Below, piece after piece: positions 1 to 64,000 of a stretch of 64,000 nt of DNA (the stretch's first letter is position 1; every line of letters begins with the position of its first letter). The stretch lies in NCBI GenBank assembly GCA_027013225.1, contig JALUXU010000058.1, positions 1 to 64,000 of the forward strand. The letters run 5' to 3'. The position numbers and the translations under genes were made by a program. Origin of the DNA: Acidihalobacter sp. GTDB taxonomy: Bacteria; Pseudomonadota; Gammaproteobacteria; DSM-5130; Acidihalobacteraceae. Under the pieces are notes generated by a model that worked only from the letters and a program-made list of their open reading frames with translations, ran no database searches and was not told the DNA's origin.

Positions 1-113
1 AGGCGGGGAAGCCTAAGAAAGTCGCCTTGGTCGCCGCCATGCGCAAGCTGTTAACTATTATCAACGCAGTGTTTCGAAGTGGTGAGCCTTATCGCGTTCT
101 CCAGACCGATTAG
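1..113 (+). mobile_element. C-terminal fragment of an IS110-family transposase (cut by window edge)
   Basis: Frame 3 reads AGKPKKVALVAAMRKLLTIINAVFRSGEPYRVLQTD* (stop 111-113); GKPKKVAL.A.MRKLL.I.NA is typical of IS110/IS1111 transposase C-termini. Confidence 0.75.
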
Positions 114-360
114 CCAATCTCGAAAACGCAGTTGCTGTTAATGCTAAGCCCGATAGGGTGTTTTTGTGGTTCAATTCTGTTCTTTTTCATTCCTTTTCTC
201 CATGGATTCAAGTTGTTGACTGTTTTGTCCTCAAGTGGCGCTTGTTCGAATATCAAGTAATATATTGATTGGATGACTTTATGTGGCCGCTATCGATATA
301 TGACAAAATACGATAATCGCTTCCTGCTCAACAACTTCTGAATATCGTCGGAGACCACCT

Positions 361-1032
361 ATGGCAATCAAGGATTGGCCGGCTGATGACCGACCCCGCG
401 AAAAATTGCTGCGCCGCGGGCCGGGGGCGTTGTCTGATGCCGAACTGCTAGCAATTTTTCTGCGCACAGGGGTGGCGGGCAAGAGTGCGGTCGATCTGTC
501 ACGGGAACTGCTCGATGACTTTGGCGGCTTGCGTCCTTTGCTCGAAGCGGACATTGCAGGCTTTTGCGCCGCCAAGGGATTAGGTAGCGCCAAGTACGCG
601 CAACTACAGGCTGTTTTGGAAATGGGCCGGCGCCACCTCGATGCCGGGCTTCGCCGCGGCGAAGCGCTGGAAAATCCGGCGCATACCATGCGCTATCTGA
701 GTGCCCGCCTGCGTCATTATCCGTATGAAGTCTTTGCAGGGCTGTTTTTGGACAATCGGCATCGCGTTATTGCCTTCGAAGAGCTGTTCAAGGGCACCAT
801 AGATGGGGCCAGCGTGCATCCTCGAGAGGTTGTCCGGCAGGCGTTGGCGCATAATGCGGCGGCGCTGATATTCGCTCACAACCATCCCTCAGGAGTGGCT
901 GAGCCGAGCTCGGCGGATGTGAATATTACTCGCAAGCTGAAGGAGGCATTGGGTCTGATCGATGTCCGGGTGCTCGATCATATCGTCGTCGGCGATGAGT
1001 CGGTCTCGTTGGCGGAGCGAGGTCTTTTATGA
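361..1032 (+). CDS. radC: DNA repair protein RadC (JAB/MPN domain)
   Basis: [17 protein letters not shown] start and [17 protein letters not shown] motif. Confidence 0.95.
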
Positions 1033-2270
1033 GGCATTGTCTAGGTGTCAATTTATTTTTGCTCGCGACACTTGTTTTTGCGCCTGGAGTACAGGCTGAA
1101 TCCTGGGTAAGCGCCTGGTTTATGGCGCCTCAGGCCGTGCCCCAGGCAGCGGACGCTCCGCCTTGGCTGCGCCCCCCATTGATAGAAGACGCTACCGTGC
1201 GTCAATTGGTTCGTCCCACCCTCTCGGGGTCGGCGCTGCGGCTGCGGATCAGCAACCGCTATGGCACAAAGCCTCTGTATCTCGATCGAGTCACCGTCGG
1301 TGTGGCGCGAGGCATTGGCGGAGTGGTCCCTGGTAGCCTGCACAAGGCGACCTTTGCCGGTCGTAACGCGGTGACTATTATGCCTGGCAAGTCGGCCCTC
1401 AGTGATCCAGTACACACGCAGGTGGTAGGCGGGCGTCTCCTGGCGGTAAGTCTTTATGTGCCGGGGAGTGTGCGTCCCCGCACCTGGCATCAAATCGCGG
1501 GAAGAGTGAACTTCCTTTCCCGGCGCGGCGACCACGCCATGAATGTCACCGGTACAGCCTTTGTTCATCGCAATACGCATATTTTCTGGTTGGATGGAGT
1601 GGATATTCTTGCTCCGCGCTCTTGGGCCGTGGTCGCCATTGGTGATTCGATTACCGATGGGCTGAAGGCCACCTTGAATGCACATCAACGCTGGCCTGAC
1701 GCGCTTTCCGAACGCTTGAGAGCCGCCGGTTTCGATCATGTTGCCGTTCTCAACGCTGGCATAAGCGGAAATCGCTTACTGCATGATTCGGCCTGCTATG
1801 GCCAGAGGCTGGAGTCACGCTTTGTTCGCGATGCGCTCAAACGCGCCGGTGTGCGTGCGGTTATCGTGCTCATCGGAGTCAACGATATCAATTTCGGTTA
1901 TGTGCCACCGTCCAGCGGCCTCGACTGTGATGCTCGACATGTCAAAGTGACGGCTTCCGCTCTCATAGAAGGCTATCGCCGGCTGATCGCACAGGCGCGT
2001 GCGCATGGCGTGAAAATCTATGCTGGCACGCTTACACCGGCGGCGCTACCACCGGAGCGTGAGGCGATACGCACAAGAGTCAATGCCTGGATCCGTAATA
2101 GTCGAGCGTTTGATGGGGTAGTTGATTTTGATGCCGCTCTGCGCGATCCCCATCAGCCGAGTCGTCTGTTACCTCGCGCAGATAGTGGCGACGGCATCCA
2201 TCCCGGCGATGAGGGGGATAAAATGATGGCAGCCGCGGTTCCGCTCGCATGGTTTGCGAGTGGCCCTTAA
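1029..2270 (+). CDS. Exported SGNH/GDSL-type hydrolase
   Basis: Signal peptide; AIGDSITDG block, GVNDI, terminal D..H ([14 protein letters not shown]); overlaps radC stop by 4 nt. Confidence 0.88.
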
Positions 2271-2369
2271 CCTGCCATTGATTCGTTTACATAATGGTAT
2301 ATTGACCCATGCTTGGCTCGCGTGTGTAAATAACACCGTTATTCTCGTTCACTCTGAGTCATTGATTAC

Positions 2370-3416
2370 ATGCGTCGCCGTCAATTTATAAAGTCCGCTG
2401 CATTGACCGCCTTGGCGCCTGGCCTGTTGCGTGCAATCCCCGCTTGGGCCGCCGCCTTGAATGAAAACGTCATTGTCCTCGATTCCGCTGGCGCCAGCGT
2501 TACGCTCATCGATCAACGCACGCGTCGGATAAGCGGGCGCATCCCTGTCGGCAAAGAGCCTCACCACCTGATGTTATTGCCGAATGGTCAGCAATTGATC
2601 GTGGCCGATGCCATCGGAGGCGAACTGAACTTCCTGAATCCTGTCAGCGGTGCCTACGAGAGCACTCTTCCGGGAATCGAAGATCCTTATCAGATAGGTT
2701 TTTCGCCGGATAGGAAATGGTTTGTTGCCAACTGCCTGCGCCTGAACCGGGTCGATATTTATCATTACTATGGCGGGCATACGCTGAAGCTGGCGCGGCG
2801 GGTTCCATTGGCAAGAACGCCGAGTCACATGGCTTTCACTGCGGACAGTAAGGTCGTATTTATCAGCGTGCAGGACAGCAATTCGGTCGCCGCGCTAGAT
2901 CTGGCCACGCAAACCGTACTCTGGCAACTTCCCGTTGGCCCGGCCACCGCCGGAGTGTGGATGACGCCGGGAGACGAGTATCTATTGGTTGCGCTGACCG
3001 GACAAGATGCGGTGATAGCAATCGACTGGCGCAGACAGAAACTCGTCAAGCGCATTCCCACAGGCCGCGCCGCTCACAATTTTCGGTCTTTGGCCGATCA
3101 TCGTCATGTGCTGGTCAGTAACCGTATATCCAATACCATCAGCATCGTGGATATGCTCAAGCTGGAAAAGGTCGCTGATATCCAGGGTCTTCGGCCCGGG
3201 CCGGACGATTGCGAATTGTCGGCTGATCGTCGCTGGCTATGGGTTACTTTTCGTTTTGCCCGCGAGGTAGGCGTCATAGACATGCAGCGTCAGGAATTGG
3301 TCGACGTGATAGGAGTGGGGCGTTCGCCACACGGCATTTATTTCCATGACCGCGCCCCTTTTTACGACAATCTGCCTTATGCCGAGCAGCGGCCCATTCC
3401 CGTGAAGAGCTTGTGA
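2370..3416 (+). CDS. Tat-exported YVTN-type beta-propeller protein
   Basis: N-terminus RRRQFIKSAALTALAPGLL Tat-like; repeated IPVGKEPHHLM / LPVGPATAGVWM / VIGVGRSPHGI propeller blades. Confidence 0.85.
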   Translation: MRRRQFIKSAALTALAPGLLRAIPAWAAALNENVIVLDSAGASVTLIDQRTRRISGRIPVGKEPHHLMLLPNGQQLIVADAIGGELNFLNPVSGAYESTLPGIEDPYQIGFSPDRKWFVANCLRLNRVDIYHYYGGHTLKLARRVPLARTPSHMAFTADSKVVFISVQDSNSVAALDLATQTVLWQLPVGPATAGVWMTPGDEYLLVALTGQDAVIAIDWRRQKLVKRIPTGRAAHNFRSLADHRHVLVSNRISNTISIVDMLKLEKVADIQGLRPGPDDCELSADRRWLWVTFRFAREVGVIDMQRQELVDVIGVGRSPHGIYFHDRAPFYDNLPYAEQRPIPVKSL

Positions 3417-4417
3417 GCATGATATTGGCCTGGCCTGAAACTCTCTGGCAGAATCTCCTCAACCTGATGGGCGAGGCCCAGACTTGGCTGTTTGTGACCT
3501 GGGTGCAGCCTGCTCTGTACCATCTCGGCATGATGTCCTATGCGGACATGGCCTATGACGCCACTTTCTGGTTCGTCGCCGGAGCATTCCAAATCGTTCT
3601 CGTGTGGATTTTCTTGCGCCCACTCGAATCTTGGCGTCCGTTGGAGAGGTGGTCGAATCGCAAGGCTGTACGGGTAGATGTGATCTACACCCTGATCTCC
3701 CGCTTAGGGCTGATCGGACTGGTATTTTTCTTTACCGTACAGCCCTTGTTCGATGCGTTGCAGGCATGGTTGCAGCTGCACGGCGTGTTTAATCTCAATC
3801 TGGACCAGTATGTGCTGGGAGCTCGCGCGCATCCCTGGTTGGGGTTTGTAATCTACTTTATTGTGCTTGATTTCGCCGGTTATTGGTATCACCGTTGGCA
3901 ACACCAGTTTCAGTGGTGGTGGGAACTTCATGCGGTGCATCACAGTCAACGCCAACTCAGCCTATGGGCGGACGACCGCAATCACTTGCTTGACATGTTC
4001 CTGTTCCAATCTTATCTGGCACTGCTCGCGCTGCTGATTGGGGTGGAGCCTCACCAATTCATATTATTGACCTTATTGAGCGGGGCGCTGCAAAGTCTGC
4101 AACACGCGAATATCCGTATCCATTTCGGTTGGTTGGGAGAACGGCTCCTGGTCAGTCCACGTTTTCACCGTTTGCATCATGCTATTGGCTTCGGGCACGA
4201 GCTGAATCACCACAATCGCGCACGCATCTATGGCTGTAACTTCGGCGTGCTGCTGCCTTGGTGGGACATGCTTTTCGGCAGTGCTGATTTCACCACGCCA
4301 TTGCAGCCTACGGGCGTGCGGGCGGAAGTGGAAGGAGAAAACTATGGCCGCGGTTTTTGGGCTCAGCAGTGGTATGGGGTAATGCGCATGTTCAGGCAAC
4401 TACGGCGCGCCATTTAA
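3413..4417 (+). CDS. Sterol desaturase / fatty acid hydroxylase superfamily membrane protein
   Basis: Histidine boxes HRWQH, HAVHH, HRLHH; multiple TM segments; 4-nt overlap with propeller gene. Confidence 0.92.
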   Translation: MSMILAWPETLWQNLLNLMGEAQTWLFVTWVQPALYHLGMMSYADMAYDATFWFVAGAFQIVLVWIFLRPLESWRPLERWSNRKAVRVDVIYTLISRLGLIGLVFFFTVQPLFDALQAWLQLHGVFNLNLDQYVLGARAHPWLGFVIYFIVLDFAGYWYHRWQHQFQWWWELHAVHHSQRQLSLWADDRNHLLDMFLFQSYLALLALLIGVEPHQFILLTLLSGALQSLQHANIRIHFGWLGERLLVSPRFHRLHHAIGFGHELNHHNRARIYGCNFGVLLPWWDMLFGSADFTTPLQPTGVRAEVEGENYGRGFWAQQWYGVMRMFRQLRRAI

Positions 4418-4547
4418 GCCGTATGCATGATCGCCAAGGCCGGTTCGCCATCATACTGGCCAAGCAAGCCAATCATTGGGATGGTCGATGACATTACCTG
4501 GGAGATCGTTCCTTCGAGAGGCGGGCTTCACCGCGCATATTGGCGCA

Positions 4548-5321
4548 TCAAAGCTTAAACCCAAGTTTTGATGACAGTTCGTTCAGGGAAATATAGCCTG
4601 GAATGACGTGCCAGGCGCCGTTCTTTGCCCGGTATAGGATGCTTGGCGTGCCTTGCATGCTGTTTTCCTCGAACAAGCGGGTATTGGCGCTCACGGCGCG
4701 CAAAAAGCGTTCTGGTATGTGTTTCGGCACAGTGATCCCGCCCTCTTCGATTTGCGGGTTGAATCTGGATTCATCTTCCTGCATGGCCTGCAATGGCGAT
4801 TTGGCGGCCAAGATGGCAGCCGCTTTCGCCGGACTCGAGCGTTTTATCACTCCCACGGGTACCCAATTCACTTGCAGCCTGCCAGTTTTGATTGCCGGCT
4901 GAAGCTCATCCCAGAGTTTATGACAGTAGATGCAATTCGGGTCCCAGAAAACGTAAATCAACGGCCCGGATTTTCCCTGATGGATGGTCTTCGCGCTTTG
5001 CAAAGCATCCACAAGCGCTTTGAAGTTATGCTGCGAATAGTAATCACTCAGTAACTGCCGGCTGACTGGCAGCAGCCCTTTCGAGGTCATGATCTCTCCG
5101 CCGGCGATAAGATAGTCGCCTTTGGTGCCGGTGTAGACAACGCCCAAACGTTTGCCTGCCCGCAACAGCCAGGCAGTAAGCGGTGTGCCCTTAACGGGAA
5201 GGGAGGCCAATACGGCTGGATGGCCGGGTAGGTTTTGGATGATGGGGGGCGGAGTTTGTTCTGCCTGAACACCGGTCGTGAACAAAGCGCCAAGAAGCGG
5301 TAACAAAGCGTATTTTTTCAT
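4548..5321 (-). CDS. Periplasmic thiol:disulfide interchange protein (DsbG/DsbC-like)
   Basis: Signal peptide MKKYALLPLLGALFTTGVQA; VFWDPNCIYCHKLW CxxC motif; start trimmed to Met52 of the ORF. Confidence 0.85.
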   Translation of the reverse strand: MKKYALLPLLGALFTTGVQAEQTPPPIIQNLPGHPAVLASLPVKGTPLTAWLLRAGKRLGVVYTGTKGDYLIAGGEIMTSKGLLPVSRQLLSDYYSQHNFKALVDALQSAKTIHQGKSGPLIYVFWDPNCIYCHKLWDELQPAIKTGRLQVNWVPVGVIKRSSPAKAAAILAAKSPLQAMQEDESRFNPQIEEGGITVPKHIPERFLRAVSANTRLFEENSMQGTPSILYRAKNGAWHVIPGYISLNELSSKLGFKL

Positions 5322-5493
5322 CGTCGTCGTGGTCCTTTTGTGTGTTTCAGGCCATGTTTTGGCATTTTCTGACTCGATCAAGCCATCCTTTTGAAAGATC
5401 GTTAGCAACCTCACGCAGCGTGAAAAATATCCGAAGCCAAGACCAATTCCTTCGCCTCCGGAAATGCCATACAAAACTGTCTCTTACACGCCG

Positions 5494-5958
5494 TCAAGCC
5501 GCATGCCGTCTATCCCATTGGGTTAAGATGTTGAAAATGCATTCCCGATCGTTACATTGGCGCAGGTGATCTACTGTTTCCTTGTCTCGAAACAAGCGTG
5601 CGAGTTGAGCCAGGATCCGCAAGTGATCTTCAGTGCAATTTTCGGGAACGATCAGGGTGAACAGCAGGTCGACAGGGCGTTTGTCGGGTGAGTCATAATC
5701 TATGCCTTCATGCAGTTTGATGAAAGCACCGAGGGGTTGTTTAAGTCCTTTGATGCGGCCATGGGGTATGGCAATGCCTTCGCCAAGGGCGGTGCTTCCG
5801 AGTCTTTCACGCCCCAGTAAAACATCGAAAATTTCATTGCCGGAGTGTTCAGAGCCTTGGCTCAATAAATGGCTGAGCAACTCGATTGCACGTTTTTTGC
5901 TGCTCACTTCTGGGTCGACCGAGATATGATCAAGATCGATGAGTTTACTCATGTGCAT
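5494..5958 (-). CDS. ptsN: PTS IIA-like nitrogen regulatory protein
   Basis: GRERLGSTALGEGIAIPHGRI phospho-His motif; linked to hpf-rpoN. Confidence 0.92.
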   Translation of the reverse strand: MHMSKLIDLDHISVDPEVSSKKRAIELLSHLLSQGSEHSGNEIFDVLLGRERLGSTALGEGIAIPHGRIKGLKQPLGAFIKLHEGIDYDSPDKRPVDLLFTLIVPENCTEDHLRILAQLARLFRDKETVDHLRQCNDRECIFNILTQWDRRHAA

Positions 5959-6129
5959 GGTAGTTTCACTAAAATAATCACTCGAATGAAACAGGAATGC
6001 TCCGAAGAATCGGTTGATTCGCTGAGCGGTCGTTCAATCTTGTTCGCCATTTGCGGATTCGCGCTATGTGATTCAAAGTTTTTACCGCGCCAATTCGCAG
6101 TGGTATCCAAAACATCCCTGGCTATCGGA

Positions 6130-6447
6130 TCAGGCGAGCCGCTTGTCTGTATCCGCCTTGTGATGGTCTTTAAGTTTTTCCTTGTGTTTCACCAATTGGC
6201 GATCAAGTTTGTCCAGCAAGGAATCGATGGTGGCGTACATGTCATCTGTTTCGGCGACGGCATGTATCTGGTTGCCACCGAGCAGCAAATTGGCCTCGGC
6301 TTTTTGGCGCTGTTTTTCTACGCTGAGAACCACGCGTACATCAATGACATTATCGAAATGGCGCTCCAGCTTGCTAAATTTTTCTTCTATGTAGGAACGT
6401 AGTGAATCAGTGAGTTCGAGATGCAGGCCGGTCAGATTGATTCGCAT
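6130..6447 (-). CDS. hpf: Short ribosome hibernation promoting factor
   Basis: MRINLTGLHLELTDSLRSYIEEKFSKLERHF; immediately downstream of rpoN; start trimmed to Met76 of the ORF. Confidence 0.92.
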   Translation of the reverse strand: MRINLTGLHLELTDSLRSYIEEKFSKLERHFDNVIDVRVVLSVEKQRQKAEANLLLGGNQIHAVAETDDMYATIDSLLDKLDRQLVKHKEKLKDHHKADTDKRLA

Positions 6448-6473
6448 GGAATGACTCCTTGTGAGTTGATTGG

Positions 6474-7931
6474 TCAGGCTTGGGTCAAGCGTTTTCGATC
6501 GCTTGAAGAGGGAATGTTCATGCTTTCCCTGTATTTGGCTACGGTCCGGCGCGCCACTTGGATGCCTCTTTCTCCAAGCAGGGCAGCGAGTCGGCTGTCC
6601 GATAGTGGTTTGTCGCCCGGCTCCGAATCGATCAGTTTGCGGATCATGGCGCGTATCGCTACGGCTGAACATTCGCCACCATCGGCGGTACCGACATGAC
6701 TGGAAAAAAAGTATTTGAACTCAAAAATGCCGCGAGGGGTATGCATGTATTTCATCGTGGTCACCCGGGAAATGGTCGATTCATGCATTTCCACTTGTTC
6801 GGCAATGTCTCTCAAGACAAGAGGTTTCATCGCCTCTTCTCCGTATTCGAGAAAACCACGCTGTTGCTCGACAATGGCCGATGCGACGCGCAGCAGGGTT
6901 TCATTACGGCTCTGCAGGCTTTTGATGAACCAGCGGGCTTCCTGCAAATGATTTTTTATATAGTTGTTGTCGGCGCTATTGTCAGCGCGTTTGAGCATGG
7001 CGGCGTAGGTCGAGTTGATCCTTAGACGGGGAATGGCTTCGGTGTTCAGTTCGACCCGCCACCGGTTCTCCTGTTTGCGCACGATGACATCCGGCACGAT
7101 GTATTCGGCCCGCTGATCGCTGATTTGAGCGCCAGGATGTGGATTCAGGCTGCGAATGAGCGCGATGGCTTCTTGTAAGCGGACTTCATCAATGGCGTAT
7201 TGACGCATCAGGCCGGAAAGCTCGTTGCTGGCCAGGCGTTCCAGATTTTCTTCTTCGATCAAAAAATGAGCCGTCTCGAATCCCGGTGTATCCGCAGGCA
7301 GTTCATCTAGTTGAGCGCGCAAACATTCGGAGAGATTACGTGCTCCACAGCCGGCTGGATCGAGGTGTTGGATACGGTGTAATACCGCTTCGATCACATC
7401 GATTCCCAATGGTTCATCCAGATCAAGTTCCTGCGACAAGGTGCGCTGGATCGTGGACAGGTCTTCCTGAAGATATCCGTCCATATCGATGGCGTCGATG
7501 AGGTTGATGGCGATCAGGCGATCCTGTTCACTCATTGGACTCAGATGGATTTGCCAGAGGAGGTGATCCGCCAGTGACTCGTCGCCGTTTCCATAAGTTT
7601 CGTAGGGGTCGCGTTCGTCAAGCTCAAGGCGGTTGTTGCCACTGGATGGCGGAAGGGGGGACTCATAGATGTCTTCCCATGCACTATCAACGGGGAGATC
7701 ATCTGGCAGGGTGTCCGTAGACGCATTGAGGTCTTCATCCTGTGTGTCATCCTCGGAAAAGACTTCTTCGGGTTCTTCATCTAGTTCGAGCAGCGGATTG
7801 GTTTCCAGACTTTCCCGAATCTGCGCCTGCAGTTCAATGGTGGAATACTGCAGCAGGCGGATCGCCTGCTGCAGCTGAGGCGTCATGGTAAGTTGCTGTC
7901 CGAGCTTGAGTTGTAGGGACGGCTTGATCAT
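6474..7931 (-). CDS. rpoN: RNA polymerase sigma-54 factor
   Basis: [28 protein letters not shown] and RpoN box [10 protein letters not shown]. Confidence 0.98.
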
Positions 7932-8184
7932 GGATTGTTAAAAGAGATCAACATACTGGCAGGAACTCCTCAAACAGTCTGGCGCGCCATGTTGGCAAAT
8001 GCGGCAGATACGGCCGTTCGTAACTTGACCTTTTCCTTGATAAATGTTGCCTCTCACTTGGGGTCCTTATGTTTGGCGCGTGCTGATGACGGTTCTTTTA
8101 CAGTTTTTCCTATCAGCTACGAGTATACCCAATGCGCCCGGGCGTGGGCATGAATCCTTCGAGCTGTTTTTAGTGTAATCCGTT

Positions 8185-8910
8185 TCATAACTTGAAATTT
8201 TCTCCCAGATAGACTTCGCGTACCAGACGGTTCTCGAGTATGGTCTCGGGTTCCCCGGTGGCAAGAATGTGCCCTTCACTGAGTATATAGGCGCGTTGGC
8301 AGATACCCAAGGTCTCGCGCACATTGTGATCGGTGATCAACACGCCGATATCACGATCGCTCAGATGGCGTACGATCCTTTGTATGTCTAGCACGGAAAT
8401 GGGGTCTACGCCGGCGAAAGGCTCGTCTAGCAAGATGAAAGCCGGCTCGGCAGCCAGGGCGCGGGCGATTTCTACCCTTCTCCTTTCCCCCCCCGAAAGG
8501 CTGTAACCTCGGCTGTCGCGGATATGGGCGATCTGGAGCTCTTCAAGCAGCGTCTCCAGAATCTCGCGACGGGCGTTGGAATCAATACCTTTACGCAGTT
8601 CCAGTACGGCCATGATGTTGTCAGCCACGCTGAGCTTGCGGAAAACGGAGGCCTCTTGAGGCAAGTAGCCGATTCCCAAGCGGGCACGTTGGTGCATGGG
8701 TAGACGGGTAATATTCCGATCATTGAGCTGGATGGTTCCGCTGTCTGGCTGAATCAACCCCACCATAATATAGAAACAGGTTGTTTTGCCGGCGCCATTG
8801 GGGCCAAGCAGTCCGACCACTTCACCGCTGGAAACGTCCAGCGAGACATCCGCCAACACGTCCCTGCCACGATAGCGCTTGGCCAGCGCCGTGCCTCGCA
8901 ATATGCTCAT
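8185..8910 (-). CDS. lptB: LPS export ABC transporter ATP-binding protein
   Basis: [38 protein letters not shown]. Confidence 0.97.
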
Positions 8911-9419
8911 TGCTTGGGCCGGGTCAATGCGTGGGCGGGCGTGAAGGTCGCCTCGATACGCTGTCCAGGTGCTCCGGCCTCTATTGAACCTTTTTGAACA
9001 TCGTAAACTATGCGGTTGGCTTGGAAAGTATTGCCATTTTGTTCCACGCGGGCTTTCCCTTTCAGAACGATCCGTTGGTCGGACGGTATATAGGTCATCT
9101 CCATGGCTTGGCCGATGATGGTTTTGCCGTTTTTCCCAACATCCTTGAATCGGGCGGGTGCTCCGTTCATAGTGAGGTGCTCGATCCCTCCTTTTTTAGC
9201 CAGAAGAATGATCAGTTTCGCGCCGTCTATGCGTAATTCCCCCTGTGTGACCTGCACATTACCGGAATAGGTGCCGATGTCTTTCGCCTGATCGAGACTG
9301 AATCGATCCGCGCTGATATGCACCGGCGTTTTGCTGCTCAAGGGGGCTGCCGATGAGACAGGCACCCAGAACACGTTGGCAAGCATAATCAAGAAAAAAA
9401 CGAAGAATACTGTCCTCAT
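8907..9419 (-). CDS. lptA: LPS transport periplasmic protein LptA
   Basis: Signal peptide at Met51 of the [15 protein letters not shown]..., position between lptB and lptC. Confidence 0.88.
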
Positions 9420-9565
9420 TGATTCTGTTTCCTGGAGGATGCAATTTATCCCTCGCAAAGCGTGACGGGGATGGGTGGGGGCATCGCCACCCTGTTTTTT
9501 TGCAATTGGGTGGCGCGGCGTGGTTTTGGGGACATCGAATAATAGATCTTGTGAGTTCATGGCAA

Positions 9566-10117
9566 TCATGGCTGATAGGTGCTGTTTACCGCATGTAGAA
9601 GCGTGAAAACATGGTTGGCGAAATCGGCCTGCATGCCGAGCCCGTGGATATCATAACCGGGTCCAAGAATCTGCGTCGCCATCGCCGAAGAGGCGGTTTG
9701 TTTCGGTATATCAACCGTGACCGCTGAGGTCAACAGGCGGATTTTGCCACGTGGAGTTTGGCGGGTGATGAGTACTCGATCAGGCATGAGAACATGTTTG
9801 CCGTCGGCGAGCATCTCGGCGCGCGGCGTTTTCAGTATCACGGGCGAGCCCGTGGTGGGGAGGAGAGTGAGCGTCAAGGTATACAGGTGGGTGATGTCAT
9901 CCGGGATCGTATGGACGAGCTTGGCGGCGATGAGGCGATAACGCCGGTTCCCTTCTCGATTGTACTGGGTGAGCGTGATGCCTTCGGCGCGGTAGTTTAT
10001 GCCGTTCAGGGGATGGTTTTCCCGAGAAGGCGAGGAAGTAAGTTGGAGGTAAAGCCAGGCGGACAAGGCCACGGTGACCAGAATGGCCAGCCCGATCCAG
10101 AGGCGTTGCATGCTCAT
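9566..10117 (-). CDS. lptC: LPS export protein LptC
   Basis: Single N-terminal TM, YRAEGITLTQYNREGNRRYRLIAAKLVH; synteny. Confidence 0.88.
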   Translation of the reverse strand: MSMQRLWIGLAILVTVALSAWLYLQLTSSPSRENHPLNGINYRAEGITLTQYNREGNRRYRLIAAKLVHTIPDDITHLYTLTLTLLPTTGSPVILKTPRAEMLADGKHVLMPDRVLITRQTPRGKIRLLTSAVTVDIPKQTASSAMATQILGPGYDIHGLGMQADFANHVFTLLHAVNSTYQP

Positions 10118-10129
10118 CGTCGCCGTATC

Positions 10130-10678
10130 TCAGCGCAGATAGCGGGCCAGTCGATCTTCCAGCGTTCCCTGCGCTTGCATGATCAACTCGCATAGTTCGC
10201 GCGCCGCACCTTGTCCGCCTTTGCAGCGGCTGGTCCAATGGGCGTGTTGGCGCACCAGTGGGGAGGCGTCAGCCACTGCCGCCGACAGCCCGACGCGCCG
10301 CATCACTGGCAAATCGACTATGTCGTCACCCGCATAGGCTGTCTGATGAGCCTTCAGGCCGGTTTTTGCAAGCAATTCTTCGAAGGCCGGAAGCTTGTCT
10401 CGGCGCCCTTGTATGATGAGTTCGATACCAAGATCGGCCGCGCGGCGATCAACAACGCGTGAATTTCGGCCGGTGAGAATGGCGATCTGTACACCCGATT
10501 CCGCGAGCATGCGTATGCCATGCCCGTCCTTGGCATTGAATGCTTTGTATTCCTGGCCGTCGTCACCCAGTATCAGGCGACCATCGGTGAGGACGCCGTC
10601 GACATCGAAAACGACCAGACGAATGGCTTGCAGACGCTGAGCAAGGCCGGTCGGGATGCATTCACTGTTCCCATTCAT
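10130..10678 (-). CDS. kdsC: 3-deoxy-D-manno-octulosonate 8-phosphate phosphatase
   Basis: VVFDVDGVLTDGRL, FNAKDGHGIRML, AYAGDDIVDLPVM. Confidence 0.96.
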   Translation of the reverse strand: MNGNSECIPTGLAQRLQAIRLVVFDVDGVLTDGRLILGDDGQEYKAFNAKDGHGIRMLAESGVQIAILTGRNSRVVDRRAADLGIELIIQGRRDKLPAFEELLAKTGLKAHQTAYAGDDIVDLPVMRRVGLSAAVADASPLVRQHAHWTSRCKGGQGAARELCELIMQAQGTLEDRLARYLR

Positions 10679-11682
10679 ACCACCCCCGCGCGCAGCAGAT
10701 CCTGCATGTTCAAGGCGCCTATCACCCGTTTGTTTTCGTCCACCACGGGCAAGGCGGTGATGCGATTGTCTTCCATGAGTTTGACCGCCTCGGCCGCCAG
10801 CATTTCCGGCCGGATTGACCGGCAGTCGGCGGTCATGATTTTGGCTATGGGCACGTTCATGTCAAGGCCCTTGTTCAGTGTGCGGCGTAGATCCCCATCG
10901 GTGAAAACGCCCAGCAGTCGGCGGTCAGAATTGAGCACCGTGGTCATGCCGAGATTCTTGCGGGTGATTTCCAGCAAGGCCTCGCCCAGCGGCGTATCCG
11001 GCGAAACGGCGGGTATGTCCTCATCACGATGCATGATATCCGCTACATGCAGCAGCAAGCGGCGTCCCAAACGCCCTCCGGGATGTGAACGGGCGAAATC
11101 CTCGGCGGTAAACCCCCGGGCTTCGAGCAGGGCAATGGCCAGCGCATCGCCCATCACCAGCGCTGCGGTGGTGCTGGAGGTTGGTGCCAGTCCCAAAGGG
11201 CATGCCTCGCGCGCTACGCTGACGTCGAGATGAACGGTGCCTTCACGGGCGAGGGTGGAATGGGGGTTGCCGGTAAGCGCGATCAGAGGCACTCCCAGGC
11301 GCCGGATGATAGGCAAAATGGTCAGGATCTCATTGGTCTCTCCTGAATTCGACAGCGCCAGAACGACATCGTTCTCGATGATCATGCCGAGATCGCCATG
11401 GCTGGCTTCGCCGGGATGAACGAAAAAGGCCGGACTTCCCGTGCTGGCGAGGGTGGCGGCGATCTTGCCGCCGATGTGGCCCGACTTGCCCATGCCAAGA
11501 ACCACAATCCGGCCGCGACAGGCATGCAGATAGCGGCAGGCGGTCACGAAGGAATCGTCAAGGCGTTCTTTCAATGCGGCCACCGCTTCGGTTTCGGTCG
11601 ACACGACAGCGCGCGCCAGTTCGAGTAGCTGGTGGTCGTTCAGAGGCAGGTCGTCAGAGAGAGAAGTAGATCCAGATTTCAT
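10675..11682 (-). CDS. kdsD: Arabinose-5-phosphate isomerase (SIS + CBS)
   Basis: GMGKSGHIGGKIAATLASTGSPAFFVHPGEASHGDLGMI plus tandem CBS. Confidence 0.96.
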   Translation of the reverse strand: MKSGSTSLSDDLPLNDHQLLELARAVVSTETEAVAALKERLDDSFVTACRYLHACRGRIVVLGMGKSGHIGGKIAATLASTGSPAFFVHPGEASHGDLGMIIENDVVLALSNSGETNEILTILPIIRRLGVPLIALTGNPHSTLAREGTVHLDVSVAREACPLGLAPTSSTTAALVMGDALAIALLEARGFTAEDFARSHPGGRLGRRLLLHVADIMHRDEDIPAVSPDTPLGEALLEITRKNLGMTTVLNSDRRLLGVFTDGDLRRTLNKGLDMNVPIAKIMTADCRSIRPEMLAAEAVKLMEDNRITALPVVDENKRVIGALNMQDLLRAGVV

Positions 11683-12616
11683 AGCCAAGGAATAGCGCAA
11701 GCAGAATGCCGCCCTCTAATCGGTTGATGATACGTTCTTTGCCCCGGAAACTAAAAGCGAACAAGAACAATAATAAGGTCATACCTACCATCAAGGGGAA
11801 ATCGCGGTCGACCACTCCATGAGGCAGGCGGCCGGGTGCAATCAGTCCGGGTAAACCGAGCACGCCCAGAACATTGAAAAGATTGGAGCCGATGACATTG
11901 CCCACAGCGATGTCGGGCTCGCCCTTACGGGCGCTTACGATGGAAGCCGCGAGTTCCGGCAAGCTGGTGCCGAAGGCAACAATGGTCAGGCCGATCACCA
12001 GGTCGCTAACCCCCAGGCGATGCGCGATATCCACCGCACCCCAGACCAGTGCCTTGGAGCCGCCGAGTAACACGATCAGTCCGATAAGGAATGTCCCTGC
12101 CGCCCGTTGTGTGGGCATCGAGGGAGGCAGTTCGAGTTCATTGGCGAGTGGTTCGCGTGTGGCTGCGCGTCTTGCCGTGAATGCCATCCACACCAGAACG
12201 GCGGCCAACGCCAGCAGTAAAAGCACGCCTTCCAGACGTTGCAAGTGTCCATCGGCCAGCAGTAGCCAGGCAAAAAACATGGCAAGAAGCAAAACCGGCA
12301 TCTCTTTTCTCAATAGACGCGAATTTACTCGCAAGGGAACGATCAAGGCGGTCGCACCCAGCACCAGGCCGATATTGGTGATGTTCGAGCCAATGGCGTT
12401 GCCGATACCAAGACCCGCATTGCCTTGCGCTGCGGCCATTCCGGAGACCAGGAGCTCGGGCGCGGAGGTACCCATGCCAACAATGGTCAAGCCGACGATC
12501 AAAGGGGGTACGCCTAGATTGCGGGCAAGTGCTGCAGCGCCCTCCACGAAATGATCAGCGCCCCAGATCAGGAGGAAAAATCCTGCGACGATGGCCAGAG
12601 TCGCGATCAGCATCAA
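11654..12616 (-). CDS. Sodium/calcium exchanger family (YrbG-like)
   Basis: Two GTSAPEL / GTSLPELAAS repeats with GSNITN / GSNLFN. Confidence 0.93.
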   Translation of the reverse strand: MMLIATLAIVAGFFLLIWGADHFVEGAAALARNLGVPPLIVGLTIVGMGTSAPELLVSGMAAAQGNAGLGIGNAIGSNITNIGLVLGATALIVPLRVNSRLLRKEMPVLLLAMFFAWLLLADGHLQRLEGVLLLLALAAVLVWMAFTARRAATREPLANELELPPSMPTQRAAGTFLIGLIVLLGGSKALVWGAVDIAHRLGVSDLVIGLTIVAFGTSLPELAASIVSARKGEPDIAVGNVIGSNLFNVLGVLGLPGLIAPGRLPHGVVDRDFPLMVGMTLLLFLFAFSFRGKERIINRLEGGILLALFLGYEIWIYFSL

Positions 12617-12645
12617 ATATCATCCCAGAGTAGCAAAGGCGGGGA

Positions 12646-13605
12646 TTATACATGCTGACGAGAGGCATCCGATGCGCCGGAAGCGCGCACAGCGGATAGA
12701 CAGGCGGGCAGGTCGAAGCGAGGCTGCCAACCCAGCTCGGAGTGGGCGCGTTGGGTGTCCACGGCCAGCGGATGACGAATGCCCTGGACCCAGCCAGGTT
12801 CGCCGACATCGGGCGTCAATCTCCATAGCAGACGATGCAGAACCGCGGCCGGCGCGAGTGGCAGGGGAATCCGCCATTTTTGGGTATAGCCAAGCATTTC
12901 ATACAGACTCATCGCCGGCTGGGCTGCCAGGTTGAAGGCGCCCGCCGCGCGTTTGCGCAAGGCAAGGACAATCGCGGTGGCGACGTCTTCCTCGAAGACG
13001 CATTGAGTGAGGGCACTGGAAAGCGGATAGAAAGGTTGGCGCAGAATGCGGTTGAGGAGAGGGTGGGCGTGTGGACCGACGATGGCATGCGGCCGCAAAC
13101 GGCTGATGATAATGTCCGGATGCTTGTGTTCAAAAGCATCGAGCATGCGTTCTACGGTCACCTTGTCTTCAGCATAGGCAAACCCCCTCATCGGCCGCAA
13201 AGGGGCGGTTTCGTCCAGCAGGGGCGGGTTGTCGGGCCAGGCGCCATAAACGGCGGCGCTTGACAAGAACACGATCTGACCAACGCCTGCGCTGGCGCAT
13301 GCTGCAAACACATTTTCGCTGCCGGCAACGTTGACGGCGCGTACTTCATTCCGGTCGTGGCGCCTCTTGCCCAGTCCGCCGCCCATCAATACGAACGCCA
13401 TATGGATTAAAGCATCGGTGCCGGCGGGGATGTCATTTGCACCCATCTCGCGTATATCCATGCGCCGATGGGCATAGCGGGGATCGGCATAATCGGCGGA
13501 CTGATGATCGATGCCAAGGATGAACTCGACATCTTGGTTCTGCAAAAGGTGCGGGATCAATACCCGGGCCAGGCGCCCGGCGCTACCGGTGATGACCAGT
13601 CTCAT
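12646..13605 (-). CDS. NAD-dependent epimerase/dehydratase (extended SDR)
   Basis: ITGSAGRLARVL, SSAAVYG...YAEDK. Confidence 0.87.
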   Translation of the reverse strand: MRLVITGSAGRLARVLIPHLLQNQDVEFILGIDHQSADYADPRYAHRRMDIREMGANDIPAGTDALIHMAFVLMGGGLGKRRHDRNEVRAVNVAGSENVFAACASAGVGQIVFLSSAAVYGAWPDNPPLLDETAPLRPMRGFAYAEDKVTVERMLDAFEHKHPDIIISRLRPHAIVGPHAHPLLNRILRQPFYPLSSALTQCVFEEDVATAIVLALRKRAAGAFNLAAQPAMSLYEMLGYTQKWRIPLPLAPAAVLHRLLWRLTPDVGEPGWVQGIRHPLAVDTQRAHSELGWQPRFDLPACLSAVRASGASDASRQHV

Positions 13606-14681
13606 GAGGTGAAATCGGGCATGACCTGTTGGGCGAACAGGCGCATGCCGTCCAGAGTTTGCTCAGGAGGGAGGACGCCAGCGCCAAAGGCGCACAACAC
13701 ATGATCCACTCCGGCTTGTTGAAGCTCACCGATGCGTTTGCGGCAATGCGCCGGATCACCGACGATGGTCATACCTAACGCTTCCAGCGCAGTCAAGCTG
13801 ATAGCCTTGCCAAGCAGGCTTCCGAGTTTTCCAAAGCGGCGGTAATATTCATAACTTTCGTAGAGTCGCTCAAGGATGGGGCGTGTCTGGCCGAGCAAGT
13901 GGCGGTAAAACCACACGAAGCCTTCGCTGGCCTGGCGTCTGGCCATGCGCTGATCGGAATGACAGTGGATGCCCACCGTCATGGCGACTTTGTTGTTTTG
14001 AGACGGTGCCGGCATCGCTGTCCCGTGATGGCGTTGCCAGGCCTGGCGGTAATGGCGGATGTCTTCGCGGACCATGAACCAGGGCTTGAAGGGGCCGACG
14101 AGTACGCCCACGCCTTCTTGCGCAGCCAGATCGAAACTCTCCGGACTGACCGCCGCCGCCCAGATCGGCGGGTGTGGCTGTTGGATGGGGCGCGGCAAAA
14201 CGTTCAGGTCGCTAAAGTCGAAATGCTCGCCATGAAAATCGACGCGCCCACTTTTGAGCGCCTGGCGGATTATCTTCAATGATTCCGCCGTATAGCGGCG
14301 ACTAGCGCCCATGTCTTGGCCGAAGGCAGCGTACTCCTGAGGCGAAAAGCCCCGCCCATAGCCGAATTCGAGGCGGCCATCCGACAAAAGATCCAGGGTG
14401 GCCAATTGCTCGGCGACTTGGATGGGGTGATGATAAGGTAGCGGTATGATGGCGTGCCCCAGACGCAGGCGGCGGGTAAGTCGGCTGGCAGCGGCGAGAA
14501 ACAAGGCCGGCGCGGTGCTGTGCGAGTATTCCGGCATGAAATGATGCTCGACCAGCCAGGCCGTGGAAAAACCCAACGTTTCGGCCGATTGCCATAGCTC
14601 CAGGGTGTCGTTGAACACTTGCTGCTCGCTGCGACCGGCGAACGCGGGGACGGACAATTCGTTGAATAGGTCAAAATGCAT
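13602..14681 (-). CDS. LLM-class flavin-dependent oxidoreductase (luciferase-like)
   Basis: STAWLVEHHF, TRRLRLGHAIIPLPYHHP, LDLLSDGRLEFGYGRGFSPQEYAAFG. Confidence 0.93.
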   Translation of the reverse strand: MHFDLFNELSVPAFAGRSEQQVFNDTLELWQSAETLGFSTAWLVEHHFMPEYSHSTAPALFLAAASRLTRRLRLGHAIIPLPYHHPIQVAEQLATLDLLSDGRLEFGYGRGFSPQEYAAFGQDMGASRRYTAESLKIIRQALKSGRVDFHGEHFDFSDLNVLPRPIQQPHPPIWAAAVSPESFDLAAQEGVGVLVGPFKPWFMVREDIRHYRQAWQRHHGTAMPAPSQNNKVAMTVGIHCHSDQRMARRQASEGFVWFYRHLLGQTRPILERLYESYEYYRRFGKLGSLLGKAISLTALEALGMTIVGDPAHCRKRIGELQQAGVDHVLCAFGAGVLPPEQTLDGMRLFAQQVMPDFTS

Positions 14682-14720
14682 GACGGGCGATTGTACTACG
14701 CCCTGAATGGAGATGAATTC

Positions 14721-15239
14721 ATGGAGCTCGCAATAGGTGTGTTGGACTGGATGTCGCCACTATGGACGCAAACCTACTATCCTCTTGATCTTCCGCCGGA
14801 TTGGCGAGCGGCCTACTACGCAAATGAATACACTTGTGCAGGCACATCTGACTTGTCACTTGAATCCATTCGTCAATGGGGAGAGGATCTACCGGAAAAT
14901 TTCGCCTTATGGTTGTGTCCAAAAAAAGAGATTGAAATGTCCCGCTTGACGGTTTTGCATCGTCTTCTTGGGCGCAAGCTCAAAGGTGTGATTCAACCTT
15001 CATTCACCCCGGCACGCATGGAAAACGGCCTGTTCATTCAACCGCCCTGGTCGCTTGAGGCCGGCATTCCCGCCGCCGTTGGTGTCCTGGATGGCAGACA
15101 TCGACCGGAGAGTGAGACGCGGGCGTATCTCGAAGCGTTTTCCAAAGCGCCCGGCCCTTCGCAGAGGCAATTGCTGATCGAGGGTGATGCAGTGGCTGTT
15201 GAGCGGATCCTTGCCATGAAGCTGGCTTTGGAATTGTGA
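14721..15239 (+). CDS. Uncharacterised protein, possible short/divergent DUF72-like
   Basis: MELAIGVLDWMSPLWTQTYYPLDLPPDWRAAYYANEY resembles a DUF72 N-terminus; Met16 of the 14676 ORF chosen as start. Confidence 0.6.
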   Translation: MELAIGVLDWMSPLWTQTYYPLDLPPDWRAAYYANEYTCAGTSDLSLESIRQWGEDLPENFALWLCPKKEIEMSRLTVLHRLLGRKLKGVIQPSFTPARMENGLFIQPPWSLEAGIPAAVGVLDGRHRPESETRAYLEAFSKAPGPSQRQLLIEGDAVAVERILAMKLALEL

Positions 15240-15286
15240 ACGGTCGAGTTGACAGCGGCCCTGCGTGGTTCAAAACTGCATCCCCT

Positions 15287-16132
15287 ATGAATAGTTCCGA
15301 TAATTCTTCTTCGCAAATCGATGCGGATCAAGACCCGCCTTTGGTGCAAATCGAGGGGCTGACCTTTCGCCGTGGCCAGAAGGTGATTTTCGATGGACTC
15401 GATATCGACATTCCACGCGGCAAGGTGACAGCGATCATGGGGCCCAGTGGCACCGGCAAGACCACTTTGCTCAAACTTATTGGCGCCCAGCTCAGACCCC
15501 AAGCCGGACGCATACGCGTCGATGGCGTGGATATCCATCGCCTGGGGGGGCGGGCGCTGTATCGTATGCGCCGGCGCATGGGAATGTTGTTTCAGAGCAG
15601 CGCCCTGCTGACCGATCTTGATGTCTTCGAGAACGTGGCTTTCCCTTTGCGCGAAAACACCCGCCTGCCTGGAGGTGTATTGCGGACCCTGATTCTTATG
15701 AAGCTGCAGGCCGTCGGCCTGCGCGGGGCGCGCCGATTGACGAGTAGTGAACTTTCTGGCGGCATGGCGCGGCGGGTTGCGCTGGCCCGCGCGATTGCTC
15801 TCGATCCGATGATGATCATGTATGACGAACCATTTACCGGCCTTGACCCCATCACGCTGGGCGCGATCGTTGCGTTGATCAAGCGGCTCAATGACGGCAT
15901 GGGCTTGACCACTGTCATCGTCTCGCATGATGTTCCGGAAACCCTAGGGATCGCCGATCTGGTCTATGTGATCTCGCAAGGCAAGGTGGTGGCTCGAGGG
16001 TCTCCTGAGACCTTACAGCAGACCGATTCCCCCTGGGTGCGTCAGTTCATGCGGGGGGAGGCGGACGGGCCAGTTCCGTTTCATTATCCGGCGCCTCCTT
16101 ATCTGGAGGATCTGATGGGAGATGCGCCGTGA
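15287..16132 (+). CDS. mlaF: Phospholipid ABC transporter ATPase MlaF
   Basis: [43 protein letters not shown]; start Met18 of the ORF. Confidence 0.95.
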
Positions 16133-16911
16133 GCCTACTGGATGGATTACAGTCATTGGGGCATGGGACACTGTCCATGTTGGCGCGCATGGGCCGCGCG
16201 GGCCTGTTCCTCGGCAGACTCATGCCTTCACTGGACATGTCTTTGCGCCGCCCAGGTCTAGTAGTGCGGGAACTCTATGCGTCCGGCGTATTGTCATTTG
16301 TGATCGTGGCGGTTTCCGGTTTGTTCGTTGGCATGGTGCTTGGCCTGCAGGGGTATATCACCTTGAGCAAGTTCAACGCGGTCAATTCACTGGGCGTGGT
16401 CGTTGCGTTGTCACTGGTTCGGGAACTGGGGCCGGTGTTGACAGCGCTGTTGTTCGCGGGACGCGCTGGCTCCGCGCTGACGGCGGAAATCGGATTGATG
16501 AAATCGACCGAGCAGCTTTCCGCGATGGAAATGATGGCGGTCGACCCTTTTCGCCGTATCATCGGCCCGCGTTTTTTGGCGGCGTTCATCGCTGTTCCCT
16601 TGCTGACGCTGATCTTCGATGCCGTGGGCGTATTCGGAGGCTATCTGGTGGGGGTCGCGATGTTGGGCGTCGATAATGGATTGTTCTGGTCCGCCATGCA
16701 TGGCGCCGTGAGTTTCCGGGCGGATGTGCTCAGCGGCCTTCTCAAAAGCGTCGTGTTCGGCTTTGTGGGGGCGTGGATTGCCGTGTTCAATGGATATGAT
16801 GCCGTGCCCAATGCCTCCGGGGTGAGTCGCGCGACGACTCGGACAGTGGTTAATGCATCCCTGGCGGTCTTGGGCCTGGATTTTCTGCTTACCGCCTGGT
16901 TGTTCAGCTGA
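16129..16911 (+). CDS. mlaE: Phospholipid ABC transporter permease MlaE
   Basis: [30 protein letters not shown]. Confidence 0.97.
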
Positions 16912-16966
16912 TGTTCATGGAAAAAGAGGACAATACGATAGGCTCCGGAGCCGAGGAAGGAAGTGA

Positions 16967-17428
16967 ATGAATTCCAGAACTGTAGAAATCATGGTCGGTT
17001 TGTTCGTAGTCGCCGCATTGGCCGCGGCGCTGGCTCTGGCGCTCAAGGTGAGCAACTTGACCGGTCTCGAAGGCGGAAGCGGTTATAAAGTTTATGCCTA
17101 TTTCAATGATATCGGCGGTTTGAAGGTGGGCGCTCCGGTAACGGCAGCCGGAGTCACCGTGGGACGCGTGATCGCCATAGATTACGATCCGAAAAATTAC
17201 GAAGCGAAAGTCACCTTGCTGATCCGCTCGAAATACAATGATTTTCCGGTGGATACTTCCGCCAGTATCTATACCGCTGGCTTGTTGGGCGAGCAATATA
17301 TCGCCTTGTCGCCGGGCGCATCCATGCAAAATCTAAAAAATGGAGATCAAATTCGCTATACCCAATCGGCATTGGTTCTGGAACAGATCATTGGCAAGTT
17401 TTTGACCAATTTTGCGTCCAAGCCATGA
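16967..17428 (+). CDS. mlaD: MlaD substrate-binding MCE-domain protein
   Basis: VGLFVVAALAAALALALKVSN, FNDIGGLKVGAPVTAAGVTVGRV. Confidence 0.97.
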   Translation: MNSRTVEIMVGLFVVAALAAALALALKVSNLTGLEGGSGYKVYAYFNDIGGLKVGAPVTAAGVTVGRVIAIDYDPKNYEAKVTLLIRSKYNDFPVDTSASIYTAGLLGEQYIALSPGASMQNLKNGDQIRYTQSALVLEQIIGKFLTNFASKP

Positions 17429-17457
17429 CTTGAGGGCTGCCACAAAGAGGACTTGTT

Positions 17458-18120
17458 ATGAATAAGAAAATGGTTTTGAAATCCTGGCTGACTATGATTG
17501 GCCTTTTTTCGGTGCTCCTTCTGCCGACGGCAAGCCGGGCGGCGTCCCCAACCGCGAATGTTACGACACCTCCCCAGGAAGTGGTGCAACAGGCAGCCGA
17601 TGAGCTGCTCGCGGCTTTGCAAAAAACCTCCAAGGCCGAATTGGCCAAACCGGCGGTTATCTCTGCGCTCATAGATAAATACATTCTTCCGATCGTAGAC
17701 ATAAAGACCATGTCTATGTTGGTGCTGGGACACTACTGGCGTACGGCCACGCCACAACAGCGTGAGAAATTCGTTTCCGAGTTTAAACAACTGATGATCC
17801 GCACTTATGGAAAAACCCTGACGCTCTATCCAGACGCAACGATTCGCTTCCAGCCCAACCGGAATACCTTGAACAAGCCGTTCGCCAGCGTTTATTCCAG
17901 AGTGTTTCCACCCGGGCATCAACCAGTGACTGTGATCTACAAGTTGTATCTGACCGGCGATCATTGGAAGGTGTATGACGTAGTCATTGACGGTATCAGT
18001 TTGGTGCAGAGCTATCGCAGCACCTTTTCCGCCTCGATTCAGCAACAAGGGCTGCAGGCTCTGATTGATCGGCTTGCGAAGCAAAACCACGCTGTTTCTC
18101 AAGCTCAAAAGTCCAGATGA
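17458..18120 (+). CDS. mlaC: Periplasmic phospholipid-binding protein MlaC
   Basis: VLGHYWRTATPQQREKFVSEFKQLMIRTYGKTL. Confidence 0.96.
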   Translation: MNKKMVLKSWLTMIGLFSVLLLPTASRAASPTANVTTPPQEVVQQAADELLAALQKTSKAELAKPAVISALIDKYILPIVDIKTMSMLVLGHYWRTATPQQREKFVSEFKQLMIRTYGKTLTLYPDATIRFQPNRNTLNKPFASVYSRVFPPGHQPVTVIYKLYLTGDHWKVYDVVIDGISLVQSYRSTFSASIQQQGLQALIDRLAKQNHAVSQAQKSR

Positions 18121-18419
18121 AGGCGGATCTCAGGAGGCTGGCCGAAGGGCGTTATTCGCTCGAGGGGGAGGTTACTGTGGATACAGTGCCTGACCTTTGG
18201 CCACTGATCCAACAGGCGGCGGCCCAGCCTGGCGTGGCCTGCCTCAGCTGCAAGGGCGTGACCCAGGCAGACAGCGCCGCGGTCGCCGTTATCATCGAAT
18301 GGATGCGCCTGCTGCATCGGCGGGGCGGCACTTTGATGGTTGAGGATTTGCCGATGGAGATGCAGATGATTATAGAGATCAGCGATCTTGAGGATGTGTT
18401 TCATATCGAGGTGGCATGA
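18117..18419 (+). CDS. mlaB: STAS-domain protein MlaB
   Basis: VDTVPDLWPLIQQ...CKGVTQADSAAVAVIIEW; synteny. Confidence 0.9.
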   Translation: MKADLRRLAEGRYSLEGEVTVDTVPDLWPLIQQAAAQPGVACLSCKGVTQADSAAVAVIIEWMRLLHRRGGTLMVEDLPMEMQMIIEISDLEDVFHIEVA

Positions 18420-18454
18420 TGCGGACAAGGAAGTTTATTGTTTTTCTCGATCGC

Positions 18455-20584
<2,130 letters not shown>

Positions 20585-20904
20585 AGCGCAGCTGCAAGGT
20601 AAATGAGATCCACCTCAATCCCCCTGCGCCTTGCCATGATTCCCAAAATCCTGGGGGCGACTGGGTTCATGTTATTATTACCAGTCCGAACTGCTTTGCG
20701 GTTCAATGGTGAGAACATGCCCTGGCGCGATTGCAAGAAGGTGAATATGGATCGTGAAAAGTGCCTTTTATAGATTTGTTTGCTTGAGTGCGCCGCCAGG
20801 AGTTGGCTATATCGTGCCCGATCTCACCTTTTACGCCACTACGATTCATTTTTATAAGCTGCAGCCCGGCGGCCGCCGCGATCCCTCGAGTACATTAGCC
20901 TGAC

Positions 20905-22038
20905 ATGATGCCCTATCAGACAGAAGACATCCGCATCCAGTCCATTCGTGAAGTCAGCACACCTGCCACCGTACGGGAGGAGCTGCCGCTGACTGAGAAG
21001 GTTGCGAAACTGGTGTATGAGACTCGGCAAGCCGTACATGAAGTGCTCACCGGAAAGAGTGACCGTCTGGTGGTTATTGCCGGCCCATGCTCGATTCACG
21101 ATACCAGCGCAGCCATGGACTATGCGCAGCACATTCGCCGCTTGCGGGAGCAATTGGGCAATGAACTCATACTGATCATGCGGGTGTATTTTGAAAAGCC
21201 GCGCACAACAGTCGGGTGGAAGGGATTAATCAATGATCCGGAGCTGGATGAGAGCTTTCAGATCGACAAGGGTTTGCGGATTGCACGGCGCTTATTGCTC
21301 GATCTGGCCGAGATCGGCGTACCGGCCGCTACCGAATATCTCGATATCATCAGCCCGCAATACATCTCCGATCTGGTCAGTTGGGGCGCTATTGGCGCGC
21401 GCACGACTGAAAGTCAGGTGCATAGGGAACTGGCCTCGGGTTTATCCTGTCCGGTAGGTTTCAAGAACGGCACCGATGGCAGCATTCAGATCGCTATCGA
21501 TGCCATACGTTCGGCGGCCCGGCCGCATCATTTTCTCTCCCTTACCAAGCAGGGGAGGTCGGCCATTTATATAACAACTGGCAATCCCGATTGTCATATC
21601 ATTCTGCGGGGCGGCAAGAGTGGCCCCAATTTCGATGCCACTAGCGTGCGGCAGGCCGTAGAAGGCTTGCAAAAAGCGGGTTTGCCACCCCGATTGATGA
21701 TCGATTGCAGCCATGCGAACAGCCGCAAGCAACCTGAGCGACAGATTCTGGTCGCGCATGAGGTGGCTGCGCAGATTGCCGGAGGTTCTGATGCGATCAT
21801 GGGCGTCATGTTGGAAAGCCATCTCGTTGCAGGGCGGCAGGACGTCGAACCGGGCAAACCGCTGACCTATGGCCAGAGCATTACGGATGCCTGCATCGGC
21901 TGGGGTGATACCGAGGGATTGCTGGTCGATCTCGCTTATGCCGTGCGTCAGCGCAGGATGGCTCAAGAAGGGCGTTCTCAGGAGGCAAGCGAAATTATTG
22001 CAACGCACAAGGATATGCAAAATGCCGGACATTCATAG
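20905..22038 (+). CDS. 3-deoxy-7-phosphoheptulonate (DAHP) synthase, AroG/F/H type
   Basis: [49 protein letters not shown]. Confidence 0.96.
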
Positions 22039-23326
22039 ACTCGATAGCCGTGACGCCGATTTCGGTGCCCGTCTCGATGCACTTTTGGCTTGGGAAAGCG
22101 TGGCCGATGAGGCCGTCTCACGCTCTGTGAAAGAAATTCTTGCGGCTGTGCGGCGTGATGGCGACGCGGCAGTGCTTGAATATACTCAACGTTTCGATCG
22201 TCTTGAACTAGCCGCCGCCAGTGACCTCGAAATTCCTCTGCAACGTCTGCAACAGGCGCTGAATGCCATTCCATCTGAACAAAGAAAAGCCCTTGAGTTT
22301 TCAGCAGAAAGGATTGAGCACTATGCGCAAAGTCAAAAGCTTGAGTCGTGGAGCTATACGGAAAACGACGGAACCGTGCTCGGCCAGCAAGTGAGCCCCC
22401 TCGATCGGGTGGGTTTATATGTTCCGGGCGGTAAGGCGGCCTATCCTTCCTCCGTTTTGATGAACGCCATACCCGCCAAGGTTGCCGGAGTAGGCGAATT
22501 GATCATGGTGGTTCCCACGCCCGGTGGGGAAGTCAACGATTTGGTATTGGCGGCCGCCGCTGTGGTTGGAGTCGATCGCGTCTTCCGGGTAGGTGGCGCC
22601 CAGGCCGTAGCTGCCTTGGCTTATGGCACGCAAACCATCCCGGCGGTCGATAAAATCGTCGGGCCTGGCAATATTTATGTGGCGGCCGCGAAACGGGAGG
22701 TTTTCGGCACGGTCGGCATTGATATGATCGCTGGGCCCTCCGAGATCCTGGTGATTTGCGACGGGAAGACCGATCCACGATGGATCGCCGCTGACCTGTT
22801 TTCTCAGGCCGAACATGACGAGGATGCTCAGGCAATACTTCTTTGCCCAGATGCTAACTATATCGAGCAAGTCGCCGCAGCGATGGATGTTTTGCTGGCG
22901 CAAATGCCACGGGCGGAAATCATTCGTACATCCTTGCGGACCCGCGGTGCCTTGATCAAGGTCAGAGACTTGGACGAGGCTGTGAAGCTGGCCAACCATA
23001 TTGCCCCTGAGCATCTCGAATTGTCCGTGGCCGATCCCGAAGCGATGGCCAAAAAAATCCATCACGCCGGGGCGATCTTTCTGGGGCGCTACACCGCCGA
23101 GGCATTGGGCGATTATTGTGCCGGGCCCAATCACGTTCTGCCCACTTCGCGCACTGCCCGCTTCGCCTCGCCGCTGGGTGTATATGATTTCCAAAAACGC
23201 GCCAGTTTGATCCACTGTTCCCCGGAGGGCGCGCGCACGCTGGGCGGAACGGCTTTCGTCCTGGCCAAGGGGGAAGGGCTTGAAGCGCATGCCCTTTCCG
23301 CTCATTACCGGATCGCCGAAGAATGA
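22022..23326 (+). CDS. hisD: Histidinol dehydrogenase
   Basis: [43 protein letters not shown]; start Met52 of the ORF, overlapping DAHP synthase by 17 nt. Confidence 0.97.
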
Positions 23327-24402
23327 GCCGCTTCTGGAGCCCGATGGTTTCTGCCCTGACGCCTTATGTGCCAGGCGAGCAACCGCAGACGCTCGATGTG
23401 GTAAAGCTCAACACCAATGAAAACCCATTTGGTCCTTCAAAGCGCGCATTGGAAGCCATGCGATCTGCCGCGAGTGATTCTTTGCGGCTTTACCCTGATC
23501 CGAACGCGCGCCAGATCAGAGAAGCGGCCGCGCATGCCTGGAATCTTCTCCCTGAGCAAGTTTTTGTCGGAAATGGCTCCGATGAGGTATTGGCGCATGC
23601 TTTCTTTGCGTTTTTTCAGCACGATCTGCCCATTTTGCTCCCTGACATCACCTACAGTTTCTATCCTGTTTATTGCAAACTGTATGGCATTGCCTGGCGG
23701 ACTATTCCTCTGGATAATCACCTCAGTATCCCCGTTGAAGATTTCACTGGACCGAACGGCGGCATTGTCCTAGCCAATCCCAATGCGCCTACAGGCCGGG
23801 CCCTCAGCCTCGAACAAATTGAATGTTTGCTTCAGAAAAACTCCGATTCTGTAGTGATGATCGATGAAGCCTACGTCGATTTCGGAGCCGATTCGGCCAC
23901 CGCCTTGATCGCTCGTTTTCCCAATTTGCTGATCATACGGACTTTATCGAAATCCTATGCCCTGGCGGGCTTGCGTGTAGGATTCGCGCTTGGCAACGCC
24001 GCTCTTATCGAAGGGCTGGAGCGGGTGAAGAACAGCTTCAATTCCTACCCCTTGGACAGACTAGCCATCGCCGGCGCCACCGCCGCCTTGAAAGACCAAC
24101 ATTGGTTCGAAGAAAACCGTTCGCGGGTGATTGCCCTTCGCGAGGAGTTGAGCACGGGGCTCATGCAACGAAGATTCGAGGTTTTGCCTTCTGCCGCGAA
24201 TTTCGTGTTTGCACGTCACCCAGAGATAGAGGCCGCGCAAATGGCTTCCGGTTTGCGTGAGCGAGGGGTGTTGGTGCGGCACTTCAATGCGAACCGGATC
24301 GATCAATTCCTGCGCATCAGCGTGGGAACCGAAAAACAGCAGGCCCGTTTTTTCGCCATGCTCGACAAAGAGCTTGAGCGGATAGATAAAAAAACCGCCT
24401 GA
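23323..24402 (+). CDS. hisC: Histidinol-phosphate aminotransferase
   Basis: [33 protein letters not shown]-Lys motif. Confidence 0.97.
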
Positions 24403-24405
24403 GAC

Positions 24406-25155
24406 ATGGCAAGGCTCGAGGAAATCGTCGCTTGGTGTGATGCTCTTCTGACACCAGAGAAATACCGGGATTATTGTCCTAATGGCTTGCAGGTCGAAGG
24501 GGAGAAAGAAGTCTCCCTGATCATTAGCGGTGTCACTGCGTCTCAGGCACTTATAGATGTTGCCATCGACTTGAGCGCGGATGCGCTGCTGGTTCATCAT
24601 GGTTTTTTCTGGAAAAATGATGATCCCCGAGTTGTGGGTATGCACCGCAAGCGCTTGCGCGCCCTGCTGGAGCATGATGTCAGTCTGCTCGCCTACCATT
24701 TGCCGCTGGATGCGCATCCCCAGCTTGGGAACAATGCGCGTTTGGCAGCACAGTTCGGCTGGATCAGCGAGGCCTCGCTCAATGCTGAAGGAATCGGCAA
24801 TGTGGGGCGCCTGGAACGGGCCATGAAAGCCGATGAATTTGCGGCTCTTCTGACAGCCAAACTGGGACGTGAGCCAATCTGGGTGGCTGGTGGCCCCGAA
24901 TGGATAGAGCGCATCGCCTGGTGCACGGGCGCTGCTCAAGGTTATATCGAGCAAGCCGTTTCTTTTGGCGTGGATGCTTATATTAGCGGCGAGATTTCGG
25001 AGCCGACGACGCATGTGGCGCGCGAATGCGGCTTGCATTATTTCGCCGCCGGCCACCATGCCACCGAACGCTATGGGGTGCAGGCATTGGCTGAGCAATT
25101 GGAAAACACATTCGCTGTCCGCCATCGATTCATCGATATCTTTAATCCGGCCTGA
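24406..25155 (+). CDS. Nif3-like dinuclear metal centre protein (YbgI family)
   Basis: DYCPNGLQVEG, LLVHHGFFWK, LPLDAHPQLGNN. Confidence 0.95.
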   Translation: MARLEEIVAWCDALLTPEKYRDYCPNGLQVEGEKEVSLIISGVTASQALIDVAIDLSADALLVHHGFFWKNDDPRVVGMHRKRLRALLEHDVSLLAYHLPLDAHPQLGNNARLAAQFGWISEASLNAEGIGNVGRLERAMKADEFAALLTAKLGREPIWVAGGPEWIERIAWCTGAAQGYIEQAVSFGVDAYISGEISEPTTHVARECGLHYFAAGHHATERYGVQALAEQLENTFAVRHRFIDIFNPA

Positions 25156-25284
25156 CCGCGTACCAACAGCCGAAATCAAGTAAAGCTGCTACTATTAGCT
25201 ACTATTATTAGAGTTAGGTTCTAAGATGTCGGCTCATCGGCACACGGAGCCATGTTTTGATCGCTCCAGCCTTAGGATACGAAT

Positions 25285-25914
25285 ATGAGTCTGATCAGCA
25301 ATCGCCGCTCTGGATTGACCCTGTTTTCATCGCCGGATGATCCGGATTGTCATCGTGTGCGCATTGTCATCGCCGAGAAAGAGGTGGAAGCGGACAGAGT
25401 TTTTTTCGATCCGGATGATCCGGCGGAAGACCTCAGCGATCTGAATCCGTACAATTCTGTGCCTACGCTTGTCGATCGCGAGGTCGTGCTCTATGACGGC
25501 AGGCTGATCGTCGAGTATCTGGATGAGCGATATCCGCATCCGCCCTTAATGCCGGTTGATCCGGTTTCCCGCGCCAAAGCGCGTTTGCTGATGTATCGGA
25601 TCGAATGTGACTGGTACCGTCCCATAAAACAATTTCACAAGGCAGACAAGGAAACACAAGCGCAGCTGCGTAAACGTTTGCGCGAGAGCCTGCTGACCAG
25701 TATCGCCTTGTTCACGAATGCCGGACCATATCTTCTTGGTGGGGATTTTACCTTAGTCGACTGCACGGCGATTCCGGCGCTCTGGCGATTGCAACATCTG
25801 GGTATTCAGCTGCCACCGGCCGCGGCAGGAATAATCGAGTATTCGAGAAAAATGTTCGCGCGCCCCGGGGTGGAAGCTAGCCTCACCGAGAGCGAACGCG
25901 AAATGCGCACATGA
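25285..25914 (+). CDS. sspA: Stringent starvation protein A (GST-like)
   Basis: LTLFSSPDDPDCHRVRIVIAEKEVE, NPYNSVPTLVDREVVLYDGRLIVEYLDERYPHPPLMP; next to sspB. Confidence 0.95.
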   Translation: MSLISNRRSGLTLFSSPDDPDCHRVRIVIAEKEVEADRVFFDPDDPAEDLSDLNPYNSVPTLVDREVVLYDGRLIVEYLDERYPHPPLMPVDPVSRAKARLLMYRIECDWYRPIKQFHKADKETQAQLRKRLRESLLTSIALFTNAGPYLLGGDFTLVDCTAIPALWRLQHLGIQLPPAAAGIIEYSRKMFARPGVEASLTESEREMRT

Positions 25915-25940
25915 GCAATGCAAGGGAGGGTGAATCTACA

Positions 25941-26342
25941 ATGACTTCCAGCCGCCCCTATCTTATACGCGCCATTTACGAATGGCTCATTGATAATACT
26001 CTTACGCCCTATTTGCTCGTCGATGCCAGCGACGATTCAGTTCAAGTGCCAAGACAGTATATTCAAGATGGGCGTATTGTATTGAATATTACTCCCGGAG
26101 CCGTTGTCAGTTTGGAACTTGGAAACGAATATATAAGTTTCAGCGCTAGATTTGGTGGCGTAGCTCAGGAGATTTTCGTGCCGGTGCATAGGGTGTTGGC
26201 TATATATGCCCGCGAAAACGGCCAGGGGATGATGTTCGGCGACGAAGACGAAACGCCACCGCCGAGCGGAGGTGGCGGCGAGCCCAGGGAGAAGGGGAAA
26301 ACCGGCCCGGCGAAACGCCCCAGCCTTAAAGTCGTTAAATAG
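25941..26342 (+). CDS. sspB: ClpXP protease specificity-enhancing factor
   Basis: PYLIRAIYEWLIDNTLTPYLLVDA; basic C-terminal RPSLKVVK; start Met11 of the ORF. Confidence 0.95.
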   Translation: MTSSRPYLIRAIYEWLIDNTLTPYLLVDASDDSVQVPRQYIQDGRIVLNITPGAVVSLELGNEYISFSARFGGVAQEIFVPVHRVLAIYARENGQGMMFGDEDETPPPSGGGGEPREKGKTGPAKRPSLKVVK

Positions 26343-26376
26343 GACATTTTCCGCTACCAGCGGCGAATGCTTAAAT

Positions 26377-27774
26377 TCAACAACAGTCCGGCAGCGCCTT
26401 ACCGGGATTCAGGATGCTTTTAGGATCGAACACGCGCTTGATGCCATGCATCAGGTGCAAGGCATTCTGATCCAGTTCCAGTCCCACATAATCACGTTTG
26501 ACCAGGCCGATGCCATGCTCGCCTGACAATGTGCCTTCAAGTTTCAAGACCAGTTCGAAGGTTTCCCGCAGACACTTTTCGGCCGCGGCTGATTGCGCGG
26601 AATTGTCAGGATCGACCAAGAGGTTGACATGGATATTCCCATTGCCAGCGTGGCCGAAATTCACTATCGGGATGCCATAGTGCTCGCTCAAGGCGCGTAA
26701 TCCATCGATCAGTTCAGGGATGTGCGAGACTGGAACCACGACATCTTCATTGATTTTTTTCGGTGCGATGCTCCGTAATGCCGGCGAAAGCGATTTGCGG
26801 GTGGCCCATAGGGCGGCGACTTCGGAAGGTTCATTGGCGATGCGCACTTCAAGACAGCCTGCAACCTGCGCCGAGGTAGCCACGGCGGCCGCGATTGCAT
26901 CAATGCTTTCTTCCGCGCCGTCGACTTCGATCATCAGCAAGGCACCGGCGTTTTGCGGCAGCTTGGCTTTTGAATGCCGCCGGATCATCTCGATCGCCGC
27001 CCCGTCGATAAATTCCAGCGCGCAAGGTATCTGTGGTTGGGCCATGATGGCCGCCACCGCCCGGGCCGCTGCGCTCATGTTGGCATAGATAGCGCGCATG
27101 GTGCGCTTGGCTTCCGGCAAAGGGGTGAGTTTGAGTGTCGCCTCGGTGATGATTGCAAGCGTCCCTTCAGAGCCGATGATCAGGCGGGTGAGATCGTAAC
27201 CCACTACACCCTTGGTGGTGTATGTGCCGCTATGCAGACTCTTTCCCGTACCCGTGACCACGCGCAGTCCAAGCGTGTTTTCCCGTGGCGTACCATACTT
27301 GACCGCACGTGGGCCAGCGGAATTGTAGGCCAGATTGCCGCCCAAGGTGCACACGGCGGCGCTGGTGGGATCGGGAGGCCAGAAGAATCCATGCGCCGCG
27401 GCGGCTTGTTGAATCGCCTGATTGCTCACTCCAGGTTGAGCGATGAGAAAATGATTGTCAGGGTCGAAGCGGAGAATCTGATCCATGCGTTCGAAACTGA
27501 GCACGATGCCGCCATGAATGGGTACCGTGGCGCCAGTCGTGCCGGTGCCCCGCCCGCGGGCGATCAATGGGATTTCATGCTCGTAACACAGGCGCAGTAG
27601 ATACTCGACTTGGTCATGTTCACGGGCGAATGTGACGGCTTGCGGCAAGGCATGGCGTTTGGAGTTGTCATATCCATAAGGCCAGCAATCAGCAGGGTCT
27701 GTAAGCAGGTCATCACCGGAGAACAGGTCTCTCAGGGTGGTGAGCAAGATTGAAGGCAGTGTGGTCGTGGCCAT
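26377..27774 (-). CDS. FAD-linked oxidase, GlcD / D-lactate dehydrogenase-like
   Basis: PLIARGRGTGTTGATVPIHGGIVLSFERM, VKYGTPRENTLGL, SGEHGIGLVKRDYV. Confidence 0.94.
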   Translation of the reverse strand: MATTTLPSILLTTLRDLFSGDDLLTDPADCWPYGYDNSKRHALPQAVTFAREHDQVEYLLRLCYEHEIPLIARGRGTGTTGATVPIHGGIVLSFERMDQILRFDPDNHFLIAQPGVSNQAIQQAAAAHGFFWPPDPTSAAVCTLGGNLAYNSAGPRAVKYGTPRENTLGLRVVTGTGKSLHSGTYTTKGVVGYDLTRLIIGSEGTLAIITEATLKLTPLPEAKRTMRAIYANMSAAARAVAAIMAQPQIPCALEFIDGAAIEMIRRHSKAKLPQNAGALLMIEVDGAEESIDAIAAAVATSAQVAGCLEVRIANEPSEVAALWATRKSLSPALRSIAPKKINEDVVVPVSHIPELIDGLRALSEHYGIPIVNFGHAGNGNIHVNLLVDPDNSAQSAAAEKCLRETFELVLKLEGTLSGEHGIGLVKRDYVGLELDQNALHLMHGIKRVFDPKSILNPGKALPDCC

Positions 27775-27939
27775 GGGGCTGTTTTCTGGGTATCAGGCGA
27801 AATAGGGTTGGGGCGCTCTTTCGTCTAAACAAGTCATGAGGCCGAATGTTTTATCCTTATGATACGAAGATCATGCCGAGATGGACGTCTTCAGAGACTG
27901 CCAACCCCATTGAGCCACCCTGTGATTGATGAGTTCGGC

Positions 27940-28890
<951 letters not shown>

Positions 28891-28907
<17 letters not shown>

Positions 28908-30795
28908 GCGAAGTCGCTCCGCTTTCAGCGGATAGCGGCGAAGTGATCGGCTGTGGCACCCCCTGGATAAAGCGGGCCCACATCAATTGACTTTCAATCT
29001 CATGACCGTCTACAAGGCGCAAAACTCCACTGACTCCCTGATACGAGGCCCATGGCTGCATTTTCAATCGCGGCAGATAAGGAATGAGATCGAAGCTGTC
29101 TGCGCCGAGCGCAAGAAGTCTTGGGTAACGTCTGAAAGTCTTAGGAAAATCCTGCAGCATGACTGTTCTGATGGTAGCAGGAGGGCCCTGTCGTGCTAGT
29201 AAAAGTGGTTCATCGGGAAAAATAAGACCGTCGAGATCGCTGTCGGATCGTTGATTGGGAATGCCGCTGTAAGCTGCTGAAATCGAGTAGATCGGCAATC
29301 CATTACCATGATGGAAGTCGATTTGTGGCAGTAGCAAACGTGCTTGTTGAGGGGTGCCTGCTATGAAGATCATGTCCGTATCTTGACGTCGATGAGGCTC
29401 GAAATGGAGTCGATGACCCAGCGTGGCGGCAAGGGCGCGCATGCGGGCATTACTGCGATCGATATTCAGCGCATGGGTAATACTACTTGCGTAGTCCGAG
29501 GATTGGGTGGAGTAACGCGCCACGCTCAGCACTTTGCCGCCCAACTGGGTGAACCGTTGGGTGAATGCCTTAGCTACCCGTGTCCCCCAGCGCGAGTCCG
29601 GAATCAGGATTACGGCGGTATGGCGGCCATCGCTCCATGCTTTTTGTGCCACTTGCCTGGCCTGATTTTCAGGGCTGAGACTAAATTCATAAAAATCCGC
29701 CGGCCAGTTTAAGGCCGGTGCGGGAAGATAGTTGAGCGCCAAGGTGGGGGTCGAGATGGCGTTGTTTTCGAGCAGTTTTTCGATTTGAACACGTACCAGG
29801 GGGCCAATCACGAATTGAGCGCCATCGGCCACGGCTTGCCGATAAAGCGCCACGATACCGGCAGGGTCGCCACCCGTATCGTAAATGCGAAGGATAGGCG
29901 GCCGGAAATCGCCGCGATCCGCGTAATAGGCGGTCAAGATTCCATCGAGAATGCTTTGGCCTGCGGTTTTGTAAGGGCCGCTCAAAGGCAAAAGTACGGC
30001 GATTTGGGAAGGATAGGTATGAAAAGTCTGCCACTGCATTTGCAGCTGATCGAGTATGGGCTGGGCCTCAACTTCGGTTTTCGCGTAATCGGCTTCCCAG
30101 CGCGCCAGGGCCGTTTGCAATGCGCTCATGTGGGAAGGGGTTGTCTGTGCAATCAATGCGAGATTCAGCCATGCCTCGAGCGGCTTGCTATTCGCCTTGT
30201 TGCGCCAGGATTCCAGGGTTTGGGGAGGTGTTTGCATGAGTTGCTGCCAAAGCGCCTGAAGGTTTTTTTCAGCGTCCGCTCCTTGCAGCAAGGGTTGGCG
30301 AAGTACGCGCGCTTCGATCGCGGGCAGCGGCAGGCCAGCGGCCTGTGATGCTTGGGCACGCACTTGCAATATCTGCGCGGCAAGTGGCGCGGGGAGCCCG
30401 GACACGCGTACAGGAAGCATATTCAGCGCGTCGCGCGGCTGCTTGCGGGCAAGTTCAAGCTCGGCTCGCAGCAGGGCGAGTCGCGCCAGTTCGATGTGCG
30501 TCAATCTTCGACTGTCGATATGATCGAGTATTGCCTGGGCAGGTAGATATAGCTTGTTTGTCAATAGCAGGCGAGCCGCCTGCATTTGTAGTCTTTGTCG
30601 TTCAGGAGGCTGGGAGGCGGCGGCTGCCTTGAGATAGAGCTGTGCCGCCGCCTCGGGTTTGCCGGCGGTCAGCAAAGCGGCGCTTTGCTGGTTGAGTGCG
30701 CTCATCGACACCGGTTTCATGGTTGGCGCGCAGGCACTCAGCAACAAAATCGATACGAGCGTGAAGACAAAAGTAAGGGAGAAACGTTCAGTCAT
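28891..30795 (-). CDS. lpoA: Penicillin-binding protein activator LpoA (LppC) lipoprotein
   Basis: Lipobox LLLSACAP; AVLLPLSGPYKTAGQSILDGILTAYY; yraN neighbour. Confidence 0.9.
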
Positions 30796-30936
30796 GAAGG
30801 AGATGAGTGCGCCGAAGAGAGTGCAAAAAAAGATTCTAGCAAACTCCCCTCATCATGCATCATTCTTAGCATCAGAAGAAGCGCTTGAATTACCCGGAGA
30901 TGGAATAATGAAACGTATAATTAATATCCCTTTTTC

Positions 30937-33318
30937 ATGGCCGAAAATGGAATGGCTCTCGTTATTGAAATGGATTCCGGGCTGAAGATGCTGATGACCA
31001 ATGTATTGTGCCGCGGCTTTGCTCATCGGCGAAGCTTACTGGCGTTCGCGTCCTTGCTGGTGGCGCTGAGTCTCCTGGCGGTTCCGCCGGCGAATGCTGC
31101 CGCTTCACCTTTCCAGTCACTTTTCCCCGCGTCTCCTTCCAAAACTGCGAGTACGGCGACGGCGGCCACTCCGACCAAGATCGATTATCAGGCATTGGAA
31201 CAAATGCTTCAGGATCCCAGGACACGGGCGGCACTGATCGCTACCTTGCAGAGACTGGCCGCAGAGCAAAATAAGCAAGCCGTCAAAGCGACGCCTTCAG
31301 TGCCTGCCAAGGCGGGTGGCATGGCGGTGGTGGGGACGAATTTTACGGGCGTGTTTTTAGATTCGATCAACGCCTTGATTGCGCAGTCTATAACGGCATT
31401 GAACAGCTTGAAGGCACTAGGAGATTCATTGCTCCGCTCGCCGCAGGCGTCCGGGCATTGGCGCGATATTGCCCGCCTGGCCTGGCCGGTGGGTGTCGTG
31501 ACCTTGCTGATGTACATCATCTTGTGGGGATTCCGCCTGCCGCTACGCCGCCCAATAGGCAAGCTGTACAGCTGGGCGGCGCGTGGTGATGAAAACACGC
31601 GCCTCCTGCGCGGGCTGCTGATGGTGTTGGTGCAGGCCATGGTCGGCGCGGCTGTCATTATGGCCGCATGGAGCGCGGGTGGAGTGGCCGCCACCTGGCT
31701 GGCGGGGAAAAACGCCATATTGCACATGCTCTTTGCCGCGCTTTTGCATGCTTTTCTATTGGTTGAGTCCTTGAATCTTGCCGTAGTGCTCCTTCTTGGG
31801 GATCTGTATTCGATCAGCAAGCTGCTTGGGCGCAGCGCTGATGTGAGCCGCCGCTTCCGCGCTCCTTTGACGCGAATGGTGATGTGGTTGGGCTACGGTC
31901 TGGCTTTCGTGGCGCCGATGACGGAGCGCCTGGTCAATCTATCGCTTGGGCATGCACTTGTCTGGCTGATTGGACTGATTGCCTATATAGATGCGATACG
32001 GGTGGTGCTGGCGCGACGAGAGGCTGTTTCTGAAGTCTTTGCCGAAGCAGCCGGACGCCGCCGGGAGAGCGCTCTGGGATGGTTGCTGAGCGTGTTGGGG
32101 CGCATGTGGTGGGCGATTTCTTTGGCCTACATCACAGTGTTGTTTGGCGCCTTGCTGCTGCGTCCAAGGGATGTCCTCCTTTTCATTGCCCACGCTTCCG
32201 CGCTGACCCTGGTGTATGTCTTGGCGGCGCTGTTGCTGTCACGGTTCATCAATCAATGGCTCAAGCGCCGCTGGCGTGTTCCTCCTGGGCTGGTCCGCCG
32301 GCTGCCGTCGTTGCAAAGGCGCCTCGATCAGTTGCAACCCTATTTGTTAGCTGGAACGCATACGACGATCGCCGTCATTCTATTCGCTGCCCTGGCTGAC
32401 GTTTGGCATGCGATCAATGTGTTGGCCTGGCTGTCTACGCCGACAGGCCAGGCGGTGCTTGGCCGTCTCGTTCTCGCCGTGATAATTACCATCGTGATCT
32501 TGGTGACCTGGGTGCTGGTGGACAGCTTGGTTGAGGCGCGATTACAGGCTGAAGGCGACAGGATTCCCTCGGCACGCGCAAAGACCTTGCTTGGACTGTT
32601 CCGAATCGTGTTCGGAATCACCTTGGCGGTCATCGGAGGGATGATGGTGCTTTCATCGCTGGGTGTGAATATCGGGCCTTTGCTTGCTGGCGCCAGCGTG
32701 CTCGGGTTGGCTGTCGGTTTTGGTTCGCAGAAACTGGTGCAGGATGTGATAAACGGTATCTTTATTCAGGTGGAAAACGCCATCAACGTGGGGGATATCG
32801 TTACTGTGGGCGCTATCACCGGTACGGCGGAAATGGTGTCGATCCGCTCGGTGCGTCTGCGTGACGTGAATGGCACCTATCACATCATTCCCTATTCTTC
32901 GGTCAATGAGGTATCGAATTTTTCCCATGGTTATGCCAACTGTGTTGCGATATATGGTATTGCGTACCGTGAAGACATAGACGCGGCGACCCGGGTTCTG
33001 CGCGAAGCTTTCGACGAGCTGATGCAAGACGAGACGCAGAGCAAGAATATTCTTGAGCCCATGGTGGTGCAGGGTGTTGTCGCTCTCAACAACAGCTCGG
33101 TGGATATCCGCATTTCCATCAAGGTGATGCCAGGTACCCAATGGGGTGTTCAGCGGGCGATGAATCGTTTGGTGAAGATTCATTTCGACAAGGCCGGCAT
33201 CGAAATCCCGTTCCCGCAGCAGACGATCTGGTTCGGGGAGGATAAAGACGGCTCGGCCCCGCCCGCGCGGCTGCGTATCGAGACCTCCAACGACAAACCA
33301 TCTCCGGATTACACCTGA
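30937..33318 (+). CDS. Large MscS-family mechanosensitive channel
   Basis: Signal peptide, many TMs, ASVLGLAVGFGSQKLVQDVINGIFIQVENAINVGDIVTV; start may be Met at 30988. Confidence 0.93.
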   Translation: MAENGMALVIEMDSGLKMLMTNVLCRGFAHRRSLLAFASLLVALSLLAVPPANAAASPFQSLFPASPSKTASTATAATPTKIDYQALEQMLQDPRTRAALIATLQRLAAEQNKQAVKATPSVPAKAGGMAVVGTNFTGVFLDSINALIAQSITALNSLKALGDSLLRSPQASGHWRDIARLAWPVGVVTLLMYIILWGFRLPLRRPIGKLYSWAARGDENTRLLRGLLMVLVQAMVGAAVIMAAWSAGGVAATWLAGKNAILHMLFAALLHAFLLVESLNLAVVLLLGDLYSISKLLGRSADVSRRFRAPLTRMVMWLGYGLAFVAPMTERLVNLSLGHALVWLIGLIAYIDAIRVVLARREAVSEVFAEAAGRRRESALGWLLSVLGRMWWAISLAYITVLFGALLLRPRDVLLFIAHASALTLVYVLAALLLSRFINQWLKRRWRVPPGLVRRLPSLQRRLDQLQPYLLAGTHTTIAVILFAALADVWHAINVLAWLSTPTGQAVLGRLVLAVIITIVILVTWVLVDSLVEARLQAEGDRIPSARAKTLLGLFRIVFGITLAVIGGMMVLSSLGVNIGPLLAGASVLGLAVGFGSQKLVQDVINGIFIQVENAINVGDIVTVGAITGTAEMVSIRSVRLRDVNGTYHIIPYSSVNEVSNFSHGYANCVAIYGIAYREDIDAATRVLREAFDELMQDETQSKNILEPMVVQGVVALNNSSVDIRISIKVMPGTQWGVQRAMNRLVKIHFDKAGIEIPFPQQTIWFGEDKDGSAPPARLRIETSNDKPSPDYT

Positions 33319-33441
33319 ACACTCTTTTATAGTGAGCCGGAATTTCTTCGTCGCAGCGAATGATCGCTGTCACCGGCGCGCAAAGAAGCCATTCGAGTTA
33401 AACTTGCAACCGTTTCGTATCACTCGAATTTGAGGTAAACC

Positions 33442-35307
33442 ATGCCACAATACCGTTCCCGCACTACCACCCATGGCCGCAACATGGCCGGAGCTCGCGC
33501 CCTGTGGCGCGCTACTGGAATGAAAGACGGCGATTTCGACAAGCCCATTATCGCCGTGGCTAATTCCTTCACCCAGTTCGTGCCCGGCCACGTGCATCTC
33601 AAGGATATGGGCCAACTGGTCGCCCGCGAAATCGAAAAGGCCGGTGGCGTAGCCAAGGAATTCAACACCATCGCCGTGGATGACGGAATCGCCATGGGTC
33701 ATGGCGGCATGCTCTATTCGCTGCCCTCGCGCGAACTGATCGCCGACTCCGTGGAGTATATGGTCAACGCGCATTGCGCCGATGCGTTGGTATGCATTTC
33801 CAATTGCGACAAGATCACGCCCGGTATGCTGCTGGCGGCATTGCGCCTGAATGTTCCCACCGTGTTCGTGTCCGGCGGGCCGATGGAGGCCGGCAAGGTG
33901 ATCGCGCGCACGCCCGGTGCGGAAAAGATCATCCATCTCGATCTGGTCGACGCTATGGTTGCCGCGGCCGACAGCCATAACAGCGATGAAGTCGTGGAGG
34001 AATACGAACGCTCGGCGTGCCCGACATGTGGTTCCTGCTCTGGCATGTTCACCGCCAATTCCATGAATTGCCTGACCGAAGCGTTGGGCCTGTCGCTGCC
34101 GGGCAACGGCTCGCTGCTGGCTACCCACGCCGCACGCGAGCAATTGTTCCGCCGGGCTGGGCGACTGATCGTCGAGATCACCCGACGCCACTACGAAAGG
34201 GATGACTACAGTGTACTGCCACGCTCCATCGCCACCTTCGATGCGTTTGAGAACGCTATGAGTCTCGATATCGCCATGGGAGGGTCGACCAATACGGTCT
34301 TGCACCTGTTGGCGGCAGCCCAGGAAGCCGGCGTCAATTTCGACATGCACGACATCGACCGTCTGTCACGCCGCGTTCCCAACCTGTGCAAGGTGGCGCC
34401 TTCAAGTCAGTACCACATGGAGGACGTGCATCGTGCTGGCGGCATCATGGCGATCCTCGCAGAGTTGGATCGCGCCGGCTTGTTGCATCGGGATGTGCCC
34501 ACCGTGCACAGCCCCACGCTGGGCGAGGCGATCGAGCGATGGGATGTGCGCCGCGCGGCAGAGGCCGAGCGCGAATTGTTCTATGCCGCTCCAGGCGGTA
34601 TTCCGACTCAGGTGGCATTCAGCCAAAATGCACGCTGGGAATCTCTTGATCTCGATCGCGAATCCGGCTGCATCCGCGATATCGAACACGCCTATTCTCA
34701 AGATGGAGGGCTGGCCGTACTCTACGGTAATCTGGCCGAAGACGGCTGCATCGTCAAAACGGCAGGTGTGGACGCAAATATCCTTACCTTTACCGGGCCG
34801 GCTCGGGTTTTCGAGTCACAGGAAGCGGCTGTCGAAGCTATTTTGGGGGACAAGATCAAAGCGGGGGATGTGGTGATCATCCGCTATGAAGGCCCGCGCG
34901 GGGGGCCCGGCATGCAGGAAATGCTTTATCCCACCTCGTATCTCAAATCCAAGGGCTTGGGCAAGGCGTGTGCATTGATCACTGATGGCCGGTTTTCTGG
35001 CGGCACTTCCGGTCTGTCCATTGGACACGTTTCCCCGGAGGCGGCAGAGGGCGGCACTATCGGCTTGGTCGAAGACGATGACACGATTAGCATCGATATC
35101 CCTCACCGCCGCATTCGAGTCGAAGTGAGCGACGCCGAATTGGCAGAACGGAGCGAGCGCATGCAGGCAAAAGGAAAAGCGGCCTGGAAACCTGCCCATC
35201 GTGCCCGCGAAGTCAGCGCCGCGCTGCGGGCCTATGCCGCCATGACGACTTCGGCCGCCCGCGGAGCCGTTCGGGACGTGAGCCAGATCGAAGGGTGCAC
35301 GAAATGA
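33442..35307 (+). CDS. ilvD: Dihydroxy-acid dehydratase
   Basis: [67 protein letters not shown]. Confidence 0.98.
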
Positions 35308-35421
35308 TTTATCTGATGTGGAAATGATCTTTCAAGGGAAAGCCGGGAGGATTCATAAAGACCAGGGGAATAAGGCGTTGTCCCTCTACATCTATACAAC
35401 ATAGAAAGGCTCTGTGGAGAT

Positions 35422-35937
35422 TTGCTCATGAAAAAACTCATCATTGCCATGGGTATTTTCGCCATGTTCTGGACTTTCGGTTCTGCCCGCGCACAACAGG
35501 TATTGCCTCGATTCCCGGGTATTTTGTCGATCCCGGTGAAGCCGGATCCGCAGTGGAGCGCTTTTCTCCGTGAGCATCAGCCGGTCAAAATCGTTTTCGG
35601 TGTCAATGATCTGCATGGTCAGCTGCAGGAAACGCTCACCAACGCCGCGCTGATCGTTCGGGATATGAAAGCTAATAAAATCAAGTATAAAATTCAGATT
35701 GTCTTGTACGGAAATGCTGTCAAGGCTGCGGATGCCTTCGATCAGAAATACAGCTCCTTTTCCGGGCTCATGGAAGCCCTGCATCAGCAGGGGGTGGCGT
35801 TTCGTGTCTGTTTCAACTCGCTCTACAGTTTGCGTATCGATCCCGGCAATGTGTATGGTTTTATGAAAGTCGTGCCGGCAGGGATATTACAGCTTGCAAA
35901 AGCGCAAATGCAGGGTTACTCGTATATTTCCAACTGA
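35422..35937 (+). CDS. Exported DsrE-family-like protein
   Basis: Signal peptide ending SARA; KIVFGVNDLHGQLQETLTNAALIVRDMK ... VLYGNAVKA ... GVAFRVCFNSL. Confidence 0.75.
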   Translation: MLMKKLIIAMGIFAMFWTFGSARAQQVLPRFPGILSIPVKPDPQWSAFLREHQPVKIVFGVNDLHGQLQETLTNAALIVRDMKANKIKYKIQIVLYGNAVKAADAFDQKYSSFSGLMEALHQQGVAFRVCFNSLYSLRIDPGNVYGFMKVVPAGILQLAKAQMQGYSYISN

Positions 35938-35992
35938 TGATTTGGGTGGAATCGAGGCCGCAATCTATAGCCGCGGCCTCGACGAGGTGCGC

Positions 35993-36574
35993 TCAGCTTG
36001 AAAGTTCGCGCGTGATCTCACTCAGATTGTGCGCCGCCCGTGTGGGCTCCAGATGTACGCCTAGCTGGCGTTCGATCTGGGTGAGTGAAAAAATTCCGCG
36101 TATCAATGGCCGGCCATTATCATCTTTTTCCAGAACGAGGGCGTGATGACGCTCTGCGTCTCTTAAGGTGCCGACGATTTCCTGCACATCCGCATGTGTC
36201 ACATCAAGGTAGTTCAACACCTGCACGCGGGGAGCGGGGGTCATGATGTGCTCGACCCGCAATTGGTCATGGGGAATGTCGAGCTCACGGGCGGCCTGAA
36301 GCGGCCGGGGACCGAGCAGGTCGGTGGCGGTGAGGAGCCCGATCAGCCGATGTTCGGCATCGGTGACCAATACCATGCGTACGCCATTGTGAATCATGTG
36401 TTCATGTACGTTGCCCAGCGTGGCGTGAGGCGGCGCGGTCACCGCTTTCACCTTGCGAAGATCGGTCATGACCTTGATTGCCGGGCTGTCCATCTCTACA
36501 TGTTCCAGTCGTTCGTAATCAGGACGGATGATGCCCGCGCCTGGAGGGAGTTGGCAGAATTGGAGTGTTTTCAT
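35993..36574 (-). CDS. CBS-domain protein
   Basis: VMTDLRKVKAVTAPPHATLGNVHEHMIHNGVRMVLVTDAEHRLIGLLTATDLLG and second CBS; start Met23 of the ORF. Confidence 0.9.
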   Translation of the reverse strand: MKTLQFCQLPPGAGIIRPDYERLEHVEMDSPAIKVMTDLRKVKAVTAPPHATLGNVHEHMIHNGVRMVLVTDAEHRLIGLLTATDLLGPRPLQAARELDIPHDQLRVEHIMTPAPRVQVLNYLDVTHADVQEIVGTLRDAERHHALVLEKDDNGRPLIRGIFSLTQIERQLGVHLEPTRAAHNLSEITRELSS

Positions 36575-36711
36575 GGCGGTTCCTTGATATGGGTTGAAGA
36601 ATGTTGGGTCGGGGCGTAGTTGCCAAACACGAAGGATCATGCAGGGGGGCTACCCCGTCCCCTTCGTTTGTTTTGTAATATATGTAGTATATAACGCATA
36701 TTTTTATTCGC

Positions 36712-38616
36712 GTGTCGAAATCGATGTCTCAATTGCAATTACGCAACGTTTCGCTTTCCATTGCTGGCAAACCGCTTCTCGATGAGGTCTTTTTGACGCT
36801 CGAGGTCGGCGAGCGATGCTGTCTCGTGGGGCGCAATGGCGTGGGCAAGTCCACTCTTTTACGGGTGATTTCAGGCGAGCAGCAAGTCGATTCCGGAGAG
36901 ATTATCCGTCGGGCTGAATTACGTATTGCCTGTCTAGGGCAAGATGTTCCGACCGAAATATGCGGCGGTGTTTACGAAGTGGTTGCGCAGGGCCTTGGTT
37001 CATTGGGCGCCTTGTGTGCCGAATATCATCAACTTGCCGATGCGATTTCTCACTCATCAGATGCAGGTCTCTTCAAGCGTTTCGAAGCCGTGCAACAGCG
37101 ACTCGAGGCCGAAGATGGATGGCGCATCGGCCAGCGCGTCGATACGGTGCTGAGCCGCATGAATCTCGATGGAGGGGCGGCGTTCGCTGATTTGTCGGGC
37201 GGGTTGAAACGGCGCGTCTTATTGGCGCGGGCACTGGTTACCGATCCCGAAGTGTTGCTGCTCGATGAACCCACCAACCACCTCGATATTGAGGCTATTG
37301 GCTGGCTGGAGACTTTTTTAGCGGATTTTGCTGGCAGTATCATATTCGTAACCCACGATCGCGCGTTTGCTCAGGCGCTGGCGACAGCTGTTCTCGATTT
37401 GGATAGAGGGCGGTTGAAGCGCTATGACTGCAGTTATTCAGACTATACCCGCCGCAAGCAGGCGGACCTGGAGGCCGAAGCTATACAGCAATCGCAATTC
37501 GATCGGCGCTTGGCACAGGAGGAAACATGGATTCGAAAGGGCATTGAGGCGCGCCGCACCCGTAATGAAGGCCGGGTGCGGGCATTGAAAAGCATGCGCG
37601 AAGCGCGTCAGGCCCGCCGCCAACGCATCGGACAGGTTTATTTTGAGCTGGATAGCACGAAAAGTTCGGGTAAGCGTGTGATCGAGGCCAAAGGGCTGGG
37701 CGTGAGCTTCGCTGGCCGACCCATCGTGCGCGATCTCGACTTGACGCTTTTGAGAGGAGACAAACTTGGCATCATCGGACCCAACGGCATAGGAAAGACG
37801 ACGATCTTGAGGCTGTTAACCGGCGATTTGAAACCGGATGTCGGCGAGTTGCGCTTTGGCACCCGGCTGGAAGTGGCCTATTTCGATCAGCAGCGCGTTC
37901 AGCTCGATTTGGAAGAGACTGTGGTCGATTATGTCGGTCAAGGGAGAACACACGTAACGATCGGAGGGCGAGAGCAGCACGTCATGGGATACCTCCAGGA
38001 TTTTTTGTTCTCTCCGCAGCGCGCTAGAACACCGATTCGGGCTTTATCTGGTGGAGAGCGGAATAGACTATTGTTGGCGCGTTTGTTTACCCGTCCGGCT
38101 AATTTGCTCATTCTTGACGAGCCCACCAATGATCTGGACGTCGAGACGTTGGAAATGCTCGAAAGTTTGTTGGTCGCTTACGAAGGCACCTTGATTCTCG
38201 TCAGCCATGACCGGAATTTTCTTGATAATGTCGTGACCAGTACCCTTGCTTATAAAGGAGACGCCCATTTTGTCGAATACGTGGGAGGGTATCAGGATTG
38301 GTTGCGGCAACGCCCAACCGAAAAAACCGACAATAAAGAACCCAAAGCGCCTGAGTCTCCAAGATCCAAGCCGGCTTGCCGTAACGCCCGTAAACTCTCT
38401 TTCAATCAACAACGCGAGCTCGATGCCCTGCCGGAGCACATAGCGGAACTCGAGGATGAGCAGGCCGCTCTAAACGCGCGCCTGGGCGATCCAGCATTGT
38501 ATCGGGAAGCGCCCGAGCAGGTGCGCGATTTCCAAAAACAGCTGGAGCGCATAAACGCAAAGCTTGATCAAGCTTTCCAAAAATGGGAAACTCTGGAGGC
38601 CCTGAGAACCGGTTGA
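36712..38616 (+). CDS. ABC-F family ATPase (Uup-like)
   Basis: Two ABC domains: GRNGVGKST / GPNGIGKTT; LLLDEPTNHLD / LILDEPTNDLD; coiled-coil C-terminus. Confidence 0.95.
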   Translation: MSKSMSQLQLRNVSLSIAGKPLLDEVFLTLEVGERCCLVGRNGVGKSTLLRVISGEQQVDSGEIIRRAELRIACLGQDVPTEICGGVYEVVAQGLGSLGALCAEYHQLADAISHSSDAGLFKRFEAVQQRLEAEDGWRIGQRVDTVLSRMNLDGGAAFADLSGGLKRRVLLARALVTDPEVLLLDEPTNHLDIEAIGWLETFLADFAGSIIFVTHDRAFAQALATAVLDLDRGRLKRYDCSYSDYTRRKQADLEAEAIQQSQFDRRLAQEETWIRKGIEARRTRNEGRVRALKSMREARQARRQRIGQVYFELDSTKSSGKRVIEAKGLGVSFAGRPIVRDLDLTLLRGDKLGIIGPNGIGKTTILRLLTGDLKPDVGELRFGTRLEVAYFDQQRVQLDLEETVVDYVGQGRTHVTIGGREQHVMGYLQDFLFSPQRARTPIRALSGGERNRLLLARLFTRPANLLILDEPTNDLDVETLEMLESLLVAYEGTLILVSHDRNFLDNVVTSTLAYKGDAHFVEYVGGYQDWLRQRPTEKTDNKEPKAPESPRSKPACRNARKLSFNQQRELDALPEHIAELEDEQAALNARLGDPALYREAPEQVRDFQKQLERINAKLDQAFQKWETLEALRTG

Positions 38617-39135
38617 GGTTGCTTGGGCCGCGCAATGGATGGCAAGCAGTCCAGAAGGAAATTGAGCTTTCCAGTGGTTTCCAGCTGAGTTGTCCGAACT
38701 TCTGCGAAGACCCTCGAAATCATAAAGATGCGTTGACGAGGGTCGTTACCTTCTTCAACCTCGAGCATTTGTAAACGGTATCTGATTTCGATCCTGACAA
38801 AATCACCCAAGCATAAATCGCCATGCTCCTGGCGACGTACTGATTGAACGAGCAAGGTAGATTTGGCGTATTACGCTATGCTGCGATATATCACTGCAGT
38901 CTGGTGATCGAAGTCTCCTAAAAGACGTGTGACAATTTTGCTTTATTTGAAGGAGCCGATGAGCTGGTAATGGCGTGATATGTTTTCACGCCGAAAGACA
39001 TTATGAATTCTACGCTTTGGTTTCATAAATAAATTTTGACCACTAACCATGCCTCAGGTTTTCTTCCAGAGCACCCTTGATCGCTACATCAGCATCATGG
39101 ATGTCCTTCGCGTAAACATAATAATGAGGATCTAA

Positions 39136-40293
39136 GTGTTGGCGGAATCCTTTTCTGAGCTTGATTTTGACCGAATTCTCGTAGAAAGAGCGCATGCGAA
39201 TGGAATCGCAAAACCAAGTGAGCTGCAAACCCAGCTCATGCCTGCATTGAGGAGTGGACAAAACGTTCTATTGCGTGCGAGCGACGGCGGCAATCAAAAA
39301 AGCGGCTATCTTTTGCCATTGATGCAGCACCTTCTCGGTACGGAGCCGCTGGAAGGGAAGGGGCCGCGAGCCTTGATTCTTTCGCCGAGTCGAGATGTTG
39401 CGATGCAAATCGGCCGCGACTTGAAGGCCCTTGGCAGTGGTACCCCGTTACGATTTGGGGCAGTGGTTGGAGGACGCCCTTATCCCACACAGCATCAATT
39501 ACTCAGGCGGCCGCTGGATATCCTCATTGCCACGCCTTCGCGCCTGGCGGACCATATGCGTCGCGGCCATGTGCCATTCGAACGCTTGCAGCTGCTGCTT
39601 GTGGACGCTGTCGATGAAATGTTAAGTGGTGGCATGATTGATGATGTAGATTTCATCATCGCATCAACCAAGCAAACTTCGCCGCAAACTCTTTTGCTTT
39701 CTCGCCATATTCATTCATTGGTAGAAATCTATTCGCAACGCATTCAAGGAGAAGCGCGACGCATTGAACTGGCTGTGGGGCAATCGGATGAACAAAATAT
39801 AGGAGCAGAGATGAGCGCGCTTGAAAAATCCAAAGGAGGCCCTAGGCGCAGATCACCCTATGGTCGCCTTATTCAATCGGGCAGGCCATCTGCCCACAAA
39901 AATGCCCGCAAACCCTCCACCGGTGGTGACAAAGGCGCTGGCAATGGGAGGCGAGGAGCAGGGAAAGCGGCGGGAGAACCTCAGAAAAAATCTCAACTCG
40001 GGAATAGAGGCAAATCATCACGTAGTAACGGTCGGCGTACGGGTAAGAATCCACGGCAGGTCGAGGTTCGCTTCCCCAGCGATTATGCCAACGGTCCACG
40101 CAAGACGCCCGATGCGGCCGATGTGGTGGAACAGCATCGGGAAGTGAAGCGGCATGAACCATCCAGCCAATACCTGGCTGATTATGGTTTTTCCAAAAGA
40201 ACAAAGGAACGCAAGCCAGTCACCATTACCTATCGTAACAAGGGCCGTAAAGCGGCTCGCTCCGGCGAAGAATCGGATAACAACAAATCCTGA
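39136..40293 (+). CDS. Degenerate DEAD-box-like RecA1 domain protein with basic low-complexity C-terminus
   Basis: Q-motif-like PSELQ, LILSPSRDVAMQI (motif Ia-like), LIATPSRL (Ib-like), but ASDGGNQKSG in place of AxTGxGKT and LVDAVDEML in place of DEAD; no second RecA domain. Confidence 0.82.
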   Translation: MLAESFSELDFDRILVERAHANGIAKPSELQTQLMPALRSGQNVLLRASDGGNQKSGYLLPLMQHLLGTEPLEGKGPRALILSPSRDVAMQIGRDLKALGSGTPLRFGAVVGGRPYPTQHQLLRRPLDILIATPSRLADHMRRGHVPFERLQLLLVDAVDEMLSGGMIDDVDFIIASTKQTSPQTLLLSRHIHSLVEIYSQRIQGEARRIELAVGQSDEQNIGAEMSALEKSKGGPRRRSPYGRLIQSGRPSAHKNARKPSTGGDKGAGNGRRGAGKAAGEPQKKSQLGNRGKSSRSNGRRTGKNPRQVEVRFPSDYANGPRKTPDAADVVEQHREVKRHEPSSQYLADYGFSKRTKERKPVTITYRNKGRKAARSGEESDNNKS

Positions 40294-40299
40294 TGCGGC

Positions 40300-41064
40300 T
40301 CAAGCACCGCGACTCACCGGCAGTTGACCCCAGCTTTGTGAGGTCGGCATGACTTCGATGTGATTGATGTTCACGTGTTCGGGCAGTTGAGTGGTCCAGT
40401 AAACGATCTCAGCGATGTCTTCAGCCGTGAGGGCTTTGGTCCCTGAATAGACTTGGCGCGCTTTGTTTGCATCTCCCTTGAAGCGCACCAGGGAAAATTC
40501 AGTTTCCGCCAATCCGGGTTCGATGAGGCTCACCCGTACGTGGGCGCCATGCAAGTCCGCACGCAGATTGCGGGAGAACTGCTGGACGAAGGCTTTGGTC
40601 GCCCCGTAACAGTTACCGCCGGGATAGGGCCAGCTGGCCGCGATCGATCCTATATTGACGATATGTCCACGGCGACGCTCCACCATGCGGGGTAGTATTG
40701 TTCGGGTGACATGGAGCAATCCTTTGATGTTGGTGTCCACCATCACTTCCCAATCGTTGGGATCGGCTCGATAAGCCGGCTCCAACCCTACCGCCAGGCC
40801 GGCGTTGTTTACCAGCACATCTATAGAGGCGAATGCATTGGGCAATGCTGCCAACGCTTTTTCCACCGCTTTGGCATTGCGCACATCCAGCACCAGAGGG
40901 AAAATCAAATCGTGTTCGCCTATGGTTTTTTTCAGTCTCTCCAGCCGTTCGCTTCGCCGTGCGCAGGCAATGACTCGCCAGCCTTCAGCAGCGAAGCGGC
41001 TAGCGATGGCGGCGCCAAAACCCGAGCTGGCGCCGGTGACAAGAATCGTTTTGTTTTCGGACAA
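40300..41064 (-). CDS. SDR-family oxidoreductase (YdfG-like)
   Basis: VTGASSGFGAAIASRFAAEGWRVI, NNAGLAVG, YGATKAFVQQFS. Confidence 0.95.
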   Translation of the reverse strand: MSENKTILVTGASSGFGAAIASRFAAEGWRVIACARRSERLERLKKTIGEHDLIFPLVLDVRNAKAVEKALAALPNAFASIDVLVNNAGLAVGLEPAYRADPNDWEVMVDTNIKGLLHVTRTILPRMVERRRGHIVNIGSIAASWPYPGGNCYGATKAFVQQFSRNLRADLHGAHVRVSLIEPGLAETEFSLVRFKGDANKARQVYSGTKALTAEDIAEIVYWTTQLPEHVNINHIEVMPTSQSWGQLPVSRGA

Positions 41065-41161
41065 GGCAATTTCTCCTGTCTTGGGACGAATATTTTATCC
41101 GCTCGCTAGTCGCCTAAGAGCATCCATTCTGGCACGTCCATTTCGTCCTGAGGATGAAGTA

Positions 41162-41884
41162 TCAAGGTTGGCAATCCAGCCAGGCTGGGATCATGGCAAC
41201 GGCTTGACGTAAGGACTTTCTATGTTCACGCCAGTTAGGATCATAGCAAGCCACTAGATGCCAGAAAGCCTGCGAATGATTGAGATGCACGGTGTGAGCG
41301 AGTTCATGGATGAGCACATGGCGAACAAGATTTTCCTTGAGAAACATGAGCTTCGCGTTCAAGCTGATGGCGCCTTCCCGGGTGCAACTGCCCCAGCGTG
41401 TGCGCTGTAGGCGTATGCTCAGTTTCTGATAGGAAAGGTCAGTTTGTGCGCACAGTGCGTCAAGCCGCTTTGCAAGCTCGTTTCGTGCATATTTTTTGAG
41501 CCATTCACGCAGCTCCCAGCGTATAGTTTCGGGGGCGTTTGCATCGTGTCGCAAGTGCAAGACGTTTCCTTTTTGCCTTAGCCCGGCACGGCTCGACTCC
41601 AATTCCTGATGTCTGATGAAAAATGTTTCGCCTGTCAGAGGCAAGTGCAAGCGATCGAGTGTTCCCGAACGAGGCAAGGGCTTGGTTTTGGCGAGTTGCC
41701 GCAGAATCCATTCGCGTTTGCTGTGGACGAAGGCGGCCGCTTCGGACCGACTGACATGAGCGGGATGAGTGATCGTTACCTGGCCGTACGCAGATACACT
41801 TATACGCACATGACGGGCTCGGTGCGAGATACGGAAACGGTAGCTTGCAGGCAGCTTGTCGGGAGCAACAGGTAGATTCATCAT
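41162..41884 (-). CDS. YgjP/M48-type metal-dependent hydrolase
   Basis: RWGSCTREGAISLNAKL, HELAHTVHLNHSQAFW; start Met46 of the ORF. Confidence 0.93.
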   Translation of the reverse strand: MMNLPVAPDKLPASYRFRISHRARHVRISVSAYGQVTITHPAHVSRSEAAAFVHSKREWILRQLAKTKPLPRSGTLDRLHLPLTGETFFIRHQELESSRAGLRQKGNVLHLRHDANAPETIRWELREWLKKYARNELAKRLDALCAQTDLSYQKLSIRLQRTRWGSCTREGAISLNAKLMFLKENLVRHVLIHELAHTVHLNHSQAFWHLVACYDPNWREHRKSLRQAVAMIPAWLDCQP

Positions 41885-41929
41885 GGTGTCGCACGGCGTC
41901 TCGGTATCTTGGTTCAACAGGATTGTCTC

Positions 41930-42682
41930 ATGAATGATCAGCAACTCATACGCTACAGTCGGCAGATCATGCTTCCACAAATCGATTATGCGGGGCAAAA
42001 GCGTTTGCTTGATTCCCATGCCCTGGTGGTCGGGCTCGGTGGGTTGGGGTCACCAGTCGCTTTGTATTTGGCCGCGGCAGGGGTGGGCACCCTGACACTG
42101 GCCGATTTCGATTATGTCGAACTTTCCAACCTTCAGCGTCAGATCGCGCATACGACGGGCCGCATCGATCAATTAAAGGCCGAATCGGCCGCTGCGGCGC
42201 TAGAGGCGCTCAATCCTGAAATACGAATCGAAAGTGTTACTGAACAGTTTACGCCAGAGGTGTTCAAGCAGTATGTCGAACGCGCCGATGTGATTGTCGA
42301 TTGCACCGATAATTTCGCTTCCCGTTTCGCTCTGAACGCTTTGAGCATCGAAACCGGCACGCCTCTCGTTTCCGGCGCGGCGATCCGCTTCGAAGGCCAG
42401 ATTACAGTTTTCGACCCGCGCCGCGAAGAGAGTCCCTGTTATCGCTGCTTGTATCCGCAGGCGGGGGAAGAAGCGGATACGTGTAGCCGTAACGGGATTC
42501 TCGCTCCCGTTGTCGGCATGATCGGCACCGCCCAAGCCACCGAGGCGATTAAAATGCTTACCGGCGCGGGAGAGCCGCTCGTCGGGCGCTTGTTGTTGCT
42601 CGACGCTTTGCAGATGGAATGGCGGCAGATTCGCTTGCGGCGCGATCCGCGTTGCCCTGCCTGTGGCGGTATCCATCAATAA
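41930..42682 (+). CDS. MoeB/ThiF-family adenylyltransferase
   Basis: RYSRQIMLPQID, VVGLGGLGSPVALYLAAAGVGTLTL, DCTDNFASRF; CYRC and CPAC zinc motifs. Confidence 0.95.
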   Translation: MNDQQLIRYSRQIMLPQIDYAGQKRLLDSHALVVGLGGLGSPVALYLAAAGVGTLTLADFDYVELSNLQRQIAHTTGRIDQLKAESAAAALEALNPEIRIESVTEQFTPEVFKQYVERADVIVDCTDNFASRFALNALSIETGTPLVSGAAIRFEGQITVFDPRREESPCYRCLYPQAGEEADTCSRNGILAPVVGMIGTAQATEAIKMLTGAGEPLVGRLLLLDALQMEWRQIRLRRDPRCPACGGIHQ

Positions 42683-42751
42683 CGAGAAAACGTTTAACGC
42701 CCATCTCGGCACGATCTACGCATCCATGGAGGAAATAATCGGGTTGAGGTT

Positions 42752-43606
42752 TCATGCCGGGACAGTGGCCTGACGCGGGGCGATGCGATAGGTCCAATAA
42801 AGAATGACCAAGCCGGCGACGATCATGGGTATCGAAAGCAATTGTCCCATGGTCATCCAGCCAAAGGCGACAAAGCCGAGTTGCGGATCGGGTTGACGCA
42901 GAAATTCGAGACCGAAGCGGATGATGCCATAACCGATCAGGAAAAAAGCTGAAACTGCGCCCGGTCGCCGTGGGCGCCGGGAAAACCCCCACAGAAAGGC
43001 AAACAGCGCGAGTCCCTCGCCCGCGCCCTCGAATAATTGCGAAGGGTATCGCAGCACGTCCCCCCCATAAGGAAAATAGGCGCACCACGGAAATCCTCCT
43101 TCGCATATGCGGCCGAACAAATTGCCATTGATGAAGTTGCCAAAACGCCCAGCAGCCAGTCCGAGCGGTACCAATGGCGCGACGAAATCGGTCACTGCAA
43201 ACAACGGCAAACCTTCGCGACGGGCCACCCAGGAGAGCGCCAACACGGCACCGATCAGTCCGCCGTGAAAACTCATGCCGCCTTGCCAGACAGCGAAGAT
43301 TTGCAGAGGATGATCAATATAAAGCGGCAGATTGTAAAACAGGATATAGCCGATACGACCGCCCAGATAAGCCCCCAGTTCGCCCTCGATCAGCGCCTCG
43401 ATGGCTTGTGAACGGGAAAGAGCGAATCCCGGCTTGCCGGCGCGGGCAAAAGCCAGCAACAGATACAGAGCGAAAGCGACGAGGTAGGTGAGGGCATACC
43501 AATGTACAGACACCGGCCCGATTTGAAATGCGATCGGATCGATGTTGAGGGGGTTGGGGTAACGTAATTCTTGATAAGGAAGTCCGAGCATTACTTCTTG
43601 GCTCAC
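42752..43606 (-). CDS. lgt: Prolipoprotein diacylglyceryl transferase
   Basis: GGRIGYILFYN, GGMSFHGGLIG, LAAGRFGNFINGNLFGR. Confidence 0.98.
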   Translation of the reverse strand: MSQEVMLGLPYQELRYPNPLNIDPIAFQIGPVSVHWYALTYLVAFALYLLLAFARAGKPGFALSRSQAIEALIEGELGAYLGGRIGYILFYNLPLYIDHPLQIFAVWQGGMSFHGGLIGAVLALSWVARREGLPLFAVTDFVAPLVPLGLAAGRFGNFINGNLFGRICEGGFPWCAYFPYGGDVLRYPSQLFEGAGEGLALFAFLWGFSRRPRRPGAVSAFFLIGYGIIRFGLEFLRQPDPQLGFVAFGWMTMGQLLSIPMIVAGLVILYWTYRIAPRQATVPA

Positions 43607-43727
43607 ATGTTTTATTGATTAGGGAGCGTGGCGGCCGATCGACTGGCCGCGATAACTCTCTCATGTAGAAAATAAGGCGTTAATTTGGTTTGAATTGCTA
43701 TTTACAATCGTTATCAAGGCGCCAAAA

Positions 43728-44441
43728 TCATTCTGCGAAGCGAACGATCACCCGCCGGTTTTGACGTCCCTTTTTCTCGATTTTGCTTACCATCACCCGG
43801 CCTATTTCGCCTGTTCGCCCGACATGGGTGCCGCCGCAGGGCTGTAGATCTACCCCTTCGACTTCCACCAGCCGAATCCGGCCGCTGCCACGGGGTGGAC
43901 GCACGCTCATGGTGCGCACCAATTCGGGTTGATCGTCCAGCGCCTGCTCGGTGATCCAGCGTGTGCCAACGGGCAAATCACGTTGAATCAGTGCATTGAG
44001 GGCATCTGTCAGAGTCGCTTTGTCTAAAGAAGCATCAGGGAGATCGAAGTCCAGCCGGGCCCGATCCGATCCAATCGAGCCGCCGGTCACAGGAGCATCT
44101 ATCAGCGAACAGAGGAGATGCAGGCAGGTATGCATGCGCATGTGGCTATATCGACGCTCCCAGTCGATCTCGGTCGTCACCGCTTGTGAGATCTCGAGAT
44201 CATCGGGCATGGATTCCAGGATATGCAGCAAGCTGCCTGGCGAATCGCCCTTGCGGGTGTCGATCACGCGCAGCTCGCGCCCATCGGTGAGTCGAAGATA
44301 GCCCGTATCTCCTGGCTGTCCACCGCCTTGAGGGTAGAAAACCGTGGCTTCCAGTTCCACGCCCTCTGGACGAATGGCAAGAATGCGGGTTTCGCATGCC
44401 TTGAGATAGGGGGTGGTTTCGAACAGGCGGTTACTATTCAT
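43728..44441 (-). CDS. AlaX-type alanyl-tRNA editing protein
   Basis: VFYPQGGGQPGDTG, HMRMHTCLHLLCSL, PCGGTHVGRTGEIG; start Met26 of the ORF. Confidence 0.94.
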   Translation of the reverse strand: MNSNRLFETTPYLKACETRILAIRPEGVELEATVFYPQGGGQPGDTGYLRLTDGRELRVIDTRKGDSPGSLLHILESMPDDLEISQAVTTEIDWERRYSHMRMHTCLHLLCSLIDAPVTGGSIGSDRARLDFDLPDASLDKATLTDALNALIQRDLPVGTRWITEQALDDQPELVRTMSVRPPRGSGRIRLVEVEGVDLQPCGGTHVGRTGEIGRVMVSKIEKKGRQNRRVIVRFAE

Positions 44442-44454
44442 CAATATGTTTCCT

Positions 44455-45186
44455 TTAACAGGCATCAATCGGCGGTTCGGAGGCTTCACGCGACCAGATG
44501 CGCCAGCGCCCCTCATGATACAGCTCCAAAGGCCGGAAACGGCTCTTATAACGCATTTTTTCGGATCTGGCGATCCAGTATCCCAGATAGACGTAAGGCA
44601 GTCCGCGCCGGTAGGCAGCGGCCACCTGAGTCAGGATGGCGAATGTTCCCAAGGAGCGGTGGCTTTGTTTCGGGTCGTAAAAGGTGTAGTTGGCCGACAA
44701 GCCATCGTCCAAGAGATCCGTGACCGCAACGGCGACGAGTTTTCGATCTTTTCTGAACAGGAAAAATTCGCATTCCACGCCGGGAGTACACAAAAATTCG
44801 CGAAAAGACTCCGGCGTAGGGTTGTCCATACCACCGCCTGGATGCCTCGATGCCAGATAGCGTTGATAAAGCGCAAAAATTTCATCGCTATAGGCAGGTT
44901 CGCAGCGTTCGATATGCAGGTCCTGGTTGCGTGCGGCGCAGCGTTTCTGGGTGCGGGAAGGGTGAAATTTCGCCACCGGGATACGCACTGCCACGCAAGC
45001 CTGGCAGCCGGGACATTCAGGCCGATAAACAAACAGCCCACTGCGCCGAAATCCAAACGCAAAGAGTTCACTTCGCTTCAAGTGCCGAATTCCTGCCTGA
45101 GGATCGGCCACCACATCCACTGCCCATCGCTCGGGAAGATAAGGGCACTGATGCGGGCGAGTTACATAGAATTTGAGCGCATTCAC
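44455..45186 (-). CDS. bpt: Aspartate/glutamate leucyltransferase (bacterial protein transferase)
   Basis: HQCPYLPERWA, GFRRSGLFVYRPECPGCQACVAVRIPVAKF, YVYLGYWIARSEKMRYKSRFRPLE. Confidence 0.96.
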   Translation of the reverse strand: MNALKFYVTRPHQCPYLPERWAVDVVADPQAGIRHLKRSELFAFGFRRSGLFVYRPECPGCQACVAVRIPVAKFHPSRTQKRCAARNQDLHIERCEPAYSDEIFALYQRYLASRHPGGGMDNPTPESFREFLCTPGVECEFFLFRKDRKLVAVAVTDLLDDGLSANYTFYDPKQSHRSLGTFAILTQVAAAYRRGLPYVYLGYWIARSEKMRYKSRFRPLELYHEGRWRIWSREASEPPIDAC

Positions 45187-45484
45187 TTGAGGGTTCCACT
45201 AGCCACTTACGCCATTGGTTTGCGGGCACTTGATTTCCCTGCCCCCTTGAACTAGATCCGTTTCGTCAAAGACTGTTTGGCATGCCGCACCCCCATGGGT
45301 AAGCGGGGCATCGGATTTTTCTTTGAGATTATACAGCTTGCGGGATCGGAAGATGTCTGCCAAGCCGGGTTGTCAGCCACCCCGTCTAGTGTTACGCCGA
45401 TTCGGGTGGTTTCCAGTCTTATTGAAATAAGTCAGACTCCCATGTTCCGCTGGACTGGACGCGCGGCAATTTTTTTTTCACACT

Positions 45485-46273
45485 GTGCATATGTCCATTT
45501 TTTCCGCTCTGGCCGCTCGCCTTCATCATCCCAATCCGCCTTACGATGCCGAAATCTGGAAAAATGCCAGTCACGGGCAGGGGGTGCTCACTACGCTACC
45601 AGAAACCAGCCGTCCTCGCCTATGGGCTTTGGCGCACGATTTTCTTCGTACCCGCGCGGTCAATCCCGTCGATGATCTGGCGCTGGATGACTATCAGCGC
45701 CTCAAGCTGGGCTTATTGATCGCCTTGCCTGTGCTGGAACTTGATCTTGGCTGGTATCGGGGCCTTGATGAGGTGGTGGTGTATCCCAGCGGATTTGTCC
45801 CGATGCAGACATGGCAAGACGAATTCGGCGTGGTTCATACCGAACGCCGTCCCTTGAGCGGCGAAGCCTGGGAGCAAGGCTTGCTTATCGTCTCCTGGCA
45901 AGATGTTGAAGCCGGCGGCCCTCTGGATGGACATAATGTGGTTCTGCATGAATGTGCGCATTGGCTGGATATGCAGTCTGGGGCGGCCAATGGCAGGCCG
46001 CCCTTGCATCCCGAGATGTCGCCGGAAGAGTGGACCGAGGTATTCACGCATGCCTATGACAAGTTTGTGCACCGGCCGCACCACTATCGTTCGCTCGACC
46101 CGTATGCTGCTGAGGCGCCGGCGGAATTCTTCGCCGTGGCCTGCGAGTCTTTTTTCGAAACACCACATGCTCTGAATCTCGATTTCCCCCGGGTGTATGC
46201 ACAAATCTCGGCCTTGCTGCGTCAAGACCCCCGCCAACGAATTTTTCCTGATGGTCATCAGCCATGGGCATAA
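45485..46273 (+). CDS. mtfA: MtfA-like zinc-dependent peptidase
   Basis: VVLHECAHWLDMQSGAANGRPPL HExxH-type motif, AEAPAEFFAVACESFFE. Confidence 0.94.
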   Translation: MHMSIFSALAARLHHPNPPYDAEIWKNASHGQGVLTTLPETSRPRLWALAHDFLRTRAVNPVDDLALDDYQRLKLGLLIALPVLELDLGWYRGLDEVVVYPSGFVPMQTWQDEFGVVHTERRPLSGEAWEQGLLIVSWQDVEAGGPLDGHNVVLHECAHWLDMQSGAANGRPPLHPEMSPEEWTEVFTHAYDKFVHRPHHYRSLDPYAAEAPAEFFAVACESFFETPHALNLDFPRVYAQISALLRQDPRQRIFPDGHQPWA

Positions 46274-47040
46274 CTTCAAAAGAAGCTATCCGTTTCACCA
46301 ATACCCGCGGGCAAAAACTTGCCGGTGTGCTGCACTGGCCGGCAGATGCAGTGCGAGGCTGGGTTTTGTATGCGCCGTGCTTTACGTGCAGCAAGGATAT
46401 TCCCCTGGCGCTGCGGATGGCCGATGCGTTGGCAAAGCGGGGTTATGCCGTACTGAGATTCGACCCGACTGGTTTGGGGGAGAGTGAGGGGCGTTTTGAG
46501 CAGACGGATTTCGAAAGTGAGATCGACGATATCTTACGGGCCCAGGCCTGGTTGAAGGGGATGCATGCGGCGCCGCAACTGCTCATTGGTCACAGTCTGG
46601 GCGGAGCCGCCATGCTCGAAGCGGCCTCCAGATTGCCTGAAACCCGCGCGGTAGTGACCTTGGGAACACCGGCAAGCTTGATTCCTTTGGCAGAATGGCT
46701 GCAGCGCACCGCCGAGCAACAAACGCCGCAGGGCCGATTCGAGCTAGAGCTGGGTGGTCAGACGATCACGCTATCTAGCGAATATATAGATTCGCTGCGG
46801 CGTCATGATTTGCGCGCCGCTATCAGCCGCTTGCGCCAGGCCGTGCTGATACTGCATGCGCCTGAAGATGATGTCGTGCCCTATGCGGATGCGCTGACCT
46901 TGTTCGCGGCTGCGAAAGAGCCGCGCGGCTTCGCGAGCCTGGACGGGGCGGATCACTTGTTGCGGCATCAGCGTGATGTCGAGTATTGTGCGCAGCTCAT
47001 TGCCGCCTGGGCGCTTCGTCCCCTTGGCTTGCCATCCTGA
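46264..47040 (+). CDS. Alpha/beta hydrolase
   Basis: YAPCFTCSKDIP, LLIGHSLGGAAML nucleophile elbow, LDGADHLL; 10-nt overlap with mtfA. Confidence 0.92.
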   Translation: MGITSKEAIRFTNTRGQKLAGVLHWPADAVRGWVLYAPCFTCSKDIPLALRMADALAKRGYAVLRFDPTGLGESEGRFEQTDFESEIDDILRAQAWLKGMHAAPQLLIGHSLGGAAMLEAASRLPETRAVVTLGTPASLIPLAEWLQRTAEQQTPQGRFELELGGQTITLSSEYIDSLRRHDLRAAISRLRQAVLILHAPEDDVVPYADALTLFAAAKEPRGFASLDGADHLLRHQRDVEYCAQLIAAWALRPLGLPS

Positions 47041-47063
47041 TCTTTACTCCAGGCAGGGAACTC

Positions 47064-47657
47064 ATGCTTGATTCTCGCATCCTGAACAACTTTGAAACCT
47101 TGTATAACGCCGCATTGGAGGCTTCTGGAAGCGATGCGACTGCCATGATTCTGGCCACCGCCGGAGCCGATGGCCGCCCACGCAGCCGCGTGGTGCTGCT
47201 CAAACACTTCGATGCGAAAGGGTTTTGCTTCTATACCAATTATGAAAGCGCCAAAGGCAGGGAAATCGCGGCCAATCCGGCGGTTTCTTTGTGTATTCAC
47301 TGGCAGGGACTCGGCTCGGGCGGCGGCACGCAGGTAAGGATCGATGGATATGCCGAGCGCTTGTCCGCAGAGGTGTCCGATGTGTATTTTGCCACCCGGC
47401 CTCGGGGCAGCCAGATCGGCGCGTGGGCCTCGTTGCAGTCGCAGACGCTGGATTCTCGGGCCACATTTGAGGCGCGTTATGCTCAATACGAGCGAGAGTT
47501 CGCCGGACGCGAAGTGCCGCGTCCGCCTCACTGGGGCGGATATCGCGTCACGCCCGATCGTGTGGAGTTTTGGTATGGGGCCGATTATCGGCTTCATGAA
47601 AGAGAGTGTTGGGAACGTACCGAGAACGGGTGGCAATCGCGGTTGCTTTATCCTTGA
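47064..47657 (+). CDS. pdxH: Pyridoxamine/pyridoxine 5'-phosphate oxidase
   Basis: RVVLLKHFDAKGFCFYTNYESAKG, RPRGSQIGAWASLQSQ, WGGYRV.P..VEFW...YRLHER; start Met27 of the ORF. Confidence 0.9.
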   Translation: MLDSRILNNFETLYNAALEASGSDATAMILATAGADGRPRSRVVLLKHFDAKGFCFYTNYESAKGREIAANPAVSLCIHWQGLGSGGGTQVRIDGYAERLSAEVSDVYFATRPRGSQIGAWASLQSQTLDSRATFEARYAQYEREFAGREVPRPPHWGGYRVTPDRVEFWYGADYRLHERECWERTENGWQSRLLYP

Positions 47658-49099
47658 AGGCGTAAGCGCTCGCTTACGCAGGCGTAATCGGCTCGAATCC
47701 TTCGTCCATTGAGTTCGATCGTCTCGCGTTCATGACCCTTGCCCGTGCCGATCACGAGCACGCCATCCTCTGGCTTGGCTCGATCCAATGCCCAGGCGAT
47801 AGCGGCTTCACGGTCATGAATCACACGCACAGGCTTGTCAGGCGGGATGGTGCGCAGAAGATCCCCGATGATCGCATTCGGATCCTCGCCATGGGTCATG
47901 GAATCGGTGAGAATGATGCAGTCAGCCCAGCGTGCGAGGTGCGCTCCCATCAGCGGTCTCTTGCCGCGATCCCGGTTGCCCATCAATCCGATGACGCACC
48001 ATAGGGAGCCAGAGACGAACTGGCGAAAGTCTCGCAATACCTGCTCTAGTCCATTGGGAGTGTGCGCATAATCAAGCGCCACCAAAGGCTTATCGGGCGA
48101 AGTAAAGATCTCCATGCGTCCCGGCACCGGGGAAACGCCCTCGAGGGCTTTTGCAGCTGCGGGAAAATCGATATCCATACAGAGTAACGCCCCGAGTGCA
48201 GCCATCAAATTCTGGGCATTGAAACTTCCCCTTATCGAAGTGCGCAATCGTTCCGTGTGGCCGCGATAGCGCACTTCCATAAAGAGGCCCCGTGCTGAGG
48301 AATGAAAAAGGCGCCCCTGGATTTTGGCCTTGTGGTTTCCAGCGAGGGAGTAGGTGATCTGTTGGGTCGATGAACGAAGGCATTTTTGGCACTCCAATGA
48401 GAAAGGGTCATCGGCGTTGAGTACTGCCGAGCGCAATTCCTGGCGTTCGAACAAGCGTCGCTTGGCGGCAGCATAGGCCTCTTGCGAACCATGGTAGTCC
48501 AAATGGTCGCGCCCCAATTGAGTGAGGACGGCTGCATCGACGCTTGCGCCATCGAGTCGGCCCTGGCTGAGACCATGAGAGGATGCCTCGATGGTTACCG
48601 TCCGCGCGCCCGCATCTCGCAAATGGGCTAGAGCACGCTGCAGGGTGAATGCATCCGGTGTTGTCAAGGCGTTGCCTTCAAGATGCTGGTCTCCTGGCCA
48701 GCCGATACCCAGGGTGCCGATGTTCGCGCAGGAATGACCGAGCGCATTCAGGGCGCGCGCGATGAACTGGCTGGTGGAGGTTTTCCCGTCCGTACCGGTG
48801 ACAGCAATGAGATTGAGCGAGGCAGAAGGGTGGTTCCAGAAGCTCGCAGCCAAAGCGCCTAGGCGTGATTCCATGTCCGGTATGACCACCACCGGTACGC
48901 CGGGGTCGCTTGCAAGAGGAGAATCGCTGATGATTGCTGTCGCGCCTCGGGTTACGGCCTGTTTGACCCAGCGGCGACCATCGCCCTTGGCCATGAATGC
49001 CATTCCCTTTTGTATCCATCGGGAATCGAGTGATACATCGGCGATGTCTATATCCGGTGCTTGAACGCCCGCATCAGCCAGCCAGTCGGAAAGTCTCAT
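47648..49099 (-). CDS. MurE-like Mur ligase with altered amino-acid specificity motif
   Basis: VTGTDGKTSTSQFIARAL, EASSHGLSQGRLDG, GRDHLDYHGS, LDYAHTPNGLEQVL, GNRDRGKRPLMG, GKGHE; DNPR position reads SMTH. Confidence 0.93.
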   Translation of the reverse strand: MRLSDWLADAGVQAPDIDIADVSLDSRWIQKGMAFMAKGDGRRWVKQAVTRGATAIISDSPLASDPGVPVVVIPDMESRLGALAASFWNHPSASLNLIAVTGTDGKTSTSQFIARALNALGHSCANIGTLGIGWPGDQHLEGNALTTPDAFTLQRALAHLRDAGARTVTIEASSHGLSQGRLDGASVDAAVLTQLGRDHLDYHGSQEAYAAAKRRLFERQELRSAVLNADDPFSLECQKCLRSSTQQITYSLAGNHKAKIQGRLFHSSARGLFMEVRYRGHTERLRTSIRGSFNAQNLMAALGALLCMDIDFPAAAKALEGVSPVPGRMEIFTSPDKPLVALDYAHTPNGLEQVLRDFRQFVSGSLWCVIGLMGNRDRGKRPLMGAHLARWADCIILTDSMTHGEDPNAIIGDLLRTIPPDKPVRVIHDREAAIAWALDRAKPEDGVLVIGTGKGHERETIELNGRRIRADYACVSERLRLQG

Positions 49100-49198
49100 C
49101 TTTGCTGTTCAGATCATGAGTACAAACCCCAATCTTATGTGACCGCGCAAGAACTGGATCGATTATGACGGGATGGTAAGCCCCCTTTAGGCGAAATT

Positions 49199-49516
49199 TC
49201 ATGGGGTTTTCCGATAGGCAGCGATGACTACTTCGTGTTGTTCCAGCCCGCCTCCACCCGCGAATGCTTCTTTGGGCATGGGATTGCGGTGCGCGGCCTT
49301 GAAATCTTCGCTCCCGACCCAGTTGCGAAACGCGGCCTCGTTTTCCCAGCGGGTCAAAACCACCCAGGGTGCGCCTTCGCTGCGAGGTTTCAAAATTTCC
49401 ATGCTGACGAATCCCGGTTGTTGTTCGACCTGACCGGCGCGTTGGCGGAATCGCTCTTCGAACTGCTCCGCCCATTCGGGAGCTACGGGTACGCGATTGG
49501 CGACGACATAATACAT
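49199..49516 (-). CDS. Antibiotic biosynthesis monooxygenase (ABM)-fold protein, HmoA/IsdG-like
   Basis: YYVVANRVPVAPEWAEQFEERFRQRAG.V..QPGFV, WENEAAFRNWVGSEDFKAAH. Confidence 0.87.
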   Translation of the reverse strand: MYYVVANRVPVAPEWAEQFEERFRQRAGQVEQQPGFVSMEILKPRSEGAPWVVLTRWENEAAFRNWVGSEDFKAAHRNPMPKEAFAGGGGLEQHEVVIAAYRKTP

Positions 49517-49619
49517 GGCATTATCTCCTGTTTGTTTTATTGGCTAAATCCCGTTTTACCCTTGCGCCGGCCAATGGGCGTGTCTCAAGGGTGCGGGCAT
49601 CACGATGAGCTTCAAGTAA

Positions 49620-50828
49620 TCAGTTAGGTGCTTTTACAGGCCGCACATGCGCCGCGCATTCGCGCGCTCGTTCGCGCGCAAGACCCACTTCCCCCGCGTA
49701 GGCGAGCGCCACACCCATCCGGCGGCGTGGGAAAGCCTGCGGCTTGCCGAACAGACGCAGATCGGTTCCGGGGATTGCGAGCGCATCGGCCACACCTTCA
49801 AATGCGATGCCAGTTCCCTCAATACCGCCATAGATGACGGCACTGGCACCGGGCGTCAGCAATTCAGTGGACACGGGCAAACCAAGGATGGCGCGGGCGT
49901 GCAAGGCAAACTCGCTGAGTGGTTGCGTGATCATGGTGACCATGCCGGTATCGTGGGGTCTGGGACTGACTTCGCTGAACCACACTTGATCGTTTCGCAC
50001 GAATAATTCGACCCCAAAAACTCCCCGTCCTCCAAGCGCCTGCGTAATTGCGCGCGCTATTTCGCAGGCTCGCTCGAGTGTTTTGGGCGGCATCGCTTGT
50101 GGTTGCCAACTCTCGACGTAATCACCGCGTTCCTGACGGTGGCCTATCGGCTGACAAATGTGCGTTTCTTCCTTGCCTTCAGGGCCGTTGGTGCGCACTA
50201 CAAGCAAGGTGATCTCGAAATCGAAATCGATCACGGACTCAACGATTACCCGTCCGCTCTCCACCCGTCCGCCAGTTTGGGCATATTCCCAGGCCGCTTC
50301 CAGGTCGGCCAATGCGTTCACCTTGGATTGTCCCTTTCCGGAAGAAGACATCACGGGTTTGACTATGCATGGTATTCCGATCTGCTCGCATATCTGCCGG
50401 AGTTCGTCCAGCGAATCGGCGAAAGCGTAGCGGGAGGTAGGCAGCCCAAGGGTTTCGGCAGCGAGTCGGCGGATGCCTTCGCGATTCATGGTCAACTGCG
50501 CCGCTCTGGCATTGGGAATGACTTCAGCCAGTCCTTCATTTTCAATGCGCATGAGTGCCTGTGTGGCAATGGCTTCGATTTCAGGCACCACCAGATGGGG
50601 GCGTTCGCGAACGATGAGTGCATGCAGGGCGTCGGCATTATTCATGTCGATGACATGGGCGCGATGGGCTACTTGATGCGCAGGCGCATTGGGATAACGG
50701 TCAACAGCGATCACTTCAACGCCCAAGCGCTGCAGTTCGATGGCTACTTCCTTGCCCAGCTCACCGGCGCCCAGCAGCATAACACGAACGGCACTTGTGC
50801 TAAGGGGGGATCCCAATCTCATCATCAA
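49620..50828 (-). CDS. purT: Formate-dependent phosphoribosylglycinamide formyltransferase
   Basis: [56 protein letters not shown]. Confidence 0.97.
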
Positions 50829-50870
50829 ATTCCTTAAGATCTGTCCACAGGCGTCGAATAAAAAGCGCCT

Positions 50871-50951
50871 CGCCTTCTATTTTAGAAGGCGCTGGGATTA
50901 TAGATCAGGTGCTTAAGAGTCTGTCGGCTTTTGAGTAAACTTTTGAGTAAA
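50871..50951. repeat. Perfect 9-bp hairpin and 12-bp tandem duplication in the purT/sdhC divergent intergenic region
   Basis: CGCCTTCTA-TTT-TAGAAGGCG at 50871-50891; CTTTTGAGTAAA x2 at 50928-50951. Confidence 0.85.
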
Positions 50952-51141
50952 ATATAAAAAGTATAAGCAAGAGGAAATCATTCGAGGTGCATGCAGCAGC
51001 GACTCAAAATAGCCGTGATTAATTGAGCAATGACAGGGCGCCCGCAAGGCGCATGCCGATGTGGGATATCATCGGAAAAGCGCGTATCGCGTTTTCGTAC
51101 TGCTATACTTTGGAAAATCCTATCTCTGCAAGGATTCGTCG

Positions 51142-51522
51142 ATGGCGACGCCGCAACGCCCCGTTTTTCTCAATCTTTTTAAGATTCGACTTCCCTTGCC
51201 AGGTGTGGTGTCCTTCGCCCATCGAGTTTCCGGCGCCTTGATGTTTTTTGGCATCCCATTCGTGCTGTATCTCTTTGACCTCTCTCTGAGCGGGCCTGAA
51301 GGTTTCGCTCAGGCGCGGTCATGGGCTGGAAGCTTATGGCTAACCCCGGTGATCGTTCTGCTTGCATGGAGTCTTTGCTACCATTTGCTTGCCGGCATAC
51401 GCTATTTGCTCATGGACCTGGATCTCGGCATCGATCGCAAAGCCAGTTATCTCAGTGCCGCCTGGGTGGCTGGGTTGGCGTTGTTGCTGAGCCTCTGGTT
51501 GTTGCTGGAGATCTATCTATGA
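51142..51522 (+). CDS. sdhC: Succinate dehydrogenase cytochrome b556 subunit
   Basis: [45 protein letters not shown]; start Met28 of the ORF. Confidence 0.95.
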
Positions 51523-51860
51523 GCGCCGGATTGAGTGGCTTGAGGGCATGGTTGGCGCAGCGGCTGAGCGCGGTTTATCTTGGCCTCTACTTTATTTTTG
51601 CGGTGTTGGCCATCGCTGTTCATCCTCATCTGAGTTACGAGGAGTGGCGAAGCTGGTTGGCCAACCCCTGGGTGTTGCTGGCGACCGGCATCTTCATGGT
51701 GGCTTTGCTGATGCATGCCTGGATCGGCGTGCGGGATATTCTGCTCGATTATGTGCACCCGCTCTGGCTTCGTGTCTCAGCCTATGGGTTGGTGGTCATG
51801 TTTCTTCTTGCGTGCGGCCTGTGGGCGGCCAAAATTCTTCTTCAGGCGAGCGGCTTATGA
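51519..51860 (+). CDS. sdhD: Succinate dehydrogenase membrane anchor subunit
   Basis: [32 protein letters not shown]; start Met67 of the ORF. Confidence 0.94.
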
Positions 51861-53620
51861 AATTGCAACGCAGACGCTTTGACGCATTGATCATTGGCGC
51901 TGGCGGTGCCGGGCTGCGAGCTGCGCTACAGCTTACCCGGGCCGAGACCAAAGCGGCGGTCGTTTCCAAGGTGTTCCCGACCCGTTCTCATACCGTGGCT
52001 GCCCAGGGTGGAGTCAACGCCGCCCTGGCCAATGTCGTCGAGGACAGTTGGCTCTGGCATATGTTCGATACCGTCAAGGGAAGCGATTATCTCGGAGATC
52101 AAGATGCCATCGAGTATATGTGCCGCGCCGCCCCGCAAGCGGTTTATGAACTCGACCACTTCGGCGTGCCCTTCTCGCGTCTGGAAGACGGCGCCATCTA
52201 CCAGCGAGCGTTCGGCGGTCAGAGTCGCCGCTTCGGCGCCGAACAGGCGGTGCGCACTTGCGCGGCGGCTGATCGTACCGGCCACGCCATTCTTCATAGT
52301 CTTTATCAGCAGAACATACGCGCCAAAACGCATTTCTTCGATGAGTATTTCGTCGTCGATCTGATCCGGGACGCAGAAGGCGCGATTCTCGGCGCACTGG
52401 CTTTTTCCATAGAAACTGGCGAGCCGATTCTGATCGAATCCAAGGCGACCTTGCTGGCCACAGGCGGGGTCGGGCAGGTGTACCGCACCAACACCAATGC
52501 GCTCATCAACACCGGTGATGGCCTGGCTATGGCGCTGCGTGCGGGCGTGCCGCTGCAAGACATGGAGTTCGTTCAATTCCACCCCACGGGCATCGCCGGC
52601 CGCGGCATGCTCATCACCGAAGGCGCTCGAGGCGAAGGCGGCTATCTCGTCAACAGCGAAGGAGAGCGCTTCATGGAGCGCTACGCCCCGCATGTCAAAG
52701 ATCTGGCCTCGCGCGACGTAGTCAGCCGGGCGATTTATACCGAAGTCAAGGAGGGACGGGGTTGCGGGCCGAACAAGGATTATGTGTTGCTCAAGTTGGA
52801 TCATCTGGGCGCCGAGGTCATCAAGAGCCGGTTGCCTGGTATCCGTGAGCTCAGCATGACGTTCATGCACGTCGATCCGATCGAACAACCGATTCCGGTT
52901 TATCCGACGGCCCACTACATGATGGGAGGCATTCCAACCAACCGCCATGGCCAGGTGGTCGCGCCGCTGCGTGAGACTCCCGAAGAACCAGTTCCGGGGC
53001 TTTATGCAGCGGGCGAATGCGCGTGCGTGTCCGTACATGGGGCCAACCGGCTCGGCGGAAATTCATTGCTCGACATACTCGTCTTTGGGCGGGCCGCCGC
53101 CAATCATATGATCGGATTTCTTGGCGAACACCCTCACCACCGCCCTATGGATGAAGCGGCGGTGGATGCGGCGATGGCGCGCCTTGCGCGTTGGGATGAT
53201 AAAGGCGATGGCGAGCGGCCGGAGGCGTTGCGGACCGAATTGAAGAAGATCATGGAAGACCACGTGGGCGTGTTCCGCGAACGCGAACGTCTGGCCGAAG
53301 GCGTGGACAAGGTGCGCGAAATCGCGCAACGCATGCGGCATTCCACACTGCGCGATCACAGCAGAATATTCAATACGGCGCGTGTGGAAGCCATGGAAAC
53401 GGAAAATATGATCGATTGCGCCCTGGCTACTTCCTTGTCCGCCCTGAAGCGCGAAGAGAGTCGCGGCGCGCATTCGCGAGTGGATTATCCCCAGCGCGAT
53501 GATGAGCGCTGGATGAAACATAGCCTCTATTTTCTGGCGACGGATTCGATGGACTACAAGCCCGTGCGTACCCGCCCGCTGACGGTCGAGCCTTTTCCTC
53601 CCAAAGAGAGGGTGTACTGA
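51857..53620 (+). CDS. sdhA: Succinate dehydrogenase flavoprotein subunit
   Basis: [48 protein letters not shown]. Confidence 0.98.
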
Positions 53621-54321
53621 TGCGATTCTCCATTTATCGCTACGCTTCCGAAAGCGATGGCAAACCGGGCATGCAGGACTTTGATCTGTCCGATGAGGAC
53701 ATCGAGCCGGGCATGATGTTGTTGGGTGCGTTGCTCAAGCTTAAAGAACAGGATCCCACTCTCAGTTTCCGCCGTTCCTGCCAAGAGGGGGTGTGCGGTT
53801 CCGATGCCATGAATATCAATGGTCGCAATGGCCTGGCTTGCATCACGCCACTCAAGTCGCTCAAGGAGCCGGTGGAGCTGCGCCCCTTGCCTGGCATGCC
53901 GGTAATCCGGGATCTTGTGGTGGACATGGAAAATTTTTACCGCCAGTATCGCGCCGCCGAACCCTGGCTGCAGCTTGATGAGCCGGAGCCTGAGGTCGAA
54001 ATCAAGCAGTCACCGCAGCAACGTGCTCAACTGGACGGTTTGTACGAATGCATACTCTGCGGATGTTGCTCGGCAGCTTGCCCTTCATACTGGTGGAATC
54101 CAGAGCGTTTTTTAGGTCCGGCGGCCCTATTGCAGTCCGCGCGCTTCGTGCTGGACAGTCGTGATCAGGCTACGGAAAAAAGGCTTGGACAGCTCGACGA
54201 CGCCTACAAGCTGTTTCGTTGCCATAGCATCATGAACTGCGTACAGGTCTGTCCCAAGGGACTCAATCCGACGCGGGCGATCGCCAAGATCAAGCACGCC
54301 ATGCTGAAAAAGGATTTTTGA
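53620..54321 (+). CDS. sdhB: Succinate dehydrogenase iron-sulfur subunit
   Basis: SFRRSCQEGVCGSDAMNINGRNGLAC, CILCGCCSAACPSYWWNP, CVQVCPKGLNP. Confidence 0.98.
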   Translation: MRFSIYRYASESDGKPGMQDFDLSDEDIEPGMMLLGALLKLKEQDPTLSFRRSCQEGVCGSDAMNINGRNGLACITPLKSLKEPVELRPLPGMPVIRDLVVDMENFYRQYRAAEPWLQLDEPEPEVEIKQSPQQRAQLDGLYECILCGCCSAACPSYWWNPERFLGPAALLQSARFVLDSRDQATEKRLGQLDDAYKLFRCHSIMNCVQVCPKGLNPTRAIAKIKHAMLKKDF

Positions 54322-54327
54322 ATACCC

Positions 54328-54576
54328 ATGGCCGAGGCGGATCGGATACGGTGGCGCTGCCGGCGCGGAATGCGTGAGCTCGACGAGCTCTTGCTTAATT
54401 TTTTCGAGCGAGAATATCATCGCTCGACGGACTCCGAGCAACTGGCCTTCGTGCGGCTGCTGGAGTATTCTGATCAGGCCATGCTAGAAATATTGATGCA
54501 AAGGATGGTGCCCACAGAACCGGATATCGCCCATGTCGCCGCAAAGATTCGCAGAGCCATTGTACCTTCAGCCTAG
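54328..54576 (+). CDS. sdhE: FAD assembly factor SdhE
   Basis: RIRWRCRRGMRELDELLLNFF. Confidence 0.95.
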   Translation: MAEADRIRWRCRRGMRELDELLLNFFEREYHRSTDSEQLAFVRLLEYSDQAMLEILMQRMVPTEPDIAHVAAKIRRAIVPSA

Positions 54577-55000
54577 GCCATCGCTGCTGTTGGCTGGCCT
54601 TTTCATTTTGAGTTATGCCACTGCCGCGGTGGCGCTGGCATACATCGACATGAGTCCCGCGGTTCGGGTTCTGCTGGGATTGATGTTGGCCGTCAGCCTG
54701 TATAGGAATTTACGCGTTTACGTGTTGCTTAACTCGCCCCGCAGCCTGCTCAAACTGGTTTGGGATGCTTCGGGAAAATGGCGTGCATGGGATGGTTTCG
54801 GGCGGGAACACGAGGCTACGCTGATACCCGATTATTTTGTGCATCCGAATCTCGTGATTTTCAGTTTGAAGCTCGAGGGGCTTGGGCGCCGCGCCGTCCT
54901 TCTGCTGCCGGATTCGCTCGATAGCGAAGTTTTAAGACGTCTGCGCGTTCGGCTGCGGGCCGCGAAGAAAAACCAGGAAAACGACGACGATGAGCTCTGA
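54533..55000 (+). CDS. YgfX/CptA-like membrane protein
   Basis: Overlaps sdhE; two TM helices then SLLKLVWDASGKWRAWDG...HPNLVIFSLK. Confidence 0.75.
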   Translation: MSPQRFAEPLYLQPRPSLLLAGLFILSYATAAVALAYIDMSPAVRVLLGLMLAVSLYRNLRVYVLLNSPRSLLKLVWDASGKWRAWDGFGREHEATLIPDYFVHPNLVIFSLKLEGLGRRAVLLLPDSLDSEVLRRLRVRLRAAKKNQENDDDEL

Positions 55001-55421
55001 TTATTCGTCTACCCACAAGCTCTTGGAGGGCACTCAGGGCGCGCTTCAGCAATTACTTCACCCCGACCCGGCGCATATATACACCGAGGAAGAACTCGAC
55101 GCAATCGAGCAGGTCGATCCTGCGCTGGCGTTGCGGCTCGATCGCGCCCAGACCCAGGCGGCCAGAAGCCAGGAAAAAGCGGTGGCCGGCGGCCCCATCG
55201 ATCTTGACGAAGTGCGCGCCGCTATCGAGGAGTCGCGCCGCATCCTGCAGCAAGACGGCGGCGATATCGAATTCGTCGCTTTGGAAGGGCGAGTGGTCAA
55301 AGTCCGTTTCAAGGGCGCCTGCGTGGGTTGTCCGCGATCAGCGCTCGATCTCAAGTCCGTAGTGGAACGGATGGTGAGAAGCAGGGCGCCCGGAGTAGCC
55401 GAGGTCGCCAATGTGTTTTGA
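54990..55421 (+). CDS. NifU C-terminal (Nfu) domain iron-sulfur scaffold-like protein
   Basis: RILQQDGGDIEFVALEGRVVKVRFKGACVGCPRSALDLK. Confidence 0.93.
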   Translation: MSSDYSSTHKLLEGTQGALQQLLHPDPAHIYTEEELDAIEQVDPALALRLDRAQTQAARSQEKAVAGGPIDLDEVRAAIEESRRILQQDGGDIEFVALEGRVVKVRFKGACVGCPRSALDLKSVVERMVRSRAPGVAEVANVF

Positions 55422-55528
55422 CGACTGATCGATACGCTTGTCAGCCAATCTCATCTGTATGTCGGCCTGCCGTCCCAAGTATATTGGGATAGCGGGAAGC
55501 GTCGCCTTGTGTGGTCGATAGATGCGAT

Positions 55529-55557
55529 TTGCTTGTCAGCCGTCATGCGATTACAAT
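55529..55557 (+). promoter_or_regulatory. Putative sigma-70 promoter for rpsF operon
   Basis: TTGCTT (55529-55534), 17-bp spacer, TACAAT (55552-55557). Confidence 0.6.
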
Positions 55558-55558
55558 G

Positions 55559-55647
55559 CACCCCCTTTTTACGAGGCGGCCTACGCCGCTTTCTCCTTGC
55601 TCTACGTCTTTAATGGCGGGGGCTTACTATCCGAAAGGAGTATTTTG
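55559..55647 (+). promoter_or_regulatory. Structured rpsF leader, candidate S6:S18 autoregulatory element
   Basis: CCCCC (55561-65) can pair with GGGGG (55618-22); UACU-AU-CCGAAAGG-AGUA hairpin (55625-55642) occludes the GGAG Shine-Dalgarno and carries a CCG. Confidence 0.5.
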
Positions 55648-56043
55648 ATGCGTCATTACGAAGTGGTGTTTCTGGTCCACCCTGACCAGAGTGAACAAGT
55701 TCCTGCAATGATCGAGCGTTATCGGAGCATGATCGAGAAAGATGGGGGCGCTATCCATCGTCTGGAGGACTGGGGGCGACGCCAGCTGGCTTATCCCATC
55801 AATAAGGTGCACAAGGCGCATTATGTGCTAATGAATATCGAGTGCGGCGAGAGTGCGCTGGAAGAGCTGGAAACGGCTTTTCGCTTCAACGACGCCGTGA
55901 TTCGCAATTTGATCATGCGCATGCAGAAAGCCGAAACCGAGCCGTCGCCGCTCATAAAGCCCAAGGATGAGGCGGATGTCGCGCCTGCCTCCGGCGACGA
56001 GGAGGTTGCCGTTACAGGTTCCGATTCATCCGAAGAAGAATAA
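55648..56043 (+). CDS. rpsF: 30S ribosomal protein S6
   Basis: [37 protein letters not shown]; start Met43 of the ORF. Confidence 0.98.
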
Positions 56044-56071
56044 GTCTCAAGTTCATTGCGGAGGTAAGATC

Positions 56072-56296
56072 ATGTCACGTTTTTTCCGTCGTCGCCGTTA
56101 TTGCCGTTTTACAGCCGAGGGTGTCGAGCAGATCGATTACAAGGATCTTGCCACTCTGAAGGCCTACATCACCGAAACCGGCAAGATTGTGCCGAGTCGA
56201 GTCACCGGGACCAGCGCCCGTTATCAGCGACAACTCGCGCGAGCGGTCAAGCGCGCCCGTTTTTTAGCATTGCTGCCTTATACCGACCAGCATTGA
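56072..56296 (+). CDS. rpsR: 30S ribosomal protein S18
   Basis: [52 protein letters not shown]; start Met36 of the ORF. Confidence 0.98.
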
Positions 56297-56315
56297 ATCA
56301 TCCTGGCCATGCCTT

Positions 56316-57281
56316 TTGGGCGACGGCTTGATGATTCGATGCCCTGATTCGGCAACCTTGATGCGCAGGATTCTCGAGTTCATCATGGCGGGACGGCCGC
56401 AGGCCGTCGGCGCCATCCTGATTTTGACGCTGCTCGGCGCGTTTATTCCGTTTTTCTGGTTGTTGAGTGGCGCGATCATAGCTTTGATCACTTTGCGCAT
56501 GGGGTTTATGCAGGTTCTATGGGTCATAAGCTGGAGCGCGGTTCTGCTCAGCATTGTTTCGCTCGGCTTGTTCGGCACTAGCAGTCGCCTGGGATTGGTG
56601 GGCACATTTGCGGCTAGCGCCGGGTTTGGTTTGGCACAGTGGCTGCCGGTAGCCGTTTTTGCCTGGCCACTGCGTCGCTGGGCCTCATGGTCATTCGTCA
56701 TGCAGGCGATCGGGGTCGCTGGCATGGTGGCTGTTTTGCTGGTACAGGTTTTCAATCCGGATATGACGGCGGTATGGCAGAGGTTCCTTGACGAAGCCTT
56801 GGGCGGATCGATGCAGCGTTTCGGCATGGATGCGGCGCAGGCGAGGATCGCCATCGATAGCATCGCCCCCTATTTTACCGGTATTCTGGCCACCTTGATT
56901 GCCACCGGTATCAGCTTCAGTTTGATACTCGGACGTTACTGGCAGTCCGTGTTGTACAATCCCGGCGGTTTCGCCGAGGAATTTACCCGCTGGAAGGCGA
57001 GTTCCGCGTTTTCTGGCCTGATGCTTGCGCTCAGCGTGGCCGCTATCGTGCTGCATCAGTCTCTGCTGATGCAGATGATGCTGGTGGGATTGGTGCCGTT
57101 TTTCTTTCAATCGCTTGGCTTGGCGCATGCCTTGGTCAAGTTGTACAACATGAGCACGGGTTGGCTGGTCGGTTTGTATGTGCTCCTGGTTTTCATGACG
57201 CTGCAGATGGCGGCCTTGCTGACGGCAATAGGTCTCGTGGATGGCTTCATGGATATCAGGCGCCGCTTGGCGAAGCGCTGA
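56316..57281 (+). CDS. DUF2232-type polytopic membrane protein
   Basis: About 8 TM segments; located between rpsR and rplI as in other proteobacteria; exact start uncertain. Confidence 0.78.
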   Translation: MGDGLMIRCPDSATLMRRILEFIMAGRPQAVGAILILTLLGAFIPFFWLLSGAIIALITLRMGFMQVLWVISWSAVLLSIVSLGLFGTSSRLGLVGTFAASAGFGLAQWLPVAVFAWPLRRWASWSFVMQAIGVAGMVAVLLVQVFNPDMTAVWQRFLDEALGGSMQRFGMDAAQARIAIDSIAPYFTGILATLIATGISFSLILGRYWQSVLYNPGGFAEEFTRWKASSAFSGLMLALSVAAIVLHQSLLMQMMLVGLVPFFFQSLGLAHALVKLYNMSTGWLVGLYVLLVFMTLQMAALLTAIGLVDGFMDIRRRLAKR

Positions 57282-57328
57282 AAGTAGGTTTCAGCGCTTT
57301 TTATCTTTAGATCGCAAGGGTTGGAACA

Positions 57329-57781
57329 ATGGAAGTCATTTTGCTGGAAAAGGTAGATAATCTTGGTAATCTGGGCGATAAGGTGCAGGTGAAATCGGGT
57401 TATGCTCGCAATTACCTGATTCCGCAGGGCAAGGCGAAATACGCCACGCCCGCCAATATCGCTGAATTCGAAGCGCGTCGCGCCGAACTGGAAAAAGCGG
57501 CTGTGGAGGCTCTGGAGGCAGCAAAGGCCCGTGCGGCCAGCCTCGAGGGGATGGAAATCGTCATAACGGCCATGGCGGGCAACGAGGGCAAGCTGTTCGG
57601 GTCGATCGGCACGCAGGATATCGCCGATGCCGTGACCGCCGCCGGCGTTCCGGTGGAGCGGCGCGAAGTCAGGCTGCCGGAAGGCGCCCTGAGGATGGCC
57701 GGGGAATACGACATCGAGCTGCACTTGCAACCCGATATCGACACTGTCATCAAGTTGGTGATCAAGCCGGAAAATGCTTGA
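57329..57781 (+). CDS. rplI: 50S ribosomal protein L9
   Basis: [36 protein letters not shown]. Confidence 0.98.
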
Positions 57782-57860
57782 GGCGCGCCTCGAGAAAATG
57801 ACTCGTCGGAATGATTGTCGCGATACGCTTGGTGTCCCGTCACCATAACGGATCGCAGGC

Positions 57861-59264
57861 ATGACTCAAACCACTGCCGGAACCCAACGCCGCGTGCCGA
57901 TCTCCAGTGAATCGCTGCGCGTACCGCCGCATTCCGTGGAAGCCGAACAGGCCGTCCTGGGTGGGCTCATGCTCGATAACTCGAGCTGGGAGCAAGTGGC
58001 GGACAGAGTCAACGAAGCGGACTTCTATCGCCAGGATCACAAGCTGATCTTCCGCGCCATTGAGGTTCTGGCCGAAGCCGGCAAGCCCTTGGACGTGGTG
58101 ACGCTGTCGGAAGCGCTGGAGCGCACCGGTAATCTCGAACGTGCGGGCGGACTGGCCTATCTGGGGGCCTTGGCCAAAGACACGCCCAGCGCGGCGAATA
58201 TCCGCGCTTATGCCGACATCGTCCGTGAGCGCTCGATTCTCAGGCAGTTGATCGCTGTCGGTACCCGCATCGCCGACAGTGGCTTCAATCCCGAAGGACG
58301 TGATTCAAGGCAGATACTCGATCAGGCCGAAAAAGAAGTATTCGAGATCGCGGAACAGGGCGTTCGCGGGAGAGCCGGCTTCGTCAGCATCAAGTCGCTC
58401 TTGAGGCCGACACTCGAGCGTATCGAAATGCTCAACGAGCGCGATGATGTCGTCACGGGACTGGCCACTGGTTATGATGAACTCGATGAGCGCACTTCGG
58501 GTTTCCAGGCCGGCGATCTGATCATCGTCGCCGGCCGTCCATCCATGGGGAAAACCACCTTTGCCATGAACATCGCCGAATACGCCGCTCTCAAGCAGCG
58601 CAGCCCGGTGGCGGTGTTCAGCATGGAGATGCCCGGCGATCAGCTCACCTTGCGCCTGCTTTCTTCCCTGGGCCGTATCGATCAGCATCGCCTGCGAACA
58701 GGCAAGCTCGATGAACATGACTGGCCGCGCCTGACCAGCGCCATGCAGATGCTCAGCGACACGCCGATTTTCGTTGACGATACGCCGGCGCTTACGCCTA
58801 CCGAGCTTCGCGCCCGTTCCCGCCGGCTGAAACGCGAGCATGGACTGGGTTTGATCGTCATCGACTATCTGCAACTCATGCAAGTGCCGGGAACCCGCGA
58901 AAATCGAGCCACTGAGATTTCCGAAATATCGCGCTCGCTCAAGACGCTGGCCAAGGAACTCTCAGTGCCGGTGGTCGCGCTCTCGCAACTCAACCGCAGC
59001 CTCGAGCAACGGCCGAACAAGCGGCCGGTGATGTCGGATCTTCGCGAATCAGGCGCCATTGAGCAGGATGCGGATGTGATCCTTTTTATCTATCGGGATG
59101 AGGTTTACAACGAAGACAGCCCCGATAAGGGAACGGCGGAAATACTCATTGCCAAACAGCGCAACGGCCCGATCGGAACCTTCCGCCTGACCTTTCTCGG
59201 TCAGTTCACTCGCTTCGAAAACCATGTTTCAGACGGTTATGCCGAAGGAGGCGGCTTCGGATGA
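57861..59264 (+). CDS. dnaB: Replicative DNA helicase
   Basis: PPHSVEAEQAVLGGLMLDN, GRPSMGKTTFAMNIAE, IDYLQLMQ; no intein seen. Confidence 0.98.
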   Translation: MTQTTAGTQRRVPISSESLRVPPHSVEAEQAVLGGLMLDNSSWEQVADRVNEADFYRQDHKLIFRAIEVLAEAGKPLDVVTLSEALERTGNLERAGGLAYLGALAKDTPSAANIRAYADIVRERSILRQLIAVGTRIADSGFNPEGRDSRQILDQAEKEVFEIAEQGVRGRAGFVSIKSLLRPTLERIEMLNERDDVVTGLATGYDELDERTSGFQAGDLIIVAGRPSMGKTTFAMNIAEYAALKQRSPVAVFSMEMPGDQLTLRLLSSLGRIDQHRLRTGKLDEHDWPRLTSAMQMLSDTPIFVDDTPALTPTELRARSRRLKREHGLGLIVIDYLQLMQVPGTRENRATEISEISRSLKTLAKELSVPVVALSQLNRSLEQRPNKRPVMSDLRESGAIEQDADVILFIYRDEVYNEDSPDKGTAEILIAKQRNGPIGTFRLTFLGQFTRFENHVSDGYAEGGGFG

Positions 59265-60328
59265 GGCGGCCCGCGCGCGCCTGGGTCGATCCGGCGGCGC
59301 TCCGCCATAACCTTGCCGTGGCCAGGCGGCACGCACCACATAGCCGGATCGTGGCCATGGTCAAGGCGAATGCCTACGGCCACGGGCTGGAGAATGTCGC
59401 CGCTGTCCTCGCCGATCGGGTCGATGCCTTCGGGGTGGCTTGCGTGCCGGAAGCCCTTGCTTTGAGAGAGGCGGGCATCGATGGACGCATTCTGGTCACT
59501 CAGGGGTTTCACACCGAAGCAGAACTTCACGATGCCGCCCGTTTCCATCTGGACGTGGTCGTCCATGCCGACTGGCAGCTCAGAGCGCTCGAGAACGCCT
59601 CGCTTCACGCGTTGCCGAAGCTGTGGGTCAAGGTTGATTCGGGCATGCATCGGCTGGGTTTTTCTTCTGAGCAGGTCCCCTTGATCCATGCCTCGCTCAG
59701 CCGCCTTTCCGGGCTTAAAACGCCGCCAGGCCTGTTGACCCATTTCGCCTGCGCCGATCAGCCGGAAAATTCATATACCTCTTTGCAGATTCAGCGCTTC
59801 GATCGCGCCACGCAAGCCTTGCGGGGCGAACGAAGCCTTTGCAATTCCGCTGCCGTATTCACACGTCGGGACGCGCATCGTGACTGGATTCGGCCCGGAA
59901 TCATGCTCTATGGCGCCTCTCCGCTGCAGGGGCGGCCGGCTGATGCGCTGGATCTGCGGCCGGCGATGCATCTGCGCGCGCCTTTGATCGCCATCAACCA
60001 TCGCCGGCGGGGCGATGCCATCGGTTACGGTGGACTCTGGACCTGCCCGCAAGACATGCCGGTCGGGGTGGTCGCCGCCGGTTACGGAGACGGCTATCCT
60101 CGACATGCGCCAAGCGGCGCGCCTGTGGCTTTACGCGGCCGTGTGGCCGCTCTCATTGGCCGCGTGTCAATGGACATGCTGACCATCGACCTGCGCGGCA
60201 TCGATGCCAGGGTGGGTGATGAGGTCGAATTGTGGGGCGGCGCCGTGCCGGTGGATGAAGTGGCGCGCCAGGCGGGGACGATCGCCTATGAACTGCTCTG
60301 TCAGGTCGGCGGCAGATGCCTGAGGTGA
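59261..60328 (+). CDS. alr: Alanine racemase
   Basis: AMVKANAYGHGLENVA, KVDSGMHRLGF, GRVSMDMLTIDL. Confidence 0.97.
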   Translation: MRRPARAWVDPAALRHNLAVARRHAPHSRIVAMVKANAYGHGLENVAAVLADRVDAFGVACVPEALALREAGIDGRILVTQGFHTEAELHDAARFHLDVVVHADWQLRALENASLHALPKLWVKVDSGMHRLGFSSEQVPLIHASLSRLSGLKTPPGLLTHFACADQPENSYTSLQIQRFDRATQALRGERSLCNSAAVFTRRDAHRDWIRPGIMLYGASPLQGRPADALDLRPAMHLRAPLIAINHRRRGDAIGYGGLWTCPQDMPVGVVAAGYGDGYPRHAPSGAPVALRGRVAALIGRVSMDMLTIDLRGIDARVGDEVELWGGAVPVDEVARQAGTIAYELLCQVGGRCLR

Positions 60329-60422
60329 AAAGCCGTGTAAGGCGCGCGGCTGAGTTATTCCGGTATGACAAAAAACTTGATTAATGCTTACATAAATCAA
60401 AAGGCATTGACATCCACGTATC

Positions 60423-60482
60423 AGGGTTTATTCTTGGTGTCCCTGGCAAAAAACCAGAATAATCAGCATATTAGAAAACCCT
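60423..60482 (+). promoter_or_regulatory. Structured leader upstream of fadL/ompP1 homologue
   Basis: AGGGTTT (60423-29)/AAACCCT (60476-82) outer arms; TTATTCTTGG/CCAGAATAA imperfect inner arms. Confidence 0.45.
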
Positions 60483-60510
60483 AATACTTGAAGAAATCGG
60501 AGGATACTTC

Positions 60511-61827
60511 ATGAAGAAGATGGTGAAACGCACCTTATTGGCCGCGTCCGTGGCCGCCGCCGTCGGCGCCATGGGCAATGCCTGGGCCACCAACGGCTAT
60601 GAATTGATCGGCATCGGCAGTTATCAGATGGGCATGGCCGGCGCGGTGGTGGCGGCTCCCGGTTCGGCGATGACCGCCAACACCAACCCGGCGGGCCTGG
60701 CCGACATCGCCCCGCAGGCGGATTTCAGCCTCGAAGCCTTCAGCCCCGACCGGCATGTGAATTTCAAGGCGACAGGAGGGCAGAAGCAGAAAAGCGACGT
60801 GAGCATGTACGGCATCCCGGCCTTGGGCTGGGTCGCTCCGGTGGCGCCGGGCTCCAACATCTATTTCGGTGGCGGCGCGTATGGCACCTCCGGCCTGGGC
60901 GTGGATTATCCGCAGACCATGTATAGCCCGGTAACCAACCCAATGGCGCCACCGAGTTCTAGCAATCCCCCCTTGTACTTCCGCGGCTATAGCAGCCTTT
61001 CGGTCATGGAGCTCGCGCCGGCGGTGGCGATGAAACTCAACGACCGACTCAGCGTCGGCTTCGCACTGAACATCGGCTATCTGCAGGCGTCCTTCCTGCA
61101 GCAGATCGTCTCGGGTGGTGGCAATACGTCTCCTGGGACGGTTCTTCAAGGAGTCAACATGACCCGCTCTTCCAGCGCCTTCGGCCTGGGCGCCACGCTG
61201 GGCGTGTTGTACAAGGTGAACCGCATGTGGACGGTGGGCGCGGCCTATACCAGCGAGCAGCGTTTCGAACTCAAATACAATCTGGCCCCGGGAGATATCA
61301 CCGTAAATGCCATGCCGTATCCCGGCGGCCGCTACACGCTCGTCATGAAGACCCCGCAGATGTTCGCCGTGGGCGCCACCGCGCACATCAACCCGTCGCT
61401 GTCGGTATCCGGCCAGATCAAGTACATCGGCTGGAAGCATGTGATGAACAGCCTGAGCGTCACCGGCCCGAAAAACTACAATGGTTTCACGCCGAAATGG
61501 AAGGATCAGACGGCCTATGCCCTGGCGGTCAACTACAAGGTCAACCCCGCCCTGCAGGTGCGCGCCGGCATCAACTACGCCAAGTCGCCGATCCGCAGCA
61601 ATGAAGTCGGTTACAACCTGATCCTGCCCGCCGTGGTGGAAACCCACTACACGGCCGGCGTGTCCTACCAGATCAACAAGCATTGGGGCATTGGCGGCGC
61701 CCTGATGTACGCGCCCAAGAAGACCTATACCGCGCCCATGACGACCAGTCAGACCAATCCAAACAAGGGCCAGAAGATCGATCTGAGTGAATCGGCCGTT
61801 TCCTTCAACCTGAAATACGTTTTCTAA
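60511..61827 (+). CDS. OmpP1/FadL-family outer-membrane transport protein
   Basis: Signal peptide; NGYELIGIGSYQMGMAGAVVAAPGSAMTANTNPAGLA; terminal SAVSFNLKYVF. Confidence 0.94.
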   Translation: MKKMVKRTLLAASVAAAVGAMGNAWATNGYELIGIGSYQMGMAGAVVAAPGSAMTANTNPAGLADIAPQADFSLEAFSPDRHVNFKATGGQKQKSDVSMYGIPALGWVAPVAPGSNIYFGGGAYGTSGLGVDYPQTMYSPVTNPMAPPSSSNPPLYFRGYSSLSVMELAPAVAMKLNDRLSVGFALNIGYLQASFLQQIVSGGGNTSPGTVLQGVNMTRSSSAFGLGATLGVLYKVNRMWTVGAAYTSEQRFELKYNLAPGDITVNAMPYPGGRYTLVMKTPQMFAVGATAHINPSLSVSGQIKYIGWKHVMNSLSVTGPKNYNGFTPKWKDQTAYALAVNYKVNPALQVRAGINYAKSPIRSNEVGYNLILPAVVETHYTAGVSYQINKHWGIGGALMYAPKKTYTAPMTTSQTNPNKGQKIDLSESAVSFNLKYVF

Positions 61828-61878
61828 GAAAACGAAATGGCACGCCTTGCCAAGGTCTTGCACTGAGGAAGGTCATGA

Positions 61879-61906
61879 AGGGGCATGGCGGCATGCCCCT
61901 TTTTTT
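61879..61906 (+). terminator. Rho-independent terminator after fadL/ompP1
   Basis: AGGGGCATG-GCGG-CATGCCCCT followed by T6. Confidence 0.9.
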
Positions 61907-62025
61907 GGCATTATTTATGCGGAAATGGCCGCAGGATACACTCCATATTCTATCCGCCGCATTCGGCGTTCGCGCCTTGCGGCGGAAACCCCGCAAATCC
62001 ATGACATACCCAGGAGTCGAAGATT

Positions 62026-62970
62026 ATGATCATGCGAAGGTTCGTTAAGTTTTTGATGTTGAGCTTCTGTCTGGCGTTTGTGCTGAGCGCCCAGGCCGCA
62101 GAAACCACGGTGCAGCCTTTCGTGCTCGCCTATATCAGCAATAGCGATTTCAAATCCACGGTCAAGACCGTCGAGCAGAAATTACAAAAGGGCGGTTTCA
62201 AAATCGTAGGCGTATACAATCTCGATTTGAAAAAATTTCATCCCTACCAGGCAGCGACGGTCATCTGCGTGACCAGCCCGGCGTTGCTCGCGGCGGCGGC
62301 GAGAACCTCTCACGGCGGATATGGCGCGGTGGAATCGGTGTCGGTGACGAAGACCGACGGCCAGATCCAGGTCGCCTACCTCAATCCCGTCTATTATTCC
62401 TACGCCTATCGCATGCATGCCGATTTGCAGCCGGTGTTGGAGCATTTGGGCAAAACGCTGGGGATGGAGCAGGCCTTCGGTAAGAAAATGACGCCCAAGT
62501 CGCTTGAAAACTATCACTACACCTTCGGCATGGAGTATTTCAATGAGCCTTTGCATTTGAAAACCTATGCCTCGCACGCGCAGGCGGTGGCGGCGGTCAG
62601 GAAGAATCTGCAGGCCGGAAAGCAACACACCCGTTTCGTCTATGAGGTCAATGTACCCGGCACCGATCAAACCGTGTTCGGCGTGGGGCTGGACAATCCC
62701 AACAACGGCAACGTGAACGACGCCCACATCATGCAGGTGGTGGATTTCAAGAAGCTCAAGGGCACCGCCTATCTGCCCTATCAGATTCTGGTGATGGGCA
62801 ACAAGGTCGAGGCTTTGAACCTTCGTTTCCGGTTGGCGGTGTTTTTCCCGGGCTTGTCGATGATGGGGGGGCATTCCTTCATGTCGCTGATGTCCGCGCC
62901 CGACGCGATCAAGAATGCCTTGACAAAAATGGCGGGCGGCAGCGTCTCCTCCGGTTTTTCGCTATTCTGA
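62026..62970 (+). CDS. Exported protein, possibly DUF302-related
   Basis: Signal peptide to SAQAAE; VEQKLQKGGFKIVGVYNLDLKKFHPYQAATVICVTSP. Confidence 0.65.
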   Translation: MIMRRFVKFLMLSFCLAFVLSAQAAETTVQPFVLAYISNSDFKSTVKTVEQKLQKGGFKIVGVYNLDLKKFHPYQAATVICVTSPALLAAAARTSHGGYGAVESVSVTKTDGQIQVAYLNPVYYSYAYRMHADLQPVLEHLGKTLGMEQAFGKKMTPKSLENYHYTFGMEYFNEPLHLKTYASHAQAVAAVRKNLQAGKQHTRFVYEVNVPGTDQTVFGVGLDNPNNGNVNDAHIMQVVDFKKLKGTAYLPYQILVMGNKVEALNLRFRLAVFFPGLSMMGGHSFMSLMSAPDAIKNALTKMAGGSVSSGFSLF

Positions 62971-62971
62971 G

Positions 62972-63018
62972 AATTTACGGCGTAAATTTGTGACCCCGGC
63001 TTGTCCGGGGTTTTTTTT
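62972..63018 (+). terminator. Rho-independent terminator after the exported protein
   Basis: AATTTAC-GGC-GTAAATT hairpin then ACCCCGG-CTTGT-CCGGGG-T8. Confidence 0.9.
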
Positions 63019-63068
63019 GTCCCCATCTTTGGCGAGAATGCGGCAAATATCTTCAGGAGTCAGTTTTG

Positions 63069-63485
63069 ATGAAATCGATCAAAGTCACCAATCTGGGTGA
63101 AATCCGCAATGAGCTGAACAAGTACAAACGCGGCAAGAAATTTGACATACATCAGTTCAACCAGGTGGCGCGATTGGCATGGCTTGGCAAGATCGTAATG
63201 CATCCGCTGGACAGGGAAGATGCGGAGTGCAAGGCTTTTTTGCTCTATTGTGACTTTCCGGACGAGTTTCAGAATCATTTTCTGGACGTCGATCAGGATC
63301 TGGTAGGTCAGATGCATATCGTCGATGGCGAGCAGGCCGAAGCCCTGGCGCAGATTCTTCGCCAAGGGATCGAAGAGCGGGCCCAGTTGTATCAAGGATT
63401 GCGGCAAAGGGATTTCTATTTCGATCAATTTTACAAACCGCGCGACAAGAAGAAAAAAAACGAGACAGATGAAGCAGGAAACTGA
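63069..63485 (+). CDS. Uncharacterised soluble protein, lysine-rich C-terminus
   Basis: Plausible RBS (caggag) upstream; MKSIKVTNLGEIRNELNKYKRGKKFDIHQFNQVARLAWLGKIVMHP; no family recognised. Confidence 0.7.
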   Translation: MKSIKVTNLGEIRNELNKYKRGKKFDIHQFNQVARLAWLGKIVMHPLDREDAECKAFLLYCDFPDEFQNHFLDVDQDLVGQMHIVDGEQAEALAQILRQGIEERAQLYQGLRQRDFYFDQFYKPRDKKKKNETDEAGN

Positions 63486-63494
63486 CGCGGAAAA

Positions 63495-64000
63495 ATGAAC
63501 GTGACGGGCCTGCGCCTGTTGCATCTGGGCCATGTTGACCCTTTTTATTTGCATGCCGCCTATTCAGGCTTGGCGGAATCGCTGCATGAGGATGACCCTG
63601 GCTGGTTGTTGTTGGCGCGCAGCGCACGCGGCCATGTGGCTCTCGGAGCCAGTCAGTATGCGGATGCGGAATTGGATATCGAAGCCTGCCGACGCTTGCA
63701 GACGCCGATCGTTCAGCGTCCCCTGGGCGGAGGCAGCGTATGGGTCGACAAACATCAACTATGCGTGTTCTTCATCGTCCCCCGCCGTGAAAGACAACAG
63801 GATTTCTTTTCACGTTGTCTGCGCGTTCTAAGGGCAATGTATAGCGAGTTGGGCGTTGCGGCAAAAGTGGTCCGCGATCAGGATATTTGGGCAGGGGGAT
63901 CAAAGCTGCTTGGCAGCGGCGGGGCTTCAATCGGCAAGGCGCAGGTGTTCGGGGCCAGTATTATCGAACTGTTCGCCGCCGAACAATTCGCCGCCTGTGT
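63495..64000 (+). CDS. Lipoate-protein ligase / BPL_LplA_LipB-type protein (3' end beyond window)
   Basis: Frame from ATG 63495 open to the edge: QRPLGGGSVWVDKHQLCVFF and DIWAGGSKLLGSGGASIG resemble LplA RRxxGGG and K(I/L)xG motifs. Confidence 0.75.
   Translation, partial: MNVTGLRLLHLGHVDPFYLHAAYSGLAESLHEDDPGWLLLARSARGHVALGASQYADAELDIEACRRLQTPIVQRPLGGGSVWVDKHQLCVFFIVPRRERQQDFFSRCLRVLRAMYSELGVAAKVVRDQDIWAGGSKLLGSGGASIGKAQVFGASIIELFAAEQFAAC

Follow-up and report, generated by a model that had tools for sequence, protein, structure and literature searches.

Pseudohelicases are rare, and two have been named in the literature that we found: Utp25 (Def), of the SSU processome of yeast and human, and Deinococcus radiodurans PriA, Utp25 having been called the second proposed pseudohelicase after PriA (PMC9539457). 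Utp25 is conserved and functional without ATPase activity, and it combines a DEAD-box fold and degenerate motifs with a disordered extension and an RNA-related role (PMC9539457). The protein described here resembles Utp25 in these respects and differs from it in others, since Utp25 is eukaryotic and of unrelated descent, keeps both RecA domains and carries its extension at the N-terminus (PMC9539457), whereas our protein lacks RecA2 and has a C-terminal extension with conserved motifs of its own. PriA is also a bacterial helicase descendant that lost the Walker A lysine lineage-wide and retained nucleic-acid binding; unlike the present protein, it is an SF2 DNA replication-restart protein and not a DEAD-box protein, and it is not known to have lost its second helicase domain (PMC4504706). 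In the open-access literature (subscription papers being outside the scope) we found no bacterial DEAD-box pseudohelicase. Among active enzymes, the canonical SrmB-side helicases of Gammaproteobacteria (L006–L011 and L036–L054), whose nearest curated models are CsdA-Psy1082 and SrmB, share with our protein the GG and Ib motifs, about 40% identity in RecA1 and a basic, G/R/N-rich C-terminal tail, but they keep GKT, DEAD, SAT, RecA2 and motif VI and lack its SDYA / ADYGFS / KPV..YR block.

The gene lies in a 64,000-nucleotide stretch of Acidihalobacter sp. DNA (the window), where an earlier note, made from the sequence alone, had described an intact ORF coding for a pseudo-helicase. Translation indeed gives a single frame of 385 residues without interruption (Table 1), and several stops occur on the reverse strand in register with it. 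The true start is more likely the TTG codon than the preceding GTG, because the TTG is invariant in all five orthologues and follows a GAGGA sequence by 8 nt. The seeming invariance of the TTG start and of GAGGA across two genera raises the possibility of translational control of this gene.

Table 1. Features of the pseudo-DEAD-box gene and its surroundings; residues are counted from GTG 39136, and the last three rows refer to other loci
Feature	Position	Strand	Remarks
Pseudo-DEAD-box gene	39136..40293	+	385 codons from GTG 39136; TTG 39139 the likelier start
Shine-Dalgarno GAGGA	39126..39130	+	5' of TTG 39139; invariant in 5/5 orthologues
RecA1-like domain, residues 1-212	39136..39771	+	Pfam DEAD; AlphaFold2; Foldseek
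Q motif remnant, residues 23-31, G..KPSELQ	39202..39228	+	P27 and Q31 kept 5/5
Degenerate motif I (Walker A), residues 48-55, ASDGGNQK	39277..39300	+	Catalytic Lys gone 5/5
Motif Ia, residues 84-89, PSRDVA	39385..39402	+	P, R and A kept 5/5; Glu to Asp 5/5
Near-invariant core, residues 105-137, LRFGAVVGGRPYPTQHQLLRRPLDILIATPSRL	39448..39546	+	Holds GG and Ib RNA-contact motifs
Degenerate motif II, residues 157-160, DAVD	39604..39615	+	Glu gone 5/5; both Asp kept 5/5
Degenerate motif III, residues 189-191, SRH for SAT	39700..39708	+	Ala190 and Thr191 0/5
Basic linker replacing RecA2, residues 213-308	39772..40059	+	Charge about +17; predicted disorder
C-terminal motif 1, residues 311-321, VRFPSDYANGP	40066..40098	+	Conserved in orthologues
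C-terminal motif 2, residues 341-353, EPSSQYLADYGFS	40156..40194	+	Conserved in orthologues; local pLDDT rise
C-terminal motif 3, residues 360-372, KPVTITYRNKGRK	40213..40251	+	Conserved in orthologues
uup, ABC-F ATPase, upstream neighbour	36712..38616	+	Conserved in 5/5 genomes
SDR oxidoreductase, convergent neighbour	40300..41064	-	Conserved in 5/5 genomes
YgjP-like metallopeptidase, neighbour	41162..42019	-	Conserved in 5/5 genomes
uup near canonical helicase, L091	10381-12267
uup near canonical helicase, L182	10837-12771
uup near canonical helicase, L194	2679-4565

The proposal that the N-terminal 210 or so residues form a DEAD-box RecA1 domain was borne out: Pfam DEAD (PF00270) matched residues 29–189 (E 3.4e-22, 79.4 bits against a cut-off of 26), which places the protein among the DEAD-box homologues, and phmmer aligned residues 13–202 with RecA1 domains in the PDB, among them those of Hera, CshA and DeaD. 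No other Pfam domain was found in the whole ORF, Helicase_C (PF00271) included, and motif VI of RecA2 is absent from all five orthologues, in agreement with the claimed absence of the second RecA domain. AlphaFold2, run with 35 canonical relatives, gave mostly pLDDT 91–98 for residues 1–212 (80 at motif I), and the best Foldseek matches were all DEAD-box RecA1 domains (CshA, DeaD-type and eIF4A), with target-normalised TM scores of 0.88–0.92; the alignment consisted of canonical relatives and contained no other member of the pseudo-family, so that this fold is partly imposed.

None of the features that mark an active DEAD-box enzyme (the motif I lysine, DEAD, SAT and a RecA2 domain with motifs IV–VI) is present. 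The family alignment confirmed the altered motifs that had been read from the window: A-SDGGNQK stands in place of A-QTGTGKT in motif I, DAVD in place of DEAD and SRH in place of SAT. We scored the motifs at the alignment columns that 95% or more of 20 canonical relatives share, reading these columns in the five pseudo-proteins, each such parent-conserved position in one protein counting as a cell. At the position of the catalytic lysine (Lys54) the orthologues have Q, R, G, G and G, motif II occurs as DAVD, DGVD, DKAD or DKTD without Glu158 in any of them, and motif III reads SRH, AGR or SDA. One apparent Walker A match, in L002, sits inside its low-complexity tail. The RecA1-only architecture would suit one half of a split helicase whose RecA2 is supplied in trans, but motifs I–III are dead regardless, and we found no free-standing DEAD-type RecA2 in the five genomes, where all strong Helicase_C matches fall in ORFs that also contain DEAD; this effectively refutes the split arrangement, to which we give a negligible probability.

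Some nucleotide-binding residues persist. All five orthologues retain Phe6, Pro27 and Gln31 of the Q motif, Gly51 of the P-loop and the two aspartates of motif II, and residual nucleotide binding is possible because the Q-motif residues and these aspartates remain. They would also agree with a nucleotide-sensing pseudoenzyme, in which the Q motif and the altered P-loop bind ADP or ATP without hydrolysing it, and the nucleotide toggles the binding of RNA or of a partner. We regard such a sensor as improbable, since the phosphate-binding lysine is gone in all five proteins, identity to canonical relatives is lowest around motif I (0.27), and motif I varies between the genera (NQK, GRT, GGT) as a selected site would not.

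The RNA side of the domain is better preserved. Motifs Ia, GG and Ib are established RNA contacts in DEAD-box structures, and among the parent-conserved cells 15 of 15 were kept in GG, 23 of 25 in Ib and 18 of 30 in Ia; the near-invariant VVGGRPYPTQHQLLRRPLDIL core is among the RNA-side features retained by the five orthologues. About 20 residues, including Tyr58, Asp87, Arg94, Arg114, His120, Arg142, Pro147 and Glu149, are invariant in the pseudo-family and rare or absent in its parents. In comparison with the 20 canonical relatives, the net charge of the RNA-face half (Ia to Ib) is +7.8 against +3.8 and that of the former ATP-side half (Q motif and motif I) is −2.8 against +2.5, in comparisons whose ranks ignore kinship. 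We read this as a RecA1 domain that no longer depends on ATP and has specialised in its RNA face.

Behind RecA1, residues 213–385 form a tail with a pI of 10.8 and a charge of about +22, rich in G, R, K and S. The earlier note had rightly seen a basic, disordered tail in the place of RecA2 (pLDDT was below 50 at residues 243–340 and 355–379), and its K/R/G/S/N-rich composition is true, but it had missed that constraint in the protein is strongest over the last 75 residues or so. While the linker (residues 213–308) varies in length and sequence among the orthologues, the C-terminal block holds three motifs with a consensus across both genera (V[RH]FPSDYA[NS]GP, EP..QY[LS]ADYGFS and KPV[TN]..YR.K.R), and pLDDT rises locally to 66 at residues 341–350, in the ADYGFS motif. 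The block had no match among PDB sequences and no credible one in Pfam, where the best was FrpC (E 0.081, in one of the five members). A profile of the tail, run against 369 genomes of the class, gave clear matches only in this order and two marginal ones outside it (E 0.003 and 0.007). The canonical relatives, too, have a basic, G/R/N-rich C-terminal end, from which the three motifs are missing, and the tail of the pseudo-protein might have come from such parent tails. The C-termini of L007, L010, L046 and L052 faintly resemble the last motif (PNVSYRTNN, GPNVSYRTNN in L007; PKISFASRPQKR; PNVRYKKRGK).

The order comprises five genomes in all: that of the window (G000), one of the same genus and three of a sister genus. 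A whole-genome search recovered orthologues in the same-genus genome (47–50% identity) and in the three sister-genus genomes, so that the gene is present and intact in all five, always in the order CBS-domain protein, uup, pseudo-DEAD, SDR and YgjP-like. All four other genomes carry the dead, RecA2-less form and none retains GKT, DEAD or a helicase C domain, which rules out a recent local decay beside intact relatives. Among 80 loci from a scan of wider genome contigs, the closest had about 37% identity. A mobile, phage or defence origin was rejected: there was no plasmid match and no PADLOC match, and the matches to phage records were distant and helicase-like, below 60% identity and none covering 80% of the query.

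Between uup and the gene there is a gap of about 520 bp, with no clear operon. This non-coding leader (38617–39135 in the window) has a comparable length in the five genomes, of about 450–640 bp; in sequence, it shows conservation only inside the sister genus (CTTTTGAATTTTAAGGCGAATGAAAGACTTC is one example) and little between the genera. This poor conservation, together with the lack of any match in Rfam, ruled out an RNA leader element, and a search for a consensus promoter of the gene found none.

Selection was estimated by NG86 among the three genomes with countable synonymous change, where dS was mostly above 1 and partly saturated. Under these conditions dN/dS was 0.040–0.091 for RecA1, 0.155–0.251 for the linker, 0.026–0.040 for the C-terminal block and 0.08–0.13 for the whole gene, in comparison with 0.12–0.24 for uup, 0.10–0.16 for SDR and 0.19–0.28 for the YgjP-like gene; RecA1 and the C-terminal block thus lie below the neighbours, and all values are far below 1. 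In the window lineage dS is saturated, which leaves less power, and pN/pS against genome G001 was 0.41 for RecA1, 0.22 for the C-terminal block and 0.30–0.48 for the neighbours. The window copy is the most diverged of the five and has the shortest tail, as might be expected of a slowly decaying gene, that is, a pseudogene of an ordinary helicase; this reading is hardly tenable, since the gene is intact in all five genomes of two genera, with dN/dS of 0.03–0.13 and a C-terminal block tighter than the neighbour genes. For the family, dN/dS and the intact orthologues refute it, and for the window lineage taken alone the saturated dS gives the test less power.

A pseudo-helicase, and not an ordinary helicase, is therefore well supported from sequence comparison, as the motifs are dead in all five relatives and neither of the findings that would have spoken against it, intact relatives or relaxed dN/dS, was made. 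Judged by the sequence and structural criteria for pseudohelicases (PMC9539457), the helicase fold is kept (AlphaFold2 and Foldseek, with the fold partly imposed by the canonical alignment), the catalytic residues are lost in a clear helicase homologue (Pfam and motif scoring), and the gene is conserved and under selection.

In two RecA1 trees the five pseudo-proteins formed one clade (support 100) within a canonical helicase clade apart from RhlE and DeaD, and their grouping with the SrmB-side clade had a support of 94/97. The AU test rejected a joint clade with DeaD (p 0.006) and with RhlE (p 0.015), a type with a similar RecA1 whose canonical form coexists with the pseudo-protein in four of the five genomes; a placement with RhlB was not rejected (p 0.13). 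The full-length tree put the canonical clade on the same side as SrmB and RhlB of E. coli (97), the branch leading to SrmB being long, and for these reasons we call it SrmB-side and nothing narrower. The NCBIfam equivalog cut-offs for SrmB, CsdA and RhlE were not reached (best SrmB, 117.6 bits against 507). The five genomes yielded no canonical helicase belonging to the parent clade, which argues for an enzyme converted and not duplicated and leaves an extra paralogue beside an intact parent unsupported; an active enzyme of the parent clade appears to have been replaced by the dead form in the ancestor of the order. Two further families of this class likewise have a canonical SrmB-side helicase near uup, within about 6 kb, and the linkage of uup with these helicases may accordingly be old or ancestral.

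Canonical DeaD- and RhlB-type helicases occur in all five genomes. They are the only canonical DEAD-box helicases in the window genome (2.27 Mb; contigs C5, C47 and C58), from which the RhlE orthologue of the four relatives is missing, in keeping with its smaller size. Because these enzymes persist, the dead RecA1 could regulate them, as a decoy or cofactor for the partners or RNA of DeaD, RhlB or RhlE, without itself having a part in RNA assembly. Pseudoenzymes are frequently competitors or allosteric partners. Interactions with other helicases have been reported for Utp25, with Dhr2 (PMC9539457), and for D. radiodurans PriA, with the replicative helicase (PMC4504706). We nevertheless consider a regulator unlikely, as the window genome keeps the gene without RhlE, no partner site can be named, and the retained RNA motifs and the raised positive charge of the RNA face indicate RNA.

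The explanation that we favour, and think probable, is a functional, lineage-specific DEAD-box pseudohelicase acting as an ATP-independent RNA-binding adaptor, perhaps in 50S assembly beside Uup. A role in RNA or ribosome binding, or as a scaffold, had also been proposed in the earlier note, and we infer the same from the retained RNA-contact motifs, the charge shift on that face and the invariant linkage to uup. In the ancestor of the order, a canonical and probably SrmB-side helicase lost its motif I, II and III residues together with the whole second RecA domain, while the RNA-contact surface of RecA1 was kept and tightened; the protein carries a basic, disordered linker with a new and strongly conserved terminal motif block. 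Such a protein would have no ATPase activity and, without this activity and without RecA2, should neither unwind RNA nor open and close around it. Its RecA1 platform and basic tail would instead keep hold of structured RNA, leaving the docking of a partner to the C-terminal motifs. An isolated DEAD-box RecA1 domain is expected to bind RNA weakly, so that RNA affinity would need to come from the tail.

The most likely setting would be 50S subunit assembly or rRNA folding, given the linkage to uup and the probable SrmB-side descent. In E. coli, Uup is tied to 50S assembly and suppresses the defect in 50S subunits that a bipA mutant shows (PMC6723617), and the absence of SrmB impairs large-subunit formation (PMC6736130). 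More tentatively, this may be the first bacterial DEAD-box pseudohelicase, the product of an order-wide conversion to an ATP-independent RNA clamp or scaffold that lost RecA2, made its RNA face more positive, gained a new docking block and acts with Uup in ribosome assembly.

Since one DEAD-box clade was converted in place while sister families have intact relatives, the family could help to tell helicase functions that need ATP from those that require only the holding of RNA. The motifs that were lost (I, II and III, with RecA2), set against those that were kept (GG and Ib), amount to a natural experiment on the RNA surface of RecA1, and the new C-terminal motif block offers a concrete bait for finding partners.
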